DNA of 64,000 nucleotides from Cloacibacterium caeni (GTDB lineage: Bacteria > Bacteroidota > Bacteroidia > Flavobacteriales > Weeksellaceae): NCBI RefSeq assembly GCF_907163125.1, contig NZ_OU015319.1, positions 2,480,001-2,544,000 of the forward strand, read 5' to 3'. Every line of letters begins with the position of its first letter. Within the stretch, counting starts at the first letter, position 1. Below the pieces are notes generated by a model that worked only from the letters and a program-made list of their open reading frames with translations, ran no database searches and was not told the DNA's origin. The translations under genes and the position numbers were made by a program. Shown here in pieces: positions 1-64,000 of the stretch.

Positions 1-2088
1 CCGGTTACCTATAAAGATTTGCCACCACATTTGGTGTATGCATTGATGGCAAAAGAAGATGAACGTTTCCGTGAGCATTCAGGAATTGATTTACAGGCTT
101 TTGCAAGAGCGGTAGCTTATGGTGGGAAAAGAGGTGGTGGTTCTACTATTTCTCAGCAGTTGGCAAAATTGTTGTTTACTAAAGGTGCTTCTCAAAATAA
201 ATTTCAAAGAGCTTTCCAAAAACTAAAAGAATGGTCTGTTGCAGTAAGTTTGGAGAAAAGATATACCAAAGAAGAAATCATCACGCTTTATTTTAATAAG
301 TTTGATTTCTTGCACAATGCAAATGGAATAGAACTCGCTTCTAGAATATATTTCAATAAACCTACTAAAGATCTTACGCTTTCAGAAGCAGCCACTTTTG
401 TAGCAATGCTCGAAAATCCAGTAAGAAATAACCCGATAAAATATCCTGAAAAGGCAAAAGCAAGAAGAAATGTGGTTCTGGAGCAAATGCTTAAAACCAA
501 CTATATAGACCAAGCTACTTATGATAAAGTAGTAGCGGAACCCATCGTAGTAGATTTCCATCCTGTAGAATCTGTAGACGATGGATATTCTGCTTATTAC
601 AAGCATTATTTGAGAAAAGAAATCAATAATTACCTAAAAGAATACGAAAAAGAAACCGGTAAAGATGTAAATATTTACAGAGATGGTCTTAAAATCTTTG
701 TAACCTTAGATTCTAAAATGCAGAAATATGCAGAAGAAGCCATTAAGGAACACATGACGAATCTTCAGAAAAGTTTTGATTCAGAACAACGCAGAAATCC
801 TAATAGACCTTTCTATTTCTTGAAGAAAAAGCAAATAGATGATATTATGCTAGCTGCAATGAAAAGAACTGGCAGATATAAACAATTGGCTGCAGAAGGT
901 GTTTCAGAAGATTCTATTATGATGGATTTCAAAACGCCTACCAAAACCACCATCTTTACTTGGGAAGGAGAAAAAGAAACCGAAATGTCTCCGTATGATT
1001 CTATCAGATACCATAAGCAAATTGCACAAGCCGGCTTAATGTCTATGGAACCTGCAACTGGCGATATAAAAGCTTGGGTGGGAGGAATCGACTGGAAACA
1101 TTTTCAATATGACCACGTAAAACAAGGAAAAAGACAAGTAGGTTCTACGTTTAAACCTTTTGTTTATGCTACTGCCATTATGAATTTAGGAATGACTCCT
1201 TGTTCTACTGTTTCTAATGCTACTTATACTAAAGGAGATTGGGAAGTAAAAGGTAATGGTGGTAATCTTACTTTGAGAGACGCTTTAGCACATTCTAAAA
1301 ACCCTGTTGCGGTAAGATTAATAGAATCTGTAAGTCCTAAAAAAGTAATCCAATTGGCTAGAGATTTAGGAGTAACAGAAGAAATGCCAAATGAATATGC
1401 AATCGCTCTAGGTTCTACAGATATTACCATTTACGAAATGTTGGGAGCTTACAGTTCTTTTGCAAATTTTGGAAATTACATAAAACCAGAAATGGTTTGG
1501 CGTATAGAAGATGCTAATGGTAGAGTAATTAAAGAAGTGAAAAACGAAACCAAAGAAGTCATGAACGAAATGTACGCTTATACCATGATAGATTTAATGA
1601 AAGGCGTTACAAGATTCGGTACAGCTTCTGGTGAACTAAGAAGAATGGGGATCCCAGAAACTGTAGAAATTGCTGGTAAAACAGGTACTACTCAGAATAA
1701 CTCAGATGGTTGGTTCATGGGAATTACACCTAATCTAGCAACTGGAGTTTGGGTAGGTTGGGAAGATAGAGCAACACACTTCTTTAGTACAGGTGAAGGT
1801 CAAGGTGCAAAAATGGCATTGCCAATTTGGGGAATTTTCATGAAGAAAGTTTGGGCAGATAAAGAACTCGGAATTACACCAGATGATAAATTTGCCAAAC
1901 CTTCTAATTGGACAGGAGATTGTGCAGATTTACAAGGACTTGGAGGTTATGGAGACGATGGAGGATTACAAACCATAGACCAAATCAAAAATCCTAAACC
2001 GAAAGACAATCAGCCAAAAAATAATAAACCTAAAGAAGAAAATCTCAACGAAAATCTTAATAAAGACGAAGTAGATTTCAATCAATAA
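1..2088 (+). CDS. mrcA: Class A penicillin-binding protein (PBP1A-like), 5'-truncated by window edge
   Basis: Bifunctional peptidoglycan synthase: an N-terminal GT51 glycosyltransferase polymerises lipid II and a C-terminal transpeptidase cross-links peptides on the outer face of the inner membrane. The reading frame is open from base 1, so the true start and the membrane anchor lie upstream of the window. Visible GT51 motifs are EDERFREHSGID at bases 55-90 and GGSTISQQLAK near 133-165. The transpeptidase has STFK (serine codon at 1144), SKN (near 1294) and KTGT (near 1678). The C-terminus (from about 1990) is a Lys/Asn/Pro-rich low-complexity tail. A hairpin terminator follows at once, so this is the last gene of its transcript. 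Which of the class A paralogues it is cannot be settled from this fragment. Confidence 0.93.
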   Translation, partial: PVTYKDLPPHLVYALMAKEDERFREHSGIDLQAFARAVAYGGKRGGGSTISQQLAKLLFTKGASQNKFQRAFQKLKEWSVAVSLEKRYTKEEIITLYFNKFDFLHNANGIELASRIYFNKPTKDLTLSEAATFVAMLENPVRNNPIKYPEKAKARRNVVLEQMLKTNYIDQATYDKVVAEPIVVDFHPVESVDDGYSAYYKHYLRKEINNYLKEYEKETGKDVNIYRDGLKIFVTLDSKMQKYAEEAIKEHMTNLQKSFDSEQRRNPNRPFYFLKKKQIDDIMLAAMKRTGRYKQLAAEGVSEDSIMMDFKTPTKTTIFTWEGEKETEMSPYDSIRYHKQIAQAGLMSMEPATGDIKAWVGGIDWKHFQYDHVKQGKRQVGSTFKPFVYATAIMNLGMTPCSTVSNATYTKGDWEVKGNGGNLTLRDALAHSKNPVAVRLIESVSPKKVIQLARDLGVTEEMPNEYAIALGSTDITIYEMLGAYSSFANFGNYIKPEMVWRIEDANGRVIKEVKNETKEVMNEMYAYTMIDLMKGVTRFGTASGELRRMGIPETVEIAGKTGTTQNNSDGWFMGITPNLATGVWVGWEDRATHFFSTGEGQGAKMALPIWGIFMKKVWADKELGITPDDKFAKPSNWTGDCADLQGLGGYGDDGGLQTIDQIKNPKPKDNQPKNNKPKEENLNENLNKDEVDFNQ

Positions 2089-2095
2089 AAATGAT

Positions 2096-2128
2096 AAACC
2101 GTTTCAATCTTATTTGAAGCGGTTTTTT
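2096..2128 (+). terminator. Rho-independent terminator after the PBP gene
   Basis: Twelve-base arms (2096-2107 and 2114-2125, AAACCGTTTCAA with one G-U pair) are separated by six bases and followed by a T run. Confidence 0.85.
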
Positions 2129-2141
2129 CTTGAAAATCATT

Positions 2142-2149
2142 TAGTTTTG
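2142..2149 (+). promoter_or_regulatory. Bacteroidota -7 promoter element (TAGTTTTG) for selO
   Basis: Matches TAnnTTTG exactly and ends only four bases before the selO ATG, so transcription would begin at or next to the start codon. No convincing -33 TTTG is seen at the usual spacing. Confidence 0.5.
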
Positions 2150-2153
2150 CAAA

Positions 2154-3698
2154 ATGAATTTAGATAAAATTACACAGAGATATTTTGACCTTTTTCCAGG
2201 AGATTTTTCAGGAAATCCTGTACAAAGACAAACGCCCAATTTCTTTTTTGCACTTACCGACATTTATGGATTCAAAAAAGCGCAGTTATTGCACTTTAAC
2301 GAAAATCTAGCCGAAGAAATTGGCTTGGGAAAAATTGAAAAACAAGAGGACACAGATTTTTTAAACGCTACCAAACTTCCAGAAAATGTGAAAACTTTTT
2401 CTACCGCTTATGCAGGTCATCAGTTCGGACAATGGGCTGGTCAATTAGGTGACGGAAGAGCCATTTATGCAGGAGAAATTCAAAATTCTGAAGGAAAATT
2501 TACAGAAATTCAGTGGAAAGGAGCAGGAGCAACTCCCTATTCTCGTCATGCAGATGGAAGAGCTGTTTTGCGTTCATCTATTAGAGAATATCTCATGAGT
2601 GAAGCCATGTTTCATTTAGGCATTCCTACTACAAGAGCGCTTTCTCTTTCGCTTTCTGGGGAAAAAGTAGCAAGAGATATCATGTACAACGGAAATGTAG
2701 ATTTCGAGCAAGGAGCAGTTGTCATCAGAACTTCGGAAACGTTTCTTCGTTTTGGACATTTTGAGCTGTTAGCAGCAAGAAATGAACTCGATACTTTACA
2801 AAAATTAGCAGATTTTACCATCGAAAATTACTTTACTGAAATTGATAAAAATTCACCCGAAAAATATCTGGAATTTTTCAAAATAGTGGGCGAAAAAACC
2901 GCCGATATGATTGTAGAATGGATTAGAGTAGGATTTACACATGGCGTAATGAATACAGATAATATGAGCATTATTGGCAATACGATAGATTACGGTCCAT
3001 TCTCATTTTTAGATGAATATAATTTGAATTTCACTTCCAATACAACTGATTTACCAGGAAGAAGATACGCTTTCGGTAAACAAGCACACATAGCCCATTG
3101 GAATTTAATTCAATTGGCGAATGCACTTTTCCCATTAATTAAAGATGAAGCTGCGCTGGAAAAAATCTTAATTGATTATAGCGAAATGTTTTGGAAAAAG
3201 CATGATGAAATGATGGCGAAGAAATTCGGGTTTGAAAAATTAGAAAGATACGATTCAGATTTCTTTACTTCTTGGCAAAAATTGATGGAAGAAATTTCTA
3301 TAGATTATACGTTGTTTTTCAGTCAGTTAGAAACGCTTCGGGGTGATACAAATATTATAGAAAACTTCAAAAAATCTTTCTATCAAAACTTGAATAAAGA
3401 GCAAGAAACTTTGGTGATAGAATTTGTTGAAAATTACAGACAAAGACTTTCTAACAATCAAATTTCGAAAGAAGAAAGCCGAAAAATCATGCAAAAAGTC
3501 AATCCGAAATTTGTCTTGAGAAACTATTTGCTGTACGATTGCATTGCAGAAATGGAAGAAGGCAAAACAGAACTTTTTGACAAACTTTGGAACGCTCTTC
3601 AAAATCCTTACGAAGAAATCTACCCAGAATTTTCCGTAAAAAGACCAGAAAAATATGAAGGAGTAGTAGGTTGCAGTTCCCTTTCTTGTTCTTCATAA
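2154..3698 (+). CDS. selO: Protein adenylyltransferase SelO (YdiU/UPF0061 family)
   Basis: SelO is a pseudokinase-fold enzyme that transfers AMP from ATP to Ser/Thr/Tyr of target proteins and is linked to oxidative stress responses. The 514-residue product shows the family signatures: LGDGRAIYAGE, WKGAGATPYSRHADGRA, SSIREYLMSEAMFHLGIPTT, HGVMNTDNMSI and the metal-binding IDYGPFSFLD. It ends in GCSSLSCSS; the near-terminal Cys occupies the place where some eukaryotic homologues carry selenocysteine. The ATG at 2154 directly follows a promoter element and no earlier in-frame ATG exists after the upstream terminator. The gene is monocistronic by its surroundings. Family assignment is firm; targets in this organism are unknown. 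Confidence 0.93.
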   Translation: MNLDKITQRYFDLFPGDFSGNPVQRQTPNFFFALTDIYGFKKAQLLHFNENLAEEIGLGKIEKQEDTDFLNATKLPENVKTFSTAYAGHQFGQWAGQLGDGRAIYAGEIQNSEGKFTEIQWKGAGATPYSRHADGRAVLRSSIREYLMSEAMFHLGIPTTRALSLSLSGEKVARDIMYNGNVDFEQGAVVIRTSETFLRFGHFELLAARNELDTLQKLADFTIENYFTEIDKNSPEKYLEFFKIVGEKTADMIVEWIRVGFTHGVMNTDNMSIIGNTIDYGPFSFLDEYNLNFTSNTTDLPGRRYAFGKQAHIAHWNLIQLANALFPLIKDEAALEKILIDYSEMFWKKHDEMMAKKFGFEKLERYDSDFFTSWQKLMEEISIDYTLFFSQLETLRGDTNIIENFKKSFYQNLNKEQETLVIEFVENYRQRLSNNQISKEESRKIMQKVNPKFVLRNYLLYDCIAEMEEGKTELFDKLWNALQNPYEEIYPEFSVKRPEKYEGVVGCSSLSCSS

Positions 3699-3803
3699 TT
3701 GTAAATTTGTGAAATGAATGCTTTGTAACTGCAAAGCATCTTTGCGAACTTAAAAACAGTTGATTTGTAAAACATTCTTTGCGCTCTTTGCGTTTAAAAA
3801 TCA

Positions 3804-3811
3804 TACTTTTG
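3804..3811 (+). promoter_or_regulatory. Bacteroidota -7 promoter element (TACTTTTG)
   Basis: Exact TAnnTTTG match, 14 bases before the TTG at 3826. It argues that the membrane protein gene starts at 3826, because any start upstream would lie before the transcript begins. Confidence 0.5.
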
Positions 3812-3825
3812 CAAAAATTTTATCC

Positions 3826-5091
3826 TTGAAAAAATTCAAAGACACTTTAAAACTCATTTTTCCAAGCAATGGGATTGAATGGGTTTTGTTCATCATTTTT
3901 CTTACTTCTTACGGAATTTTAGGAAGCTATATCGCCCTGAATTACAGAATCATATTTGATGATAGAATTCCTTGGGACGCGTATTTCAGTTTTGATAATC
4001 GTTCGATTGTGATGACGGGTGGTGGTTTCGAGAGACATCCACTTTCTAATTATTTCTTCGATTTTATCAGAGAATTTGCGCTTTGGATTTCAGAGGGTAA
4101 AAAGAATGAAATTTTCCGTTTGGTTTTGGCTTGGTGCAGTAATTTTGCAGTGAGTTTGGCTTTGGTGCAGTTGTTTAAATATTTGAGAAATATTGTAAGA
4201 ATCCCATTGAAAATCAATTTTTTAATTACCTTTTTCTTTGCTTTTTTTACAACTCCAATTCTGCTTTCGTTTACGCCAGAAACTTATACTTATACTTTGT
4301 TGTTTTTGGTAGCTTTTAACTATTACGCAGCTGCAAAACTCAAAAAAGAAAAGAAAATTTCTCTATTTCCGCTCACTTTTGCTTCGGTTTTAGTAGGCGG
4401 TTTAACGATTACGAATATTGTAAAAGTCTACATTCCTATCCTTTTTGAGAAAGGTTTATTCAAGAATTTTAGAAACTTTTTCAATGCTGCGAGTAGAGTT
4501 GTGATTTCAGCAGCGGTTTTCGTGTTGTTATTTTTATACCGATTAGATTGGGATTACATGAGGATTTTCACCAAAACGGGCGAACAATACGAGAAATTCT
4601 CAAAACCGAAAGTTACGCCACTTTGGGATATGATTTCGTCTTGGTTTTTCGGGGGAAATATGATTTTTTCAAATTTCGTGGTGAGAGATTATCATAATAA
4701 AAAAGGATTTCACTACAACGCGTTGTTTATGGATGTTTTCACATCTGTAGCTCCGTATATTTTCGTTGGCGCAGTTCTGATTCTTGTTTTTTGGAGTTAT
4801 TTTAAAAATTTCAAAAACAAATTCGTACAGATTTTAATGCTTTCATTTTTCGTAGATATCATTATTCATTGCGTTTTGAAGTTTGGGTTACACACTTCTT
4901 ACATTTACGGAGGGCATTTTATTTTTGTAGTTCCGATGATGTTGGGTTGGTTGTTTTTCGGGTATAAAAATTCTCCAAAAATGCTTTCTTTTCTGACGGT
5001 TTTTGTAGGAATTTTATTCGTTTTCTTAGTCGCGAATAATATTTACAGAATGGAGGAATTTTGTGTATTTTTAGAAGAAAATTATCGATAA
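3826..5091 (+). CDS. Polytopic membrane protein of unknown function (DUF6080-like)
   Basis: About 421 residues with some ten hydrophobic segments spread over the whole length. Striking conserved-looking stretches are the early periplasmic-type loop RIPWDAYFSFDNRS followed by VMTGGGFERHPLSNYFF, then TPETYTYTLLFL in the middle and YIYGGHFIFVVPMMLGW near the end. The long acidic/aromatic first loop and many helices recall GT-C glycosyltransferases of the dolichyl-phosphate-mannose type, but no catalytic motif can be proven. From memory it resembles the flavobacterial family DUF6080. The start chosen is TTG 3826 (MKKFKDTLKLIFPSNG), which follows the promoter element. The next gene begins immediately after its stop codon. 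Confidence 0.6.
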   Translation: MKKFKDTLKLIFPSNGIEWVLFIIFLTSYGILGSYIALNYRIIFDDRIPWDAYFSFDNRSIVMTGGGFERHPLSNYFFDFIREFALWISEGKKNEIFRLVLAWCSNFAVSLALVQLFKYLRNIVRIPLKINFLITFFFAFFTTPILLSFTPETYTYTLLFLVAFNYYAAAKLKKEKKISLFPLTFASVLVGGLTITNIVKVYIPILFEKGLFKNFRNFFNAASRVVISAAVFVLLFLYRLDWDYMRIFTKTGEQYEKFSKPKVTPLWDMISSWFFGGNMIFSNFVVRDYHNKKGFHYNALFMDVFTSVAPYIFVGAVLILVFWSYFKNFKNKFVQILMLSFFVDIIIHCVLKFGLHTSYIYGGHFIFVVPMMLGWLFFGYKNSPKMLSFLTVFVGILFVFLVANNIYRMEEFCVFLEENYR

Positions 5092-5907
5092 ATGCTACTA
5101 TATCATTATACTTCATTAGAAACTTTTTTTAAAATTTTCAATACTAAAGAAAAGAAAATCACTTTTTGGGCAACTAATGCATATTACATGAATGATCCAA
5201 AAGAAATTGAGTATTCTTTCAAATTGTTTATTGATTCTTTAGAATTTTTTGAAGAAGAAACTAATATAAAAGAGAATAAACTAAGCTTTTTTTTTCTAGA
5301 GACAAATTTTCACAATGGATTATTTGAAATGACTGGTTTTCCTTTTTTAATTTCTTTTTCAGAATCTTTTGACGACTTATCAATGTGGAGATTTTATGGC
5401 AAGAATGGTGATGGCGTTTCTATTGGTATAGACAGAGAATACTTAATTGAATTTTCTAAAGGAAAGGAATCACAGAATACAAATTTAATAAAGTGTATTT
5501 ATAATGAAAAGGAACTTCTTAATGAACTAAAAATTTTTTGGCATAAAAATTATTCAAGCTTTAAAACGAATAAAAAATCTTTAGAAATGGATGACTTTAG
5601 TCTTATATTTTTAATTCAAAAAATTGCCTTTATAGCCAAACAAAATTCTTACCTTCCTGAAAAAGAGTGGAGACTTTGTAAAAGCGAAGTAAATAAAAAA
5701 AACATGAATTTTACTTTTAAGAATAATGTTTTTCTTCCGTATATTAAGCTTGAATTTGATAGAGAAGCTGTTAAAGAAATTGTTCTTGGTCCATGTCTAA
5801 ATAATGAATTGACTAAAAAATCTATGGATATATTTTTAGAAAACAATAATTTCAATAATTTGAAAAATAATATTATTAAATCTAAAATTTCATATAGACA
5901 GATTTAA
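5092..5907 (+). CDS. DUF2971 family protein
   Basis: A 271-residue soluble protein. It starts YHYTSLETFF and contains NDPKEIEYSF, SFSESFDDLSMWRFYG, DGVSIGIDREYL and EKEWRLCKSE, which together are the hallmarks of the DUF2971 family; the biochemical role of that family is not established. The ATG abuts the TAA of the preceding membrane-protein gene (TAAATG), so it is probably translated from the same transcript. Base composition is clearly more AT-rich than the neighbours (the first 60 bases of codons are about one sixth G+C), which suggests recent acquisition. DUF2971 genes are scattered among strains and are sometimes found near defence genes, but nothing here proves such a role. Confidence 0.75.
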   Translation: MLLYHYTSLETFFKIFNTKEKKITFWATNAYYMNDPKEIEYSFKLFIDSLEFFEEETNIKENKLSFFFLETNFHNGLFEMTGFPFLISFSESFDDLSMWRFYGKNGDGVSIGIDREYLIEFSKGKESQNTNLIKCIYNEKELLNELKIFWHKNYSSFKTNKKSLEMDDFSLIFLIQKIAFIAKQNSYLPEKEWRLCKSEVNKKNMNFTFKNNVFLPYIKLEFDREAVKEIVLGPCLNNELTKKSMDIFLENNNFNNLKNNIIKSKISYRQI

Positions 5908-5908
5908 T

Positions 5909-7279
5909 CTATTTATTTTTACTCTTTTCTTTAGACATTTGCTCCTTAATAAAAGGATATTTTTCTTGCATATCGCTAGAAAGACTTTCGTCTAATTCTA
6001 AGGCTTTTTGCAAAGCTTTTTGTCCGTTTTCTTCATCATTTAAGTGAAGATAAGAATTGCTGAGCTGATAATACAATTCTGCTCTTTGGTGAATTTTAGT
6101 AGCTTGTTCTAAAACGGTAATCGCATCTTCATATTCTCCGATAAGCATGATTACTTCGCTGTATGCATACCAATTGTAAAATCTTTTTGGTTCTACATCT
6201 ACTAATTTTTTAAGACAAGAAAGAGATTCTTCGAATCTACCAGAATCTATGTAAAGAAAAGCCAATTTCTTCTGAAATTCTAGGTTGTTTTCGTTCAATG
6301 CTACTGCTTCTTTAGCAAAATGTAGGGCTTCTTTCATGCTTCCCATTTCTAAATAAAGGTCGCTCTGTTCCATCATCGAAAGATAAAACTGAGGGTCTTC
6401 TCTTAAAGATTTCTGAAAAGCTCGAAGCGCTTCCATATTTTTTTTGGCTGCTTTGTAGCACAATCCAATTTTGTAAAAAGTAAAAGCTTTGGTATATTCT
6501 AATTCCAGCTGTTCTTCGTAAACTTCAATCGCTTTTTCCCATTGTTCCATCGCTTCATAACACGCTGCTTTATTGGCATAAACTCCAGCTGCATCAGAAT
6601 TAATCGCTAATAGATAATCGAAAGACTGAATTGCTTTTTCGTAGTTTTTTCGGTTGAAATAGAATTGTCCCATTTCAAACCAAGCAGTTTCTGAAAAAGG
6701 AAACTGATTGATATAATTTTGCAAAAATTCTTCTGCTTCAGCATGACGAGTCATTTCGCCATAACACATCATCGCACTTTCTAGTGCATATTCATCTTGA
6801 GGATCGTGTTTTAATGCTAATTTATAGTTTTTCAATGCATTAAAAGGGTCTTGAAGATTGTAATATTCATCTGCAATGAAATTATGCAAGAAGCTTTCTT
6901 CCTCTTCTAGTTCTAATGCTTTTTCGCAAAATTCTATTGATTTTCTGGGATTTCCGTTGTTAGAATAATATTTGGCACAACAAACCAAAAAGTCGGTGCT
7001 TTCTGAACATGAAGGTTTCAACTCTTCAATTAATTGACGAGCTTGAACGTATTTTTCGAGTTCTAAAAAGACTTCTAATTGCTTAACTTTCAGTTCGATA
7101 GAGTTAGGATGAAGATTTAAGCCATAATTCACAGCCATTTCTGCAAAATTGATGTCTCCCATTTCTAAATAAAAAATAACAATGTCTTCTACTTCTTCTG
7201 TGTCAAAGTAGAATTGTTCGTTATTTTCTATCATGTCTTCGAACTTCTTCGCAAGCTCATTTTCAAAAAATTCTTCCAA
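5909..7279 (-). CDS. Tetratricopeptide-repeat protein
   Basis: A 456-residue protein made almost wholly of TPR-type helical hairpins; repeats such as AWFEMGQFYFNRKNYEKAI, VYANKAACYEAMEQWEKAI and TFYKIGLCYKAAKKNMEAL recur about every 34 residues. No signal peptide or membrane segment is visible, so it is probably a cytoplasmic scaffold for protein interactions. The start is TTG at 7279; the only nearby alternative is ATG at 7231, which would remove the acidic FYFDTEEVEDIV region that looks like the conserved N-terminus of this flavobacterial type. It ends in a Lys-rich tail, one base from the end of the convergent DUF2971 gene. Downstream of glmM on the same strand, separated by an inverted repeat. 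Confidence 0.8.
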   Translation of the reverse strand: MEEFFENELAKKFEDMIENNEQFYFDTEEVEDIVIFYLEMGDINFAEMAVNYGLNLHPNSIELKVKQLEVFLELEKYVQARQLIEELKPSCSESTDFLVCCAKYYSNNGNPRKSIEFCEKALELEEEESFLHNFIADEYYNLQDPFNALKNYKLALKHDPQDEYALESAMMCYGEMTRHAEAEEFLQNYINQFPFSETAWFEMGQFYFNRKNYEKAIQSFDYLLAINSDAAGVYANKAACYEAMEQWEKAIEVYEEQLELEYTKAFTFYKIGLCYKAAKKNMEALRAFQKSLREDPQFYLSMMEQSDLYLEMGSMKEALHFAKEAVALNENNLEFQKKLAFLYIDSGRFEESLSCLKKLVDVEPKRFYNWYAYSEVIMLIGEYEDAITVLEQATKIHQRAELYYQLSNSYLHLNDEENGQKALQKALELDESLSSDMQEKYPFIKEQMSKEKSKNK

Positions 7280-7303
7280 ATTATTTTATAGATATTAGAT
7301 TTT

Positions 7304-7364
7304 AGATATTAGAGGTTAGATTTTAAAATACATTTTCTAGATTCTAACCTCTGATTTCTAATCT
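7304..7364. repeat. Imperfect inverted repeat between glmM and the TPR gene
   Basis: Left arm 7304-7320 (AGATATTAGAGGTTAGA) is complementary, with a few mismatches, to 7343-7364 (TCTAACCTCTGATTTCTAA...). The right arm abuts the glmM stop codon. It resembles the TTAGATTTTAGA-type dispersed repeats of flavobacteria. Confidence 0.6.
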
Positions 7365-8747
7365 CTATATTAAACTTTTAATTTTTGCTATCATTTTGTC
7401 TGCCAATTCATCTGCTTCTTGCAGAGAAAAGGCTTCTGTATAAATTCTAATAATAGGTTCTGTGTTTGATTTTCTTAGGTGAACCCAATTTTCTGGAAAA
7501 TCAATTTTCACACCATCTATCGTAGAAATTTCTTCATTTTTATATTCTTCCTGCATTTTTACCAATAATGCATCTACATCTATTTCTGGAGTAAGTTCTA
7601 TCTTCTTTTTACCCATGTAATACGCTGGATATGTAGCTCTTAACTCAGAAACGGTTTTGTTTTCTTTAGCCAAATGTGTTAAAAATAATGCAACGCCAAC
7701 TAAAGAATCTCTTCCGTAATGCAAATCTGGATAAATAATTCCTCCGTTTCCTTCTCCACCAATGACTGCATTTTTCTCCTTCATTAAAGTCACCACATTT
7801 ACTTCTCCTACCGCGCTTGCAAAATATTCTGAATCTAGATTTCTAGCTACATCTCTTAAAGCTCGGCTCGAAGAAAGATTAGAAACGGCAACTCCTTTCT
7901 TATGTCTCAGCAAATAGTCTGCCACAGCTACCAAAGTGTATTCTTCGCCAAACATTTCGCCATTTTCGTCAATAAGTGCCAATCTGTCTACATCTGGGTC
8001 TACTACAATTCCTACATCTGCACCTTCTTTTTTAATTAAATCGCAAATATCTGTTAAATGTTCTTTCAAAGGTTCTGGGTTGTGCGGAAATTGTCCATTT
8101 GGTTCGCAATACAATTTCACGACTTCGCAACCTAATTTTTCTAAAAGTGGAGGAAGCGAAATTCCACCGGTAGAATTTACCGCATCAAGAACCACTTTGA
8201 ATTTTTTAGCTTTTACGGCTTCTACATCTACCATTGGTAAATCTAGAATTTTCTGAATATGAATGTCAAAAGCGTCAGTTCTAGTTTCGTATTTTCCTAA
8301 ATCGTCAACTTCGGCAAAGTTGAAATCTTCTTTTTCGGCGATTTCTAGCATTTCTGCACCATCTTTTCCACTGATAAATTCTCCTTTTTCATTGAGCAAT
8401 TTCAATGCGTTCCATTGTTTTGGATTGTGAGAAGCGGTTAAGATAATTCCGCCATCAGCATTGAGTTCTGGAACCATCACTTCCACAGTTGGCGTAGTAG
8501 AAAGTCCTAAATCTACTACATGAATTCCTAAACCTTGTAAAGTAGCGGTAACCAATGAATTAACCATTGCGCCAGAAATTCTGGCATCACGACCAATCAC
8601 TAAGGTTAAATCTTTTTTATTTTTATTTTTTTGAAGCCAAGTTCCGAAAGCTGCAGTAAATTTTACTACATCTACAGGTGTAAGATTATCATCTACTTTA
8701 CCACCGATGGTTCCACGGATTCCTGAAATACTTTTGATTAAAGACAT
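7365..8747 (-). CDS. glmM: Phosphohexomutase, probable phosphoglucosamine mutase
   Basis: Interconverts phosphosugars through a phosphoserine; in this role glucosamine-6-phosphate to glucosamine-1-phosphate for UDP-GlcNAc and so peptidoglycan. The 460 residues hold the four family signatures in order: the catalytic serine loop TASHNPKQWNALK (about residue 104), the metal-binding DPDVDRLAL (about 249), the sugar-binding GGEGNGGI (about 330) and the phosphate-binding RKSNTEPIIRIY near the C-terminus. The sugar loop (GEGNGG) differs from the GEQSGH of classical bacterial GlmM and from GEMSGH of phosphomannomutases, so substrate preference is inferred, not shown. Flavobacteria usually carry this version as their GlmM. 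ATG at 8747. Confidence 0.8.
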   Translation of the reverse strand: MSLIKSISGIRGTIGGKVDDNLTPVDVVKFTAAFGTWLQKNKNKKDLTLVIGRDARISGAMVNSLVTATLQGLGIHVVDLGLSTTPTVEVMVPELNADGGIILTASHNPKQWNALKLLNEKGEFISGKDGAEMLEIAEKEDFNFAEVDDLGKYETRTDAFDIHIQKILDLPMVDVEAVKAKKFKVVLDAVNSTGGISLPPLLEKLGCEVVKLYCEPNGQFPHNPEPLKEHLTDICDLIKKEGADVGIVVDPDVDRLALIDENGEMFGEEYTLVAVADYLLRHKKGVAVSNLSSSRALRDVARNLDSEYFASAVGEVNVVTLMKEKNAVIGGEGNGGIIYPDLHYGRDSLVGVALFLTHLAKENKTVSELRATYPAYYMGKKKIELTPEIDVDALLVKMQEEYKNEEISTIDGVKIDFPENWVHLRKSNTEPIIRIYTEAFSLQEADELADKMIAKIKSLI

Positions 8748-8788
8748 ATGATATTGAGATAAATTTTTATTTGAAAATTAAATTTCTG

Positions 8789-8796
8789 CAAAATTA
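8789..8796 (-). promoter_or_regulatory. Bacteroidota -7 element (TAATTTTG) for glmM
   Basis: Exact TAnnTTTG on the minus strand, 41 bases before the glmM ATG. Confidence 0.4.
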
Positions 8797-8963
8797 CTGA
8801 ATTTAGCAACAGGAATACGTTTCTTGTGGAAAAATAAACCGTTTTCAATATACTTAAATATCAACAAACGTTAGTTTTAACATTTATCCGAAATGATAAT
8901 CTAAAAATTTTGTAACAAAAGAGCCTTTAATTTTACTAATGCTTTAGTGATAAACTTTTAAAC

Positions 8964-11657
8964 ATGAAAAAAATACTTTCATTTACCTTTATTTTATTAT
9001 TTTCAATTGTAATTTTTGCTCAGAAAACCATTTCTGGAACTGTAAAAAATGATGATGGAAAACCGCTTGCAAGTGCAAGTGTAACCATAGAAGAAATAGG
9101 CAAAAATGCCATTTTAGAATATGCAATTACCGATGCCAAAGGAAATTATAAAGTGACTTTTACCAGTAATGACGAAAAAATTCTTGTAAAAGTAAAAGCT
9201 TTTAACCATCAAACCATTACCGAAAATTATAATAACGAAACTCAGACTTTGAATTTTGTGCTTCAAGAAAAAGCCACAGAAATTAAAGAAGTAAAACTGA
9301 AAACTAAACTCATTACCAAACGTGGTGACACCATTTCTTATGATTTAAAATCTTTCGAAAGTAAGGCAGATAGAAGTTTAGCAGATGTTTTGAAAAAAAT
9401 TCCTGGGATTGAAGTAAATAAAGATGGTTCTATTCTCTATCAAGGTGAACCGATTAACAAATTCTACGTAAACGGAAAAGATTTAATGGAAGGAAGTTAC
9501 GGCTTAATCAATAATTCTCTCCCAAAAGATGCTGTGCAAAAAGTAGAAGTGCTTGAAAATCACCAGCCTGTAAAAATTCTTCAGGATAAACTTTCTTCAG
9601 AAAATGCGGCGATTAATGTGCAGCTCAAAAAATCTATTACCATGACAGGAAGAGGAGAAACTTCTCTTGGTGTGGCGCCATCTCTTTGGAATGTAAAACT
9701 CTCTCCGATGCTTTTTACTCAAAAATACCAATGGGTTTTGAATTACAAGACCAATAATATGGGAGAAGAAGTAGAAAAAGAGAATAATATTCTGGCTTTT
9801 GGAAATAGATTTGAAGGAATGAGAAGAAATTTTTCTGAAAATTCTTGGCTTTCTGTAGAAAACGCTGCTACTCCTCAAAACGTTCCTGTAAAAAGATATT
9901 TATTGAACAATGTACATTACTTATCTGCCAATGTTTTGACCAATCTCTCGAAGCAATGGGAATTAAAAGCTAATGCAAGTTATAGCAATAACGCCATCGA
10001 AAGAGAAAGCATGGTAAAAACCTTCAATGCGAATAATGATTTGACAAATACTTCATTAGTGTCTAATAATTTCTATACCAACCAAGCAAAAGGTGAAATT
10101 ATTTTCTCTAAAAACGCCAATAAAAGTTTCTTTAAAAATACCACTACATATAACGGACTTTGGAATGGAGATTTAGCGAATACCAGAAACAATAATATTG
10201 CTTCTAACCAAAGAACAAAAACGCCATCTAATAGTTTCCAAAACTCATTAAGTGCTATTATTCCTTGGAAAGAAAGATTAGTTAATGCCATGTCTTTCAT
10301 CAGCTATAGAGATGATAAGCAAGATTTATTCATCAATCCAGCGAAATATGTAGAGATTTTAGATAATGTAGATGGTGGAAATAATAGTGATGTGGTGCAT
10401 CAATTACTTAATTTGAAAACTTTCGAAGCGGTACATTCTGCATCTATTGGTTTGTCTAAAAAGAATTGGACTTTTACCCCAGAAGTTGGTCTTAATTATA
10501 CCAATAACAAACTTCTTTCAGATGTAAACGGTGTTACAGGAAACACCATTCAGGATTATCAGTTTAAAGGAGTTGCTTTGGAAAATGATATTGATTTTAA
10601 AAATCTAAAACCTTATGCACAAATGATGGTAAATTACAAGAGAGAAGGTTTAGATGTGAATTTAAGTTTCCCTGTGAATTTTAATAATATTTCTGCAACT
10701 GGAACCAATAATTTGGATAAAACAATAAATAAAGTAACTTATGAACCAAGATTATTCATGAGATATGATTTAACCTCATTCTGGAAATTTTCAACTTTCG
10801 CAGGAATTACCAATTCATTTGGAAGCATCAATGACCTTTATAATGGTTTTATTCTTTTGTCTGCAAAAAATTTGTCTGCAAAAAATACTGATATTCAGCA
10901 AACAAAGTCAAATTTTGTGGGTTCAAGGTTAGAATACAGAAATCCATTGAATAACATTTTCTTTAATGTGAGCTATAACTTTAATGATAGAACAAGTAAT
11001 ATCACTTATCTTAATAAATTAAATGTTGATAGCCAGCAGTTTATATTAGAAGGTTATAATTTAGAAAACAATAGTAAAACCAATTCTGCGAGAACAGAAC
11101 TCGGAAAATATTTTCCTAAGTTAAAAACCAATGCTTCCGTAGGATATAATTATTCATTGAGTAATTATCAGCAATTACCAGCCAATTCTACACCCACTGA
11201 ATCTAGTTTTATAGATGTAGAACGTAGAAATCAAGGGGTAAATGTTAAATTTAATAACAATTATTTCTCTTGGTTAAGTTTAGATTATAATGCAAGCTGG
11301 AATTTTAGTAAAACGCAATCTCCAGATGATGCAAAATTCAATAATCAAACAGATTCATTTAACCATGCACTTTCTGCATATGTTTATCCTTTCAAAAATC
11401 ACACATTAGGATTCACTTGGGACGAATTGCACTCTAGTAACAAAGAAAGAAATGCTAAAAATGCTTTCTTTGACATTTCTTACCAATATTCTATGTCCGA
11501 AGAAAAAATAGATTTAGAACTGAAAGTGCTGAATATTACCAATAATAATGTATTCGAGAATGTAGCTTTTGATCCTACTTTAAATCAAACTTCTTACACC
11601 ACTATAAACATTAGACCGAGACAAGTGGTACTCACGCTGAAGTTTAACTTCAAATAA
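8964..11657 (+). CDS. Outer-membrane beta-barrel protein with carboxypeptidase-regulatory domain (TonB-receptor-like)
   Basis: An 897-residue outer-membrane protein. It begins with a signal peptide (hydrophobic MKKILSFTFILLFSIVIFAQ, cleavage likely after the Ala/Gln), then an Ig-like carboxypeptidase-regulatory domain (ISGTVKNDDGKPLASASV), then a plug-like region (DVLKKIPGIEVNKDG, INKFYVNGKDLM, DAVQKVEVLENHQPVKIL), and a long Asn/aromatic-rich barrel that ends RQVVLTLKFNFK with a terminal aromatic/basic end suited to BAM insertion. This is the architecture of the flavobacterial TonB-dependent receptor relatives; no partner SusD-like lipoprotein lies beside it, so a polysaccharide-utilisation role is not supported. 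Substrate unknown. A strong terminator follows. Confidence 0.82.
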   Translation: MKKILSFTFILLFSIVIFAQKTISGTVKNDDGKPLASASVTIEEIGKNAILEYAITDAKGNYKVTFTSNDEKILVKVKAFNHQTITENYNNETQTLNFVLQEKATEIKEVKLKTKLITKRGDTISYDLKSFESKADRSLADVLKKIPGIEVNKDGSILYQGEPINKFYVNGKDLMEGSYGLINNSLPKDAVQKVEVLENHQPVKILQDKLSSENAAINVQLKKSITMTGRGETSLGVAPSLWNVKLSPMLFTQKYQWVLNYKTNNMGEEVEKENNILAFGNRFEGMRRNFSENSWLSVENAATPQNVPVKRYLLNNVHYLSANVLTNLSKQWELKANASYSNNAIERESMVKTFNANNDLTNTSLVSNNFYTNQAKGEIIFSKNANKSFFKNTTTYNGLWNGDLANTRNNNIASNQRTKTPSNSFQNSLSAIIPWKERLVNAMSFISYRDDKQDLFINPAKYVEILDNVDGGNNSDVVHQLLNLKTFEAVHSASIGLSKKNWTFTPEVGLNYTNNKLLSDVNGVTGNTIQDYQFKGVALENDIDFKNLKPYAQMMVNYKREGLDVNLSFPVNFNNISATGTNNLDKTINKVTYEPRLFMRYDLTSFWKFSTFAGITNSFGSINDLYNGFILLSAKNLSAKNTDIQQTKSNFVGSRLEYRNPLNNIFFNVSYNFNDRTSNITYLNKLNVDSQQFILEGYNLENNSKTNSARTELGKYFPKLKTNASVGYNYSLSNYQQLPANSTPTESSFIDVERRNQGVNVKFNNNYFSWLSLDYNASWNFSKTQSPDDAKFNNQTDSFNHALSAYVYPFKNHTLGFTWDELHSSNKERNAKNAFFDISYQYSMSEEKIDLELKVLNITNNNVFENVAFDPTLNQTSYTTINIRPRQVVLTLKFNFK

Positions 11658-11673
11658 ATTTTTCAAAATAACG

Positions 11674-11703
11674 AACGCAGTAATTTTTTTTACTGCGTTT
11701 TTT
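11674..11703 (+). terminator. Rho-independent terminator after the receptor gene
   Basis: Ten-base perfect arms AACGCAGTAA (11674-11683) and TTACTGCGTT (11690-11699) with a six-T loop and a following T run. Confidence 0.9.
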
Positions 11704-11745
11704 ATGATTTTTAACGAAAAACCTTTTATGGTTTTATAAATTTTT

Positions 11746-11753
11746 TATCTTTG
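11746..11753 (+). promoter_or_regulatory. Bacteroidota -7 element (TATCTTTG)
   Basis: Exact TAnnTTTG match 57 bases before the ATG at 11811, so the transcript would have a leader of about 50 bases. Confidence 0.5.
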
Positions 11754-11810
11754 TTAAAGACAATCATTTTTTTTAAACTTAAAAACAAACATTCTTTTTA
11801 ACACACCATC

Positions 11811-12269
11811 ATGAAAGGGATTTTAAAAATCTATCACCCAGAAGAAACCCTTAAATACCATATCTCTAGCACATATTGCAAGGCGGTTTATCTCAATTCA
11901 AAAAATTTTCTGGAAGTAGAAATCATTACAGATGATTCTTTAGACCATGTAGAAGACGATTCTCTACAATATAATTTTCCTCAGCTATCCTTAGACGTAT
12001 TTGAATTTCCTATTGATTCTAATGAATTAGAAGGAAAAACATTCCGTATAGAAGATACAGACGAAGAAACCTATACAGAAGTAGACCTTTATGACGACGA
12101 AGAAGCCTATCTCTACGAGAATGAACTTAGTTTTTCTAAAGACGAGGACGCTGTGCTACAATTATTCTGGCAAGGGAAAATAGATGATTTCTATACCGGT
12201 TCTGATGAACCAATTCCTTTTAAATTGAAATGTCATTTCAAAGCAGATGATATCGAAATAGAAGAGTAA
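11811..12269 (+). CDS. Acidic protein of unknown function
   Basis: A 152-residue cytoplasmic protein with no signal peptide or membrane segment and no domain that I recognise. It is strongly acidic, with Asp/Glu clusters such as DDSLDHVEDDS, EDTDEETYTEVD and YDDEEAYLYENE. The alternating hydrophobic and acidic pattern suggests a beta-rich fold. It has its own promoter element and a 160-base gap before exbB, so it is not clearly part of the energy-transduction operon. Reading frame quality (ATG, even codon use, compact gaps) supports a real gene. Confidence 0.7.
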   Translation: MKGILKIYHPEETLKYHISSTYCKAVYLNSKNFLEVEIITDDSLDHVEDDSLQYNFPQLSLDVFEFPIDSNELEGKTFRIEDTDEETYTEVDLYDDEEAYLYENELSFSKDEDAVLQLFWQGKIDDFYTGSDEPIPFKLKCHFKADDIEIEE

Positions 12270-12429
12270 CTTTCTGCTGTTTTCTTTCCCGTATAAAACC
12301 ATCAGAATCTTGTTTTATTTTTAAAGTTTTTTTGAAAAGTATTTTTCAAAAAACATTCATTGCTACGAGAAATTCTACAATTTTTCACTAAATTTATCGT
12401 TTAGAAATTCGAACTTAACATTTTTCATT

Positions 12430-13113
12430 ATGTTTTTACAAGCCACGACTACTATCATTAACAATAAAGTGACAGAGAAACAAGTATTTTCGCTTTGGGA
12501 TGTACTTTTCAGCGGAGGAATTATAGGAAATACCATTATGATTGCCATTTTCCTTTTGGGAATTTTAGCATTGTATGTTTTTTTCGAAAGATATTTTTTC
12601 ATCAAAAGAGCTTCTAAAGAAACGCCTAATTTTTTAGAAAATATTAAAGACTGCATTCATGACGGAAGAATACAGTCTGCTATCGATTTATGCAGAAGAA
12701 CAGATTCGCCAGAAGCCAGAATGATAGAAAAAGGCTTAACCAGAATAGGAAGACCCATTTCTGATATTTCAAATGCAATGCAAAACCAAGGACAGTTAGA
12801 AGTTTCTAAACTAGAAAAAAACCTGAATATTCTAGCTTCAGCTTCTGGAGCTGCGCCTATGTTAGGTTTCTTGGGAACGGTAGTCGGAATGATTATGGCA
12901 TTTTTCGAGATTTCTAATGTTACAGGAGCAGTTTCTCCTAAACTATTGGCATCGGGAATTTATACTGCGATGGCAACTACGGCAGTGGGTTTATTCGTGG
13001 GAATTCCTGCCTATTTTTTCTATAATATTTTGGTGACCAATGTAGACAGACTGGTGCTAAAAATTCAAACTCACGTGAATGAGTTTTTAGATACGCTAAA
13101 CAAACCACTTTAA
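12430..13113 (+). CDS. exbB: MotA/TolQ/ExbB proton-channel family protein
   Basis: Inner-membrane proton channel subunit that, with ExbD, turns proton-motive force into movement of a TonB-type protein. The 227 residues have one membrane helix at about residues 32-55, a cytoplasmic stretch (IHDGRIQSAIDLCRRTDSP), and two further helices around PMLGFLGTVVGMIMAFFEI and GIYTAMATTAVGLFVGIPAYFFYN, the conserved TolQ/ExbB pore signatures. It is followed by exbD after 33 bases and by a TonB-like gene, so the three form one operon. Whether it serves TonB-type uptake or a Tol-like envelope role cannot be told from sequence; the TonB-like third gene favours uptake. Confidence 0.9.
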   Translation: MFLQATTTIINNKVTEKQVFSLWDVLFSGGIIGNTIMIAIFLLGILALYVFFERYFFIKRASKETPNFLENIKDCIHDGRIQSAIDLCRRTDSPEARMIEKGLTRIGRPISDISNAMQNQGQLEVSKLEKNLNILASASGAAPMLGFLGTVVGMIMAFFEISNVTGAVSPKLLASGIYTAMATTAVGLFVGIPAYFFYNILVTNVDRLVLKIQTHVNEFLDTLNKPL

Positions 13114-13146
13114 TTCTTCTAAAACCTAACCTCAAACTTTTTAAGA

Positions 13147-13542
13147 ATGGAATTGAAAAGAAGAAATAGAGTAAGCGCCGAGTTCAGTATGGCTTCGATG
13201 ACAGATATTATCTTTCTGTTATTGATATTCTTTATGATTACCAGTTCTGCCATCAGTCAAAGCGCAATAGATGTGAATTTGCCCAAAGCTGCAGCTCAAG
13301 ATCCTAGCGTTACAGACCCTACAACTGTTACAATAAATGCAGATGGCAAGTATTTTGTAAATGATTTAGAAACGCCAAAAGAACAACTAGAACAAAATAT
13401 TGTAAAATTGGTAGAAGGTTCGCCTAATCCTACTTTCACCATTAGAGCAGACGAAAATTGCAAGCATAAAGATGTAGTTTATGCCATGGAAATCGCCGAA
13501 AAACACAAATATGGTTTAGCGATTGCTACCATTCAAGAATAG
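13147..13542 (+). CDS. exbD: ExbD/TolR biopolymer transport protein
   Basis: The 131-residue partner of ExbB. It has a short basic cytoplasmic N-terminus (MELKRRNRVSAEF), then MASMTDIIFLLLIFFMITSS, in which the Asp of the TDI motif is the protonatable residue of the ExbD/TolR membrane helix. The rest is a periplasmic TolR-like domain (VTINADGKYFVND, TIRADENCKHKDVV). Second gene of the exbB-exbD-tonB set. Confidence 0.92.
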   Translation: MELKRRNRVSAEFSMASMTDIIFLLLIFFMITSSAISQSAIDVNLPKAAAQDPSVTDPTTVTINADGKYFVNDLETPKEQLEQNIVKLVEGSPNPTFTIRADENCKHKDVVYAMEIAEKHKYGLAIATIQE

Positions 13543-13597
13543 TCAATTGGAATGGACTTAGTCCATTTGTAAAAATAAAATTTAGACCAAACTTATA

Positions 13598-14467
13598 TTG
13601 GAAACGATAACTCAACATAAACGAGACGAAAGAATAGACAAGCTAAAAAGTGCAACACTTACTGCGCTGATTTCGGCATTGTTGTTTTTGTTGATTTTTT
13701 ATTACCAATTCGTGAGAGAAATCCCAAAAGAAGAGAAAGTAACCACTATGCTGATTAATTTCGGAGATAATAGAAACGGAAATGGAGCCGAAGAACCTGC
13801 TAATCAAGAAGGAAGTTTAGCTTCTGCAGATATTTATATTCCTGAAGAATTAAAAACTCCTGAACCACAACCTCAAGAAATAGTAGAAACTCCCAAAGCA
13901 GTAGAAAAACCTGCAGAAAAAATCATCACAGGAAAATCTGAAAAAACTACTGCCGTAAAAACAGAGAAAACCGAAAAAAAATCTACTAAATCTTCGGAAA
14001 CTACAGCATCTAAAACCACTACTTCTAAAACATCATCTACCAGCAATACCACTGCCAAAAATGCTCAAGGTGACGGACAAGGAACCGCCGCAATTGGCAA
14101 TCTTATCAAAGGAAGAGGGACTAAAACTGGAACGCAAGGAACTGATGGAACCGTGGGGAATTCTGGCGATCCTCTTGGTGGAAAAGGAGATGGTGACAGC
14201 AAAATTGGTGTAGACAGAAAACTTATTTCTTATATTCCCGGAACCATGGGAAAAGGTGGAGAACAGCCCTCTCATAACTGTACAGCAAACGGAACCATTA
14301 CCATTTCTTATACGGTAGACAAAGCTGGAAACGTGATTTCAGCGCGTAGAAGCAGTGGAATTTCTGATCCATGTGTCGTTACTGCTGCGGTAATTTGGGT
14401 GAAAAAATACGTAAAAGCCGAAAAAGCCTCCACCAATTCTACTGGAACATATAAAATTACTTTTTAG
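13598..14467 (+). CDS. TonB-family energy transducer
   Basis: A 289-residue protein with a basic cytoplasmic N-terminus, one membrane helix at about residues 20-38 (LTALISALLFLLIFYYQF), a long periplasmic linker of Pro/Glu/Lys then Thr/Ser/Lys repeats (about residues 85-160), a Gly-rich stretch, and a C-terminal domain (TITISYTVDKAGNVISARRS, ending TGTYKITF) of TonB_C type. It has two Cys (HNCTAN and SDPCVV) that could form a disulfide. The start is TTG at 13598: no in-frame ATG occurs before the membrane helix, and the first internal ATG would delete it. Third gene of the exbB-exbD operon; it couples the inner-membrane motor to outer-membrane receptors. Confidence 0.85.
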   Translation: METITQHKRDERIDKLKSATLTALISALLFLLIFYYQFVREIPKEEKVTTMLINFGDNRNGNGAEEPANQEGSLASADIYIPEELKTPEPQPQEIVETPKAVEKPAEKIITGKSEKTTAVKTEKTEKKSTKSSETTASKTTTSKTSSTSNTTAKNAQGDGQGTAAIGNLIKGRGTKTGTQGTDGTVGNSGDPLGGKGDGDSKIGVDRKLISYIPGTMGKGGEQPSHNCTANGTITISYTVDKAGNVISARRSSGISDPCVVTAAVIWVKKYVKAEKASTNSTGTYKITF

Positions 14468-14470
14468 AAT

Positions 14471-14570
14471 TTTTTGGGCGCCAAATTCCTCGTTCCGCTC
14501 CCAATCTTTTATGCGCGGCAGCTTCGCTGCCGCGCATAAAAGGATTTCCGCTCAACTCGGGGCGCAATTC
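14471..14570. repeat. Dispersed hairpin repeat, copy 1
   Basis: Core is a perfect 16-base inverted repeat with a three-base loop (14507-14522 and 14526-14541, TTTTATGCGCGGCAGC). The flanks TTTTTGGGC, CCTCGTTCCGCTCCC and CCGCTCAACTCGGG are shared in modified form with 17296-17380. It is much more GC-rich than its surroundings and may also terminate the tonB transcript. Confidence 0.75.
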
Positions 14571-14627
14571 TGCAACGGAAACACAGGTTTTGCTTAAATC
14601 AAATTTTTAAAATTCTACATTTCCTTT

Positions 14628-14635
14628 TATCTTTG
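14628..14635 (+). promoter_or_regulatory. Bacteroidota -7 element (TATCTTTG) for folC
   Basis: Exact TAnnTTTG match 13 bases before the GTG at 14649, which supports that GTG as the start. Confidence 0.5.
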
Positions 14636-14648
14636 AAAAAATTTTTTT

Positions 14649-15905
14649 GTGTCAAAAAATAATCCAATTTCTTTTACTCCAGAAGCTTATCAAGAAGCAT
14701 TAGATTGGCTTTTTGTACAAATGCCTAATTACCAAATTGATGGTCAAAAAGCATATAAACCAGGTTTAGAAAATATTACAAAACTTTGTGATTTTTTCGG
14801 AAATCCTCAGGAAAAACTGAAGATGATTCATATTGGCGGAACTAATGGAAAAGGCTCTACCAGTAATATGTTGGCTTCGGTTTTACAAGAACAAGGGTAC
14901 AAAGTTGGTTTGTATAATTCTCCTCATTTAGTTGATTTTACAGAGAGAATTAAAATTAATGGAGTCAATTGTGAGAAAGAATTTGTCTTTGATTTTATTC
15001 AAAAATTGAGGAATATTCCAGAAGAAATTCTTCCTTCTTTTTTTGAATTTACCACGATTATGGCATTTGAATATTTCTATCAAAAAAAGGTAGATTTTGC
15101 CATTATTGAAGTCGGTTTGGGCGGTAGATTAGATTCTACCAATATTATAAAGCCTTTAGTTTCTGCTATTACCAATGTAGATTTAGATCATCAGAATATT
15201 TTAGGTGAAACTCTGGAAGAAATTGCCACAGAAAAAGCAGGGATTGTAAAGCATAATATTCCCATTGTTTCTGGCGACGAAAGAGATTTGGTTAAAAATA
15301 TTATTCAACAAAAAGCCATCGGAAATCATTCTGAATTCATAGATGCAACCGAAATTTCTACTGATTTAGAAACCGATTTGAAGGGAATTTATCAAAAGAA
15401 AAATATTAGAGTAGTTATCGCTTTAGTTGAAGAATTAAGAAAACAAAAAATAAAAATTTCTGAAAATTCTCTTGAAAATGGTTTGATGAACGTTCACCAA
15501 AACACCAAATTCATCGGAAGATGGTTTCAATTTTCAGAAAATCCATTGATTATTTGTGATACCGCTCATAATCAAGCTGGTTTAGAAATGGTTTTTGCCC
15601 AATTGAATTCCATTGAAAAGTATAAACATATTGTCCTTGGTTTTGTGAATGATAAAAAAATAGATGAGGTATTGAAAATTTTACCCAAAAATGCTCAATA
15701 TTACTTTGTAAAACCGTCTATTAGCAGAGGAAGAAGTCCAAAAGAGTACGAAAATTCACTAATTTCTGCAAAAATAGATTTTCAAATTTTTGAAACAGTA
15801 GATGCTGGTTTTCAGGCAGCTAAAATAAAATGTAAACCCGAAGAAATGATTTTTGTGGGCGGAAGTAACTTTGTAGTGGGAGAATTTTTAGAAAAAAATT
15901 TGTAG
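14649..15905 (+). CDS. folC: Bifunctional folylpolyglutamate/dihydrofolate synthase
   Basis: Adds L-glutamate to dihydropteroate and to folates in an ATP-dependent ligase reaction of the Mur-ligase fold. The 418-residue protein carries the FolC P-loop IGGTNGKGSTSNMLA (about residues 62-76), SPHLVDFTERI, EVGLGGRLDSTN and DTAHNQAGLE. The start is GTG 14649 (MSKNNPISF), the first in-frame start after the promoter element. It is monocistronic; its last codons overlap the -33 box of the tRNA promoter that follows. Confidence 0.93.
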   Translation: MSKNNPISFTPEAYQEALDWLFVQMPNYQIDGQKAYKPGLENITKLCDFFGNPQEKLKMIHIGGTNGKGSTSNMLASVLQEQGYKVGLYNSPHLVDFTERIKINGVNCEKEFVFDFIQKLRNIPEEILPSFFEFTTIMAFEYFYQKKVDFAIIEVGLGGRLDSTNIIKPLVSAITNVDLDHQNILGETLEEIATEKAGIVKHNIPIVSGDERDLVKNIIQQKAIGNHSEFIDATEISTDLETDLKGIYQKKNIRVVIALVEELRKQKIKISENSLENGLMNVHQNTKFIGRWFQFSENPLIICDTAHNQAGLEMVFAQLNSIEKYKHIVLGFVNDKKIDEVLKILPKNAQYYFVKPSISRGRSPKEYENSLISAKIDFQIFETVDAGFQAAKIKCKPEEMIFVGGSNFVVGEFLEKNL

Positions 15906-15929
15906 AAATCGCAATAAGTTGTATATTTG
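15899..15929 (+). promoter_or_regulatory. Promoter of the tRNA-Val pair (TTTG-N19-TATATTTG)
   Basis: TTTG at 15899-15902 and TATATTTG at 15922-15929 are separated by exactly 19 bases, the full Bacteroidota consensus. The upstream box includes the last sense codon of folC and the next base, so the promoter is partly inside the gene. Transcription should start about 25 bases before the first tRNA. Confidence 0.8.
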
Positions 15930-15958
15930 CACCACTCAAAACGAGAAATCGTGAAAGA

Positions 15959-16033
15959 GGGTTCTTAGCTCAGTTGGTTCAGAGCATCTGGTTTACACCC
16001 AGAGGGTCGGGGGTTCGAATCCCTCAGGACCCA
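15959..16033 (+). tRNA. tRNA-Val (anticodon UAC), copy 1
   Basis: A 75-base cloverleaf: acceptor GGGTTCT pairs with AGGACCC (one G-U), D-arm GCTC/GAGC, anticodon stem TCTGG/CCAGA around the loop TTTACAC (anticodon TAC), T-arm with GTTCGAATC. The CCA end is not encoded. Reads GUA and probably other valine codons by wobble. Confidence 0.95.
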
Positions 16034-16065
16034 CAAAAAAGGAACGAAACCTTTTCAAAAAATTC

Positions 16066-16140
16066 GGGTTCTTAGCTCAGTTGGTTCAGAGCATCTGGTT
16101 TACACCCAGAGGGTCGGGGGTTCGAATCCCTCAGGACCCA
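16066..16140 (+). tRNA. tRNA-Val (anticodon UAC), copy 2
   Basis: Identical over all 75 bases to the copy at 15959-16033, 32 bases downstream in the same transcript. The 32-base spacer is unlike the sequence after copy 2, so the duplication covers the tRNA and little else. Confidence 0.95.
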
Positions 16141-16149
16141 CAGAAATAG

Positions 16150-16177
16150 AAATCTCACAGAAATGTGAGATTTTTTT
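16150..16177 (+). terminator. Terminator of the tRNA operon
   Basis: Nine-base perfect arms AAATCTCAC (16150-16158) and GTGAGATTT (16165-16173) with a run of Ts. Confidence 0.9.
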
Positions 16178-16236
16178 GTTTATAAGATTTATAATACGTT
16201 TAAAATTTCCAAATTTATAGTTTATTTTTAATTTGT

Positions 16237-16244
16237 TATTTTTG
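16237..16244 (+). promoter_or_regulatory. Bacteroidota -7 element (TATTTTTG)
   Basis: Exact TAnnTTTG match 16 bases before the ATG at 16261, with TTTA at the -33 spacing (16214-16217). Confidence 0.5.
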
Positions 16245-16260
16245 TAATAACAAAACACAA

Positions 16261-16863
16261 ATGAAAGTATTTTTTTTATTTCTTCTTTTTTCATGTGGGA
16301 TTAATGCTCAACAATTAGAATCTTTAAAAATTCTAAAAACAAAGCATGACAGCATAGAAACTCAACTGAAACTAAAATATCAGGAAGAAATTAAAGGAAA
16401 ATCTGATTCTGAAATCAGCGAAATTTATTACCAAAATCTACTCAGCAGAAGAAAAAATAATAGAGAACGTTTTAACCATTATTTTTCGGTGGTTCAAACG
16501 TATTTAGATACTCAAAAACTGATAGGCCCAAGTCCAGAAGCAACCCAACAAGAAATTCCTGACAAAGCAGCGAATTATTCTCAAGGTTTTCCCGCTCTAT
16601 ATAAAGAAGTGCATGATTTTATCAAAAGTCAATATCAAGATAGATTAGATGAATTTTTTACCAAATCTGCTAAAATCCATTTTATTGTTCAAAATGACGA
16701 TTCACTTTACATAGAAAAAGTTGAAGGATCGGAGAAAGAATTTAACGATTTAGCTTTGCTGGCATTTTTAATGACCTCTGGAAAATGGGAAAGTGCTTTT
16801 CAGAGAGGTAGTAATGTAAAATCCAAATTTGTCTTGCCTGTAAAATTTGTAGTAGAAGAGTAA
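16261..16863 (+). CDS. Secreted protein with a TonB C-terminal-like domain
   Basis: A 200-residue exported protein: the N-terminus MKVFFLFLLFSCGINAQQ is a signal peptide (a Cys is present but not in a clear lipobox). The middle is charged and helical (residues about 20-125). The last 60 residues, KIHFIVQNDDSLYIEKVEG to SKFVLPVKFVVEE, follow the pattern of the TonB C-terminal domain, including a GKWESAFQRG turn and the final basic-aromatic strand. Without a membrane anchor or proline linker it cannot act as an energy transducer by itself. Its stop codon overlaps the tadA start by one base, so the two are co-transcribed. Function unknown. Confidence 0.65.
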   Translation: MKVFFLFLLFSCGINAQQLESLKILKTKHDSIETQLKLKYQEEIKGKSDSEISEIYYQNLLSRRKNNRERFNHYFSVVQTYLDTQKLIGPSPEATQQEIPDKAANYSQGFPALYKEVHDFIKSQYQDRLDEFFTKSAKIHFIVQNDDSLYIEKVEGSEKEFNDLALLAFLMTSGKWESAFQRGSNVKSKFVLPVKFVVEE

Positions 16864-17294
16864 TGTTTACACCAGAATATTTCATGAAACAGGCTTTGCA
16901 AGAAGCCGAAATTGCCAGAGAAAAAGACGAAGTTCCTATTGGTTGCGTCATTGTTTTCAAAGATAGAATTATCGCGAGAGGTCATAATCTTACAGAGCAA
17001 TTAAATGACGTGACTGCACATGCAGAAATGCAGGCAATTACTTCTGCGGCTAATTTTTTGGGCGGAAAATATTTAAAAGATTGTACTCTTTATGTAACAT
17101 TAGAGCCTTGTGTAATGTGTGCAGGAGCTCTAACTTGGTCACAAATTTCTAAACTAGTCATTGGTGCGAGAGATGAAAAACGAGGTTTCATCAATCAAAA
17201 CGTGAAACTTCATCCTAAAACGGAAATTGTTTCGGGAATTTTAGAAAATGAATGCTCAGAAATCGTGAAAAATTTCTTTAAAAATAAAAGATAA
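16863..17294 (+). CDS. tadA: tRNA-specific adenosine deaminase (nucleoside deaminase)
   Basis: Deaminates the wobble adenosine 34 to inosine in tRNA-Arg(ACG). The 143-residue protein carries the zinc and catalytic residues of the cytidine-deaminase fold: HAE at 53-55 (His ligand, catalytic Glu) and PCVMC at 82-86 (two Cys ligands). Its length fits bacterial TadA. The ATG shares a base with the preceding TAA stop (TAATG), which suggests translational coupling to the secreted-protein gene. A related guanine/cytosine deaminase is possible but less likely. Confidence 0.88.
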   Translation: MFTPEYFMKQALQEAEIAREKDEVPIGCVIVFKDRIIARGHNLTEQLNDVTAHAEMQAITSAANFLGGKYLKDCTLYVTLEPCVMCAGALTWSQISKLVIGARDEKRGFINQNVKLHPKTEIVSGILENECSEIVKNFFKNKR

Positions 17295-17295
17295 T

Positions 17296-17380
17296 TTTTG
17301 GGCAGCTTTTCCGCCTTCCGTTCCCGCTTTTTTACTTCACTGCGTTTCGTAAAAAGAGCTTCACTCAAGTCGGGCTGCGA
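17296..17380. repeat. Dispersed hairpin repeat, copy 2
   Basis: Same layout as 14471-14570: TTTTTGGGC start, TTCCGTTCCCGC, a central stem GCTTTTTTAC / GTAAAAAGAGC, CACTCAAGTCGGG, and an outer GCAGC (17303-17307) pairing with GCTGC (17375-17379). It lies between the convergent tadA and coaX genes. Confidence 0.7.
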
Positions 17381-17436
17381 GATTTCGTCTAAAAAATACA
17401 GTTTTCCTCAAAAGAAAATTCTACAGATTTTTGAAA

Positions 17437-18195
17437 TTATTTGTCTTTCCCTAAGAAATAAAGACCTTTTAAAGTGTGTAATTTATCGGCGATGTCTATT
17501 TTATTGGTCAAAGGTTGATAAACATGAGAAACGCCACCTGTTGCAATCACGAAACATTTATCGTTTACTTCTTCGTTTATACGGTCAATAAAACCTTCTA
17601 CCATTCCTAAAAACCCATAAACCATCCCCGAAGTCATACAAGAAACGGTGTCATGTCCTAAAACAGATTTTGGTTTAGTGAGCTCTATTTCAGGCAGTTG
17701 TGCGGTTTGTTTCACCAAAGAATTAAGAGAAGTAATAATTCCTGGAGCGATGATTACGCCCAAAACTTCTCCGTCTTCGGCTACACAACTTGCAGTAAGC
17801 GCAGTTCCGAAATCTAAAATAATTTTCTTTTTGTTGGGATAGAGAAAATGAGCTGCTACTAAATTGGCAAAAATATCAGTTCCCATTTGATTGGACTTGT
17901 GATGAATAGGAGAGTGCGTTTTTCTATCTACCACTATGGCTTCTATTCCGTGAATTTTATACAAAGCACTGCTGATAATGTGTGTAAGCTGAGGTACCAC
18001 AGAACCAATAATAATTTTATCTACCTTTTCTACATCTACATTGTACGTTTGGTACAGCATAGAAAATTGGGCGAAAAGTTCGTCTCGGGTTCCGTAAGGT
18101 TTGGTGTTAATAATCCAAGAAACATCACATTTACCATCAATAAAATGGCCAAATCTAATATTGGTGTTGCCAATGTTTATTACAATGCTCGTCAT
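17437..18195 (-). CDS. coaX: Type III pantothenate kinase
   Basis: Phosphorylates pantothenate, the first step of coenzyme A synthesis. The 252-residue product has the ASKHA-fold motifs of CoaX: INIGNTNIRFG at the N-terminus (phosphate loop), MGTDIFANLVAA and LDFGTALTASCV, with the catalytic Asp in the last. No separate type I or II kinase is seen in the window. ATG at 18195. It is the promoter-distal gene after the M1 peptidase, from which it is separated by a terminator, so it may use its own promoter within 18196-18246; none with a clear TAnnTTTG is seen. Confidence 0.92.
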   Translation of the reverse strand: MTSIVINIGNTNIRFGHFIDGKCDVSWIINTKPYGTRDELFAQFSMLYQTYNVDVEKVDKIIIGSVVPQLTHIISSALYKIHGIEAIVVDRKTHSPIHHKSNQMGTDIFANLVAAHFLYPNKKKIILDFGTALTASCVAEDGEVLGVIIAPGIITSLNSLVKQTAQLPEIELTKPKSVLGHDTVSCMTSGMVYGFLGMVEGFIDRINEEVNDKCFVIATGGVSHVYQPLTNKIDIADKLHTLKGLYFLGKDK

Positions 18196-18246
18196 TGATT
18201 TTAAAAGAAAAATTAAAGCCGAAAGTTAAGCATTTTCTGCATAAAA

Positions 18247-18270
18247 AAAGTTGAGAAATTTCTCAACTTT
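18247..18270 (-). terminator. Terminator after the M1 peptidase gene
   Basis: A 24-base perfect palindrome (AAAGTTGAGAAA and its complement) that touches the stop codon of the peptidase gene, followed on the minus strand by a T run. Confidence 0.85.
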
Positions 18271-20111
18271 TATTTTACTTCTAAAAAATTATTTTCGGGA
18301 TTTACATCTGCTAATCTTTGAGAGAAGTCTATTCCTAAAATTTGTAAATCAGATTTTTTGTAAGGAATGGTAAAAGTGTATTCTTTGGTAGTCCAGTTCC
18401 AATAGTTTAAGGTCTGGAAGTCTCCAAAATAATCTTTTGTTTTAGGAGCTCTCATCATATTCAGCGGAATGTGATAGTTCACCGTTTTTTTGTCTTTTGT
18501 AAAAATGCTAAAATCAATTGGCATAGGAACTTCACCGTTATTTACGAGCGTAATCGTGGTAGAATCTTCATTATATTTTACATCTTTTATGGCGTAATCT
18601 ATGGTTTTGGTTGTGTTGATCCAATAATGATGGAACCATTTCAAATCCATACCAGAAATTTGCTGTGCAATGTGGAGAAAATCTCTATCTGTAGGATGTT
18701 TAAGGTTCCAGTCTTGATAATATTTTTTCAAAATTTTAGATAAATTTTCTTCACCCACAATGTAACCTAGTTCTACTAAGAATAATTCGCCTTTGGTGTA
18801 AGAAGCTACGGTGTAAGCCGTTCCGTTATCGTGATGGTCTGCTAACCAAACTGCTGGTTCTTCTTTGCCAGATTTTACGAATCTCACATAAGATTGAATC
18901 GCATTATAAAAAGGATTAGGCATGTCTTCTTTCGGAAAAAGAGCATTCATTACGAAATCTTCTGCATAACTGGTAAAACCTTCATCTAACCAAGGTTTTG
19001 TGCTTTCATTGGTGGCAAGCATTTGCTGGTACCAAGAGTGCGCTCCTTCATGAATCATCAATCCTAATAAACCTTCCAAACTTCTCGCTTCACCAAGCAT
19101 CATGGTACACATTCCGTATTCCATTCCGCCATCTCCACCTTGTACAAAACTATAGGTAGGATAAACGTATCTGCCAAAAGTGGCATTCATCAGTTGGAAA
19201 TATTTGGTAATGTAGGGTTGAGCTTCGCTCCAGAATTGTGTTTTTTCAGATTTTTGGTAGACAAAATTCACTTTTGGTCCATCTGGAACGATGAAGGTTT
19301 CTACAGAATAGTCTTTATCTGCAGCCCAAGCAAAATCTAAAATATTTTTTGCGGTAAAACGCCAAGTTGCTTTGTCGTTTTTATCTGTTTTTATCGTAGG
19401 ATTTTCGGTGTAGCCTTTTACTTCTGTAGGATTTTCTAAAACGCCACCTGCGCCAATTACGTAATTTTTATCAATCTTTATGGTTACATCAAAATTAGAA
19501 AAAGGAGCGTGAAATTCTCTACCGATATAATCAAAAGTTGCCCAACCATCATAATCATATTCTGCTAGTTTTGGGAACCATTGCGTCATGGTCATATCTA
19601 CACCTTCTCTGTTATTTCTGCCACTTCTTCGGATTTGTTTAGGAACTACAGAATCCCAATCCATCGTAAAAGTGGTGGTAGAGTTTGGTTTTATTTTTTC
19701 GTTGAGGTAAACCTTCATAATGGTTTCTTGAACTTCAAATTTTAGAATTTTTCCGTTTTGTTTAATCCAGTTTACGGTTTGTGAACCTTCTTCGTTTTTA
19801 GGAATAGTAGCTAATTTAGAATTTCCGAATTCAGTTAATCTTCCGTCTGCATTTTTTCCTTGGTTTTGTACTCTTTGATCCATCAAAGAATTGGGTTTAA
19901 AGGCATTCCAATACAAGTGAAAGTACACTACCGAAAGTTCATCAGGAGAATTATTGGTATATTTTATTTCTTGGTTACCGTGATAAGAAAAATTAGCAGC
20001 ATCTACATCGATTTCCATTTTGTAAGAAGCTTCTTGTTGGTAATAAGCTTGTTGTTGTGCTGTAATTAATCCGAATGCTAAAAGAAAAATTGCTAAAAAT
20101 TTTTGAGTCAT
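18270..20111 (-). CDS. Exported M1-family zinc metallopeptidase
   Basis: A 613-residue aminopeptidase of the gluzincin M1 clan. An N-terminal signal peptide (MTQKFLAIFLLAFGLITAQQ) sends it to the periplasm or surface. The N-terminal beta domain is followed by GGMEYGMCT, equivalent to the GAMEN exopeptidase loop but with Tyr for the last Asn, and by HEGAHSW with the HExxH zinc site at residues 354-358; the third zinc ligand is the Glu in WLDEGFTSYAED. There is a C-terminal beta-rich part and no secretion-system tail. It probably trims peptides for nutrition. ATG at 20111, with a promoter element 14 bases upstream. Confidence 0.9.
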   Translation of the reverse strand: MTQKFLAIFLLAFGLITAQQQAYYQQEASYKMEIDVDAANFSYHGNQEIKYTNNSPDELSVVYFHLYWNAFKPNSLMDQRVQNQGKNADGRLTEFGNSKLATIPKNEEGSQTVNWIKQNGKILKFEVQETIMKVYLNEKIKPNSTTTFTMDWDSVVPKQIRRSGRNNREGVDMTMTQWFPKLAEYDYDGWATFDYIGREFHAPFSNFDVTIKIDKNYVIGAGGVLENPTEVKGYTENPTIKTDKNDKATWRFTAKNILDFAWAADKDYSVETFIVPDGPKVNFVYQKSEKTQFWSEAQPYITKYFQLMNATFGRYVYPTYSFVQGGDGGMEYGMCTMMLGEARSLEGLLGLMIHEGAHSWYQQMLATNESTKPWLDEGFTSYAEDFVMNALFPKEDMPNPFYNAIQSYVRFVKSGKEEPAVWLADHHDNGTAYTVASYTKGELFLVELGYIVGEENLSKILKKYYQDWNLKHPTDRDFLHIAQQISGMDLKWFHHYWINTTKTIDYAIKDVKYNEDSTTITLVNNGEVPMPIDFSIFTKDKKTVNYHIPLNMMRAPKTKDYFGDFQTLNYWNWTTKEYTFTIPYKKSDLQILGIDFSQRLADVNPENNFLEVK

Positions 20112-20125
20112 AGGTGATTTTTTTT

Positions 20126-20133
20126 CAAAGATA
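20126..20133 (-). promoter_or_regulatory. Bacteroidota -7 element (TATCTTTG) for the M1 peptidase
   Basis: Exact TAnnTTTG on the minus strand, 14 bases before the ATG. Confidence 0.5.
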
Positions 20134-20151
20134 GAAATTTTTTAACACCCC

Positions 20152-20189
20152 GTCATTAACAAGTTAATGACACCCCTCTAAAAGAGGGG
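20152..20189. repeat. Two adjacent perfect hairpins
   Basis: GTCATTAAC/GTTAATGAC (20152-20160 with 20163-20171) is followed at once by CCCCTCT/AGAGGGG (20173-20179 with 20183-20189). They sit upstream of the M1 peptidase promoter and next to the terminator of the restriction-modification gene. Confidence 0.65.
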
Positions 20190-20193
20190 AACC

Positions 20194-20227
20194 AAAAAAA
20201 TCCTCCCAAATTTTCTTTGAGAGGATT
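20194..20227 (-). terminator. Terminator after the restriction-modification gene
   Basis: Arms AATCCTC (20199-20205) and GAGGATT (20221-20227) on the plus strand, with the A run 20194-20200 giving the T tract on the transcribed minus strand. Confidence 0.75.
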
Positions 20228-20230
20228 GAG

Positions 20231-23200
20231 TTATAAATATTTTTTTAAAACAGCTTCTTTCTGCTTAGGAATTTCTGAAATTTCGGTTTCTAAAACTTTT
20301 ATTTTTTCCTCTATTTTCTCTATTTCTGAAACTATTTTTTGTTGTTCGGAAAGTGGTGGAAGTGGGATTTTTATATTTGACAATAAAGTTTGATTCAAAC
20401 TTTTAATATTTGAACCAGAACTGTCAGTTATAATTTTATTTCTAACGAAATCAGTTTTCAAATAATGACAAAGAAACTTTGAATTAATGTTTTCATTTTC
20501 AACACGTATTCTAATTGTGAAACCAGAAAATGAAGTTTTAGTTTTTAAATTATCAATAAATAAAAATCTACCAACCAAATTAGCTGAACCATTGGATCTA
20601 ACAACTAATATATCATTTGTTTTTAATAGATAATCATCTGATAAATTACCATCAATTTGAATCTTTTCTAATGATGCAACGTCTGGAGAAAATCTATTTT
20701 GAAAGTCACGAACTCCAACGATATTAATTAATTCACCTAAACTATTTCTAGAATAATTAAGCCCATTTTTGAAATCAGAAATTGAACCTAAATTAATTTC
20801 TTTAAATTTCAAATTTACCATTGATGATGAAATATTAAATTTCAATTTCTCAATTTCCTCTTTCGCTTTCTTTTCTTTTGCTTCTAAAACTTCAATTTCT
20901 GAAACAATTTTTTGTTGAATGTCTATTGGCGGAAGTGGAATTTTGAGGGAATTAAAAGTTTCAATTTCAAGATTTTTTTGAGCTACTCCTTGTCCACATA
21001 GATAAACCATTTCTTGATTTAAAAATAAAAACTGATTTAAGTATTCTTGATTTAAAATTTCAGAATTTTTTGTGTTCAAGGTTAATCCAGAATCATTTAA
21101 GAAGAATTTCCCTGAAATATATCTTACACATTTTGGAGACATCCCAAATCTTGAAATGATGTATGTATTTTCTCTATTAAATTTATCGGCTTTAAAAGTT
21201 TCACCACCACCACCATAAACTGGATAAATTGTTCCTTGTTCAGACTTTTTTACAATTCTTGTTCCGTAATCAATAATGGATATTTCATCAAGTTTTATCA
21301 ATTCCCACCTACTCTCAATCTTCACTTTTTTTTTAACTGAAAGCGAAATGTTTTTTTCAAATTCTACTCTATCAAAAGTAAGCATATCTACCAAATCATG
21401 GCGAGAAACGTTGTTTTTCATCGCTTCATCTATTGGGAAATCATAATCTCCAGCAAATGCTTTATAAATATACGTACTTGCTTTGGTTGGGTTATCAAAA
21501 ATATCGGCATCAAAAAGTTGGGTACAATCTTCAATATTTTTGCCTCTTTGTATTGGGTGTATTCCTTCGCTTCCTCTTCGGTTAGAAAATTCGTAGCCTA
21601 AGAAACGTTTTTCTGCATCTTTTTCTCCGCTTTTTACTAGAACAACTTTTTGAGGATATGCCAAAATAAAATAGAATAGTTTTTCTTTTTCGGTTTCCAA
21701 AAGTTTAGTCCAAAATTCTTTATCATTTTTAGATTTTATTTTCTTTTGGTATTCTTTGTAAATTTCATGTTGGGTAATAACATTGTTTGGTTCTTTTTTC
21801 AAAAGAGAAATATAATCTTCAAAAGAAATGTTTTCCCAAACATGATTAATGTATTTAGAAACTGGTTTTTCTACACTATTCAATGTAACTTCTAAATGAT
21901 TGGTAAAGAATTTTTCTACTGCAATTTTTAGATTAATGCTGTCGTAATTATTTCTACGTCTTAAAAATAAAGTAACAGTATTGGTTCCTGTTGCCATAAA
22001 AGTGTTAGAACCTAGTTCTGCAATTCCGATTATTTCAAAATTTTCTAAAATAATTTCTCGTGATTTACTGTAAATTCCTGTGTTACTCAAGATAGAACTA
22101 GGCAAAATAATTCCTGCAACTCCGCCATATTTTAAGAGTTGTTTAGTTCTTTCTATGAAAAGGCATTCTATTTCCGAACTATTATCTGTTAATTTATCAT
22201 ACAAATCAAAATCGCCTTCACGATAATATTCTCTTGCAGAATTTTTAAATGCAGAAACAGAATACGGAGGATTTGAAACCAAAACCTCAAACTGCTGATT
22301 TTCTTTAGGGAAATCGGGTTGAGTTATGTTTAATTTATTTTTGTATTCTTTATGTTTAAAATTAGCTAAACCATCAGAATGAATGACGTTTGCTAAACCA
22401 TCACCATGAAGATAGCAACCTACTTTGCCTACTTTCACCAAACGATAATCTTTCTCAATACCATAAACGTATTGAAGTGCCCAATCAAAATGGCGAATTT
22501 TAGACACTTCTATAAAACTTTTTGCTTCAGTTTTTAATTTTTTTGGGTCTGTTTTTAAAATTAAACGCTGAATTTCGTGCATACTTTCGGTAAGAAAATG
22601 TCCGCTTCCTGCTGCATAATCTATTACAAAAGGTAAAAGTTCGTCTTTTTTTCCTGCGAGTAATTTTTCTTCGACCAACTTGTCAATAGGTAAACTTTTG
22701 ATAACGAATTGAGCAATAGGAACTGGAGTAAAGAATTGGCCAGATTCTTGTTTCAATCCTGTAGTTAAAAGTAATTCAAAAAAATCGGAAAGATATTGTT
22801 GCTTTTGAGTGTAACGAATTTTGAATTTTTCTAGAAGTTTTACAACTTCTTTTACCACTTTTGCGTTTTCTTTAAAAGATTTGTTGTCGTAAACTTCTTT
22901 TATAGCAAACTCATTATTTTTTTCAAGACGAAGTCTTGCAATGTCTTTTCTTAAAAGTGCTTTCAGGTTTTCGTCACCAGCAAAAAGAGAAGCGTATTTA
23001 GAATCTAAATCATCATCAGAAAAATCGGTAACTTGTTTTTCTAAAAATTCTTCCATTCCGTTTTTATACAAATCAGTAAGTCTTAACTGGAAACTTACAT
23101 CATCATCTTTTCCTTCTAACCACTGAAAATCTAATTCTTCATCAGTTCCTTCTTTAGATTTTTCATCGTAAATTTTACAAAGAAAAAGGGTGAAAATTTT

Positions 23201-23941
23201 ATTGAAAGCATTTGGCTTATCAGAAACTACATTATGACGTAAAATTTCTAAAAAGCTATTGAAAATAAAACTACTGTCTTCTTGTTTTATCTCTACTAAA
23301 TCATTGATTTTTAATGCTCTACTTTCAAAATTATAAGGATTGACCCAAGAATCAAAAACACCATTGTTTTTTGGCAATTTATTCCACTTATCATAAAAAT
23401 CTTTTACATCACCATTTCTGTAGTCTTCTTCAATTTTTACAATTTCGTTCCGGTAAACAATTTCTTTTCCTTTTAATTCAGAAGCGTAAAGCATAATTAC
23501 ATCTGCCTTATTGCTGAATTTAAAATAAGTAAATAATTGTCCTCCGTCTTTATTTAGTTTTGTAAAAGCCTTATCAAACTCTTTTCCGTAGGTTTTACAT
23601 TCAATTAAAAGATATTCAGAGCCATCATCACGAGTAACGCAAATGTCTAGCCTTCCTGAGGTTCCGTGACCGGCTGGATAAACTTTTTCTAAAGAGATGT
23701 TTTCTGGTTTGTAACCTTTTTCTAAAAGACGATTAACACATTCTAGAACTACCCAATCTTCAGGTTTTGTAATGTTTTGTGTAAATTTTTCGCCAATTTT
23801 TATTTTTCCTCCAAAATCAAAAATTTGATTTTTAAAGTCAATTTCTAAACAATAATTATTTTGATATTTTTTTATAAAAATACCATCAGTGTTTTCTTTT
23901 GGTTGAAAACCAAGTGATTGAATTAGTTTTTTAACATCCAT
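20231..23941 (-). CDS. Single-chain restriction-modification enzyme (type IIG-like: nuclease, adenine methylase and specificity domains)
   Basis: A 1236-residue fusion. Residues about 95-118 hold a PD-(D/E)xK nuclease core: GRLDICVTRDDG followed by LLIECKTYG. A helical linker leads to a HsdM-like N6-adenine methylase with GQFFTPVPIAQF (about 400), the SAM motif DYAAGSGHFL (about 445) and the catalytic NPPYS (about 556). From about residue 890 two HsdS-like target-recognition halves follow, each closed by KIPLPP..QQKIVSEIE and a coiled coil. There is no helicase/translocase domain, so it should cut near its site without a separate subunit. It has its own promoter and terminator, and no partner genes. 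Recognition sequence cannot be read from the protein. Confidence 0.85.
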   Translation of the reverse strand: MDVKKLIQSLGFQPKENTDGIFIKKYQNNYCLEIDFKNQIFDFGGKIKIGEKFTQNITKPEDWVVLECVNRLLEKGYKPENISLEKVYPAGHGTSGRLDICVTRDDGSEYLLIECKTYGKEFDKAFTKLNKDGGQLFTYFKFSNKADVIMLYASELKGKEIVYRNEIVKIEEDYRNGDVKDFYDKWNKLPKNNGVFDSWVNPYNFESRALKINDLVEIKQEDSSFIFNSFLEILRHNVVSDKPNAFNKIFTLFLCKIYDEKSKEGTDEELDFQWLEGKDDDVSFQLRLTDLYKNGMEEFLEKQVTDFSDDDLDSKYASLFAGDENLKALLRKDIARLRLEKNNEFAIKEVYDNKSFKENAKVVKEVVKLLEKFKIRYTQKQQYLSDFFELLLTTGLKQESGQFFTPVPIAQFVIKSLPIDKLVEEKLLAGKKDELLPFVIDYAAGSGHFLTESMHEIQRLILKTDPKKLKTEAKSFIEVSKIRHFDWALQYVYGIEKDYRLVKVGKVGCYLHGDGLANVIHSDGLANFKHKEYKNKLNITQPDFPKENQQFEVLVSNPPYSVSAFKNSAREYYREGDFDLYDKLTDNSSEIECLFIERTKQLLKYGGVAGIILPSSILSNTGIYSKSREIILENFEIIGIAELGSNTFMATGTNTVTLFLRRRNNYDSINLKIAVEKFFTNHLEVTLNSVEKPVSKYINHVWENISFEDYISLLKKEPNNVITQHEIYKEYQKKIKSKNDKEFWTKLLETEKEKLFYFILAYPQKVVLVKSGEKDAEKRFLGYEFSNRRGSEGIHPIQRGKNIEDCTQLFDADIFDNPTKASTYIYKAFAGDYDFPIDEAMKNNVSRHDLVDMLTFDRVEFEKNISLSVKKKVKIESRWELIKLDEISIIDYGTRIVKKSEQGTIYPVYGGGGETFKADKFNRENTYIISRFGMSPKCVRYISGKFFLNDSGLTLNTKNSEILNQEYLNQFLFLNQEMVYLCGQGVAQKNLEIETFNSLKIPLPPIDIQQKIVSEIEVLEAKEKKAKEEIEKLKFNISSSMVNLKFKEINLGSISDFKNGLNYSRNSLGELINIVGVRDFQNRFSPDVASLEKIQIDGNLSDDYLLKTNDILVVRSNGSANLVGRFLFIDNLKTKTSFSGFTIRIRVENENINSKFLCHYLKTDFVRNKIITDSSGSNIKSLNQTLLSNIKIPLPPLSEQQKIVSEIEKIEEKIKVLETEISEIPKQKEAVLKKYL

Positions 23942-23955
23942 TTTTTCTGCTCTTA

Positions 23956-23963
23956 CAAAAATA
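23956..23963 (-). promoter_or_regulatory. Bacteroidota -7 element (TATTTTTG) for the restriction-modification gene
   Basis: Exact TAnnTTTG on the minus strand, 14 bases before the ATG at 23941 and just downstream of the preceding gene's terminator. Confidence 0.5.
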
Positions 23964-23964
23964 A

Positions 23965-23994
23965 CAAAAAAAGTTCCTAAAAAATATAGGAACT
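23965..23994 (-). terminator. Terminator after the DUF6909-like gene
   Basis: Arms AGTTCCTA (23972-23979) and TAGGAACT (23987-23994); the A run at 23965-23972 gives Ts on the minus strand. Confidence 0.8.
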
Positions 23995-24009
23995 AAAATA
24001 TTATTAATA

Positions 24010-25698
24010 TTACTTCTTGGTCTTGTTTTTAGCAGAAGACTGTAAAATCTTTTCTAAAATTCTTAACGTGATTAAATAAGTTGGTTTTACACCCGTTAAT
24101 CCTAATCCGCCTGAAGAAAGGGTAGAACCTGTTTCTAATGGATTATCAGAAGCGTAATATGCATACATTACAAATAAATCTTCTGAAATGTGTTTTCTGA
24201 TTTTAGAAGCTACTTGAATCGCTTTTTGGTAATGAGCTCCTTCCATTTCTAGACCGATTGATTTCCAAGAAGTAGTCATGAAATAGGTTAAAATATCTTT
24301 ATTCTGAAGAGAAGTTCCGAGAACCGTAATCATGCTTCCTTCGAAAGCTCTTAATTCATCATCTTGGAAATCTTCTAATTTCAAAGCGTTTTCAAATGGA
24401 TAATTATCTGCAGTTCCTTCGAAAATGTGAGAAGTAGGAATCATAATGTCTCCTTTTTCACCGGTAAGAATCCCTGCTTTACCCATGATAGAAACAGATT
24501 TTACATTCATGGTGTACACATTTCCTTCATATTCGAATGGTCTTAACAATTCATCCATTACTTCATAAGCTTGTTCACCAAAAGCGTAATCGAAAACCAT
24601 TAAAACATCATCACCTTTGTAACCAGAATTGGCAAATGGAGAGTTTTTGAGGTCTACTTTTGATAAATCAATCAACTGTACATCTATATTACTTCCAGAA
24701 TTATCGTCTATGTAAATCATTTCTTTAGAAATTGCATAGTCTAGAACTTTGTCTCTAAGTTCTTTCTTGTTAGAAATTTCTTCGTAAAGAGAATAATCTA
24801 CATCTTTAATATTCTTTTTCTTCAATGCGTCATTGGCAAAAAGCATATTTTTCACCGAGTGCATATTCGCAGAAATAATATGTAAAGGTCTGTTTAATAA
24901 ATTGTTATCTCCTAGAACTTGTTTTACGTGATTTGCCCATTTTTCACCGAAATAATGGTGACCAACTCTTTCTTTTAGAATAGCACTGAAATGAATTTCT
25001 CTTTCTCTCACTTGTTTCAAGTCGTCAAAACTTACTTTTCCTAAGTGATAAATAATTTTGAAAAGTCTATCAGGATTATTGTCTTCGCCGAAATTATTAT
25101 AAGCATTAAGCGTTTCTTCGAAAGTTCTTCCCAAAAGTGAAGAAAGATGAATAAGAGCTACTTCTTTTTCTTTTCTACTGAATTTTTTCTCACCTTTTGC
25201 TACTTGTTCAATAATTTTCCAAGAACGTTTTGGTTCTCCGTCTTCATCAATTAAGAAAGCAATGTTTCTTATTTTGTCTGCTTCTATGTATAAAAAGGTA
25301 AGGTGAGTAAGAATATCATAAATTTCTGAACGACCAAGTAGAACTTCTATATTCATTTGGTGTTCATCTATTCTATAGCAATTTCTTCTACGTTTTTTAG
25401 GAACTATAGGTTCAAAACTTCCTTTGTCAAAACCTTCGTCTGAAGTAAGGTGAATAAATGCGCATTCTTCTATACCTTCTGGTAATCTGTCTAATACATA
25501 TAATAAACCATCTAGTTCTACTTTATTAGGAACATTCATGGTTCCGTAGATTTCTGGATTGATGATTTTTAGAAGGCTTCTAATGCTATCACCCGAAACT
25601 CCTGAAGGTTTAAAAAATCCTCTGTAAAACAAATGTCTCATAGAGACATAAATTCTTTCGATTGCTTCTGTTGTTTCTCTTGCTCTAGAATTTGCCAT
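24010..25698 (-). CDS. Unknown protein with nucleoside-phosphorylase-like C-terminus (DUF6909-like)
   Basis: A 562-residue cytoplasmic protein. The N-terminal half (MANSRARETTEAIERIYVSM, then helical, with the basic patch PKKRRRNCYRIDEHQM) is not one I can assign. The C-terminal half (from about residue 365) has features of the purine-nucleoside-phosphorylase / AMP-nucleosidase fold: VLMVFDYAFGEQAYEV, VSIMGKAGILTGEKGDIMIP and GLEMEGAHYQKAI, in which the EMEG motif matches the nucleoside-binding loop. From memory it matches the Bacteroidota family DUF6909. A role in purine or nucleotide-signal metabolism is inference only. ATG at 25698; transcribed alone between its own promoter and terminator. 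Confidence 0.6.
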   Translation of the reverse strand: MANSRARETTEAIERIYVSMRHLFYRGFFKPSGVSGDSIRSLLKIINPEIYGTMNVPNKVELDGLLYVLDRLPEGIEECAFIHLTSDEGFDKGSFEPIVPKKRRRNCYRIDEHQMNIEVLLGRSEIYDILTHLTFLYIEADKIRNIAFLIDEDGEPKRSWKIIEQVAKGEKKFSRKEKEVALIHLSSLLGRTFEETLNAYNNFGEDNNPDRLFKIIYHLGKVSFDDLKQVREREIHFSAILKERVGHHYFGEKWANHVKQVLGDNNLLNRPLHIISANMHSVKNMLFANDALKKKNIKDVDYSLYEEISNKKELRDKVLDYAISKEMIYIDDNSGSNIDVQLIDLSKVDLKNSPFANSGYKGDDVLMVFDYAFGEQAYEVMDELLRPFEYEGNVYTMNVKSVSIMGKAGILTGEKGDIMIPTSHIFEGTADNYPFENALKLEDFQDDELRAFEGSMITVLGTSLQNKDILTYFMTTSWKSIGLEMEGAHYQKAIQVASKIRKHISEDLFVMYAYYASDNPLETGSTLSSGGLGLTGVKPTYLITLRILEKILQSSAKNKTKK

Positions 25699-26006
25699 AT
25701 ATATTTTGTTTTTAAAAAAGTCTACAAAGATACAACTTTTATTTTGAATTTATGATAAGAGTGCTTAATTGTATTGATTTTGAGTAATTTAAGTTCCTTT
25801 TTGTTCAAAATGATTTTGTTTCTCTAAGGTATGAAAAATAGCCTAAACTAAAATTAATTTTACATTAAAATAGATTTAAGTTATCGGTTTTATTGATTTT
25901 CTACATTAAAATCTATATAAAATTTATGAATACCCTTAAAATTTTAGGGGTGTTTTATAAAAGTTTCGATTTTTTACTTAAATTTGCTGAAAATTTTAAC
26001 ACCTAT
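25699..26006. other. Divergent intergenic region between the DUF6909-like gene and glnN
   Basis: Holds the minus-strand promoter element at 25725-25732. The rest is very AT-rich with no hairpin or clear plus-strand TAnnTTTG found. An in-frame ATG for glnN exists at 25926, but the family length favours the start at 26007. Confidence 0.5.
25725..25732 (-). promoter_or_regulatory. Bacteroidota -7 element (TATCTTTG)
   Basis: Exact TAnnTTTG on the minus strand, 26 bases before the ATG of the DUF6909-like gene. Confidence 0.5.
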
Positions 26007-28202
26007 ATGTCAACATTAAGATTTAAAGCGTTAGAAACGCTTCCTTTTAAAAACTTTAGAAAAGATAATCACGTAGAAGTTCCTGCGAAATTATCAGAAT
26101 TGTATTGCGAAAATGTTTTCTCTGAAGAAACCATGAGAGAATATTTAACCAAAGAAGCATTTCAGTCTATCTTAGATGCTATAAGAAAAGGAACAAAAAT
26201 CCAAAGACATATCGCAGATCAGGTTGCTGTAGCAATGAAAGATTGGGCTTTGTCTAAAGGAGTGACTCACTACACTCACTGGTTTCAGCCATTAACAGGA
26301 GCTACTGCAGAAAAGCACGATTCATTTTTTACTCCAATTGAAGGGGGAAGAGCTATCGAAAGATTTAACGGTGGAATGCTTATTCAGCAAGAACCAGACG
26401 CTTCTTCTTTCCCAAATGGTGGAATTAGAAATACTTTCGAAGCGAGAGGTTATACAGCTTGGGATCCTACTTCTCCAGCTTTTATTATGGGAACTACACT
26501 TTGTATTCCTTCTATTTTTATTTCTTATACTGGTGAAACATTAGATTACAAAGCACCATTGTTAAGAGCTTTACACGCTGTAGACGAAGCCGCAACAGAA
26601 GTAATGCAATATTTTGACAAAAATGTAACGAAAGTGGTTCCTACTCTAGGTTGGGAACAAGAATACTTTTTGGTAGATTCTGCATTATATCAATCAAGAC
26701 CAGACTTAGTATTAACTGGTAAAACGTTATTAGGACATTCTCCTGCAAAAGGTCAACAGTTAGATGATCATTATTTCGGTTCTATTCCTACTAGAGTGAT
26801 GAATTTTATGAAGGAGCTAGAAATAGAATGTATGAAATTGGGAATTCCTGTTACAACTAGACATAATGAAGTTGCTCCAAACCAGTTTGAGTTGGCTCCA
26901 ATGTTTGAAGAAGCAAACGTAGCAGTAGACCACAATTCATTATTAATGGATGTAATGGCAAGAGTAGCTCACAAACATCATTTCCATATTTTATTACATG
27001 AAAAACCATTTGCTGGAGTAAACGGAAGTGGAAAACACAATAACTGGTCACTTTCTACAGATACTGGCGAAAATTTACTAAGCCCAGGGAAAAATCCTAA
27101 GAAAAACTTACAGTTTTTGACTTTCTTCGTGAATACGATTAAAGCAGTTCATGAATATGCAGACTTATTGAGAGCAAGTATTGCTTCTGCAAGTAATGAC
27201 CACAGATTAGGAGCAAACGAAGCGCCGCCTGCAATTATTTCTGTTTTCATCGGTTCTCAATTATATACTGTACTTTCTGAATTAGAAAAAGTGACTAATG
27301 GTAAACTTTCTCCAGAAGAAAAGACAGAATTAAAACTAAATGTAGTAGGTAAAATTCCAGAAATTTTATTAGACAATACAGATAGAAACAGAACTTCGCC
27401 TTTCGCATTTACAGGAAATAAATTTGAGATTAGAGCAGTAGGTTCTTCTGCAAACTGTGCAGAATCTATGACGGTAATGAACACCATCGCTGCAAAACAA
27501 TTAAAAGAATTTAAAAAAGAAGTAGATGCTTTAATTGAGAAAGGCCTTAAAAAAGATGAAGCTATTTTCAATGTGTTAAGAGAATACATCAAGCAATCGA
27601 AAAACATTATGTTCGAAGGTGATGGATATTCTGATGACTGGGCAAAAGAAGCGCAGAAAAGAGGTTTATCTAACCTTAAAACTACTCCAGAAGCTTTAGA
27701 AAGAGAAATGGACAAAAAATTCGTTAAACTTTACGAAGAAATGGGCGTTTTCTCTCATGTTGAAGTAGAAGCTAGAAACGAAATTAAGTTAGAAAAATAT
27801 TCTACAGTAATTGATATTGAAGCTAGAGTTTTGGCAGATATTGCTAGAAATCACATCATTCCAGCTGCATTAAACTATCAGAATAGATTGATAGACAATG
27901 TAAAAGGATTAAAGGAAATTTTCGGAGATAAAGAATTTAAGTCTTTAGCAAAAGAACAAATGAGTTTAATTACTCAGATTTCTGAAAACGTTTCTATTAT
28001 TAAGTTAGGAGTAGAAGAGTTGTTAAAAGCGAAAGATAAAGCAAAATCTACTGCCAACTCGCAGAAACAGGCAGAAGCCTATTGTAACGAAGTGAAGCCA
28101 TTGTTTGATAAAATTAGGGAAGCATCAGACGCATTAGAAATGATGGTAGATGATGAGCTTTGGCCACTCACAAAATACAGAGAATTATTATTCACTAGAT
28201 AA
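26007..28202 (+). CDS. glnN: Glutamine synthetase type III
   Basis: Makes glutamine from glutamate, ammonia and ATP; type III is the usual enzyme of Bacteroidota. The 731-residue length is right for GSIII and far longer than type I. Landmarks are the N-terminal RFKALETLPFKNF, the GSIII-specific HWFQPLTGATAEKHDSF, the catalytic GWEQEYFLVD and TRHNEVAPNQFELAP, HNNWSLSTDTGENLL, and NRTSPFAFTGNKFE. The start at 26007 (MSTLRFKAL) is chosen from family length; ATG 25926 would add 27 hydrophobic residues that do not fit. A terminator follows. Confidence 0.93.
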   Translation: MSTLRFKALETLPFKNFRKDNHVEVPAKLSELYCENVFSEETMREYLTKEAFQSILDAIRKGTKIQRHIADQVAVAMKDWALSKGVTHYTHWFQPLTGATAEKHDSFFTPIEGGRAIERFNGGMLIQQEPDASSFPNGGIRNTFEARGYTAWDPTSPAFIMGTTLCIPSIFISYTGETLDYKAPLLRALHAVDEAATEVMQYFDKNVTKVVPTLGWEQEYFLVDSALYQSRPDLVLTGKTLLGHSPAKGQQLDDHYFGSIPTRVMNFMKELEIECMKLGIPVTTRHNEVAPNQFELAPMFEEANVAVDHNSLLMDVMARVAHKHHFHILLHEKPFAGVNGSGKHNNWSLSTDTGENLLSPGKNPKKNLQFLTFFVNTIKAVHEYADLLRASIASASNDHRLGANEAPPAIISVFIGSQLYTVLSELEKVTNGKLSPEEKTELKLNVVGKIPEILLDNTDRNRTSPFAFTGNKFEIRAVGSSANCAESMTVMNTIAAKQLKEFKKEVDALIEKGLKKDEAIFNVLREYIKQSKNIMFEGDGYSDDWAKEAQKRGLSNLKTTPEALEREMDKKFVKLYEEMGVFSHVEVEARNEIKLEKYSTVIDIEARVLADIARNHIIPAALNYQNRLIDNVKGLKEIFGDKEFKSLAKEQMSLITQISENVSIIKLGVEELLKAKDKAKSTANSQKQAEAYCNEVKPLFDKIREASDALEMMVDDELWPLTKYRELLFTR

Positions 28203-28210
28203 TCACCACT

Positions 28211-28241
28211 TCCCTCTCCATTTCGAGAGGGATTTTTTTTT
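28211..28241 (+). terminator. Terminator after glnN
   Basis: Perfect arms TCCCTCTC (28211-28218) and GAGAGGGA (28225-28232) followed by nine Ts. Confidence 0.9.
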
Positions 28242-28251
28242 AAAAATTAAT

Positions 28252-28710
28252 ATGAAAATAGATATCCTAAAAACCGAATCCCATCACAAAGATTTCCAAA
28301 AATTAGTCTACGATTTAGACCTTTATCTTGCAGAAATAGACGGAGAAGACCATTCTTTTTACGCTCAATATAATAAGCTAGACGCTATAAAAAACTGTAT
28401 TATCATTTATATAGACAAGGAACCCATTGCTTGTGGTGCTTATAAAAAATATGATGACCAAACCATCGAAGTTAAAAGAATGTTTACCAAAGAACACTAT
28501 AGAGGAAAAGGATATGCTAAAATGGTTCTATTGCTTCTTGAAAAATGGGCAAAAGAAGAAGGTTACAATTTTTCTGTTTTAGAAACTGGAGTTCAGCAAG
28601 TTTCGGCGGTTCATCTTTATGAAAAGTCCGGCTATTCACGTATTCCTAATTATGAACCTTATGAAAATGTAGAAAATAGCATTTGTTTTCTAAAACAGTT
28701 AGTGTATTGA
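28252..28710 (+). CDS. GNAT-family N-acetyltransferase
   Basis: A 152-residue acetyl-CoA-dependent acetyltransferase. The fold is shown by IACGAYKKYDDQTIEVKRMF (strands 3-4), the acetyl-CoA loop EHYRGKGYAKMVLLLLEKWA (R-x-x-G-K-G/A pattern), and VSAVHLYEKSGY, the usual C-terminal strand and helix. The start is ATG 28252, after the glnN terminator; earlier in-frame ATGs lie inside glnN. Substrate unknown. Confidence 0.85.
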   Translation: MKIDILKTESHHKDFQKLVYDLDLYLAEIDGEDHSFYAQYNKLDAIKNCIIIYIDKEPIACGAYKKYDDQTIEVKRMFTKEHYRGKGYAKMVLLLLEKWAKEEGYNFSVLETGVQQVSAVHLYEKSGYSRIPNYEPYENVENSICFLKQLVY

Positions 28711-28832
28711 TTTTAAGAAATTTACATAATAAATTTAATAATAAAGAATTTCCTTCGTTAAAGTTTACATCATTATAGACTAGCGTTATATAATTTATAG
28801 ATTTTGATAATATTTTGTTAAAAAGTCTTAAA

Positions 28833-28883
28833 AAAAAATTCCGCAGGATTTCCAAAATAGGAGCCTCGCGGAAATTTTTTTTT
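28833..28883 (+). terminator. Terminator after the GNAT gene
   Basis: TTCCGC (28839-28844) pairs with GCGGAA (28868-28873), extended inward by AGG/CCT and TCC/GGA, and is followed by nine Ts. It lies in the 304-base gap 28711-29014, which otherwise contains only the promoter of the NlpC/P60 gene. Confidence 0.75.
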
Positions 28884-28965
28884 AACATATGAAAGACAAA
28901 TGTTAAAAAATGTTAAATTTTTTGATTAGCTGACAATTATCAAGTCCTAAAAAACTTGTATGATA

Positions 28966-28973
28966 TACTTTTG
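28966..28973 (+). promoter_or_regulatory. Bacteroidota -7 element (TACTTTTG)
   Basis: Exact TAnnTTTG match 41 bases before the ATG at 29015. Confidence 0.45.
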
Positions 28974-29014
28974 TCTTGTCTAAAAAAGAAATCTACACAG
29001 ATAATCAAATAAAT

Positions 29015-29677
29015 ATGAAGAAAAGAGTTTTGCTAAGTTTGGTTGCAATTATTTCCATCTTCTCGTTGCAATCTTGTGTTACAAACTACGTTGTTTCTAC
29101 ACCTACAAAATACAAATCTAGTACCAAACTAGATAAAATAAATACTAGAAATCTAAATTCTGCGAGCAAAAGTTCTTATGATAGCTATAATGCAACTTTT
29201 GAAATGGCAAAAAAATCAGAAATGGCTGCTTTGATTACAGGAGCGATTTCTCATGCTAAAACGATTGATGATATTCTAAGTGAAGCGAATACTTATTTAG
29301 GAACTCCTTACAGATTTGGTGGTTCTACCAGAAGTGGTATAGATTGTTCAGCATTCGTTTTAAATGTTTATGAAGAAACTACAGGTTTAGAATTGCCAAG
29401 AGTTGCTGCAGAACAAGCTGAGCTAGGAGAAAGAGTAGAGAGACAGCAATTGCAAAAAGGAGATTTAGTTTTCTTTGCGCACAACAGAAGAATCTCTCAC
29501 GTAGGAATAGTACAAGAAGTTACACCAGAAGGAGAAATTAAATTTATTCACGCTGCTACTTCCAGAGGCGTAATGATTTCTTCACTTAACGATTCTTATT
29601 GGGGTCCAAAATTTAGATTTGCTAAAAGAATTTTAAAAGAAGATCAAAATATTGCTACAGCAGAAGCAACGAATTAA
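29015..29677 (+). CDS. NlpC/P60 (C40) cell-wall hydrolase lipoprotein
   Basis: A 220-residue peptidoglycan endopeptidase anchored as a lipoprotein: MKKRVLLSLVAIISIFSLQSC is a signal peptide with lipobox LQSC. The NlpC/P60 domain follows at about residues 85-210, with catalytic Cys in GIDCSAFVLNVY, His in RISHVGIVQE and a third polar residue in FIHAATSRG. It should cut D-gamma-glutamyl-diaminopimelate bonds in stem peptides. ATG 29015 is chosen because it gives an intact signal peptide; a TTG 39 bases upstream would spoil it. It faces the rod-shape operon across a shared terminator. Confidence 0.9.
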   Translation: MKKRVLLSLVAIISIFSLQSCVTNYVVSTPTKYKSSTKLDKINTRNLNSASKSSYDSYNATFEMAKKSEMAALITGAISHAKTIDDILSEANTYLGTPYRFGGSTRSGIDCSAFVLNVYEETTGLELPRVAAEQAELGERVERQQLQKGDLVFFAHNRRISHVGIVQEVTPEGEIKFIHAATSRGVMISSLNDSYWGPKFRFAKRILKEDQNIATAEATN

Positions 29678-29704
29678 TATAGATTAATTAAATTAAATAG
29701 TGAT

Positions 29705-29738
29705 AAAAAACCTCCGCAACTAGTTGCGGAGGTTTTTT
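29705..29738. terminator. Bidirectional terminator between the NlpC/P60 gene and rodA
   Basis: Sixteen-base perfect arms (29705-29720 and 29723-29738, AAAAAACCTCCGCAAC) with A and T runs on both sides, placed between convergent genes. Confidence 0.93.
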
Positions 29739-29741
29739 TAT

Positions 29742-30971
29742 TTATACGAGTGAATTCTTATCTGCGTAATTTAATTTAAAGAAAATAGCGGTCATAATAG
29801 AGAATGCTAAAAACGAACTTCCTCCGTAACTGAAGTAAGGCAGTGGAATTCCCACTGTAGGAAATAGTCCCATTACCATTCCTAAATTGATGGAAAAATG
29901 CATGAGTAATATTCCAGCAAAACAATAACCGAAAACTCTATTAAAAGTATTTTTTTGAGTTTCGGCTAAGTAAAATATTCTGCCAATATAAATAGCATAA
30001 AATAACACCAAAAGAAAACTCCCGAAGAAACCCCATTCTTCTCCCACTGTACAGAAAATGTAATCTGTCTCTTGTTCAGGAACGAATTTTCCTTGAGTTA
30101 CCGAACCTTGTTTATAACCTTTTCCCCAAAATCCGCCAGAACCAATTGCCGTTTTAGAATACAATAAGTTATAACCAGAAGTATCTCGGAAAGCTTTTTC
30201 ACCTTTGTAGAGAACTTCTATTCTTTCTCTCTGGTGATTTGGCAATTTCTCCATTATTTTTGGAGTTCCAAAACTGATTCCGGCTAAAATTCCTAAGCTT
30301 CCGACAATGGTGACTATAGTAGGAACGCTCCAATGAATTTTTTGATAATTAAAGAGTATAAAAATGAGGACTAAACCTACTAAAACTACAGTAATGTATA
30401 AAGGATTAAACGCAATCGACAAAAGAAAAACAGCTGCTAAAACAAATCCTACTATAAATAACCAACCATTTAATCCTTCTCTGTATAAAGCAATTGCAAA
30501 TGCAGTAAATACCAATAATGAACCAACATCTGGAATGGATAAAACAACTAAAGCTGGTACTCCAATAATTGCTAAAACCGTCAACTGTGATTTTCTCATT
30601 TTCAGATTAAAATCTGGTCCAGAAACGTAATTGGCGAGCATAAGTGCTGTTCCGATTTTAGCAAATTCTACAGGTTGCATGGTAAAACCGCCAAACTTGT
30701 ACCAGTTTTTTTGACCTAAAATTTCAGTTCCAAAAATATGTAAACCTGCTAATGAAAGGACGCCCAATATGAAAAAAATTCCCGCAAAGTTTTCGAAAAA
30801 CTTTGTTCTCATGGTGAAAATTACAAGTCCTACAACGAGTGAAATTCCAAAAAATATAAATTGTTTGGTTCCTAATCCTTCGTCTACACTATAAATATTT
30901 GCTATTGCAAAAAGTGAAATAGCTAAGTATAGAAAAATGCCAAGTTTATCAACTCCTTCTGCCCATTTCAT
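29742..30971 (-). CDS. rodA: Rod-shape SEDS glycosyltransferase RodA
   Basis: Polymerises lipid II during elongation, working with PBP2. The 409-residue product has about ten membrane helices and the SEDS signatures: GQKNWYKFGGFTMQPVEFAK, IPDVGSLLVF, the large loop between helices 7 and 8 with YNLLYSKTAIGSGGFWGKG and QETDYIFCTVGEEWGFFGS, and GIPLPYFSYGGSSFLAFS near the end. Its place directly after mrdA (three-base gap) in the mre operon separates it from the division paralogue ftsW at 53223-54452. Last gene of the operon. Confidence 0.93.
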   Translation of the reverse strand: MKWAEGVDKLGIFLYLAISLFAIANIYSVDEGLGTKQFIFFGISLVVGLVIFTMRTKFFENFAGIFFILGVLSLAGLHIFGTEILGQKNWYKFGGFTMQPVEFAKIGTALMLANYVSGPDFNLKMRKSQLTVLAIIGVPALVVLSIPDVGSLLVFTAFAIALYREGLNGWLFIVGFVLAAVFLLSIAFNPLYITVVLVGLVLIFILFNYQKIHWSVPTIVTIVGSLGILAGISFGTPKIMEKLPNHQRERIEVLYKGEKAFRDTSGYNLLYSKTAIGSGGFWGKGYKQGSVTQGKFVPEQETDYIFCTVGEEWGFFGSFLLVLFYAIYIGRIFYLAETQKNTFNRVFGYCFAGILLMHFSINLGMVMGLFPTVGIPLPYFSYGGSSFLAFSIMTAIFFKLNYADKNSLV

Positions 30972-30974
30972 CTT

Positions 30975-32972
30975 TTACGTTTTATTATTTTTAGTGGTGT
31001 CTTTTAATTTTTTTGGATTTTGTGCTGCCTTTTTTTCATTGAGTAATCTAAGGCTGTCTTCTAGTTTTTTCAATTGAATAGGGTCTGGTTTAGGCGCGAT
31101 GTACCAACCTTTTTTCGTAAGATGATTGATGTACATTCGCTTGTATTCTCCCATAAAACTAGATTGTATCATTCTATCGTAGAGATAAGTTCTCTTAATA
31201 TCTCCTAACAAATATTTTTCAGCAATAATGGTAGAAGCTGGACCTGCCCAAGTTGCACCAAAACCAGCGTGTTCTATTACCGCAACCACCACAATTTTGG
31301 GTTTGTCAGCAGGTGCTGCCATTACAAAAATAGAGTTATCTCTTCCTCCTGGAACTTGTGCTGTTCCTGTTTTTCCGAGTTGTGTGAATTCTTTAGAAAG
31401 TAATCCTCTTGCAGTTCCGCCAATGAAAACGTCTTTCATTCCTTTTAGAACCACATCAAAATATCTAGGTTCTACTTTGGTCACATGTTTTTTCTTAAAT
31501 CTTTCGTCTGGATTAGGTTTTCCATCTATGGATTTTACAATATGTGGTGTAAAATACCAACCTCTATTAACAATAGCGGCAGTAAAATTTGCCATTTGAA
31601 GCGGAGTAAGTAGAACGTCTCCTTGTCCCATTCCATTAAAAATAGCAGATTGATACGGATGCCATTTTTCCCCTAATCTTTTCGTGTAAAATTCTCCAGA
31701 AGGAATTTTTCCTTTTGCGCCAACAGCCAAGTCATTATTCATAAATTCTCCTAACCCGAAGCTATTCATGATTTCTTTCCATTCATCTATGGCTCTATTT
31801 CTTCCTTTTGGACCGTATTTTTCGGTGATTTTATAATAAACACTAGAAAAATAATTGTTACAAGATTTTTCTATGGCTTTTTCCATTCCGATAGGCCAAA
31901 AAGTTCCACAGTGACAACCGATGGTATGTCTTCCCATTCTATAGCCATGTCTACAAGTAAATTTTGTAGAATCACTAATGACTTTCATTTGATAACCAGC
32001 TAATGCAGTCAATAATTTGAAAGGCGAACCTGGAGGATAAGCTGCTTGAACTGAACGGTCATAAGTAGGTTTGTTGTCATAGATGGTGTCGTTTGCCAAT
32101 CTATAAATATTTCTTTTTTTGTTAGGCCCTGTAAAAAGATTTGGGTCTATGTCTGGACCAGTTGCGAGAGCTAAAATTTCTCCATTATTTGGGTCAAGTG
32201 CTACAATTGCGCCATGCTTATTCACGAGCATTTCTTCGGCGATTCTTTGCAAATCATAGTCTATGGTAAGCGTTAAATCTTTACCAGAAACCACTTCTTT
32301 ATCTAACTCACCGTTTTTATAAGGACCTACATTTCTCAGTTTAATGTCTTTCTGAATGTAGCGCATTCCTTTTTCACCACGCAATTGTTTTTCGTAGGCA
32401 CGCTCTATTCCTGTAATTCCAGCAATATCACCAGGCAAATAATAAAGAGAATCTTTTTTGATGTAATTTTCGTTGACTTGATTGGTATATCCAAGTAGAT
32501 TTCCTGAAGTAGAAACTTCATACTTACGTTGAGGTCTTTCTACAATGTTAAAAGCTGGATATTTGAAGATAATTTCTTGAATTCTAGCGATTTCTTCTCT
32601 GCTCATATCACTTTTGAAAGTCATGGGAGTGAGCTTAGAGTAATATTTTTCCTTTTTAATGGACTCAATTTTTTTGATGAAATCTTTTTTGCTGATTTTT
32701 AATAAATTACAAAAACCCAAAGTATCAAAATCTGGCGTCATTTGACTTTGGGTAAAAGAAATTTCATAAGAAGGTTGGTTACCCACTAAAATTTTTCCGT
32801 TTCGGTCAAAGATAATTCCACGCTGAGGAATGACATAGTCTATTTTGATAGAAGTATTGGCGGCATTAAGCGCATATCTATCTGTAAGCAACTGTAAATA
32901 GACCAATCTTGCCACAAAAATTGCGGCAATGAGAAAAAGAAATAAGGTAATTTTATAATAGGCTGTTTTCAA
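30975..32972 (-). CDS. mrdA: Penicillin-binding protein 2 (elongation transpeptidase)
   Basis: Class B PBP that cross-links the lateral wall with RodA. The 665 residues comprise a short cytoplasmic N-terminus, one membrane helix (about residues 7-28), a pedestal domain (RGIIFDRNGKILVGN), and a transpeptidase domain with SPFK (in YPPGSPFKLLTALAG), SCN (in EKSCNNYFSS) and KTGT (in LGKTGTAQVPGG). The tail is Lys/Asn-rich. The start is TTG at 32972 and overlaps the mreD stop as TTGA, so translation is probably coupled to mreD; no ATG occurs upstream. Confidence 0.93.
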   Translation of the reverse strand: MKTAYYKITLFLFLIAAIFVARLVYLQLLTDRYALNAANTSIKIDYVIPQRGIIFDRNGKILVGNQPSYEISFTQSQMTPDFDTLGFCNLLKISKKDFIKKIESIKKEKYYSKLTPMTFKSDMSREEIARIQEIIFKYPAFNIVERPQRKYEVSTSGNLLGYTNQVNENYIKKDSLYYLPGDIAGITGIERAYEKQLRGEKGMRYIQKDIKLRNVGPYKNGELDKEVVSGKDLTLTIDYDLQRIAEEMLVNKHGAIVALDPNNGEILALATGPDIDPNLFTGPNKKRNIYRLANDTIYDNKPTYDRSVQAAYPPGSPFKLLTALAGYQMKVISDSTKFTCRHGYRMGRHTIGCHCGTFWPIGMEKAIEKSCNNYFSSVYYKITEKYGPKGRNRAIDEWKEIMNSFGLGEFMNNDLAVGAKGKIPSGEFYTKRLGEKWHPYQSAIFNGMGQGDVLLTPLQMANFTAAIVNRGWYFTPHIVKSIDGKPNPDERFKKKHVTKVEPRYFDVVLKGMKDVFIGGTARGLLSKEFTQLGKTGTAQVPGGRDNSIFVMAAPADKPKIVVVAVIEHAGFGATWAGPASTIIAEKYLLGDIKRTYLYDRMIQSSFMGEYKRMYINHLTKKGWYIAPKPDPIQLKKLEDSLRLLNEKKAAQNPKKLKDTTKNNKT

Positions 32973-33475
32973 ACTTTTTCTTTGATTTTAAATGCTAACG
33001 AATAGAGGAGTACAAATATTATAGAAATAACACTGGTTACTAAAATATTAAGTATTACTTCAAAAAACCTGTCGAATTTAAAAAATTCTATACTCTGAAC
33101 TAATAGTTGATGCACAAAAATACTTGAAAAAATATAAAATAAAAACTGTGACCACTGAAGATTATGGAAAGAAAATACATCCGAAGAGACTTCTGTGGAA
33201 GTTTTGAAAATAATGGTTCTAAAATAGGCGATAAGTGTAGTGGCAAATGCATTGATACCCCAAGTTCCTAAAAATGCGTCTATAGATAATCCTAAAATAA
33301 AACTCGCCGATAGGAAAATATAGAGATTCCTGTAAAAAGGATAAAACAAAACAAAAATAATGTAGATGACAGGAGTATATTTACCAGCAATATCTATTCT
33401 GTTAAATAAAAATATTTGCAATGTGACTAACATTGCGATTAATAAAACATCTGTAAGTAAATTTCTACTGATCAT
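32969..33475 (-). CDS. mreD: Rod shape-determining protein MreD
   Basis: A 168-residue integral membrane protein with five or six hydrophobic helices and little else that is conserved, as is usual for MreD. The YFRTIIFKTSTE stretch and the fixed position between mreC and mrdA support the name. It overlaps mreC by 11 bases upstream and mrdA by 4 bases downstream, so the genes are translationally coupled. It acts in the inner membrane as part of the elongation complex. Confidence 0.85.
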   Translation of the reverse strand: MISRNLLTDVLLIAMLVTLQIFLFNRIDIAGKYTPVIYIIFVLFYPFYRNLYIFLSASFILGLSIDAFLGTWGINAFATTLIAYFRTIIFKTSTEVSSDVFSFHNLQWSQFLFYIFSSIFVHQLLVQSIEFFKFDRFFEVILNILVTSVISIIFVLLYSLAFKIKEKV

Positions 33476-34316
33476 TGTTTATCGTGGCATCAAGAGTATC
33501 TTGAATTTGTTTTACTTCTAATTTTTTTAAATTTCTTACAACATAAACTTTGTTAAGTTGTCCCATTTTTTGGCTTAATTCTACAGAAATATCCCAATAT
33601 CCTGTTTTAGAATCTACTTCGTAGCCAGCGACTCTACCAATCATAATTCCTTGTGGGAAAATTGCAGATTTACCATCTGTAACTACCGTGTCGCCAACTT
33701 TTATCGGCACATATTTAGGAATGTCTGATAAATGCATGGTTCTAGAATTTTCGCCTCTCCAAGTAAGCGTCCCGAAGAATCCAGAATCTTTTAGCGAAGC
33801 ATTAATTCTAATTTTGTTCATACTGAGTACAGATTGTACTAATGCATAATTATTAGTGGTATTGATCACAATTCCTGCAATTCCTTGCGGTGCAATTACA
33901 CCCATTTTAGGGAAAACGCCATGTCTTTTTCCTCTGTTAATGGTAAAATAATTATCTTTTCTAATGATAGAATTATTTACAATTTCACCATCTACGAAAG
34001 TGTAAATCTGTCCACCACCAATCGTGTCGGTAACTCTTACAAAACTAGGATTTTTAATTTTTTCTTTACCGTATAATTCCTGCATAAGCGTTTTATTCTG
34101 AGCAACTAATTCTTCATTAATTTGCTTCAGTTTTAAGTAGCTGGTTCCTTCGTCTATGTAACCAGAAACCCAAGCATTAAACGCGGTAGTTTGTGCTGCA
34201 ATAAAAGATTGTTGCATTGAGTTTCTACTGAAAATCAATGTTACGGCAATTATTTGTAAAAAAAGAAAGAACAGAAATAATCCGTTCTTGCTAAATAATC
34301 TTATCAAAAACCCCAT
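33465..34316 (-). CDS. mreC: Rod shape-determining protein MreC
   Basis: A 283-residue bitopic protein: one N-terminal membrane helix (about residues 11-28), a coiled coil (YLKLKQINEELVAQNKTLMQE), then the MreC beta-barrel domain (TINRGKRHGVFPKMGVIA, GIAGIVINTTNNYALVQSV, GDTVVTDGKSAIFPQGIMIG). It links MreB filaments to PBP2 in the periplasm. ATG at 34316, 19 bases after the mreB stop. Confidence 0.93.
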   Translation of the reverse strand: MGFLIRLFSKNGLFLFFLFLQIIAVTLIFSRNSMQQSFIAAQTTAFNAWVSGYIDEGTSYLKLKQINEELVAQNKTLMQELYGKEKIKNPSFVRVTDTIGGGQIYTFVDGEIVNNSIIRKDNYFTINRGKRHGVFPKMGVIAPQGIAGIVINTTNNYALVQSVLSMNKIRINASLKDSGFFGTLTWRGENSRTMHLSDIPKYVPIKVGDTVVTDGKSAIFPQGIMIGRVAGYEVDSKTGYWDISVELSQKMGQLNKVYVVRNLKKLEVKQIQDTLDATINNDQ

Positions 34317-34335
34317 TCTATAACCAGGTTTTTAC

Positions 34336-35361
34336 TTATTTTATAAGGAAATTAAATTTATCCATGTTTTTAAGAGCAATTCCTGTTCCACGAACAACTG
34401 CTCTTAATGGATCTTCTGCTACGAAAACTGGTAATCCTGTTTTCTTGTGAAGTCTATCTGCTAAACCTCTTAATAAGGCACCACCACCAGCTAAATAAAT
34501 ACCAGTTTTGTAAATATCTGCTGCTAATTCTGGCGGAGTAAGAGAAAGCGTTTCCATTACTGCATCTTCTATTCTGATGATAGATTTATCTAGAGCTCTT
34601 GCGATTTCTTTATAACCTACCATAATTTCTTTTGGCTTACCAGTAATTAAATCTCTACCTTGTACTGGAATATCTTCTACATCTACATCTAATTCTTCTA
34701 CTGCAGAACCTACTTCTATTTTCACTCTTTCTGCTGTTCTTTCTCCGATGTATAAGTTGTGATGCGTTCTTAAATAATAAGCAATATCATTCGTGAAAAC
34801 ATCACCTGCAATTTTTACAGATTTATCACAAACAATACCACCAAGAGCCACTACAGCAATTTCTGTAGTACCACCACCTATATCGATAATCATGTTACCT
34901 TCAGGTTTTTGTACATCAATTCCTACACCTATTGCTGCAGCCATTGGTTCATAAATTAATCTTACTTCTTTAGCATTTACTTTTTGAGCAGAATCTCTTA
35001 CCGCTCTTTTTTCTACTTCTGTAATACCAGAAGGAATACAAATTACAATTCTAAGAGAAGGCTGAATTAATTTTCCTTTGATGCCCGGAATTTGTTTGAT
35101 AAATTCCTTAATCATGTGTTCAGATGCAGCAAAATCTGCAATTACACCATCTTTAAGCGGACGAATCGTTTTAATATCTTCGTGCGTTTTTCCTTGCATG
35201 TGTTTCGCTTGTTCTCCTACAGCAATTGCCTTTCCAGTTGAACGCTCGATAGCCACGATTGACGGCTGGTCAATCACGATTTTATTATTATGTATGATAA
35301 GTGTGTTCGCTGTTCCTAAGTCTATCGCAATTTCTTGCGTGAACATATCAAATAACCCCAT
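34336..35361 (-). CDS. mreB: Rod shape-determining actin-like protein MreB
   Basis: Actin-family ATPase that forms membrane-bound filaments and steers side-wall synthesis. The 341-residue protein has phosphate-1 EIAIDLGTANTLI, phosphate-2 MIIDIGGGTTEIAVV and the adenosine motif IYLAGGGALLRG. First gene of the mreB-mreC-mreD-mrdA-rodA operon, with a promoter element 24 bases before the ATG. Confidence 0.97.
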   Translation of the reverse strand: MGLFDMFTQEIAIDLGTANTLIIHNNKIVIDQPSIVAIERSTGKAIAVGEQAKHMQGKTHEDIKTIRPLKDGVIADFAASEHMIKEFIKQIPGIKGKLIQPSLRIVICIPSGITEVEKRAVRDSAQKVNAKEVRLIYEPMAAAIGVGIDVQKPEGNMIIDIGGGTTEIAVVALGGIVCDKSVKIAGDVFTNDIAYYLRTHHNLYIGERTAERVKIEVGSAVEELDVDVEDIPVQGRDLITGKPKEIMVGYKEIARALDKSIIRIEDAVMETLSLTPPELAADIYKTGIYLAGGGALLRGLADRLHKKTGLPVFVAEDPLRAVVRGTGIALKNMDKFNFLIK

Positions 35362-35385
35362 TTTCTTCTATAAATTTTTAAGTGA

Positions 35386-35393
35386 CAAAGATA
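35386..35393 (-). promoter_or_regulatory. Bacteroidota -7 element (TATCTTTG) of the mreB operon
   Basis: Exact TAnnTTTG on the minus strand 24 bases before the mreB ATG. Confidence 0.55.
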
Positions 35394-35562
35394 TAAATTT
35401 CAGAGCATTTAAAAATAATGAAAAACAAAAAATATCGTTAAAATTTTATTAATTTTTAAATGCTTGTTGTAACTTTAAACTCGAAACTTTAAAAATTATT
35501 TTTCTCTGTTGAGAATTTAATGAATTTCAATTCTTAAAATAATTTAACATTCAGATTTTCAA

Positions 35563-35979
35563 ATGATTAAAAGAATTAGCCCAGAGGAAACCTATCTTCT
35601 TAGACGAGAAATCCTTAGAAAAAATCTTCCTCAAGAATCTCATGAATTTAATGGTGACTTTGATGACCAAACTTTTCATCTAGGTTATTTCGTGGAAGAT
35701 AGAATTGTGGGAATTATCACGGTCTTGAAAAATGGAGAAATTGCTCAAATTAGAGGAATGGCAGTTTCAGAAGATTATCAAGGAAAAGGAATAGGAAAAA
35801 AATTGGTAGAAAAAGTTGAAGAGATTTTAAGAGAAGCTCAAATTCATAAAATTTGGATGAATGCCAGAGAAACAGCTGCCGAATTTTACGAAAAATTAGG
35901 GTATAAAATTGAAGGTGAATTGTTTAACGTAAAACCTATCGGGTTTCATTATGTAATGACCAAATATTTCAATTCATAA
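35563..35979 (+). CDS. GNAT-family N-acetyltransferase
   Basis: A 138-residue acetyltransferase with the acetyl-CoA loop in AVSEDYQGKGIGKKLVEKVE (Q-x-x-G-I-G pattern), preceded by the strand IAQIRGMAV and followed by RETAAEFYEKLGYK. The N-terminal LRREILRKN segment is typical of small ElaA/YjcF-like members. It stands alone upstream of the heme genes; hemA has its own promoter 50 bases later. Substrate unknown. Confidence 0.85.
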   Translation: MIKRISPEETYLLRREILRKNLPQESHEFNGDFDDQTFHLGYFVEDRIVGIITVLKNGEIAQIRGMAVSEDYQGKGIGKKLVEKVEEILREAQIHKIWMNARETAAEFYEKLGYKIEGELFNVKPIGFHYVMTKYFNS

Positions 35980-36029
35980 CATCTATTAAAATATGATGAA
36001 AATTAGAAATTTTATATCATAATAATGAT

Positions 36030-36037
36030 TAAATTTG
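36030..36037 (+). promoter_or_regulatory. Bacteroidota -7 element (TAAATTTG) of the hem operon
   Basis: Exact TAnnTTTG match ten bases before the hemA ATG; the mRNA leader would be only a few bases long. Confidence 0.5.
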
Positions 36038-36047
36038 CAGACTTGAA

Positions 36048-37325
36048 ATGAATTCTCTTGCGAAGACATATAATACACAGAACTTCACTGTTTTAAGCAT
36101 TAGTTTTGAAAAAGCCAATGCCGAAATCAGAGGGAAATTTGCGTTTTTTGATGAACACGTAAAACAATTCGTAAAAGAAATTCATGAAAAGAAACTCGGT
36201 GACGCATTTGTAGTTTCTACTTGTAACAGAACCGAAATCTATACTACTTCTCATAATTATATTGCGATTGCAGAGATGTATTGCAAGAGTGTAGACGTAA
36301 GTTTGATGGATTTCATGCAGTTTGTAAATGTGATGAAAAACGAAGAAGCGCTTTATCATCTTTTCAGAGTTTCTGCGGGTTTAGAAAGTCAGATTTTAGG
36401 AGACTTCGAAATCATTGGTCAGATAAAAAATGCTTACCATCGATTCAAAAAACACAAAAGTTTCAGTAATCCTTACTTAGAAAGAGCCATCAACTCGGCC
36501 ATTCAGATTTCTAAAAGAATTAAAAACGAAACCGCCCTTTCAAACGGAGCAGCTTCTGTTTCTTATGCAGCGGTTCATTATATCTTAAAAACTCAAAAAC
36601 AGATTTCAGAGAAGAATATTCTTCTTTTGGGAACTGGCGAAATCGGTCAAAATACTGTAGAAAATTTGGTGAAACATGTGTATCAGCCAAAAGTAAAAAT
36701 CGCCAACCGTTCTTATGAAAAAGCTGAAAAAATTGCAGAAAAGTACAGCATTCCGCAAATTGCTTTTGAAAATTTCGAAGAAGAACTGAAATCTACAGAT
36801 ATTCTTATCGTTGCAACTGGCGCTTCACACCCGATTATTCAACAAAAACATTTTCCAAACGGAAAAGAAACATTGGTGATAGACCTTTCTATTCCAAATA
36901 ATGTAGATAAAAAAGTAGCGGAAAATAAAGCGGTGCAATTGGTAGACGTAGACGAATTGTCTAAGCATATTCAGGAAACCATAGAGCAGCGCAAGAAAGA
37001 AATTCCTAAAGCGGAGAAAATCATCAAGGAAATGACTAAAGAATTTTTGGCTTGGGAAAGAAAAAGAAAATTCGCGCCGAATATTCATCAGTTCAAAGCT
37101 GCACTGAAACATATAGAAGACCATGAAATGCATAATTTCCACAGAAAACACAGATATGTGGATATAGAAGACATGGAACTCACCGAAAAATTGATTCAAA
37201 AAATCACCAATAGATTTGCGAAGTATATCATCGAAAATCCGCTTCGTGCCGAAGAAGTTACTAAGTTGATGAACGAAATTTTGGTAGAACAACCTAAAGA
37301 AGAGTTCAACAAAAAACATCAGTAA
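36048..37325 (+). CDS. hemA: Glutamyl-tRNA reductase
   Basis: Reduces glutamyl-tRNA(Glu) with NADPH to glutamate-1-semialdehyde, the committed step of the C5 tetrapyrrole route. The 425-residue protein has the catalytic Cys in VVSTCNRTEIYT (about residue 57), SAGLESQILGDFEIIGQIKNAY, the NADPH motif LLLGTGEIGQNT and a C-terminal dimerisation helix rich in Lys/Glu. First gene of the hemACDE cluster. Confidence 0.95.
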   Translation: MNSLAKTYNTQNFTVLSISFEKANAEIRGKFAFFDEHVKQFVKEIHEKKLGDAFVVSTCNRTEIYTTSHNYIAIAEMYCKSVDVSLMDFMQFVNVMKNEEALYHLFRVSAGLESQILGDFEIIGQIKNAYHRFKKHKSFSNPYLERAINSAIQISKRIKNETALSNGAASVSYAAVHYILKTQKQISEKNILLLGTGEIGQNTVENLVKHVYQPKVKIANRSYEKAEKIAEKYSIPQIAFENFEEELKSTDILIVATGASHPIIQQKHFPNGKETLVIDLSIPNNVDKKVAENKAVQLVDVDELSKHIQETIEQRKKEIPKAEKIIKEMTKEFLAWERKRKFAPNIHQFKAALKHIEDHEMHNFHRKHRYVDIEDMELTEKLIQKITNRFAKYIIENPLRAEEVTKLMNEILVEQPKEEFNKKHQ

Positions 37326-37380
37326 ATTTAAGATTTACGATTTAGGATTTACGAAGTTTTCAAGAAAATAAATTTTTATA

Positions 37381-38289
37381 ATGATTAGAATAGGTACCAG
37401 AAATTCGCCTCTTGCAATGTGGCAAGCAAAAGAAGTAGAACAAAAGTTACAAAATTTAGGTTACGAAACAGTACTGGTTCCTGTGCTTTCTTCTGGTGAT
37501 AAAAATCTTAATCAACCGCTTTATTCCCTAGGAATTACTGGCGTTTTTACCAAAGATTTAGACATCGCTTTACTCAATAATGAAATAGATATTGCAGTAC
37601 ATTCTCTGAAAGATGTTCCTACTATTTTACCTCAAAATATAGAAGTTTCTGCCGTTCTAGAAAGAGATTTTCCGCAAGATGTTTTGGTGAGAAAATCTTC
37701 TTCTAAAAATAAAGATTTAGCAGAACTTAAAATTGCGACCAGCAGTTTGAGAAGAAGAGCTTTTTGGTCAGAAAAATTCCCGAACACTCAGTTTTCAGAT
37801 ATCCGAGGAAACGTACAAACGCGTTTAAAGAAATTAGAAGAAGGAGATTTTGATGCTACACTTTTTTCTTTAGCAGGCATTAAAAGAATGGAAATGGAGT
37901 TGGAGTATGAAATGCTAGATTTTATGATTTCTGCTCCTAGTCAGGGAGTTGTAGCGATTTCGAGTAGGGTAGATGATGTAGAAACCAAAGTGATTTTGCA
38001 AAAAATAAATCATAAAACCACTCAGATTTGCGTTGAAATAGAACGTAATTTCCTCAGAACTTTAGAAGGTGGCTGTACTGCGCCAATTGGAGCAATAGCT
38101 ATTTTTGAAGAAAATAAAATCAAATTTTCGGGAAGATTAAATTCTTTGGACGGAAGTAAAACGATAAATGTAGTTGAAGAATTTGAATATGATGAATCTG
38201 AAAATTACGGTAAAAAATTTGCAGAATTTGTGCTTGAAAACGGAGGAAAAAAAATGATGGAAGAAATTAAGAAACAAATAAAGGAATAG
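37381..38289 (+). CDS. hemC: Hydroxymethylbilane synthase (porphobilinogen deaminase)
   Basis: Joins four porphobilinogens into hydroxymethylbilane using a dipyrromethane cofactor. The 302-residue product starts IRIGTRNSPLAMWQA and has AVHSLKDVPT, ATSSLRRRAF, DIRGNVQTRL and the cofactor-binding Cys in LEGGCTAPIGA (about residue 239). Second gene of the hem cluster; 55 bases after hemA and 7 before hemD. Confidence 0.96.
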   Translation: MIRIGTRNSPLAMWQAKEVEQKLQNLGYETVLVPVLSSGDKNLNQPLYSLGITGVFTKDLDIALLNNEIDIAVHSLKDVPTILPQNIEVSAVLERDFPQDVLVRKSSSKNKDLAELKIATSSLRRRAFWSEKFPNTQFSDIRGNVQTRLKKLEEGDFDATLFSLAGIKRMEMELEYEMLDFMISAPSQGVVAISSRVDDVETKVILQKINHKTTQICVEIERNFLRTLEGGCTAPIGAIAIFEENKIKFSGRLNSLDGSKTINVVEEFEYDESENYGKKFAEFVLENGGKKMMEEIKKQIKE

Positions 38290-38296
38290 AGTCATC

Positions 38297-38968
38297 ATGA
38301 AAATCCTTTTCACCAAAACCGGAATCGAACATGAGGTTTCAGAGAAATTAGAAACCGGTTTTTCTTGTGATTTTAAGGATTTCATTGCCATCGAAAAAAT
38401 TAAAACTAAACCTTTTCCACTTAAAAATTCTTCACTTATTTTCACGAGCGTAAACGCTGTAAAATCCTTCTTTGAAAATGGTTTTCAACCGAATGAAAAT
38501 TTCCAAGAAGCCCATTATAATAAAATCTACGCAGTAGGTCTTAAAACCAAAAAAGAATTGAGAAATAACGGTTTTGGAACTTTTAAAGTGAAGAAACATC
38601 TTAATGATTTGTCTGAATTTATTCTCAAGCATAGCCAAAAAGAAAATTTTATTCACTTCTGTGGAAATTTAGCGCTTGATATTTTAGATAAAGCATTACC
38701 TCTTCAGAATATTTCTTACAAAAAAGTGGTGCTTTACAATACTAAAATTCTCTACCCAGAAATTCATGAAAAATATGAGGCTGTAGTTTTTTTTAGTCCA
38801 AGTGGAGTTCGTAGTTTTGCAAAGTTTAATTCTTTAGAAAATTTGAAACTCTTTTCTATCGGACACACCACAGAAAAGGAGCTGAGAAAATTTACACAAA
38901 ATAAAATTTTCACCAGTAAAGAAAGCAATTTAGAAGATTTAATTAAAATAATAATGTCTCACAGATAG
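38297..38968 (+). CDS. hemD: Uroporphyrinogen-III synthase
   Basis: Closes hydroxymethylbilane to uroporphyrinogen III with inversion of ring D. HemD proteins are poorly conserved; here the 223-residue size, the motifs LIFTSVNAVKSFFENG, AVGLKTKKEL and VVFFSPSGVRSFAKF, and the place between hemC and hemE make the assignment. The last codons form the left arm of an inverted repeat (38958-38979). Confidence 0.88.
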   Translation: MKILFTKTGIEHEVSEKLETGFSCDFKDFIAIEKIKTKPFPLKNSSLIFTSVNAVKSFFENGFQPNENFQEAHYNKIYAVGLKTKKELRNNGFGTFKVKKHLNDLSEFILKHSQKENFIHFCGNLALDILDKALPLQNISYKKVVLYNTKILYPEIHEKYEAVVFFSPSGVRSFAKFNSLENLKLFSIGHTTEKELRKFTQNKIFTSKESNLEDLIKIIMSHR

Positions 38969-39082
38969 CACAGATTTTTAATTTAAAATTTAATTCTTTC
39001 ATTGATTGAAATTAAATCAGTTAAAGACTAAGAAATATAAATGTTGAATTTATTTTCTGTAAAAATCTGTGTAATCCGTGAG
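38958..39082. repeat. Long inverted repeat spanning the hemD-hemE gap
   Basis: Left arm 38958-38979 (CTCACAGATAGCACAGATTT...) and right arm 39061-39082 are complementary at 19 of 22 positions, separated by 81 bases. The left arm encodes the end of hemD. The CTCACGGATTACACAGATTTT-type sequence looks like a dispersed repeat. Confidence 0.7.
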
Positions 39083-39098
39083 AAGCAAAATAATAAAA

Positions 39099-40124
39099 AT
39101 GATAAAAAACGACCTATATTTAAGAGCATTACGAGGCGAAACTGTAGAAAGACCACCAGTTTGGATGATGAGACAAGCGGGTAGATATTTGCCAGAATTT
39201 ATCGCACTTCGTGACCAATATGATTTCTTCACACGTTGTCAAACTCCAGAATTGGCAGCAGAAATTACTGTTCAACCGATTAGAAGATTTCCGCTAGATG
39301 CAGCGATTTTATTTTCTGATATTTTGGTAGTTCCACAAGCGATGGGAATTGATTTCAAAATGAAAGAATCCGTTGGTCCTTGGTTAGATACACCCATCAG
39401 AACTTTAGAACAAGTTGAAAATCTGCAAGTTTCTGGTGCGGAAGAAAATCTAAAATACGTTTATGATGCCATCGAAATCACTTTACAAAAATTAGAAAAC
39501 GAAATTCCTTTGATTGGTTTTGCAGGTTCACCTTGGACTTTGCTATGCTACGCAGTAGAAGGAAAAGGCTCTAAATCTTTTGATATTGCGAAGTCATTTT
39601 GTTTTACTCAACCGGAAGCAGCGCACTTGCTTTTACAAAAAATTACAGATGTAACCATCGCTTATTTAAAGAGAAAAGTACAAAGCGGAGTTTCTGCCGT
39701 ACAGATTTTTGATTCTTGGGGCGGAATGCTTTCTCCAGAAGATTATCAAGAGTTTTCTTGGAAATATATTAATCAAATTGTAGAAGCTTTGGCTCCAGAA
39801 GCTCACGTTGTAGTTTTTGCGAAAGGTTGTTGGTACGCTCTAGAAGAAATGACGAAATCGAAAGTTTCTGCTCTTGGAGTTGATTGGACGATTACACCAG
39901 AATTAGCAAGAAAATTCACCAATAATTCTATCACTCTTCAAGGGAATTTTGATCCTGCAAGATTACATTCTTCGCCAGAAGTGATTAGAAAAATGGTTCA
40001 TGAAATGATTAATAGATTTGGCAAAGACAAATATATTGCTAATCTAGGTCACGGAATTTTGCCAAACATTCCTTTAGAAAACGCCGAAGCTTTTATTAGA
40101 GCGGTGGTAGAATGGAAGGGTTAA
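39099..40124 (+). CDS. hemE: Uroporphyrinogen decarboxylase
   Basis: Removes four carboxyl groups from uroporphyrinogen III to give coproporphyrinogen III. The 341-residue protein has the signature [16 protein letters not shown] near the N-terminus, [31 protein letters not shown] and [15 protein letters not shown] at 39099 ([11 protein letters not shown]) is chosen over a GTG 21 bases upstream because it fits the family and avoids the repeat arm. Last hem gene here; its original terminator seems to be the one split by the second insertion sequence. Confidence 0.95.
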
Positions 40125-40185
40125 AACCCATCTTTATATATGAGTTGTCCTAAAAAAGGTTGACTCGTTAATAATTCAAATATAG

Positions 40186-41064
40186 TTAAATCGTAGCAGA
40201 ATTAATTCTGTTACGATTTATTTTTTTCCATTGTTTTAAATGTATTATTTTTTGTTGATGTGCTTGGTTTGGAGTTATCATATTAATTGACATATGTATT
40301 CTAAAATTGTTGTATAAAGTTATGGCTTGTGTAACTTGTTTGTTTAAATTTTGATAGTTTTCAAATATTTCATGTAAACCAAATTCTTCTTTTAAAATTC
40401 CATTTACTCTTTCTGCTACTGCATTTTCATATGGATCGTATTCTTGCGTCATACTAATTAAAATATTGTTTTTCTTTAACAATTCGGTATACTCTTTACT
40501 ACAATATTGTAAACCTCTATCAGAATGGTGAATGAGTTGATTTTTTGTTTCCCTGTTAATCAAAGCCATTTCTAAAGCTTTTACTGTAGTTGAACTCATT
40601 AAATTATCTGACAGTTGATAACCAACGATTTTCTTGGAACAAGCATCAGTGAGTAAATGCAAATAGTATGTTTTCTCTTTTGTTCGTAAATAAGTTATAT
40701 CAGCAACCCAAACTTGCTCAGGTCTGTTAAGTACTAAATTGCTAATTAAATTTGGATAGCGTTTCATCCAATGTCGTGAGTTTGTTGTTTTGTAATATCT
40801 TCGAACTTTAGGTACTTGTAAATGTTCTGCTTTTAAAAAATCTAAGAAATTATCTCGACCAATTGATATATGATGTTTTGTAAATTCATCTTGTAACATT
40901 ACATAAAGTTTCTTGCCACCTGTTCGGGGTAATTGCTTACGAATAGTAACGACTAAACTTCGTAATAATTCTGAGTTGTATTTAGGTGTTCTAACGTTTT
41001 TCTTTCGCTTGTAAAATGCTTGTTTTGTGTATCCAAACAGTTCGCATAACTCATAAATAGTCAA
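40186..41064 (-). CDS. IS3-family transposase OrfB (DDE integrase)
   Basis: A 292-residue catalytic subunit with the rve-type DDE triad: Asp in WVADITYLRT, Asp in HHSDRGLQYCS and Glu in NAVAERVNGILKEEFGL. The N-terminus (LCELFGYTKQAFYKRKKN) is the usual IS3 OrfB helix region. The listed first codon is TTG 41064, but the frame is open back to the slippery site at 41112, so the working protein is probably the OrfAB fusion made by -1 frameshifting. Confidence 0.9.
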   Translation of the reverse strand: MTIYELCELFGYTKQAFYKRKKNVRTPKYNSELLRSLVVTIRKQLPRTGGKKLYVMLQDEFTKHHISIGRDNFLDFLKAEHLQVPKVRRYYKTTNSRHWMKRYPNLISNLVLNRPEQVWVADITYLRTKEKTYYLHLLTDACSKKIVGYQLSDNLMSSTTVKALEMALINRETKNQLIHHSDRGLQYCSKEYTELLKKNNILISMTQEYDPYENAVAERVNGILKEEFGLHEIFENYQNLNKQVTQAITLYNNFRIHMSINMITPNQAHQQKIIHLKQWKKINRNRINSATI

Positions 41065-41078
41065 TGAACTATTTACAT

Positions 41079-41453
41079 TTATTTCTTCGACTGTTTGGAA
41101 CCAGACTTTTTTACAATATCAATTTTAAGCTCACGTTCAGCTATTTCAATAAATCGTTTAAATACTTTTAATTCTTCTTCTTTTTTTGCTAATTGAGCTT
41201 CTAGCTCTTTTATACGCTGTTGTTGAGGATCTTTCATAGGACGACCAATAGTTAATTTATCTTCATAGGTAAATTTACCATATTTTTTTAACCATCTTGG
41301 TAGACAACTATTGCCTAGAATATTGTAACGTCTTCGAAGTTCTGCTTTTGTAAATAAACCCCTCTCAAATTCACTTACAACTTGACGTTTAAATGCTTCG
41401 CTATAAATTTGTGGGGCAATTGGAATTTTTGAAATTTTCTTTTTTGTTGACAT
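41079..41453 (-). CDS. IS3-family transposase OrfA (HTH DNA-binding subunit)
   Basis: A 124-residue protein with a helix-turn-helix (SEAFKRQVVSEFERGLFTKA, then RRRYNILGNSCLPRWLKKYG) and a leucine-zipper-like coiled coil (RIKELEAQLAKKEEELKVF). It ends 15 bases before the start of the annotated OrfB frame. The A AAA AAG heptamer lies ten codons before its stop, in the phase needed for -1 slippage. Confidence 0.88.
   Translation of the reverse strand: MSTKKKISKIPIAPQIYSEAFKRQVVSEFERGLFTKAELRRRYNILGNSCLPRWLKKYGKFTYEDKLTIGRPMKDPQQQRIKELEAQLAKKEEELKVFKRFIEIAERELKIDIVKKSGSKQSKK
41106..41112 (-). promoter_or_regulatory. Programmed -1 frameshift site of the first IS
   Basis: A AAA AAG on the minus strand in the orfA frame (codons GTA AAA AAG). 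Slipping back one base enters the orfB frame, which has no stop between here and the DDE domain. Confidence 0.8.
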
Positions 41454-41560
41454 ATTAAGTAGTTTTTAGTCAACTTTTTTCAGGACAAGACAATAAATTA
41501 AAAATCCTCAGAATTTTGGACTGCCCCCAAAAAGTTAGACACTTTTTAGGGGCATTTTTT

Positions 41561-42085
41561 ATGGGGAAAAGTAAATATTCATTAGACTTTAAATTAAAAG
41601 CTATAAAGAGATATCACAAAGGGGATATTGGAACAGACGATTTAGGAAAACGCATTGGAGTTTGTGGTTCCTTGGTTCGTAAATGGATAAAATTTTATGA
41701 ACTTTATGGAGTTTCAGGACTTGTTCGGCTTTCCAATACGCATTACACAAAAGATTTTAAATTAAAGATTTTATCAGTAATTGAGAAAGAGAATTTAAGT
41801 TTAAAAGAAGCGTCGAGAAGGTTTAATATTCCTGCGGAGTCCAGTATTCTTAGTTGGCAGCGTAATTACAAAAAAAATGGTATTTTAGGTTTAGAAAACA
41901 TACCCAGAGGAAGACCTAAAACCATGAGTAATTACACGCGAAAAAAAAAGAAAACAGGCAAACCCTTAACAAGGGAGGAAGAACTGTTGGAGAGGATTTA
42001 TTATTTAGAAGCCGAGAACGCCATTTTAAAAAAGTTAGACGCCTTAATTCAGGAAAGGAAAAATCCAAAGCCATCGAAGAGTTAA
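41561..42085 (+). CDS. IS150-type transposase OrfA
   Basis: A 174-residue DNA-binding subunit with two helix-turn-helix units (SLDFKLKAIKRYHKGDIGTD and KDFKLKILSVIEKENLSLKE), a basic linker (KKKKTGK) and a C-terminal coiled coil (LTREEELLERIYYLEAENAI). The start is ATG 41561; the frame runs back into the terminal repeat but that part is not coding. It overlaps the extended OrfB frame at the slippery site. Confidence 0.9.
   Translation: MGKSKYSLDFKLKAIKRYHKGDIGTDDLGKRIGVCGSLVRKWIKFYELYGVSGLVRLSNTHYTKDFKLKILSVIEKENLSLKEASRRFNIPAESSILSWQRNYKKNGILGLENIPRGRPKTMSNYTRKKKKTGKPLTREEELLERIYYLEAENAILKKLDALIQERKNPKPSKS
42028..42034 (+). promoter_or_regulatory. Programmed -1 frameshift site of the second IS
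   Basis: A AAA AAG within codons TTA AAA AAG of orfA. The -1 frame is open from here through KVRRLNSGKEKSKAIEELRQ into OrfB, which matches the usual IS150 fusion. Confidence 0.85.
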
Positions 42086-42126
42086 GGCAGGACTTTGATT
42101 TAGCAGTACTACTGCATTGTACATCG

Positions 42127-42915
42127 ATGGCAAGAAGCAGTTTTTATTACTATCAAAAACGCTTTCAAATGAAAGATAAATATGCGGAAATAAAAGAAAT
42201 GATTAAGCAGATTTATCATCGTCACAAAGGAAGGTTGGGCTATAGAAGAATTACTTTGCTTTTGAAAGAAAAAGGAATTTTGATTAATCACAAAACTGTT
42301 TTACGACTTATGAAAATATTAGGTTTAAAGAGTATTATCCGAGTGAAGAAATATAAATCTTACAAGGGAGAGCAAGGGAAAATTGCGCCCAATGTTCTAC
42401 AGAGGAATTTCAAATCGGACACTCCTAATCAGAAATGGGCAACCGATGTTACAGAGTTTAATGTATCGGGTAATAAACTTTATCTATCTCCAATCATCGA
42501 TTTATTTAATGGTGAAATTGTCAGTTTTGACTTATCTGAAAGACCTGTGTTTAGCCAAATCATCAGAATGCTAAAGAAATCATTCAGAAAAGTAAAATCT
42601 ACACAAAACATCATTCTACATTCTGATCAAGGTTGGCAATATCAAATGAAACATTACCAAAACTTGTTAAAAGAAAAAGGTATTATTCAAAGTATGTCCC
42701 GAAAAGGAAACTGTTTGGACAATGCGGTGATAGAAAACTTTTTTGGAACGATAAAATCAGAAATGTTTTATGCCAGAAAGTTTGGTTCCATTCAGGAACT
42801 TAAGATGGAAATAGTGAAGTACATTCACTATTACAACAATGATAGAATAAGACTCAATCTCAAAGGAAAGAGTCCGGTACAGTACCGAACTCTTTCCTTT
42901 GAAAATATTGTTTAA
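42127..42915 (+). CDS. IS150-type transposase OrfB (DDE integrase)
   Basis: A 262-residue subunit with HTH_21-type N-terminus (YAEIKEMIKQIYHRHKGRLG, YRRITLLLKEKG) and the DDE triad: Asp in KWATDVTEFNV, Asp in LHSDQGWQYQM and Glu in NAVIENFFGTIKSE. The ATG at 42127 is the first of the frame, but the frame is open back to the slippery site at 42028, so the full transposase is probably OrfAB. Confidence 0.92.
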   Translation: MARSSFYYYQKRFQMKDKYAEIKEMIKQIYHRHKGRLGYRRITLLLKEKGILINHKTVLRLMKILGLKSIIRVKKYKSYKGEQGKIAPNVLQRNFKSDTPNQKWATDVTEFNVSGNKLYLSPIIDLFNGEIVSFDLSERPVFSQIIRMLKKSFRKVKSTQNIILHSDQGWQYQMKHYQNLLKEKGIIQSMSRKGNCLDNAVIENFFGTIKSEMFYARKFGSIQELKMEIVKYIHYYNNDRIRLNLKGKSPVQYRTLSFENIV

Positions 42916-42962
42916 TTTTGTCTAAACTTTTGGGTGCAGTCTATTTTCTGAGGATTTTTGTA

Positions 42963-43595
42963 TTATTTCACTTCTGTGATAAATTTATCTTTTGGTTTTC
43001 TTACTTTTTCAAGTTTTTCTAACCAGTCCTTTTCAGTGTCTCTGTAACCAAGAGGTAAAAGTAAAACACTTCTTAATCCCTTTTCTCTTAAACCAAGAAT
43101 TTCGTCTACTTTTTCTGGGTTGAAACCTTCCATTGGTGTAGCATCTACACCTTCGAAAGCAGCTGCAATAATTGCAGCACCGAAAGCAATGTACGCTTGT
43201 TTTGCAGTGTGTACGAAGTTTTCTTCCGCAGATTTAGGAACGTAAGTGTTCAATAAAAATTGTCTGTAGTTTTCCCAACCATCATTAGTAAAACCTCTTA
43301 CTTCATTCGTTAAATCAAACATATAGTTGATTCTTTCTGCAGTGTAAGTATCCCAAGCTGCAAAAACCAAAACATGAGAAGCATCTGCAACTTGCGGTTG
43401 ATTACTTGCTGCTTCTTTCAATTGATTTTTAACATCTTGATTAGACACTACATAAATTTCGAAAGGCTGTAAACCGCTAGAAGTAGGAGCAAGACGAGCT
43501 GCTTCTAAAATTCTTTCTAATTTTTCATCACTTACTTTTTCTCCGTTCATCGCTTTTGCAGCGTATCTCCACTTTAATTTATCTAATAATTCCAT
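42963..43595 (-). CDS. NAD(P)H-dependent nitroreductase-family flavoprotein
   Basis: A 210-residue FMN oxidoreductase of the NfsB/YfkO type. Signs are LDKLKWRYAAKAMNGEKV at the N-terminus, the FMN-binding ARLAPTSSGLQPFEIYVVS, AFGAAIIAAAFEGVDATPMEGFNPEKV and VLLPLGYRDTEKDW near the end. It reduces quinones or nitro compounds with NAD(P)H; the natural substrate is unknown. ATG at 43595 with a promoter element 18 bases upstream. It converges on hemE across the IS pair. Confidence 0.9.
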   Translation of the reverse strand: MELLDKLKWRYAAKAMNGEKVSDEKLERILEAARLAPTSSGLQPFEIYVVSNQDVKNQLKEAASNQPQVADASHVLVFAAWDTYTAERINYMFDLTNEVRGFTNDGWENYRQFLLNTYVPKSAEENFVHTAKQAYIAFGAAIIAAAFEGVDATPMEGFNPEKVDEILGLREKGLRSVLLLPLGYRDTEKDWLEKLEKVRKPKDKFITEVK

Positions 43596-43613
43596 TTTAT
43601 AAAAAATTTTTTA

Positions 43614-43621
43614 CAAAGATA
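43614..43621 (-). promoter_or_regulatory. Bacteroidota -7 element (TATCTTTG) for the nitroreductase gene
   Basis: Exact TAnnTTTG on the minus strand, 18 bases before the ATG. Confidence 0.55.
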
Positions 43622-43670
43622 AGTTATGATGAGCGGTTTTGTCATTGATTTATGTTAAGAAAATCATAGA

Positions 43671-43702
43671 AAAAATAAACCGTTCAAAAAATAGAACGGT
43701 TT
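43671..43702 (-). terminator. Terminator after the GH3 gene
   Basis: Arms AAACCGTTC (43677-43685) and GAACGGTTT (43694-43702), with the preceding A run giving Ts on the minus strand. Confidence 0.85.
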
Positions 43703-45216
43703 TATTTATTCAACTCCAAAAGTGGATCGATGTATTCTCTGTCGTTGCTCAGTCGTGGCACTTTGTTTTGTCCGCCCAGTTTTCCTCTAGATTCCATCCA
43801 TTGATAGAAAAGTTTTTCTTTTGCCATGTGAATAATTGGCGGATTCAGTGTCATATTGAGGTAACGTTTCGCTTCGTAATCTGAATTGATAGATTTCAAA
43901 GTATCATCAAAAATTTTAGAAAACGTTTCGAAATTATTCGGATGTTTGGCAAATTCAATCAACCATTCATGGGCTCCAGATTTTCCTTCGCTCATAAAAA
44001 CGGGCGCTCCTGTATAATCTAAAACGTGAGCTTCTGTAGCATCACATGCTTTTTTAAGTGCAGTTTCTACATTGTCTATCATTAATTCTTCGCCAAAAGC
44101 ATTGATGTAATGTTTGGTTCTGCCAGAAATCTGAATTCTGTGCGGAGAAAGAGATGTAAATTTTACGGTATCACCGATTAAGTAACGCCAAAGTCCACCA
44201 TTGGTAGAAATAACAACTGCATAATTTTTGCCGAGTTCTACTTCTTCCAAAGGAATCGCTTGAAGATTATTTCGGTCAAATTTATCCATCGGAATAAATT
44301 CGTAGAAAATTCCGTAATCTAGCATCAGAAGCATTTCGTCACTACCACTTCTGTCTTGAATTCCGAAGAAACCTTCAGAAGCGTTGTAAATTTCGTAGTA
44401 ATTAATGTCTTTGCCGATGATATTTTTATATTGTTCTCTGTAAGGTTTAAAACTGATTCCACCGTGGAAAAACACTTCTAAATTTGGGAAAATTTCAGAA
44501 ACATTACCTTTTCCTGTTTCGGTTAAAATTCTTTGAAGCAAAACCATCATCCAACTTGGAACGCCCGTTAAACTTCCTACATCTTGATTTTTAACTTCTG
44601 AAACGATGGCTTTCAATTTGGTTTCCCATTCTGACATTAGGGAAGTTTTTTTGCTGGGAACTGTTGTAATTTCTACCCAAAAAGGAAGATTTTCTATTAA
44701 AATAGCAGATAAATCTCCGAACTTAGTATTGAAACTTTCGTACAATTCTGCACTTCCGCCTAATCTTAAATTTTTATTGAGAAATAATTGATTATCAGGA
44801 TGATTGTTTGCATAAATTGAAATTAAATCCTTTCCTGCTTTGTAATGGCACTCTTCTAAACTTTCGTCTGAAATAGGAATGAATTTACTTTTGGCATTGG
44901 TCGTTCCAGAAGATTTCGCAAACTGACGAATAACTCCTGGCCAAGAAATATCTTTTTGACCTTGTCTTGCTTTTTCTATGTAAGGCTCGAATTCTTCATA
45001 GTTTACGATAGGAACTTGTTGCTGAAAATCTCGGTAAGAAGAAATGTCTTTGAACCCGAATTTTTTGCCGTATTCTGTTTCTTCTGCATGAAAAAGTTGA
45101 GAAAATAAAACTCCGTTTTGAGTTTCAATAGGATGTTTCATAAAATTCTGAATTTGGTCTATTCTTTGTCGAATAAACCAATTTACAGCCATATTGAAGA
45201 GAGCTTTTGTTGCCAT
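43702..45216 (-). CDS. GH3-family acyl-adenylating enzyme
   Basis: A 504-residue member of the ANL (adenylate-forming) superfamily, GH3 branch, best known in plants where it conjugates amino acids to auxin or jasmonate. Motifs: FAKSSGTTNAKSKFIPIS (phosphate loop, about residues 93-110), LTGVPSWM, the motif YYEIYNASEGFFG, LLMLDYGIFYEFIP and GRTKHYINAFGEELM. Length fits bacterial GH3 proteins. The substrate in bacteria is not known. ATG at 45216, with a promoter element only four bases upstream; transcribed alone. Confidence 0.88.
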   Translation of the reverse strand: MATKALFNMAVNWFIRQRIDQIQNFMKHPIETQNGVLFSQLFHAEETEYGKKFGFKDISSYRDFQQQVPIVNYEEFEPYIEKARQGQKDISWPGVIRQFAKSSGTTNAKSKFIPISDESLEECHYKAGKDLISIYANNHPDNQLFLNKNLRLGGSAELYESFNTKFGDLSAILIENLPFWVEITTVPSKKTSLMSEWETKLKAIVSEVKNQDVGSLTGVPSWMMVLLQRILTETGKGNVSEIFPNLEVFFHGGISFKPYREQYKNIIGKDINYYEIYNASEGFFGIQDRSGSDEMLLMLDYGIFYEFIPMDKFDRNNLQAIPLEEVELGKNYAVVISTNGGLWRYLIGDTVKFTSLSPHRIQISGRTKHYINAFGEELMIDNVETALKKACDATEAHVLDYTGAPVFMSEGKSGAHEWLIEFAKHPNNFETFSKIFDDTLKSINSDYEAKRYLNMTLNPPIIHMAKEKLFYQWMESRGKLGGQNKVPRLSNDREYIDPLLELNK

Positions 45217-45220
45217 TGCT

Positions 45221-45228
45221 CAAATTTA
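45221..45228 (-). promoter_or_regulatory. Bacteroidota -7 element (TAAATTTG) for the GH3 gene
   Basis: Exact TAnnTTTG on the minus strand, four bases before the ATG, which implies a leaderless transcript if used. Confidence 0.5.
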
Positions 45229-45262
45229 ATAAATTTTTTGAGAATTTTGTAATTTGAATGCA

Positions 45263-45295
45263 ACAAAAATCCGCTCTAAAGATTTAGAACGGATT
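45263..45295 (-). terminator. Terminator after the bacilliredoxin gene
   Basis: AATCCG..TCTAAA (45268-45280) pairs with TTTAGA..CGGATT (45283-45295), with one internal mismatch; the A run to the left gives Ts on the minus strand. Confidence 0.7.
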
Positions 45296-45317
45296 GATGA
45301 TTATTTTAGAGAAAATT

Positions 45318-45728
45318 TTAGCAAAATTCTTCGTAAGCTGCTTGTAAATTCGCTGCAATAGCACCAGCAGGATTTCCTTCGATGTGGTGTCTTTCTAACA
45401 TGTGAACTAATTCGCCATCTTTGAAAAGTGCTACGCACGGTGAACTTGGTGGGAATGGCGCAAAATGTTTTCTAGCTTCTGCTACCGCTTCTGTGTCAAA
45501 ACCTGCAAAAACAGTAGTTAAATGGTCTGGTTTTTTATCACCAGTTAAAGAATAAATAACACCTGGTCTTGCTGCTCCTGCTGCGCAACCACAAACCGAA
45601 TTTACCATAACTAAAGTAGTTCCCGGTTGTTTAAGTGCATCGTTTACTTGTTCTGCTGAGGTAAGGTCTTGGAAACCTTTATCTGTGAGTTCTGCCTTCA
45701 TTGGCATTACTAAATCTGCTGGATACAT
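45318..45728 (-). CDS. BrxA/BrxB-family bacilliredoxin
   Basis: A 136-residue thioredoxin-fold protein of the YphP/YqiW (DUF1094) family, which in Firmicutes removes bacillithiol from proteins. The CGC active-site motif is present in MVNSVCGCAAGAARPG, and the flanking FPPSSPCVALFKDGELVHML and MLERHHIEG match the family. The presence of this family suggests bacillithiol as a thiol in this organism, which is known for some Bacteroidota. ATG at 45728. Confidence 0.93.
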   Translation of the reverse strand: MYPADLVMPMKAELTDKGFQDLTSAEQVNDALKQPGTTLVMVNSVCGCAAGAARPGVIYSLTGDKKPDHLTTVFAGFDTEAVAEARKHFAPFPPSSPCVALFKDGELVHMLERHHIEGNPAGAIAANLQAAYEEFC

Positions 45729-45774
45729 AATATATATTTTATTTAATGATTAGAAAATTCAAGATTTTATAGTG

Positions 45775-45782
45775 CAAATTTA
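45775..45782 (-). promoter_or_regulatory. Bacteroidota -7 element (TAAATTTG) for the bacilliredoxin gene
   Basis: Exact TAnnTTTG on the minus strand, 46 bases before the ATG. Confidence 0.45.
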
Positions 45783-45867
45783 TAATTAAAATTTGGAAAA
45801 TTCTATTTAATTCTATTATCAAAAATATGCCAAAAATCTATTAAGACAAAATGACTCCTTTTTAATG

Positions 45868-45895
45868 AAAAAAGCCGATGAATTTTTCATCGGCT
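45868..45895 (-). terminator. Terminator at the end of the dcw operon
   Basis: Perfect ten-base arms AGCCGATGAA (45873-45882) and TTCATCGGCT (45886-45895), with an A run at 45868-45872 giving Ts on the minus strand. Confidence 0.88.
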
Positions 45896-45920
45896 ATTTA
45901 TCGTTAATATGAAAATTTAA

Positions 45921-46367
45921 TTATGATAATAGTTTTTTCACCATTTCAGAGATGGATTTTCCATCTGATTTTCCTGCCAAAGTTTTAGAAGCAGTTCCCA
46001 TAACTTTTCCTAAGTCTTTTAGAGATTCTGCGCCTACTTCGGCAATAATTTTTTTAATTTCTGCTTCCAATTCTTCCGCAGAAAGTTGAGCAGGTAAAAA
46101 TTGTTCAATCACTTTCATTTGTGCCAATTCTACTTCTGCCAAATCATTTCTGTTTTGAGCAACAAATTGTTCGTAAGAATCTTTTCTTTGCTTAATCATT
46201 CTTTGGAGAATGGCAATTTCTTGTTCTGCAGAAACATCAGCTCCTTTTGCTTCAGTTTTGAGCAAGAGAATTTGAGATTTTACGGCTCTTAGAGAGTCAA
46301 GAGCAACTTTGTCTTTTTCTCTCATTGCGGTTTTAATCGCTTCGTTTATGGTAAGTTCTAAACTCAT
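45921..46367 (-). CDS. GatB/YqeY domain-containing protein
   Basis: A 148-residue helical protein with the YqeY domain (the tRNA-binding tail domain of GatB): MREKDKVALDSLRAVKSQIL, ILQRMIKQRKDSYEQF, AEIKKIIAEVGAESLKDLGK and MGTASKTLAGKSDGKSIS. It has no amidotransferase catalytic part. It is the last gene after ftsZ, 22 bases downstream, a common order in Bacteroidota. Role unknown; possibly tRNA-related. Confidence 0.9.
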   Translation of the reverse strand: MSLELTINEAIKTAMREKDKVALDSLRAVKSQILLLKTEAKGADVSAEQEIAILQRMIKQRKDSYEQFVAQNRNDLAEVELAQMKVIEQFLPAQLSAEELEAEIKKIIAEVGAESLKDLGKVMGTASKTLAGKSDGKSISEMVKKLLS

Positions 46368-46389
46368 TTTTTTCTAAATTTTAAAAATT

Positions 46390-48309
46390 TTAATCTACGT
46401 CTTTGTTTAAAAACTTGTTTTCTCTAAGTTGTACTCTTCCGTTATTTTCAGAAAGGAAACTAGAAATTTGCTGTTGAGAAGCATTTTCGTGACCTATATT
46501 GATGTTTTTTCTTCTGAAAGCAGGAATATTTTCGAATTCATTTTCGTTTTCTATCGTCTGATAACGAGAGTTGAACTCTTTCAACTTATCTCTTCTTGCC
46601 TGAACTTTTTCTGTAGCAGTATTTTTTTCGATAAATTTAAATTCCTCTTCAATTTTAGTTTCTGTAAAAGTGATTTTTTCTTCAGTGTGATTTTCAAAAA
46701 CGGTTTTTACTTCTTCTATTTCTTCTGCAATTTTAAAGGTAAACTCAATAGGTTTTTCTTCAACTAAAGTTTTCGTTTCTGCTTTTGGTTTATACGTTTC
46801 TACCGTTTTTTCCTCTACAATGAAAGAAATTTCTTCTTTGGTTTCTTCCACAGAAAGTTTCACATTTTCTACTTCTTGTGCAGCATTAAACTGAGTTTCT
46901 TCAATAATAGTCGTTTTCTTTTCTTCTGTTTCAAAAGTGAAAGATTGAGATTCTAAAACGTCTTCATCATCAAATGAAAATAACTCTAAAACATTATTTT
47001 CTTGTTCTTCTACTTCAAAAGTTTGATGACTGCTTTCAATGCTTAAACTTTCGTCTTCAAAAAATCTAAGTTCTTCTATTCTTTCTTCCATCACAGCTGC
47101 TTGTGTTTCTGCAAATTGATTCACAGAATTATTTGGGAAGTCTGGAGTGCTGTTATCATTAGAATCATCTAAGAAAAACATGCTTTTTGATGAATTTTGC
47201 ATTGGATTTTCTTGAGATTTTTCAGAAGAAGTTCTGCCAAATGGAGATTCTCTCTTCACTTTTGGTGTAGAAGGACTGTCTTCTAATGTATATCTAATTT
47301 TTTCGGTAGGACCAGCATATTTTTGATCATCTGCTGCAAAACCAGTGGCAATAACCAATACGCTGATAGAATCTCCCAATTCTGCATCTGTTCCTACACC
47401 GAAAATAATATCTGCAGTGTTTCCTGCTTCGCGCTGAATGTGGTCATTAATTAAGCCGATTTCGTCCATTGTAGCTTCTTCGTTTCCACTTCTGATAAGG
47501 AGAAGAACGTTTTTAGCGCCTGTGATTTTATTATCGTTTAATAATGGAGAATCGAGTGCTTTTTTCACTGCTTCTTCTGCTTTGTTTTCACCAGAAGCGG
47601 TTCCTGTAGACATGAGAGCAGTTCCTGAATTTTGTAAAACTGAACGCGCATCACGGAAGTCTATATTTACATCGAAATAACCAGTAATCACTTCTGCCAT
47701 ACCTTTAGCAGCATTGGCTAACACTTCATCTGCCTTAGCAAAACCAGATTTGAAGCCTAGGTTACCAAATTGCTGACGAAGTTTATCGTTATTAATAACA
47801 ATTAGGGAATCTACATTATTGCGAAGTTTTTCTAAACCATTTTCGGCTTGTTCTAATCTTCTTTTTCCTTCAAAACTAAAAGGAACGGTAACTATACCAA
47901 TGGTTAAAATTCCCATTTCTTTGGCAATTTTTGCAATAACAGGTGCAGCACCAGTACCAGTTCCGCCACCCATTCCTGCGGTTATGAAAACCATTTTGGT
48001 ATTATGACCTAGAACAGCTTTGATTTCATCAATACTTTCTAAGGCAGATTTTTCTCCAACTTCTGGGTCTGCTCCAGCTCCTAAACCTTCTGTAATGGCA
48101 GCTCCTAACTGAACTTTTGTAGAAATTGGGTTATTATCTAGTGTTTGTGCATCGGTGTTACAAATAATAAAATCTACTCCATGAATTCCTTTCTCGTACA
48201 TGTGTTTCAACGCATTGTTACCTCCACCACCTACACCAATTACTTTTATGATAGATGAATTTCCTTTTGGTAAATCGAATGAAAACCCTGTATTTAATGT
48301 ATTTTCCAT
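46390..48309 (-). CDS. ftsZ: Cell division protein FtsZ
   Basis: Tubulin-like GTPase that forms the division ring. Residues 1-330 are the conserved core: [16 protein letters not shown], the tubulin signature [25 protein letters not shown] and [17 protein letters not shown]. The remaining ~300 residues are a Glu/Thr-rich, probably disordered linker (many EETK/EEKT stretches) that ends in a conserved-looking tail ([26 protein letters not shown]). At 639 residues it is far longer than E. coli FtsZ (383) but normal for flavobacteria. Downstream of ftsA by 51 bases. Confidence 0.97.
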
Positions 48310-48360
48310 ATATTTTCGATGTATAAAAGTTACTTACTTATTTTGTGTTATTCGTTTTAA

Positions 48361-49716
48361 TTATTCTACTTCTTCGAAGAATTTTTTTACTTTTTCAAGG
48401 ATGGATTGTCCAAAAGTAGGTTTATTCTTCTTCACTTCCTCTAAGTGTTGTGTAATTTCTTGCTCCTCAGTTTTTACTTCTTCTACAGTATTTTCTGCTT
48501 GAGGAACTTCTATAACTTTTGGCTCTTCTACAGGTTTTTCTATAGGTTTTTTATCATGAATTTTTAAACTTTCCATCAATAAACCAATTGAAGTTGCAAA
48601 CTCTGGGGATTTCAAATATTGGTTTTTGTCATTGGCAATATATTCATTGGCAAAACCAATTCTTGCATCAAATCCTGTTACATAATTGGCTAACTGACGA
48701 AGGTTTTTAAGATTAGAACCGCCACCTGTTAATACAATTCCTGCGATAAGTTTGCGTTTTTGTTCATAAGCTCCATACGCTTTTAACTCTGTATTTACCA
48801 TTTCGAGAATTTCTTCCACTCTCGCATTGATAATACTTGCCAAAGATTTTAGAGAAATTTCTTTGTCTGGTCTTCCGTGTAAACCAGGAATGGTAACAAA
48901 CGTAGAATCTTTTTCTAAATCTGGAACGGCAGACCCGAATTTTACTTTCAGTTGCTCTGCGTGTTTTTCTATAATAGAACAGCCTTCTTTAATATCATCT
49001 GTAATAATACCGCCACCATAAGGAATAACGCAAGTATGACGAATGATGTTATCTTTAAAAATAGCAATATCTGTAGTACCACCACCTATGTCTACGATGG
49101 CAACTCCTGCTTCTTTTTCTTCAGTAGTAAGAACAGCTTCTGAAGAGGCAAGAGGTTCTAGTGTAAGTGCTTCCATTTCTAAACCAGCTTCGCGAACGCA
49201 ACGTGCGATATTTCTGATGCTTCCCATTTGACCCACAACTACATGGAAATTTGCTTCCAGACGTTTTCCGTGCATACCGATTGGTTCTTGGATTTCGCCT
49301 TCAGAATCTACTTTGTACTCTTGTGGAAGCACGTGAATGATTTCTTCACCAGGAAGCATGACCAGTTTTTTTACTTGGTCTTTTAAGATTTCTATATCTT
49401 CATCTGTGATATATTTATCTGGGTTTTCTCTCATGATGTAATCTGAGTGTTGCAGACTACGAATGTGTTTGCCTGCGATACCTACGGTTACTCTATGAAT
49501 AGGAACTCCTGAAGATTTTTCTGCTTCTGAAATAGCAGCTTTGATAGAGCTTATTGTTTGAGAAATATTATTCACAATTCCTTTGTGAACGCCCAAACTT
49601 TTAGCTTTACCTACGCCTAAAACTTCAATTTTTCCGTGGGCATTTTTTCTGCCTACAATGGCAACAATTTTCGTGGTACCAATGTCTAAACCTACTGAAT
49701 AATCATGTGTTTCCAT
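48361..49716 (-). CDS. ftsA: Cell division protein FtsA
   Basis: Actin-family protein that tethers FtsZ to the membrane. The 451-residue product has SVGLDIGTTKIVAIVGRK (phosphate 1), the SHS2 insert characteristic of FtsA (about residues 85-165), VAIVDIGGGTTDIAIF (phosphate 2) and GIVLTGGGSNLKNLRQL (adenosine). A Glu/Pro linker follows and the extreme C-terminus (SILEKVKKFFEE) is an amphipathic helix fit for membrane binding. 20 bases after ftsQ. Confidence 0.96.
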   Translation of the reverse strand: METHDYSVGLDIGTTKIVAIVGRKNAHGKIEVLGVGKAKSLGVHKGIVNNISQTISSIKAAISEAEKSSGVPIHRVTVGIAGKHIRSLQHSDYIMRENPDKYITDEDIEILKDQVKKLVMLPGEEIIHVLPQEYKVDSEGEIQEPIGMHGKRLEANFHVVVGQMGSIRNIARCVREAGLEMEALTLEPLASSEAVLTTEEKEAGVAIVDIGGGTTDIAIFKDNIIRHTCVIPYGGGIITDDIKEGCSIIEKHAEQLKVKFGSAVPDLEKDSTFVTIPGLHGRPDKEISLKSLASIINARVEEILEMVNTELKAYGAYEQKRKLIAGIVLTGGGSNLKNLRQLANYVTGFDARIGFANEYIANDKNQYLKSPEFATSIGLLMESLKIHDKKPIEKPVEEPKVIEVPQAENTVEEVKTEEQEITQHLEEVKKNKPTFGQSILEKVKKFFEEVE

Positions 49717-49735
49717 ATATTGCTGTTCTCTTTTT

Positions 49736-50557
49736 TTAATTAGTTGTTTTTTCTTCGGTTTTTTGTGTTCCTGTTACGGTGTTTATTATGTTTTGTTCAT
49801 TTGTTTGTAAACTGTCTTCTTCGGGTTTATAACCAGAATTAAGAGTGGTTACGATTTGGTTATCATATTTCACAGAAATTTTAGAATATTTTTCTGGAGC
49901 TTGATACACCAAATATTTTTCTACAAATGTTTTAAAACCTTTTACTTTAAAATCTATTCTATCTAAATCACCGATTTCTACTTTATAATTTCCATCGCTG
50001 GTTGCAAGATTGAAGTTTCCGTTTTCTTTTGTAATGCCTACAAAGAAATTTTTGCAGAAACTGTCTTTGTTTATTTTTTCTATTAACTCAATGAGTTTTT
50101 TATACTCTTTCTTCTTCACGTCGCCAGAAACCAGCATGCAAGGATGAGAGTATGTTTTAGAAATTGGGAATTCTATTCCTTTTTTGTCTACATAAAATCC
50201 TTTTCCTCCATTATTTAATCTAAAAACGGGAACTCTTTGTTTGATGTCTACATTCAGTTTTCCATTTAAATTTAAATAAACGTTTGCGCTATCTACAGCA
50301 GGCAATTCGTTTAATTTTTTTTCTAAACTCGGGATATCTACATCGCCCACTTTTTTTGTGGTATTATATCTTTCTACAATCGTTCTAATGTCTTTTTCGT
50401 CTACAAAATAAACAGGAGAGGAGCTATCATTTAATTTTACGATGATAGATTGCTCATCAATTTTTCGGTCATTGAATCTCTTCAAAGAGAAGCTCAATAG
50501 AAATCCGAAGATGACTACTGTGACAAAAATTTTGAGAATTCTCCACTTGTTTTTCAT
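49736..50557 (-). CDS. ftsQ: Cell division protein FtsQ
   Basis: A 273-residue bitopic divisome protein: one membrane helix (about residues 8-25), a POTRA-like segment (STSP-type start at IIVKLNDSSSPVYFVDEKDI, PSLEKKLNELPAVDSANVY) and a beta-rich FtsQ domain (VFRLNNGGKGFYVDKKGIEFP). The Thr/Asn-rich tail is poorly conserved. Sequence similarity in this family is weak; position between murC and ftsA supports the call. Confidence 0.88.
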   Translation of the reverse strand: MKNKWRILKIFVTVVIFGFLLSFSLKRFNDRKIDEQSIIVKLNDSSSPVYFVDEKDIRTIVERYNTTKKVGDVDIPSLEKKLNELPAVDSANVYLNLNGKLNVDIKQRVPVFRLNNGGKGFYVDKKGIEFPISKTYSHPCMLVSGDVKKKEYKKLIELIEKINKDSFCKNFFVGITKENGNFNLATSDGNYKVEIGDLDRIDFKVKGFKTFVEKYLVYQAPEKYSKISVKYDNQIVTTLNSGYKPEEDSLQTNEQNIINTVTGTQKTEEKTTN

Positions 50558-50584
50558 AAACTTACGTCCGAGTTTTTTCTATTT

Positions 50585-51937
50585 TTATTTTTTCAATGTA
50601 CCAATCCAATTCATAATTGGGTCATACAAAGTGTCTATGTTTCCTGCACCTACTGTAAGCAAAATATCAAAATCTTTTTCTTTGATTTTGTCAAAAGCTT
50701 CGCTCAAACTGCACACTTCTTTTTTCTCTAACTGTACTTTTTCTAGCAACCAATCAGAAGTTACCCCTTCAAAATCTTTTTGTAATTCTCTTGCTGGATA
50801 AATGTCTAATAATAACAATTCATCTGCTGCTGCTAAACTTTCTGCAAAACCATCTGCAAAATCTCTGGTTCTGCTGAATAAATGTGGCTGAAACGCTACC
50901 AACAGTTTTTTATTTGGGTTAAAAGTTCTGATGGAACCAATCACCGCATTCAGTTCTGTTGGGTGGTGTGCATAATCATCTACATAAATCTTACCGTTTT
51001 CAAAAATATGTTTGGTATAACGTCTTTTAATTCCTTTGAAACTAGAAATCCCTTCTTGTAAAGCTGTAAAATCTGCTCCCAAATTGTGCAAAACTGCAAT
51101 CGCAGCCGTTGCATTTTCCACATTATGTGTTCCCGGAATTTGCCAAGCAAATTCTACGGTTTGTTCGCCCGCATGAAAATCAAACATCATCCAACCGTCT
51201 ACAATGTGCAGATTATCAGAATAATAATCAGCTTCTTCATTTACCGCATATGTTCTACAAGGTCTGCCAATATTTACACCTTTTCTCACAAAAAGTTGGT
51301 CGTTTTCTGGCACTAAATCTGCAAAATCTCTAAATCCTTGTTCTATGGTTTCTGTATCTCCATAAATATCAAGATGGTCTGCATCAATAGAAGTAATAAT
51401 TGCCCAATCTGGTGAAAGATTTAGGAAACTTCTGTCATATTCATCAGCTTCTAAAACAGACATTTCTGTTCCGTTAAAAATGAAATTTGACTTGTAATTT
51501 TCTGCAATTCCACCTAAAAATCCAGAAAATGGAAGATTCGCCACTTTGCAAAGATGTGCTACCAAACTTGAAGTAGTAGTTTTGCCATGCGTTCCAGCTA
51601 CTGCGATACAATTGGTATCTTCGGTAATCATTCCTAGAACTTTTGCACGTTTTAAAACTTCAAAACCATTTTCATTAAAATAATCTAAAATTCCCAAAAC
51701 TTTAATCGCAGGTGTATAAATCACTAATGTTTCTTCTTTCTTCAAAGACGAAATTTTCTCATCTACCACATCTTCAAAAGTGATAGAAATTCCTTCCTTC
51801 TGAAGCTCTGTAGTGAGTTTGGTTTCGGTTTTATCATAACCCAAAACATTTTTCCCAGCAGCATGGAAATATCTTGCCAAAGCAGACATCCCGATTCCAC
51901 CGATTCCTACGAAGTAAAAGTTTTGATAGTTTTTCAT
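50585..51937 (-). CDS. murC: UDP-N-acetylmuramate--L-alanine ligase
   Basis: Adds L-Ala to UDP-MurNAc, the first peptide-forming step. The 450-residue Mur ligase has the N-terminal FVGIGGIGMSALARYFH, the ATP loop VAGTHGKTTTSSLVA (about residues 113-127), LEADEYDRSFL, SIDADHLDIYGD and DDYAHHPTELNAV. 27 bases ahead of ftsQ. Between it and murG lies a palindromic repeat. Confidence 0.96.
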   Translation of the reverse strand: MKNYQNFYFVGIGGIGMSALARYFHAAGKNVLGYDKTETKLTTELQKEGISITFEDVVDEKISSLKKEETLVIYTPAIKVLGILDYFNENGFEVLKRAKVLGMITEDTNCIAVAGTHGKTTTSSLVAHLCKVANLPFSGFLGGIAENYKSNFIFNGTEMSVLEADEYDRSFLNLSPDWAIITSIDADHLDIYGDTETIEQGFRDFADLVPENDQLFVRKGVNIGRPCRTYAVNEEADYYSDNLHIVDGWMMFDFHAGEQTVEFAWQIPGTHNVENATAAIAVLHNLGADFTALQEGISSFKGIKRRYTKHIFENGKIYVDDYAHHPTELNAVIGSIRTFNPNKKLLVAFQPHLFSRTRDFADGFAESLAAADELLLLDIYPARELQKDFEGVTSDWLLEKVQLEKKEVCSLSEAFDKIKEKDFDILLTVGAGNIDTLYDPIMNWIGTLKK

Positions 51938-51957
51938 TTCTTTTATGTTTTACGTTT

Positions 51958-52037
51958 TGTCATTTTGAATGGAGTGAAACGGAATGAAAAATCTTTAAAT
52001 AGATTCTTCACTACATTTTGTTTCGCTCAGAATGACA
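51958..52037. repeat. Palindromic dispersed repeat between murG and murC
   Basis: An 80-base imperfect palindrome with TGTCATTTTGA at the left end and TCAGAATGACA at the right, and inner GAAACGGAATG / CATTTTGTTTC and AATCT / AGATT pairs. The GTCATTCTGAGCGAAAC end is a common interspersed-repeat sequence of Bacteroidota. Confidence 0.75.
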
Positions 52038-52042
52038 GACGT

Positions 52043-53155
52043 TTACTCTTTAATATTCAAATTTTTAAAAATCTCTTTCACAATTTCTTCTGTCGCTTTT
52101 GGTTTTGCAAAAAATTCTAAATTTTGAGCCATTTCTTTTCTCAAAGATTCATTTTCACAAATTTCTGAAAGCGTGTTCCAGAATTTCTCTTTCATCTCTG
52201 TGTCTTTCACCATTTTAGCAGCGTTTTTGTCTACCAAAGTCTGAGCGTTTTTGGTTTGATGATCTTCTGCCGCAAAAGGAAAAGGAACAAGCAAAACTGG
52301 CTTTTTAGCAATGGCTAATTCCGAAATCGCAATCGCTCCAGCTCTAGAAACAATTACATCTGCCGCAGAATAAGCTATTTCCATGTTTTTAATAAATTCT
52401 ACAATTTGCATGTTTCTGCTGTGAATGTCTTTCGTTTCTTCTAAAATATTTTTATAATCTAGTTTACCTGTTTGCCAAATGAGTTGGTAATTTTTTTCTA
52501 AAACTTTATCAATGTTTTCTTTCCAGCCGTTGTTTAAAGTTCTAGAACCTAAAGAACCGCCTACTGAAAGTATCGTTAATTTCCCTTTTTCTAAACCTAA
52601 TTTTTCTTTGGCTAAATCGCTGTCAATGATATCAGTAATAATGTTTTTTCTGATAGGATTTCCTAAAAATAATGTTTTCGTTCCGTGGAAGAATTTTTCC
52701 ATATTTGGATAGGCGGTGAAAACGGTTTTTGCTTTTTTAGCATTGAAAATATTGGCTTTCCCAGGAAGAGAATTCTGCTCTTGAATAAAAGTAGGGATTC
52801 CCATTCTCGCAGCAATGAATAAAGCGGGACCGCTTGCAAAACCTCCTGTTCCAACCGCAAAATCTGGTTGGAATGCTTTGATGATTTTTCTAGCTTTAAG
52901 CAAACTAGAAATCACCTTAAACGGTAAATTAATATTAGCCAAAAGATTTCCTCTGTCAAAGCCAGCAATATTTAATCCTTCAATTTTGAAACCTGATTGT
53001 GGAACTTTTTCCATCTCCATTTTTCCATTGGCTCCCATGAACAAAAATTCCGCATCAGGAAAACGTTTTTGTATTTCCTGCGCAATTGCAACGGCAGGAA
53101 AGATGTGACCACCTGTTCCACCACCACTCATTAAAACTTTTAATTTTCCACTCAT
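52043..53155 (-). CDS. murG: Undecaprenyldiphospho-muramoylpentapeptide beta-N-acetylglucosaminyltransferase
   Basis: Transfers GlcNAc from UDP-GlcNAc to lipid I, making lipid II at the inner face of the membrane. The 370-residue GT-B enzyme shows SGGGTGGHIFPAVAIA, GTGGFASGPALFIA, PTFIQEQNSLPGKAN, LSVGGSLGSRTLN, DVIVSRAGAIAISELA and PFPFAAEDHQTKNAQTL. Between ftsW and murC in the cluster. Confidence 0.97.
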   Translation of the reverse strand: MSGKLKVLMSGGGTGGHIFPAVAIAQEIQKRFPDAEFLFMGANGKMEMEKVPQSGFKIEGLNIAGFDRGNLLANINLPFKVISSLLKARKIIKAFQPDFAVGTGGFASGPALFIAARMGIPTFIQEQNSLPGKANIFNAKKAKTVFTAYPNMEKFFHGTKTLFLGNPIRKNIITDIIDSDLAKEKLGLEKGKLTILSVGGSLGSRTLNNGWKENIDKVLEKNYQLIWQTGKLDYKNILEETKDIHSRNMQIVEFIKNMEIAYSAADVIVSRAGAIAISELAIAKKPVLLVPFPFAAEDHQTKNAQTLVDKNAAKMVKDTEMKEKFWNTLSEICENESLRKEMAQNLEFFAKPKATEEIVKEIFKNLNIKE

Positions 53156-53222
53156 ATTATCTTGATTTAAAGATTTAAGAATTGAAATATTTAAAGATTA
53201 CAACTCGTTCAATCGTTTAATT

Positions 53223-54452
53223 TTACGCTATATCATTTATTTCTTCTACATTTTGTTTTTTGCCCATTCCTTCTTCTTCGAAAGTGAGAATTCTTGAACT
53301 TACATTCAGAATAATTCCTAATTGAAGATAAGTCACCAGCATAGAAGTTCCTCCATAACTTATTAAAGGCAACGGTTGTCCTGTTACTGGAATAAGATTT
53401 ACCGCTACAGCAATATTTACTGCTAATTGCACGAAAATCATAATTCCTAAACTGAGCACCAATAAACTTCCAAAAAATGCCCGCATTTTACTGGCAATCA
53501 TCACAATCCTAATCATCATAATCATGTATAAAGTGATGAGTGCAAATGCTCCAAAAAAACCATATTCTTCTACAATAATGGCGAAAATAAAATCAGAAGC
53601 AGACTGTGGAAGCATCTGTTTCAATGCAGATTTTCCTGGTCCCATTCCTGTAATTCCGCCGTGAACTATGGCTGCTTTTGCTTGGTTTACCTGATAGTTT
53701 TTTGCTTTTACAGTTTCGTCTTCTACATTGGCATTTTTCTTAGAATTGGCAAAAGTTTCTATTCTACTTACCCAAGTATGAACACGATTGCTGCCAATTA
53801 AATCTGTTTTTAAAGCTAAAAACAAGAAAATTCCCACAAAAAGTCCTGAAATTCCTAAAAATCCTAAAATGTATTTGGAGGAAAGTTGACCAACCAACAT
53901 TACTGCTAATGAAACCATTAGAATCATCAAAGCGGTAGAACCATTGTCTTTTGCAACTAAAATAAATACCAATAAAACTGGTCCGAAAATGTAAAATATG
54001 TTCTCTATCGGAAGTCTTTCTCTTTTAATTTTTTTAGTTAAATATCTGCACAAATAGATAATTAACATGAGGTATGCAAAGCTTGATGGCTGAAAAGAAA
54101 TAGGAGTTCCAGGGATTTTTAACCAACGAGAAGCAGACGCTCCGTCGATTTTTTGTCCCGTAAACATGGTTACAAACAGTAAAATCACCATAATCCCGAG
54201 AAGGATACTGCTCAGTTTTCCGATGTGTTCGTATTTTACTGTTCCAACAGCTCTCATGATTGCTAAACCTAAGAAAACAAAAAACATGTGCTTGATGACG
54301 TGTCCCGTAGTTGTACCATTCTGCACAATGTATTCTAAGTTAGAACTTGCAGAATATACAGGGAACACGGAAAAGAAGGAGATTAAAATAATCACCATCC
54401 AAAGCACTTTGTCGCCTTTTAAAAGTTCAAATTTGTTTTCTTGTTGTTCCAT
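53223..54452 (-). CDS. ftsW: Cell division SEDS glycosyltransferase FtsW
   Basis: Polymerises septal lipid II with FtsI. The 409-residue protein has about ten membrane helices and the SEDS signatures ASRWLKIPGTPISFQPSSFA, AKDNGSTALMILMVSL, the extracytoplasmic loop with YQVNQAKAAIVHGGITGMG, SASDFIFAIIVEEYGFFGA and GQPLPLISYGGTSMLVT. Its location inside the dcw cluster distinguishes it from rodA. Confidence 0.95.
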   Translation of the reverse strand: MEQQENKFELLKGDKVLWMVIILISFFSVFPVYSASSNLEYIVQNGTTTGHVIKHMFFVFLGLAIMRAVGTVKYEHIGKLSSILLGIMVILLFVTMFTGQKIDGASASRWLKIPGTPISFQPSSFAYLMLIIYLCRYLTKKIKRERLPIENIFYIFGPVLLVFILVAKDNGSTALMILMVSLAVMLVGQLSSKYILGFLGISGLFVGIFLFLALKTDLIGSNRVHTWVSRIETFANSKKNANVEDETVKAKNYQVNQAKAAIVHGGITGMGPGKSALKQMLPQSASDFIFAIIVEEYGFFGAFALITLYMIMMIRIVMIASKMRAFFGSLLVLSLGIMIFVQLAVNIAVAVNLIPVTGQPLPLISYGGTSMLVTYLQLGIILNVSSRILTFEEEGMGKKQNVEEINDIA

Positions 54453-54461
54453 TCTTTATTT

Positions 54462-54505
54462 ATAGGATTGAAATCCTATTTTATTTCTTATCGCCACTTC
54501 GTGGC
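54462..54505. repeat. Two-hairpin repeat in the murD-ftsW spacer
   Basis: ATAGGATT-GA-AATCCTAT (54462-54479) and, after 13 bases, GCCAC-TTC-GTGGC (54493-54505). The layout matches 55883-55927 although the arm sequences differ. Confidence 0.65.
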
Positions 54506-54511
54506 TTTTTT

Positions 54512-55852
54512 TTAATTGTTTTTTAAAACTTCTTCTTTAAATAATTGTCCTCTATGTTCATAGTTATTGAATAAATCAAAACTTGCACAACAAGGAGAAA
54601 GTAAAACGGTATCACCTTTTTCTGCTAGAGATTTCGCAGTTTTCACCGCTTCTTCCATGCTAGAAGTATCTACGATAATGTCTTTTTTGTCTTTGAAAAA
54701 TTCTATGATTTTAGAATTATCCAATCCAAGACAAACAATCGCTTTTACTTTTCTTTTTACTAAATCTTCTATTTCTGTATAATCATTTCCTTTGTCTGTT
54801 CCACCTACAATCCAAACCGTTGGTGTTTTCATGCTTTCTAAAGCATAGTAGGTAGCGTTTACATTGGTTGCTTTAGAATCGTTAATGAATTTTACACCAT
54901 TAATTTCTGCCACACCTTCTAATCTGTGTTCTACCGCTTGGAAAGTCATTAGAGAATTTCTAATGCTCTCATTGCTGATATTCAATAATTTACTAGCGAT
55001 AGAAGCAGCTAAACTATTGGCAACATTATGCGTTCCCATCAGAGATAAATCTTCTATTTTCATAGAAAACTCATCGTGAAGTTTTACCACAATTTTTTCC
55101 TCTTCTGTATAACCTCCTTCTTCTAATTTTTCCTTCATAGAGAAAGGAATTTGCTTCACTCTTAAATCTATTTCTTGAAGCAGTTTTTGACTCATTTCAT
55201 CATCTTTATTGTAGATGAAATAATTGTCATTTTCTTGATTTTCGGCAATTCTGAATTTTGCCAAAGCGTATTCTTCGTAGTTGTAATTGTATTGGTCAAG
55301 ATGGTCTGGACTCAAATTCAACAATAAAGAAATGTAAGGTCTAAAATTCTGAATATCATCTAATTGGAAGCTGCTTACTTCTAACACATAATAGTCAAAA
55401 TTCTCTTGCGCAACTTGCATTGCGAAACTTTTGCCGATGTTTCCACCTAAACCTACATTCAAGTTGTCATTTTTCAGAATGTGATAAATGAGCGATGTAG
55501 TAGTAGTTTTCCCATTACTTCCTGTGATGGCGATGATTTTGGCATTGGTAAATTCTGCACCGAATTCTATCTCCGAAGAAAGTCTGATTCCTTTTGCTTT
55601 GATTTTTTGAACCATTTCAGCTTTCTTAGGAACTCCTGGAGATTTTATAACCCAATCTGCAGCTAGAATTCTTTCTTCATCGTGGTTTTTTTCTTCAAAC
55701 TCGATTCCGTTTTCTACCAAAACTTTTTTGTAACTCTCTTTAATTTCGCCTTTGTCTGAAAGAAAAACTTCCAAACCTTTTGTTTTAGCCAAAATTGCAG
55801 CGCCCACTCCACTTTCTCCTCCTCCTAGAATTACGACTTTCATTTTTTCCAT
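54512..55852 (-). CDS. murD: UDP-N-acetylmuramoyl-L-alanine--D-glutamate ligase
   Basis: Adds D-Glu to UDP-MurNAc-L-Ala. The 446-residue Mur ligase has VVILGGGESGVGAAILA, the ATP loop ITGSNGKTTTTSLIYH (about residues 109-124), LEVSSFQLDDIQ, NLSPDHLDQY, FINDSKATNVNATYYAL and LSPCCASFDLFNNYEHRG. Two ATGs (55852 and 55843) are possible starts. It lies between mraY and ftsW, with two-hairpin repeats on both sides. Confidence 0.97.
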   Translation of the reverse strand: MEKMKVVILGGGESGVGAAILAKTKGLEVFLSDKGEIKESYKKVLVENGIEFEEKNHDEERILAADWVIKSPGVPKKAEMVQKIKAKGIRLSSEIEFGAEFTNAKIIAITGSNGKTTTTSLIYHILKNDNLNVGLGGNIGKSFAMQVAQENFDYYVLEVSSFQLDDIQNFRPYISLLLNLSPDHLDQYNYNYEEYALAKFRIAENQENDNYFIYNKDDEMSQKLLQEIDLRVKQIPFSMKEKLEEGGYTEEEKIVVKLHDEFSMKIEDLSLMGTHNVANSLAASIASKLLNISNESIRNSLMTFQAVEHRLEGVAEINGVKFINDSKATNVNATYYALESMKTPTVWIVGGTDKGNDYTEIEDLVKRKVKAIVCLGLDNSKIIEFFKDKKDIIVDTSSMEEAVKTAKSLAEKGDTVLLSPCCASFDLFNNYEHRGQLFKEEVLKNN

Positions 55853-55882
55853 TTTGATTTTTATTTCAAACCTTTTTATTTT

Positions 55883-55927
55883 GTTGGATTGAATCCAACG
55901 TTCTCATATCTTTCGTTCCTGTGGAAC
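55883..55927. repeat. Two-hairpin repeat in the mraY-murD spacer
   Basis: GTTGGATT-G-AATCCAAC (55883-55899) and, after 15 bases, GTTCC-TGT-GGAAC (55915-55927). Same layout as 54462-54505 with compensating changes in both stems. Confidence 0.65.
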
Positions 55928-55934
55928 TTAATTT

Positions 55935-57173
55935 TTATCTAATTTTCAGTGTTATTAAACAGATAATTGCCAACATAACTCCTATGATAATCATTCTGTT
56001 AACAATTTTGCTTTCATGGAAACCACTTTTCTGATAATGGTGATGAAGTGGAGACATTTTAAACAATCTGTTATTCTGAGCGTACTCTAATCCGTACTTT
56101 TTCTTTCTGTATTTAAAAACCGCTACTTGCAGCATTACTGAAAGATTTTCGATTAAGAAAATCCCGCATAAAACTGGAATCAATAATTCTTTTCTTAAGA
56201 TAATTGCCAAAACTGCAATTACACCTCCTAACATTAAACTACCAGTGTCACCCATGAAAACTTGAGCTGGATAAGTGTTGTACCAGAAAAATCCTATGGT
56301 TGCTCCAATTAGAGCAACTGCGAAAATGGTGGTTTCTCCCATGTTCGGAAGGAACATAATATTCAGATAATCAGCGAAAATGATGTTTCCTGAGAGGTAG
56401 GCAAAAAAGGCAAGTGTTCCTAAAATTACCACACTCGTTCCTGCAGCAAGTCCATCAATTCCGTCTGTAATATTGGCTCCATTAGAAACAGCGGTCACAA
56501 TGAAAATTACCAGTGGAATAAAAATAATCCAAGCCCATTCTTCTTGTGAAGATTCGTCCATCCAGAAAAGAATTTTGCTGTAGTCAAATTCATTATTTTT
56601 CATAAATGGAACAGTAGAAATGGTTTCTCTTTCGGCTGGAGCGAAGTTTTGAGAAACGCTTGTTCTATTGATTTCGTGAGCATCAGCATATTTTCTTTTG
56701 ATGGTAATGTCTGGATGAAAATACATGGTAACTCCTACGATTAGTCCTAAACCAACTTGACCAATAATTTTAAAAATCCCGCTTAATCCGTCTTTATTTT
56801 TCTTTATTTTTTTGAGATAATCATCTATAAAACCGATGGCGCCCATCCAAAGCATAGAAACAATTAACAGAAGAACATAAATATTAAATTTTGTAAATAA
56901 AAGCACAGGAATAATGGTGGCAAAAATGATAATGAAACCTCCCATTGTAGGTGTACCTTCTTTTTGTTTTTGTCCTTCTAACCCGAGATCTCTTACCAAT
57001 TCTCCCATCTGTTTGTTGCGCAGATAATTGATGATTTTTTTACCATAAACCAGAGCAATCAGCAATGACAAAAGCACAGCAAAAGCCGCTCTGAAAGAGA
57101 TGTATTTCAGTAAGTTTAATCCAGGAATGTGAATTCCGTGATTGGTAAGATATTCGTATAGATAGTATAGCAT
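55935..57173 (-). CDS. mraY: Phospho-N-acetylmuramoyl-pentapeptide transferase
   Basis: Transfers phospho-MurNAc-pentapeptide to undecaprenyl phosphate, giving lipid I. The 412-residue, ten-helix protein has [32 protein letters not shown] (catalytic Asp pair), [30 protein letters not shown] and [12 protein letters not shown]. It is about 50 residues longer than E. coli MraY because of a charged loop around residues 160-215, which is usual for Bacteroidota. Preceded by the small unknown gene, 17 bases away. Confidence 0.96.
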
Positions 57174-57190
57174 TTGTTTAATTTTAATGT

Positions 57191-57568
57191 TTACAAGTCA
57201 AAGGCTTGGATAAATATTTGACCTCTATATTTACATATTGTATCAGCATTAATATTTGGCTTTTCATATTTTTCCCATTTTAGCCCAATGTTATCATATA
57301 ATTTTATTATTTCTTTTTTGTAAGCAGTATCTTTATTTTTAATGTATTTTTCACAAAGACAGTTTGTAATATCAACTTTAGCATTATTTTCCGAAAAATC
57401 TAAATATCCATGTTTTGATTTTTCAAATAATCCTTTGTAATAAATACCTTCACAATCTAAAATATTTAACTTTCTTTCAAACTTGTTTGTAAATAGATAC
57501 AACATCAAAACTCCTACAACAAGGATTGAAATGACAGCTAATAATATTTTAAATATTTTTTTCATCAT
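57191..57568 (-). CDS. Small membrane-anchored protein of unknown function inside the dcw cluster
   Basis: A 125-residue protein with one N-terminal membrane helix ([20 protein letters not shown] to about residue 28) and a short extracytoplasmic domain. The domain has four Cys (in [22 protein letters not shown] and ICKYRGQIF), which could form disulfides. I recognise no family. The ATG is at 57568 (57565 also possible), four bases after the murE stop, and the stop is 17 bases before mraY, so it is translated as part of the cell-wall operon. It is more AT-rich than its neighbours. Standard dcw clusters have murF or nothing at this place. Confidence 0.7.
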
Positions 57569-57572
57569 CAAA

Positions 57573-59033
57573 TTACTTCGACATCAATTTATATAGTTCT
57601 ATAATCGTTTCTTTATCATCAAAATGATGTCTCACTCCATTGATTTCCTGATACGTTTCGTGACCTTTTCCTGCAACGAGAACAATATCTTTTGGCTCAG
57701 CGAATTTTATTGCCATCTTTATCGCTTCTCTTCTGTCTGGAATAGAAGTGTATTTGCTGAAATTCTGCGGTTCTACACCTGCTTCAATTTCTTTGATAAT
57801 ATCTTGAGGATTTTCAGTTCTCGGATTGTCTGTGGTAATGATGGCCAAAGTAGATTTTCTGGTTGCAATTTTCCCCATTTCTGGTCTTTTTGCATGGTCT
57901 CTATCTCCGCCACAACCGAAAACGGTAATTAATCTTTCGTTTTTGGTTCTGATTTCGTTGATGGAATCTAAAACATTTTCCAAAGCATCTGGAGTGTGAG
58001 CATAATCTACAATGAAGAAAATTCCGCCATCAGATTTTATGGTTTCAAATCTGCCATTCACTCTTTTTAGAGTTGAAATCGCTTGTAAAACTTCTTCTTC
58101 ATTAAATCCTAATTCTACCGCAATTGCAAAAGCCAAAAGCAAATTATAAACATTGAATTTCCCAGTTAAAGTCGTCCAAAATTCTTTTCCGTTGAAATTT
58201 AGAAGCATTCCGTTGAAATCAACTTCTAAAATTTTTCCGTGATAATCTGCCAAAGTTTTCAAAGCGTAATCTTTCTTTTTCGCTTTGGTGTTTTGTAGCA
58301 TTACATCGCCATTTTTATCATCAGCATTCGTTATAGCTACCGCGGTTTCTGGTAATTCGTCAAAGAATCTTTTTTTGGTTTTCAGATATTCTTCAAACGT
58401 TTTATGATAATCAAGATGATCATGCGTAAGATTGGTGAAACCAGCCACAGTAAAGTGTAAACCTTCAATTCTGTCTTGGTGAATTCCGTGAGAAGAAACT
58501 TCCATAAAAGCATATTCGCAACCGCTTTCTACAGCTTTTGCCAACATTTGGTTCAATCGGATTACATCTGGAGTGGTGTGAGTTGAAGGAATAATTTCAT
58601 CACCAATTCTGTATTCTACGGTAGAAATCAGCGCACTTTGATAACCTAAATTTTTGAAAATATCAAAAAGTAGAGTAGAAACGGTGGTTTTTCCGTTGGT
58701 TCCAGTAATCCCGATTAATTTCAGATTTTCAGAAGGATTTCCATAAAAGTTAGCAGCGAGTTTGCCTAAAGTTTTAGATGAATTTTTAACTTGAATATAG
58801 TTAATTCCATCGATTAATTTTTCTGGTAAAACTTCGCAAACAATGGTTTTCGCTCCCTTTTCGATTGCCGAAGAAATATAAGAATGTCCGTCTGAAACTG
58901 TCCCTTTTACAGCAACATAAAGCGAACCTTCGGTAACTTTTCTGCTATCGAATACAATTTCTGAAACTTCCGAACTTAGATTTCCAAAAGTTTCTAAAAC
59001 GGGAATTTTATGTAATAATTCTGATAAAATCAT
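57573..59033 (-). CDS. murE: UDP-N-acetylmuramoyl-L-alanyl-D-glutamate--2,6-diaminopimelate ligase
   Basis: Adds the third residue of the stem peptide. The 486-residue ligase has the ATP loop IGITGTNGKTTVSTLLF (about residues 108-124), STHTTPDVIRLNQML, MEVSSHGIHQDR, DYAHTPDALENVL and VFGCGGDRDHAKRPEMG. The DNPRTENP motif (about residue 402) is the signature of meso-diaminopimelate specificity. Its ATG is one base after the ftsI stop. Confidence 0.96.
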   Translation of the reverse strand: MILSELLHKIPVLETFGNLSSEVSEIVFDSRKVTEGSLYVAVKGTVSDGHSYISSAIEKGAKTIVCEVLPEKLIDGINYIQVKNSSKTLGKLAANFYGNPSENLKLIGITGTNGKTTVSTLLFDIFKNLGYQSALISTVEYRIGDEIIPSTHTTPDVIRLNQMLAKAVESGCEYAFMEVSSHGIHQDRIEGLHFTVAGFTNLTHDHLDYHKTFEEYLKTKKRFFDELPETAVAITNADDKNGDVMLQNTKAKKKDYALKTLADYHGKILEVDFNGMLLNFNGKEFWTTLTGKFNVYNLLLAFAIAVELGFNEEEVLQAISTLKRVNGRFETIKSDGGIFFIVDYAHTPDALENVLDSINEIRTKNERLITVFGCGGDRDHAKRPEMGKIATRKSTLAIITTDNPRTENPQDIIKEIEAGVEPQNFSKYTSIPDRREAIKMAIKFAEPKDIVLVAGKGHETYQEINGVRHHFDDKETIIELYKLMSK

Positions 59034-59034
59034 T

Positions 59035-61050
59035 TTAATTCTGTAATTCCAAATAAATTCTTTGGTTTTTATTAATGACAGTTCCAGCCATTGGGAACTG
59101 ATTTTTTATTTTTCCAACACCTTTATAATCAACTCGGTAACCTTGGTTTTCTAATTGTGGAATAATGTTTTTGCCCATTAAACCTTTTAGATTTGGTAGA
59201 ACTCCGTTTTTCACGTTTACCTTTACATTGGGTTCTAGCATTTTATTAAGGTTCACCTTTTTATCAACTAAAAGCTCTTTTTCTACATTAAGTGGTGTTT
59301 TAAGGAACACTTTTCCTGCAATTTCTTTAAAAACTGGCGCCGAAACTACTGAACCATAATATCCTTTTGATGTTTTTGGTTGGTTAACCATCACAATACA
59401 AGTGTATTTAGGATTATCTGCTGGGAAAAATCCTGCAAAACTTGCCTGATATTTTGTTGGTCCTGGTTTCCAATATTCAAACCTTGCGGTTCCTGTTTTT
59501 CCTGCCAATTTGATGTTTGGCGTAAAAATACTTTTTGCGGTTCCTTTTTCTACCGCTTTTGTAAGCATCGCAGTCATTAGATTAATCGCCTCAGTTGAAG
59601 CCATTTTGTCCACCAAAACTTGCGGTTCCGCTTCGTATGAAGTTTTACCATCTTTCATGATTTTTTCTATGAAAAGTGGCTTCACCATTTTTCCTTTGTT
59701 GGCAATTCCGTTATAGAATGTAGTGAGCTGTAATAAATTGAGGCTCACACTATAACCATATCCTAGAGAAGCCAATGTAGCTTTATTCCATCTTTTATTT
59801 TCTGGCGTTACAATTGAAGGTTTGGTAACACCAGGAAGTTCGATTTCTAATTTTTCAAAAAGTTTCCATCTTTTTAGATGCTTTAAGAAAACATCTGGTT
59901 TATCTGCATAATGCTGTGTGATGATTTTTGCCGCACCAATGTTACTTGATTGTGCTAAAATATCACTGATGTCATAGGTTCCACCTGCGTGAGAATCTGT
60001 AATTTTTTGGCTGAAATAAGTCCAAGAAATTCCACCAATATTGATTTTGGTATTTTCATCTATGAAACCATCGTCCATTGCCGCTAAAAGCGAAACCGTC
60101 TTAAATGTAGAACCTGGTTCTGTAGCATCTTTCAGTGCATAATTGTAAGCATCTATATAATTTCCTTCTTCATTTCTTCTAAGGTTTACCATAGCTCTTA
60201 CTTTTCCCGTAGCGGTTTCCATCACGAGAACAGAACCATGATCTGCTTCGAAATGTAGCAGTTGTTTTTCTAAAGCAGAATGAGCAATATCTTGAATTCT
60301 TAAATCTATTGTGGTGTAAACATCTTGACCGTCAATTGGGTCTTGAACTTTCCAGTAATCAATTGGTTTCCACTGAGATGAATTGATTCTTTGCTCTAAT
60401 CTTTTGCCATCTGTTCCGGTAAGATATTTAGAAAAAGCGCCTTCCAATCCAGATTTTCCAATCTCGTTATCCATTCCTATGGTTCCAGCACCAATTTGAG
60501 CAGTTGCCAGTTCTCTTCGGAATTTTCTATCGATAATGAGACATCTATTTTTCTTAAATTTCCCTGTTTTTTTATCTTTTTTACTGAAAATTGGGAATTT
60601 TTTAATTCTGTCATATTGGTCAAAATCTAAACCTCTAACCAATGAAAAATATTGATTTTTCTTCTTTTTTTGTTCGTCAAATATTTTTCGGTAATGAACC
60701 CTTGGTTTTCCAAACATTTGGCTTAATGAATCAGTCAATGCGCCAATATTATTGTCGTAAACAGAATCTTTGATGGTCTTAAAATCGATATACGCATCGT
60801 ATCTCATTACGGTAGTTGCTAAAATAGAACCATCTGATGCAAAAAGGTTTCCACGAGCAGCTTTTAAAGTGGCTTCTCTGTAATTTTTACTGATATAATT
60901 GTCTTCAAATTCTTCTACATTGGTATTTTGTAGAAAAAGAATTCTCGCCAAAAACATAATAAATACGATGAAAGCTACCCCTGCAAAAAGGTAACCCCAT
61001 TTTAACGCTTTTCCGCGTTTGATGTCATATTCATTACTATTTATCGCCAT
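59035..61050 (-). CDS. ftsI: Division transpeptidase FtsI (PBP3) with C-terminal PASTA domain
   Basis: Class B PBP of the septum. The 671 residues comprise a membrane helix (about residues 15-35), a pedestal domain (RGNLFASDGSILATT), the transpeptidase with STFK (in EPGSTFKTVSLLAA), SSN (in LAQSSNIGAAKII) and KTGT (in LAGKTGTARFEYW), and one PASTA domain at the end (VLPNLKGLMGKNIIPQLE, FPMAGTVINKNQ). PASTA on FtsI is usual in Bacteroidota and Firmicutes (SpoVD-like). Overlaps ftsL by 14 bases. Confidence 0.95.
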   Translation of the reverse strand: MAINSNEYDIKRGKALKWGYLFAGVAFIVFIMFLARILFLQNTNVEEFEDNYISKNYREATLKAARGNLFASDGSILATTVMRYDAYIDFKTIKDSVYDNNIGALTDSLSQMFGKPRVHYRKIFDEQKKKKNQYFSLVRGLDFDQYDRIKKFPIFSKKDKKTGKFKKNRCLIIDRKFRRELATAQIGAGTIGMDNEIGKSGLEGAFSKYLTGTDGKRLEQRINSSQWKPIDYWKVQDPIDGQDVYTTIDLRIQDIAHSALEKQLLHFEADHGSVLVMETATGKVRAMVNLRRNEEGNYIDAYNYALKDATEPGSTFKTVSLLAAMDDGFIDENTKINIGGISWTYFSQKITDSHAGGTYDISDILAQSSNIGAAKIITQHYADKPDVFLKHLKRWKLFEKLEIELPGVTKPSIVTPENKRWNKATLASLGYGYSVSLNLLQLTTFYNGIANKGKMVKPLFIEKIMKDGKTSYEAEPQVLVDKMASTEAINLMTAMLTKAVEKGTAKSIFTPNIKLAGKTGTARFEYWKPGPTKYQASFAGFFPADNPKYTCIVMVNQPKTSKGYYGSVVSAPVFKEIAGKVFLKTPLNVEKELLVDKKVNLNKMLEPNVKVNVKNGVLPNLKGLMGKNIIPQLENQGYRVDYKGVGKIKNQFPMAGTVINKNQRIYLELQN

Positions 61051-61405
61051 TTTCTAAACTGTCTACTTTTATTAAAAGTTTATGTGGATGATTTTCTAAA
61101 GACATCAAAGAATCTCCTTCCATTTCTTTGCTTAGTTCACTTTCCATTCTTACTTTAATCAATCTGCTTTGTGCATAAGCATTTCTAGATTTATATTCTT
61201 CTGCTTGTTCTTTAAGTTGGTTTACGGTTTCTATTTTTTTGTTGACCAAGTGATTGCTGTAAATCATAATCATCATTAAGGAAAAAATGAGTAAAAAATA
61301 TTTGTAATGAACTTTAACTTCATCACGGTTTAAGAAATTTCCCTTCATGATGTCCATGAAAGTAAGTTTCTTCGGTTTTTTATTATATGTTACTCTTTTT
61401 GCCAC
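61037..61405 (-). CDS. ftsL: FtsL-like cell division protein
   Basis: A 122-residue bitopic protein: a basic cytoplasmic N-terminus (MAKRVTYNKKPKKL), one membrane helix (about residues 38-54), then a coiled coil (KKIETVNQLKEQAEEYKSRN). This size and layout, and the place between rsmH and ftsI, fit FtsL, although sequence conservation is low. The start appears to be GTG at 61405; there is no in-frame ATG upstream. It overlaps ftsI by 14 bases. Confidence 0.82.
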   Translation of the reverse strand: MAKRVTYNKKPKKLTFMDIMKGNFLNRDEVKVHYKYFLLIFSLMMIMIYSNHLVNKKIETVNQLKEQAEEYKSRNAYAQSRLIKVRMESELSKEMEGDSLMSLENHPHKLLIKVDSLENGDK

Positions 61406-61424
61406 AGACTTTGTCTGATTTTAA

Positions 61425-62318
61425 TTATATTTTTATTCCTATACGCATTTTTGCGCTTCTTGCTCTAGAATTTTCTTCTATTTCTTCTTCTGTTGGAATG
61501 ATGGCTTTGTTTTTTAACAATTCAAAAGCTTTAGCATAATTTCCATAAATATCTCGTTGTGGTTCTCCTTCGAACATTCCATTTTTTAGGAAACGTTTTA
61601 CCAATCTGTCTTCTAAAGAATGATAAGAAATCACCACTAATCTTCCTTCTTTTTTCAAGATTTTATAAGACTGTAGCAGCATTTCTTTTAAAACTTCTAG
61701 CTCCTGGTTTACCTCTATTCTAATTGCTTGGAATAACTGTGCAAAAAATTTATTTTGCTTAAATTGAGGAATATAACTAAAGACTTTTTTCAAATCTTCG
61801 GTGGTTACAATTTCCTTTGATTTCCTAGCATGAACAATTTCTCTAGCCAGTTTTCTGGCTTCTCTTATCTCGCCATAGTAGTAGAAAATATCGGCCAAAT
61901 GTTCTTCTTCATATTCATTTACTACTTTTCTCGCGTCCAGATGTTGCATCACGTTCATTCTCATGTCTAGAGGTGCATCACTTCTGGTAGAAAAACCACG
62001 TTCTGCAGCATCAAACTGATGAGAAGAAACGCCTAAATCTCCTAAAATTCCGTCTACTTCAGTTACGCCGTACATCAAAAGAGAATTTTCTAAAAATCTA
62101 AAATTCTGATTGATTAATGTAAATCTTTCATCATCAATTGAATTGTTAAGCGCGTCTAAATCTTGGTCAAAACTGTATAGCTTTCCTTTGCTGGAAAGTC
62201 TTTTTAGTATTTCACGAGAATGGCCACCTCCACCGAAAGTTACATCTACGTAAACTCCATCAGGATTAGTGATGAGAGCGTCTATACTTTCCTTTAATAA
62301 TACAGGATTGTGATACAT
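61425..62318 (-). CDS. rsmH: 16S rRNA (cytosine(1402)-N(4))-methyltransferase
   Basis: Methylates N4 of C1402 of 16S rRNA in the P-site region. The 297-residue protein has the SAM-binding YVDVTFGGGGHSREIL, DGILGDLGVSSHQFD, GFSTRSDAPLDMRM, VISYHSLEDRLVKRF and the C-terminal NSRARSAKMRI. Second gene of the dcw cluster, 40 bases after mraZ. Confidence 0.97.
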   Translation of the reverse strand: MYHNPVLLKESIDALITNPDGVYVDVTFGGGGHSREILKRLSSKGKLYSFDQDLDALNNSIDDERFTLINQNFRFLENSLLMYGVTEVDGILGDLGVSSHQFDAAERGFSTRSDAPLDMRMNVMQHLDARKVVNEYEEEHLADIFYYYGEIREARKLAREIVHARKSKEIVTTEDLKKVFSYIPQFKQNKFFAQLFQAIRIEVNQELEVLKEMLLQSYKILKKEGRLVVISYHSLEDRLVKRFLKNGMFEGEPQRDIYGNYAKAFELLKNKAIIPTEEEIEENSRARSAKMRIGIKI

Positions 62319-62358
62319 TCTATTAGATTTAAAAAATTATAAAATTGAGTTGTAGAGA

Positions 62359-62823
62359 TTATTCTTCGTCAAAATTGATGTCGCCCATCACTTCTTCGGT
62401 TAGTATCCCGAAATCAACTTCGTTGGTAGCAATTACTTTTTCATACGCTTCTTTGTCCCAAATTTCAAACAGTTCACCTGCTCCAGAAATCACTATTTCT
62501 TTATGAAGATTGGCAAATTGTTTTAAATCTTTTGGAATAAGAATTCTCTCAGAAGAATCCAGCTCTACGTTTTTTACACCGGCGGTAAACATTCTGATGA
62601 AATCTGCATTCTTTTTCACGAAACGGTTCAGTCCGTTTATCTTTTTCATCAGTTTTTCCCAAGGCTGCATCGGGTAAACTTCTAAGCAATTCTGAAACAC
62701 AGCACGTTTAATTACAAAGTTCTTATCCTCAGAACTTTGCAATAGTTTTACTAATGACGAAGGAAGCTTTATTCTGCCTTTGTCATCAATCTTGCATTCA
62801 TATGTTTCGTAGAAATGAATCAT
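62359..62823 (-). CDS. mraZ: Transcriptional regulator MraZ
   Basis: AbrB-like double-domain regulator that in E. coli and others binds repeats upstream of its own gene and controls the dcw operon. The 154-residue protein has two SpoVT/AbrB-type repeats: YECKIDDKGRIKLPSSLVKLL and VELDSSERILIPKDLKQFA. The start is ATG 62823 (MIHFYETYE); a TTG nine bases upstream is unlikely because it lies at or before the predicted transcript start. The probable operator lies just upstream. Confidence 0.94.
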   Translation of the reverse strand: MIHFYETYECKIDDKGRIKLPSSLVKLLQSSEDKNFVIKRAVFQNCLEVYPMQPWEKLMKKINGLNRFVKKNADFIRMFTAGVKNVELDSSERILIPKDLKQFANLHKEIVISGAGELFEIWDKEAYEKVIATNEVDFGILTEEVMGDINFDEE

Positions 62824-62829
62824 TTGGAG

Positions 62830-62837
62830 CAAATTTA
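62830..62837 (-). promoter_or_regulatory. Bacteroidota -7 element (TAAATTTG) of the dcw operon
   Basis: Exact TAnnTTTG on the minus strand, six bases before the mraZ ATG. The mRNA would be leaderless or nearly so. Confidence 0.6.
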
Positions 62838-62857
62838 TTTATTATTTTCTAAAATTT

Positions 62858-62877
62858 CCCACTTTTTCCCACTTTTT
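62858..62877 (-). promoter_or_regulatory. Probable MraZ operator: two tandem AAAAAGTGGG decamers
   Basis: Minus strand reads AAAAAGTGGG twice without a gap, so GTGGG recurs with a five-base spacer, the arrangement known for MraZ boxes. It starts 20 bases upstream of the -7 element, where the -33 box would be, so bound MraZ should block RNA polymerase. Confidence 0.75.
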
Positions 62878-63041
62878 AACTTAATGTTGATAACTTTTTA
62901 CCTATAGAGCTTTATGTAGCTAACTTGTTGATTAATAAAATGTTAATAAATGAGTGTGATATGAGGGTAGATGTATGCCCAATTGACATACTTTAAATGA
63001 AATTAACATAACAAAAACCGGTCAAAATTCCATTTTTTTTG

Positions 63042-63049
63042 TATTTTTG
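63042..63049 (+). promoter_or_regulatory. Bacteroidota -7 element (TATTTTTG) for the alpha/beta hydrolase gene
   Basis: Exact TAnnTTTG match 15 bases before the ATG at 63065. It also excludes the TTG at 63047 as start, since that lies inside the promoter. Confidence 0.5.
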
Positions 63050-63064
63050 CGACAGATACGTTAT

Positions 63065-63826
63065 ATGATTTTTAATACCAAAAAGGAGAAGAAATATACA
63101 TTTATAGAAAGCGGAGAAGGTCATCCTATGGTACTTCTACACGGATTGATGGGAGGCTTAAGTAATTTTGATAAAATGATTACTTATTTCTCAGAAAGAG
63201 GCTATAAAGTTTATGTTCCGCAACTTCCTATTTATGATTTGCCAGTGCTGAATACTAATCTTACCAGCATCGCAAAATATGTAGCAAGATTTATAAAAGA
63301 TAAAATAGGACAACCTGTTACTTTAGTGGGGAATTCTATGGGTGGTCATATTGGCCTTATTCTTACATTAGCTAATCCAGAGTTAGTGCATTCTTTAGTT
63401 TTAACAGGAAGTTCTGGTTTGTACGAAAAAAGTTTTGGAGAAACTTTCCCAAGAAGAGGAGATAGAGACTATATCAAAAAGAAAACAGAAGAAGTTTTCT
63501 TTGATCCGAAAGTAGCTACAGATGAATTAGTAGACGAGGTTTTCGCGGTGGTAAATGATAGAATGAAAGGCATTAAAACAGTGCTTTTAGCGAAAAGTGC
63601 CATCAAACATAATATGTTGCATGATTTGCCAAAAATAAAACAACCAACTTGTATTATTTGGGGAAAACAAGACGGAGTGACTCCACCAGATGTAGCAGAA
63701 GAAATGGATAGACAAATTCCTAATTCAGATTTGTTCTGGTTAGATGAATGCGGTCATGCTGCGATGATGGAAAAACCAGAAGAATTTAATGAAATTCTTT
63801 ACAACTGGTTAAAAGATAAAATTTAG
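63065..63826 (+). CDS. Alpha/beta-hydrolase fold protein
   Basis: A 253-residue serine hydrolase with the oxyanion loop VLLHGLMGGLSNF, the nucleophile elbow VGNSMGGHIGL (Ser in GNSMGG), a likely acid in IIWGKQDGVTPPD and the catalytic His in DECGHAAMMEKPEEF. It has no signal peptide, so it acts in the cytoplasm. The MenH/BioH-like subfamily is possible but the substrate cannot be named. ATG 63065; divergent from the dcw operon, with a terminator before engB. Confidence 0.88.
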   Translation: MIFNTKKEKKYTFIESGEGHPMVLLHGLMGGLSNFDKMITYFSERGYKVYVPQLPIYDLPVLNTNLTSIAKYVARFIKDKIGQPVTLVGNSMGGHIGLILTLANPELVHSLVLTGSSGLYEKSFGETFPRRGDRDYIKKKTEEVFFDPKVATDELVDEVFAVVNDRMKGIKTVLLAKSAIKHNMLHDLPKIKQPTCIIWGKQDGVTPPDVAEEMDRQIPNSDLFWLDECGHAAMMEKPEEFNEILYNWLKDKI

Positions 63827-63847
63827 AATTAAGAAGAAAAAATAATG

Positions 63848-63874
63848 ATGGAAGTTGAAAAGCTTCCATTTTTT
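63848..63874 (+). terminator. Terminator between the hydrolase gene and engB
   Basis: Arms ATGGAAG (63848-63854) and CTTCCAT (63863-63869) with following Ts. Confidence 0.75.
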
Positions 63875-63878
63875 GAAT

Positions 63879-64000
63879 ATGATAGTAAAGACTGTAAACT
63901 TTGTAAAATCTAGTGGGAAATGGCAAGAATGCCCAGAACCTACGATTCCTGAATATGCTTTTATCGGGAGAAGTAACGTGGGGAAATCTTCGTTAATCAA
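63879..64000 (+). CDS. engB: Ribosome biogenesis GTPase EngB (YihA/YsxC), 3'-truncated by window edge
   Basis: The first 40 codons are present: [20 protein letters not shown], then the start of the G domain with [14 protein letters not shown]-type P-loop (G1). The N-terminal stretch before the P-loop matches EngB, a GTPase needed for 50S subunit assembly. The ATG at 63879 follows a terminator by a few bases. The rest lies outside the window. Confidence 0.88.

Follow-up and report, generated by a model that had tools for sequence, protein, structure and literature searches.

The mraY, murD and ftsW genes of Cloacibacterium caeni were found on the minus strand of the window (the whole 64-kb stretch of DNA that was analysed), and each of the two spacers flanking murD was found to contain one copy of a two-hairpin repeat. 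Read 5′ to 3′ on the minus strand, which is the operon strand, both copies contained hairpin A, followed by a spacer with initial GA and by hairpin B of 7-8 bp. The features of the locus were as follows:

53223..54452, minus strand: ftsW (FTSW_RODA_SPOVE), downstream of copy 1
54505-54462, minus strand: copy 1 whole, GCCAC-GAA-GTGGC, 13 nt, ATAGGAT(TTCA)ATCCTAT
54493..54505, minus strand: hairpin A of copy 1, 5-bp stem GCCAC/GTGGC with loop GAA
54480..54492, minus strand: spacer of copy 1, 13 nt, initial GA
54462..54479, minus strand: hairpin B of copy 1, ATAGGAT/ATCCTAT, ending 9 nt 5′ of the ftsW start codon
54512..55852, minus strand: murD (Mur ligase domains), between copies 1 and 2
55927-55883, minus strand: copy 2 whole, GTTCC-ACA-GGAAC, 15 nt, GTTGGAT(TCA)ATCCAAC
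55915..55927, minus strand: hairpin A of copy 2, GTTCC/GGAAC with loop ACA, 7 nt 3′ of the mraY stop codon
55900..55914, minus strand: spacer of copy 2, 15 nt (gaaagatat...), by inspection like the left-hand ends found in a second clade of transposases
55883..55899, minus strand: hairpin B of copy 2, GTTGGAT/ATCCAAC
55935..57173, minus strand: mraY (Glycos_transf_4), upstream of copy 2

The murD stop codon was separated from the start of copy 1 by 6 nt. All stems of both copies were perfectly paired, and folding was predicted on either strand, for DNA as well as RNA. On the minus strand, copies 1 and 2 were predicted to fold with −8.5 and −8.2 kcal/mol as DNA (z −4.5 and −3.6) and with −13.0 and −11.5 kcal/mol as RNA (z −4.3 and −2.5). 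The plan that the first-pass annotation had described for both spacers was confirmed from the sequence and the folding: a stem of 5 bp closing a 3-nt loop and a stem of 7-8 bp were found in each, 13-15 nt apart.

The covariance model R1 was trained on four transposase flanks together with copies 1 and 2 of the window, and was run on the whole 64-kb window with filters off. Copies 1 and 2 scored 50.2 and 48.6 bits, both belonging to the training set, and no other window site scored above 17.9 bits. At the gathering cut-offs of Rfam the window contained two tRNA matches only, and neither copy reached the cut-off of RF01687 (Acido-Lenti-1). Two tandem, nearly identical tRNA genes were found at 15959-16140 of the window.

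Copies in the genome and around transposase genes

The C. caeni genome (G000; 2,979,886 bp, one contig) was found to contain 19 matches to R1 at E≤1, of which 14 were below 0.02 and six of these 14 were training copies; model R2 gave 20 matches at E≤0.01. Among the matches listed, solitary copies were present at 371114/371238, 585440, 841207, 960762, 1269510, 1443707 and 2939281, all of them intergenic. The first-pass annotation had asked for a covariance-model search of the whole genome, with a lack of further copies to be counted against its proposal, and further copies were found. The plain GGATT/AATCC patterns were discarded as a search for the element; they returned a mixture of chance matches (L006, L007), unrelated palindromes (L009-L014) and the real element (L008). 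A separate palindrome family with CCTTTAAGGATT/CCTTCAAGGATT arms (about 12 bp) was found at seven sites (L009-L014), and two such palindromes flank a 203-aa ORF in L014 (G000 2405750-2406850) that is RAYT-like by eye.

Two transposase genes of the genome were found to be bracketed by the unit:

1518419-1518871: L002, Y1/HUH transposase gene, 150 aa, with a near-identical unit on each side, inverted
317557-318006: L001, second Y1/HUH gene, bracketed by diverged unit variants

The upstream unit of L002 contained GCCACGAAGTGGC, 13 nt (gaaaagaaataca) and ATAGGATTTTAATCCTAT before the start codon, with the inverted counterpart after the stop codon. In the flanks of L001, GGTACAAAGTACC was found on one side and GCCACGAAGTGGC on the opposite one, and hairpin B and another hairpin A came after each; in these variants the stem letters were changed and the pairing was kept. 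The L001 and L002 proteins, 57% identical to each other, scored 82.9 and 90.8 bits with the Y1_Tnp HMM (cut-off 23) and 66.6 and 62.9 bits with the IS200 equivalog NF033573 (cut-off 55), which places them in the IS200 type. With the RAYT model NF047646 (cut-off 80 bits) L001 scored 29.4 bits and L002 had no match, so that neither reached the RAYT cut-off. Both proteins contained the HUH and Y motifs with the Y...Q..HH signature of TnpA subclass 1.2, an assignment based here on this motif and on a length of about 148-150 aa. They were the two subclass-1.2 genes of G000, both of the QSL clade, and the other Y1 genes of the genome were three more PF01797 matches and one ORF that is RAYT-like by eye. 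A Y1-like 200-aa ORF was found amid long runs of an NFGKE/NFSKE-coding repeat in L005 (G000 449921-453034). Six tandem two-hairpin units with an 88-bp period were found upstream of the transposase gene in another locus (L064:916-1404).

In alignment A5 (125 distinct rows), all 12 pairs were changed on both sides and 99.0% of the cells were paired, a value that is inflated because the rows were chosen by a structure model. Double-change cells numbered 483 vs 141.8 ± 8.8 in shuffles, and slid structures were 33-48% paired. Hairpin A was found with 25 arm pairs, some of which contained a wobble or mismatch, and its loops (n=142) were GAA (90), AAA (28), GTA (8), AGA (7) and others (9). GNA triloops closed by C-G are unusually stable in DNA. 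The 40 commonest listed spacers of the R1 matches all began with G, a nucleotide that R1 itself favours at that position.

The L002 unit had, at each of its two ends, exactly the hairpin A of copy 1, and by inspection the copy between ftsW and murD was assigned to the end type of this transposase, which is still in the C. caeni genome. Copy 2 was found by inspection to resemble the left ends of the second clade, with its arm in L047 and L199 and its spacer in L045 and L058. The second clade is present in the congeners G001, G003 and G004 and absent from G000, so the mraY-murD copy is probably an orphan. By inspection, copies 1 and 2 seem to belong to different subfamilies. The covarying arms reported by the first-pass annotation were upheld for the family as a whole, by the pair counts of A5, and were set aside between the two window copies, where subfamily divergence was seen by inspection. 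A weak match to the Rfam COG2908 RNA (RF02939; 23.7 bits, gathering 58.7) was found at L058:2025-2069, near a unit of the second subfamily.

Distribution, orientation and presence between relatives

Homologues of the transposase were present in 23/59 relatives (the G005 match being a short fragment), in 94/296 genomes of the order and in 131/296 genomes of the phylum (alignment model, E≤1e-25). At least 80 named loci were taken from the genome collection, nine of which (L098, L103, L105, L112, L113, L122, L123, L126, L163) were not, or not clearly, from Bacteroidota. Among the 30 loci L034-L063, 29 contained the gene; 28 of these had Y...Q..HH and one (L038) had YH replacing HH.

A flank descriptor with no fixed sequence and at least two G/C per arm was applied to 200-bp flanks of 166 distinct transposase loci, and matches were found in 58/164 upstream and 70/163 downstream flanks. 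At 250-450 bp from the gene the numbers were 7/162 and 11/163, and in shuffled flanks (one shuffle per flank, dinucleotide-preserving where possible and otherwise plain) 0/164 and 0/163. With the descriptor reversed, 30 and 44 of the near flanks matched, in part probably because A-B-A arrays read both ways.

Both covariance models were trained on transposase flanks, R2 on the matches of R1, and among 176 loci R1 was run on 87 and R2 on 69 others, which formed the held-out test. R1 gave 142 matches in its 87 loci, and within 200 bp 72 were inward and 28 outward; an inward unit at ≤150 bp was present in 24/52 loci of the QSL clade, 4/6 of the NGVED clade and 8/24 others. The held-out tally covered the best 150 of 221 R2 matches and 66 loci in which a distinct gene had been identified. 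Among these best 150, 80 units at ≤150 bp of the gene were inward vs 8 outward, and beyond 150 bp 23 were inward vs 36 outward, with no inward preference. On the same best 150 of 221, an inward unit at ≤150 bp was found in 20/21 QSL loci, 2/2 NGVED loci and 23/43 others, with 20 missed.

Among the 59 relatives, 19 contained transposase and units, 3 units only (G002, G024, G036), 4 the gene with no unit detected (G010, G022, G023, G054) and 33 neither, under stricter filters for the unit search with which weak matches were lost. The gene was thus present in 19/22 element-bearing relatives vs 4/37 others (Fisher 7e-9, which overstates independence because the genomes are related).

The murD-ftsW spacer contained the unit in G000, G003, G005 and G006 and none in G001, G002 and G004; the short spacer of G002 could be a deletion instead of an empty site. 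The mraY-murD spacer contained the unit in G000, G002, G003, G005 and G006 and none in G001, G004 and G024. In other genera, own units were found upstream of murD in G017 (21.6 bits) and G035 (35.7, 25.0 and 18.0 bits). At the L002 site no unit was found within 250 bp downstream of the left flank in the six congeners, and one of them (G002) is a clear empty site, since the right flank was also kept in G002 only. The A/T-rich bases flanking the murD-ftsW and L002 sites differ between genomes, so that exact insertion junctions are not readable there. At the 960762 site G000, G005 and G006 carried an A-B-A unit; G001 and G002 lacked it and kept both neighbour genes, and G003 and G004 contained other sequence downstream. 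Two stem pairs were altered in one arm only among the three filled sites, once to a wobble and once to a mismatch, and no compensation was seen.

Orientation was tallied for 57 solitary copies of six genomes of the genus (52 from listed R2 matches and five from R1, orthologous sites being counted repeatedly). The A-to-B strand was sense to both neighbours in 42, antisense to both in 3, sense to the upstream gene only in 7 and to the downstream gene only in 2, and 3/57 copies overlapped an ORF of at least 80 aa; between same-direction genes, 42/45 were on the coding strand. Of 35 copies in seven other genomes, 25 ran with both neighbouring genes and 1 against both, 4 were sense to the upstream gene only, 4/35 overlapped such an ORF and 1/35 had a single neighbour, to which it was antisense. 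Between same-direction genes, 25/26 of these were sense. The bias was weaker at 24 RF01687 loci not beside the gene, of which 8 ran with both neighbours and 2 against both, 5 were sense to the upstream gene only and 4 to the downstream gene only, 2 overlapped an ORF and 3 were sense to a single neighbour.

At nine listed solitary sites of G000, the A-to-B strand was found on the side of the lagging-strand template (by eye, from 20-kb GC-skew samples), and at the same nine sites gene direction and replication agree. Two of the 21 skew samples (2.36 and 2.78 Mb) were off the two-arc picture, both window sites are close to a boundary, and five weak R1 matches of G000 (E 0.1-0.9) were excluded, one of which (706046, minus strand) would oppose the skew. 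Sites where genes and skew conflict were found in G003 and G006: 1718464 and 292862 agree with the genes and oppose the skew, and 813500, where the skew to one side is near zero, agrees with the skew and opposes the genes. IS608 and ISDra2 are described as targeting the lagging-strand template (Quentin et al. 2018, PMC6006769), and the side occupied by the units for this reason fits the mechanism proposed below, as agreement rather than proof.

Interpretation, known systems and alternatives

The unit has two hairpins, is dispersed through the genome, brackets transposase genes in inverted pairs and differs in presence between close relatives, and it is associated with the gene across genomes. 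These observations support the mobile hairpin family that the first-pass annotation had offered as one of two readings. Each window spacer is best explained, with a probability of about 0.8, by one REP-like mobile DNA repeat of about 44-50 bp that is transposed as a single strand and tied to TnpA subclass 1.2. The strand that bears the hairpins would be recognised by the transposase in single-stranded form, probably where it serves as lagging-strand template, and would be cut and rejoined, by which solitary and transposase-carrying units may spread into intergenic sites.

The unit resembles the REP/RAYT 'REPtron' in its short palindromic intergenic repeats with dispersed solitary copies, and in the inverted copies that bracket a low-copy transposase gene. 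It differs in containing two separate hairpins per unit and in a transposase that scores as IS200 type and not as RAYT; the GT[AG]G foot is absent at both window copies, and some other copies contain ATAG/TTAG before hairpin B. A Y1/HUH transposase and hairpins at the ends are shared with IS200/IS605 (IS608, ISDra2), and the ISHp608 transposase in PDB (2a6m) gave a weak sequence match (E 4.5e-5). The left and right ends of IS200/IS605 are not known to be inverted copies of each other, whereas the ends found here are inverted copies of one unit, solitary copies are common, and the two C. caeni genes diverge from each other as described above (only 57% identity). Quentin et al. 2018 (PMC6006769) describe subclass 1.2 by Y...Q..HH, low copy number and occurrence in Cyanobacteria and Bacteroidetes, generally without terminal structures of the IS200 type, and Table 1 of that paper gives REP 'no'. 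The motif, the length of about 150 aa and the low copy number agree with the present genes, whereas many members here carry REP-like units.

The link to Acido-Lenti-1 came only through related loci, and not from the window scan. The G000 site 960763-960807 scored 37.2 bits with RF01687, over gathering (37 bits), whereas the window copies score below it. In the Bacteroidota phylum sample of 296 genomes, RF01687 was over gathering in 29 (G000 and 28/295 others), and in 0/14 control genomes. The transposase was present in 24/29 RF01687 genomes (5 without) vs 107/267 others, and at the looser E≤0.001 in 43/61 vs 88/235; here too the genomes are not phylogenetically independent. At transposase loci, 13 matches over gathering were found in 6/20 loci and 3 in 3/20; seven of those 40 loci (L090, L097, L103, L105, L130, L149, L157) contained an RF01687 match at ≤ about 150 bp of the gene, and the remaining matches lie farther away. 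Among the best RF01687 loci, one per genome, 6/30 contained an intact subclass-1.2 gene within 1.5 kb. The Rfam element has the same plan on the opposite strand, with an 8-bp stem, 12 nt and a 5-bp stem with a UUC loop; its strand is opposite to A-to-B, since hairpin B comes first in the Rfam model. Weinberg et al. 2010 (PMC2864571) describe Acido-Lenti-1, from Acidobacteria and Lentisphaerae, as 'probably' RNA and probably not cis-regulatory, in an account of the motif that states no transposase or mobility link, and a 2026 Tannerella paper presents it as little understood and as a suggested regulator of nearby proteases. The Acido-Lenti-1 'RNA' is most likely this two-hairpin DNA repeat read on the other strand.

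In the titles and abstracts listed by searches of the open literature, subclass 1.2 was not linked to such repeats, nor Acido-Lenti-1 to a transposase. We lean towards a wider proposal, in which an IS200-like class-1 transposase clade recorded without REPs would run its own REP system across Bacteroidota, with the Rfam Acido-Lenti-1 as its substrate and the active strand kept on the coding strand and the lagging-strand template, and would link insertion sequences with domesticated RAYTs as an intermediate form. A cognate repeat would thereby be assigned to a transposase clade reported as REP-less, and an Rfam 'RNA of unknown function' would become a testable transposase substrate, with annotations of Acido-Lenti-1 as a protease regulator in need of re-examination. 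With these units one can also ask, in a natural setting, why mobile hairpins in operons settle almost only in sense orientation.

The other possibility raised by the first-pass annotation was selection on structure. An element kept for its function as RNA in the transcript, for example in stabilising 3′ ends, in processing or in the control of translation, would account for the coding-strand excess (42/45 and 25/26 copies), for the sense orientation and predicted RNA folding of both window copies, and for the 'probably' RNA entry of Acido-Lenti-1 (PMC2864571). In view of this excess, the units may still act on mRNA processing or on translation of ftsW and murD, as the first-pass annotation proposed. 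An RNA function as the reason for the repeats is considered unlikely, as the units form inverted pairs around transposase genes and are present or absent between congeners, the filled 960762 sites show two one-sided stem changes with no compensation, and the Rfam strand is antisense to most neighbour genes in the sampled family; a replication-strand rule could moreover yield part of the coding-strand bias. Chance hairpins in A/T-rich spacers, for which the shortness of the stems might speak, can hardly be credited, having already been refuted by the genome-wide copies, and also by the window scan, the enrichment in flanks vs shuffles and the pair counts.

The preferred mobile repeat was also weighed against a role as weak intrinsic terminators for the opposite strand. 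T-rich sequence follows hairpin A on the plus strand (54493-54505, 55915-55927), and these two are among 3 terminator-like sites in 1.8 kb (shuffles 0.8 ± 1.0). Relative to the operon, however, the plus strand is the antisense one, no T run is present at the right end of L002 and hairpin B would be left unexplained, which makes this role highly improbable. Somewhat less remote, and still very unlikely, is that the units are substrates of another Y1 protein (that of L003, L004, L005 or the L014 ORF), adjacency to subclass 1.2 being secondary. The three further PF01797 matches and the RAYT-like ORF (by eye) of C. caeni would be candidates, and a distance of about 1.4 kb, which includes an ORF, separates the units 371114/371238 from the L004 gene, but no unit was found in L003, L004, L005 or L014 (R2, E up to 0.05), and the flank pattern tracks the subclass-1.2 gene across the phylum.

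In another genus (L231 / L055; G014 near 3030840-3031367), a subclass-1.2 transposase gene was found immediately downstream of murD.
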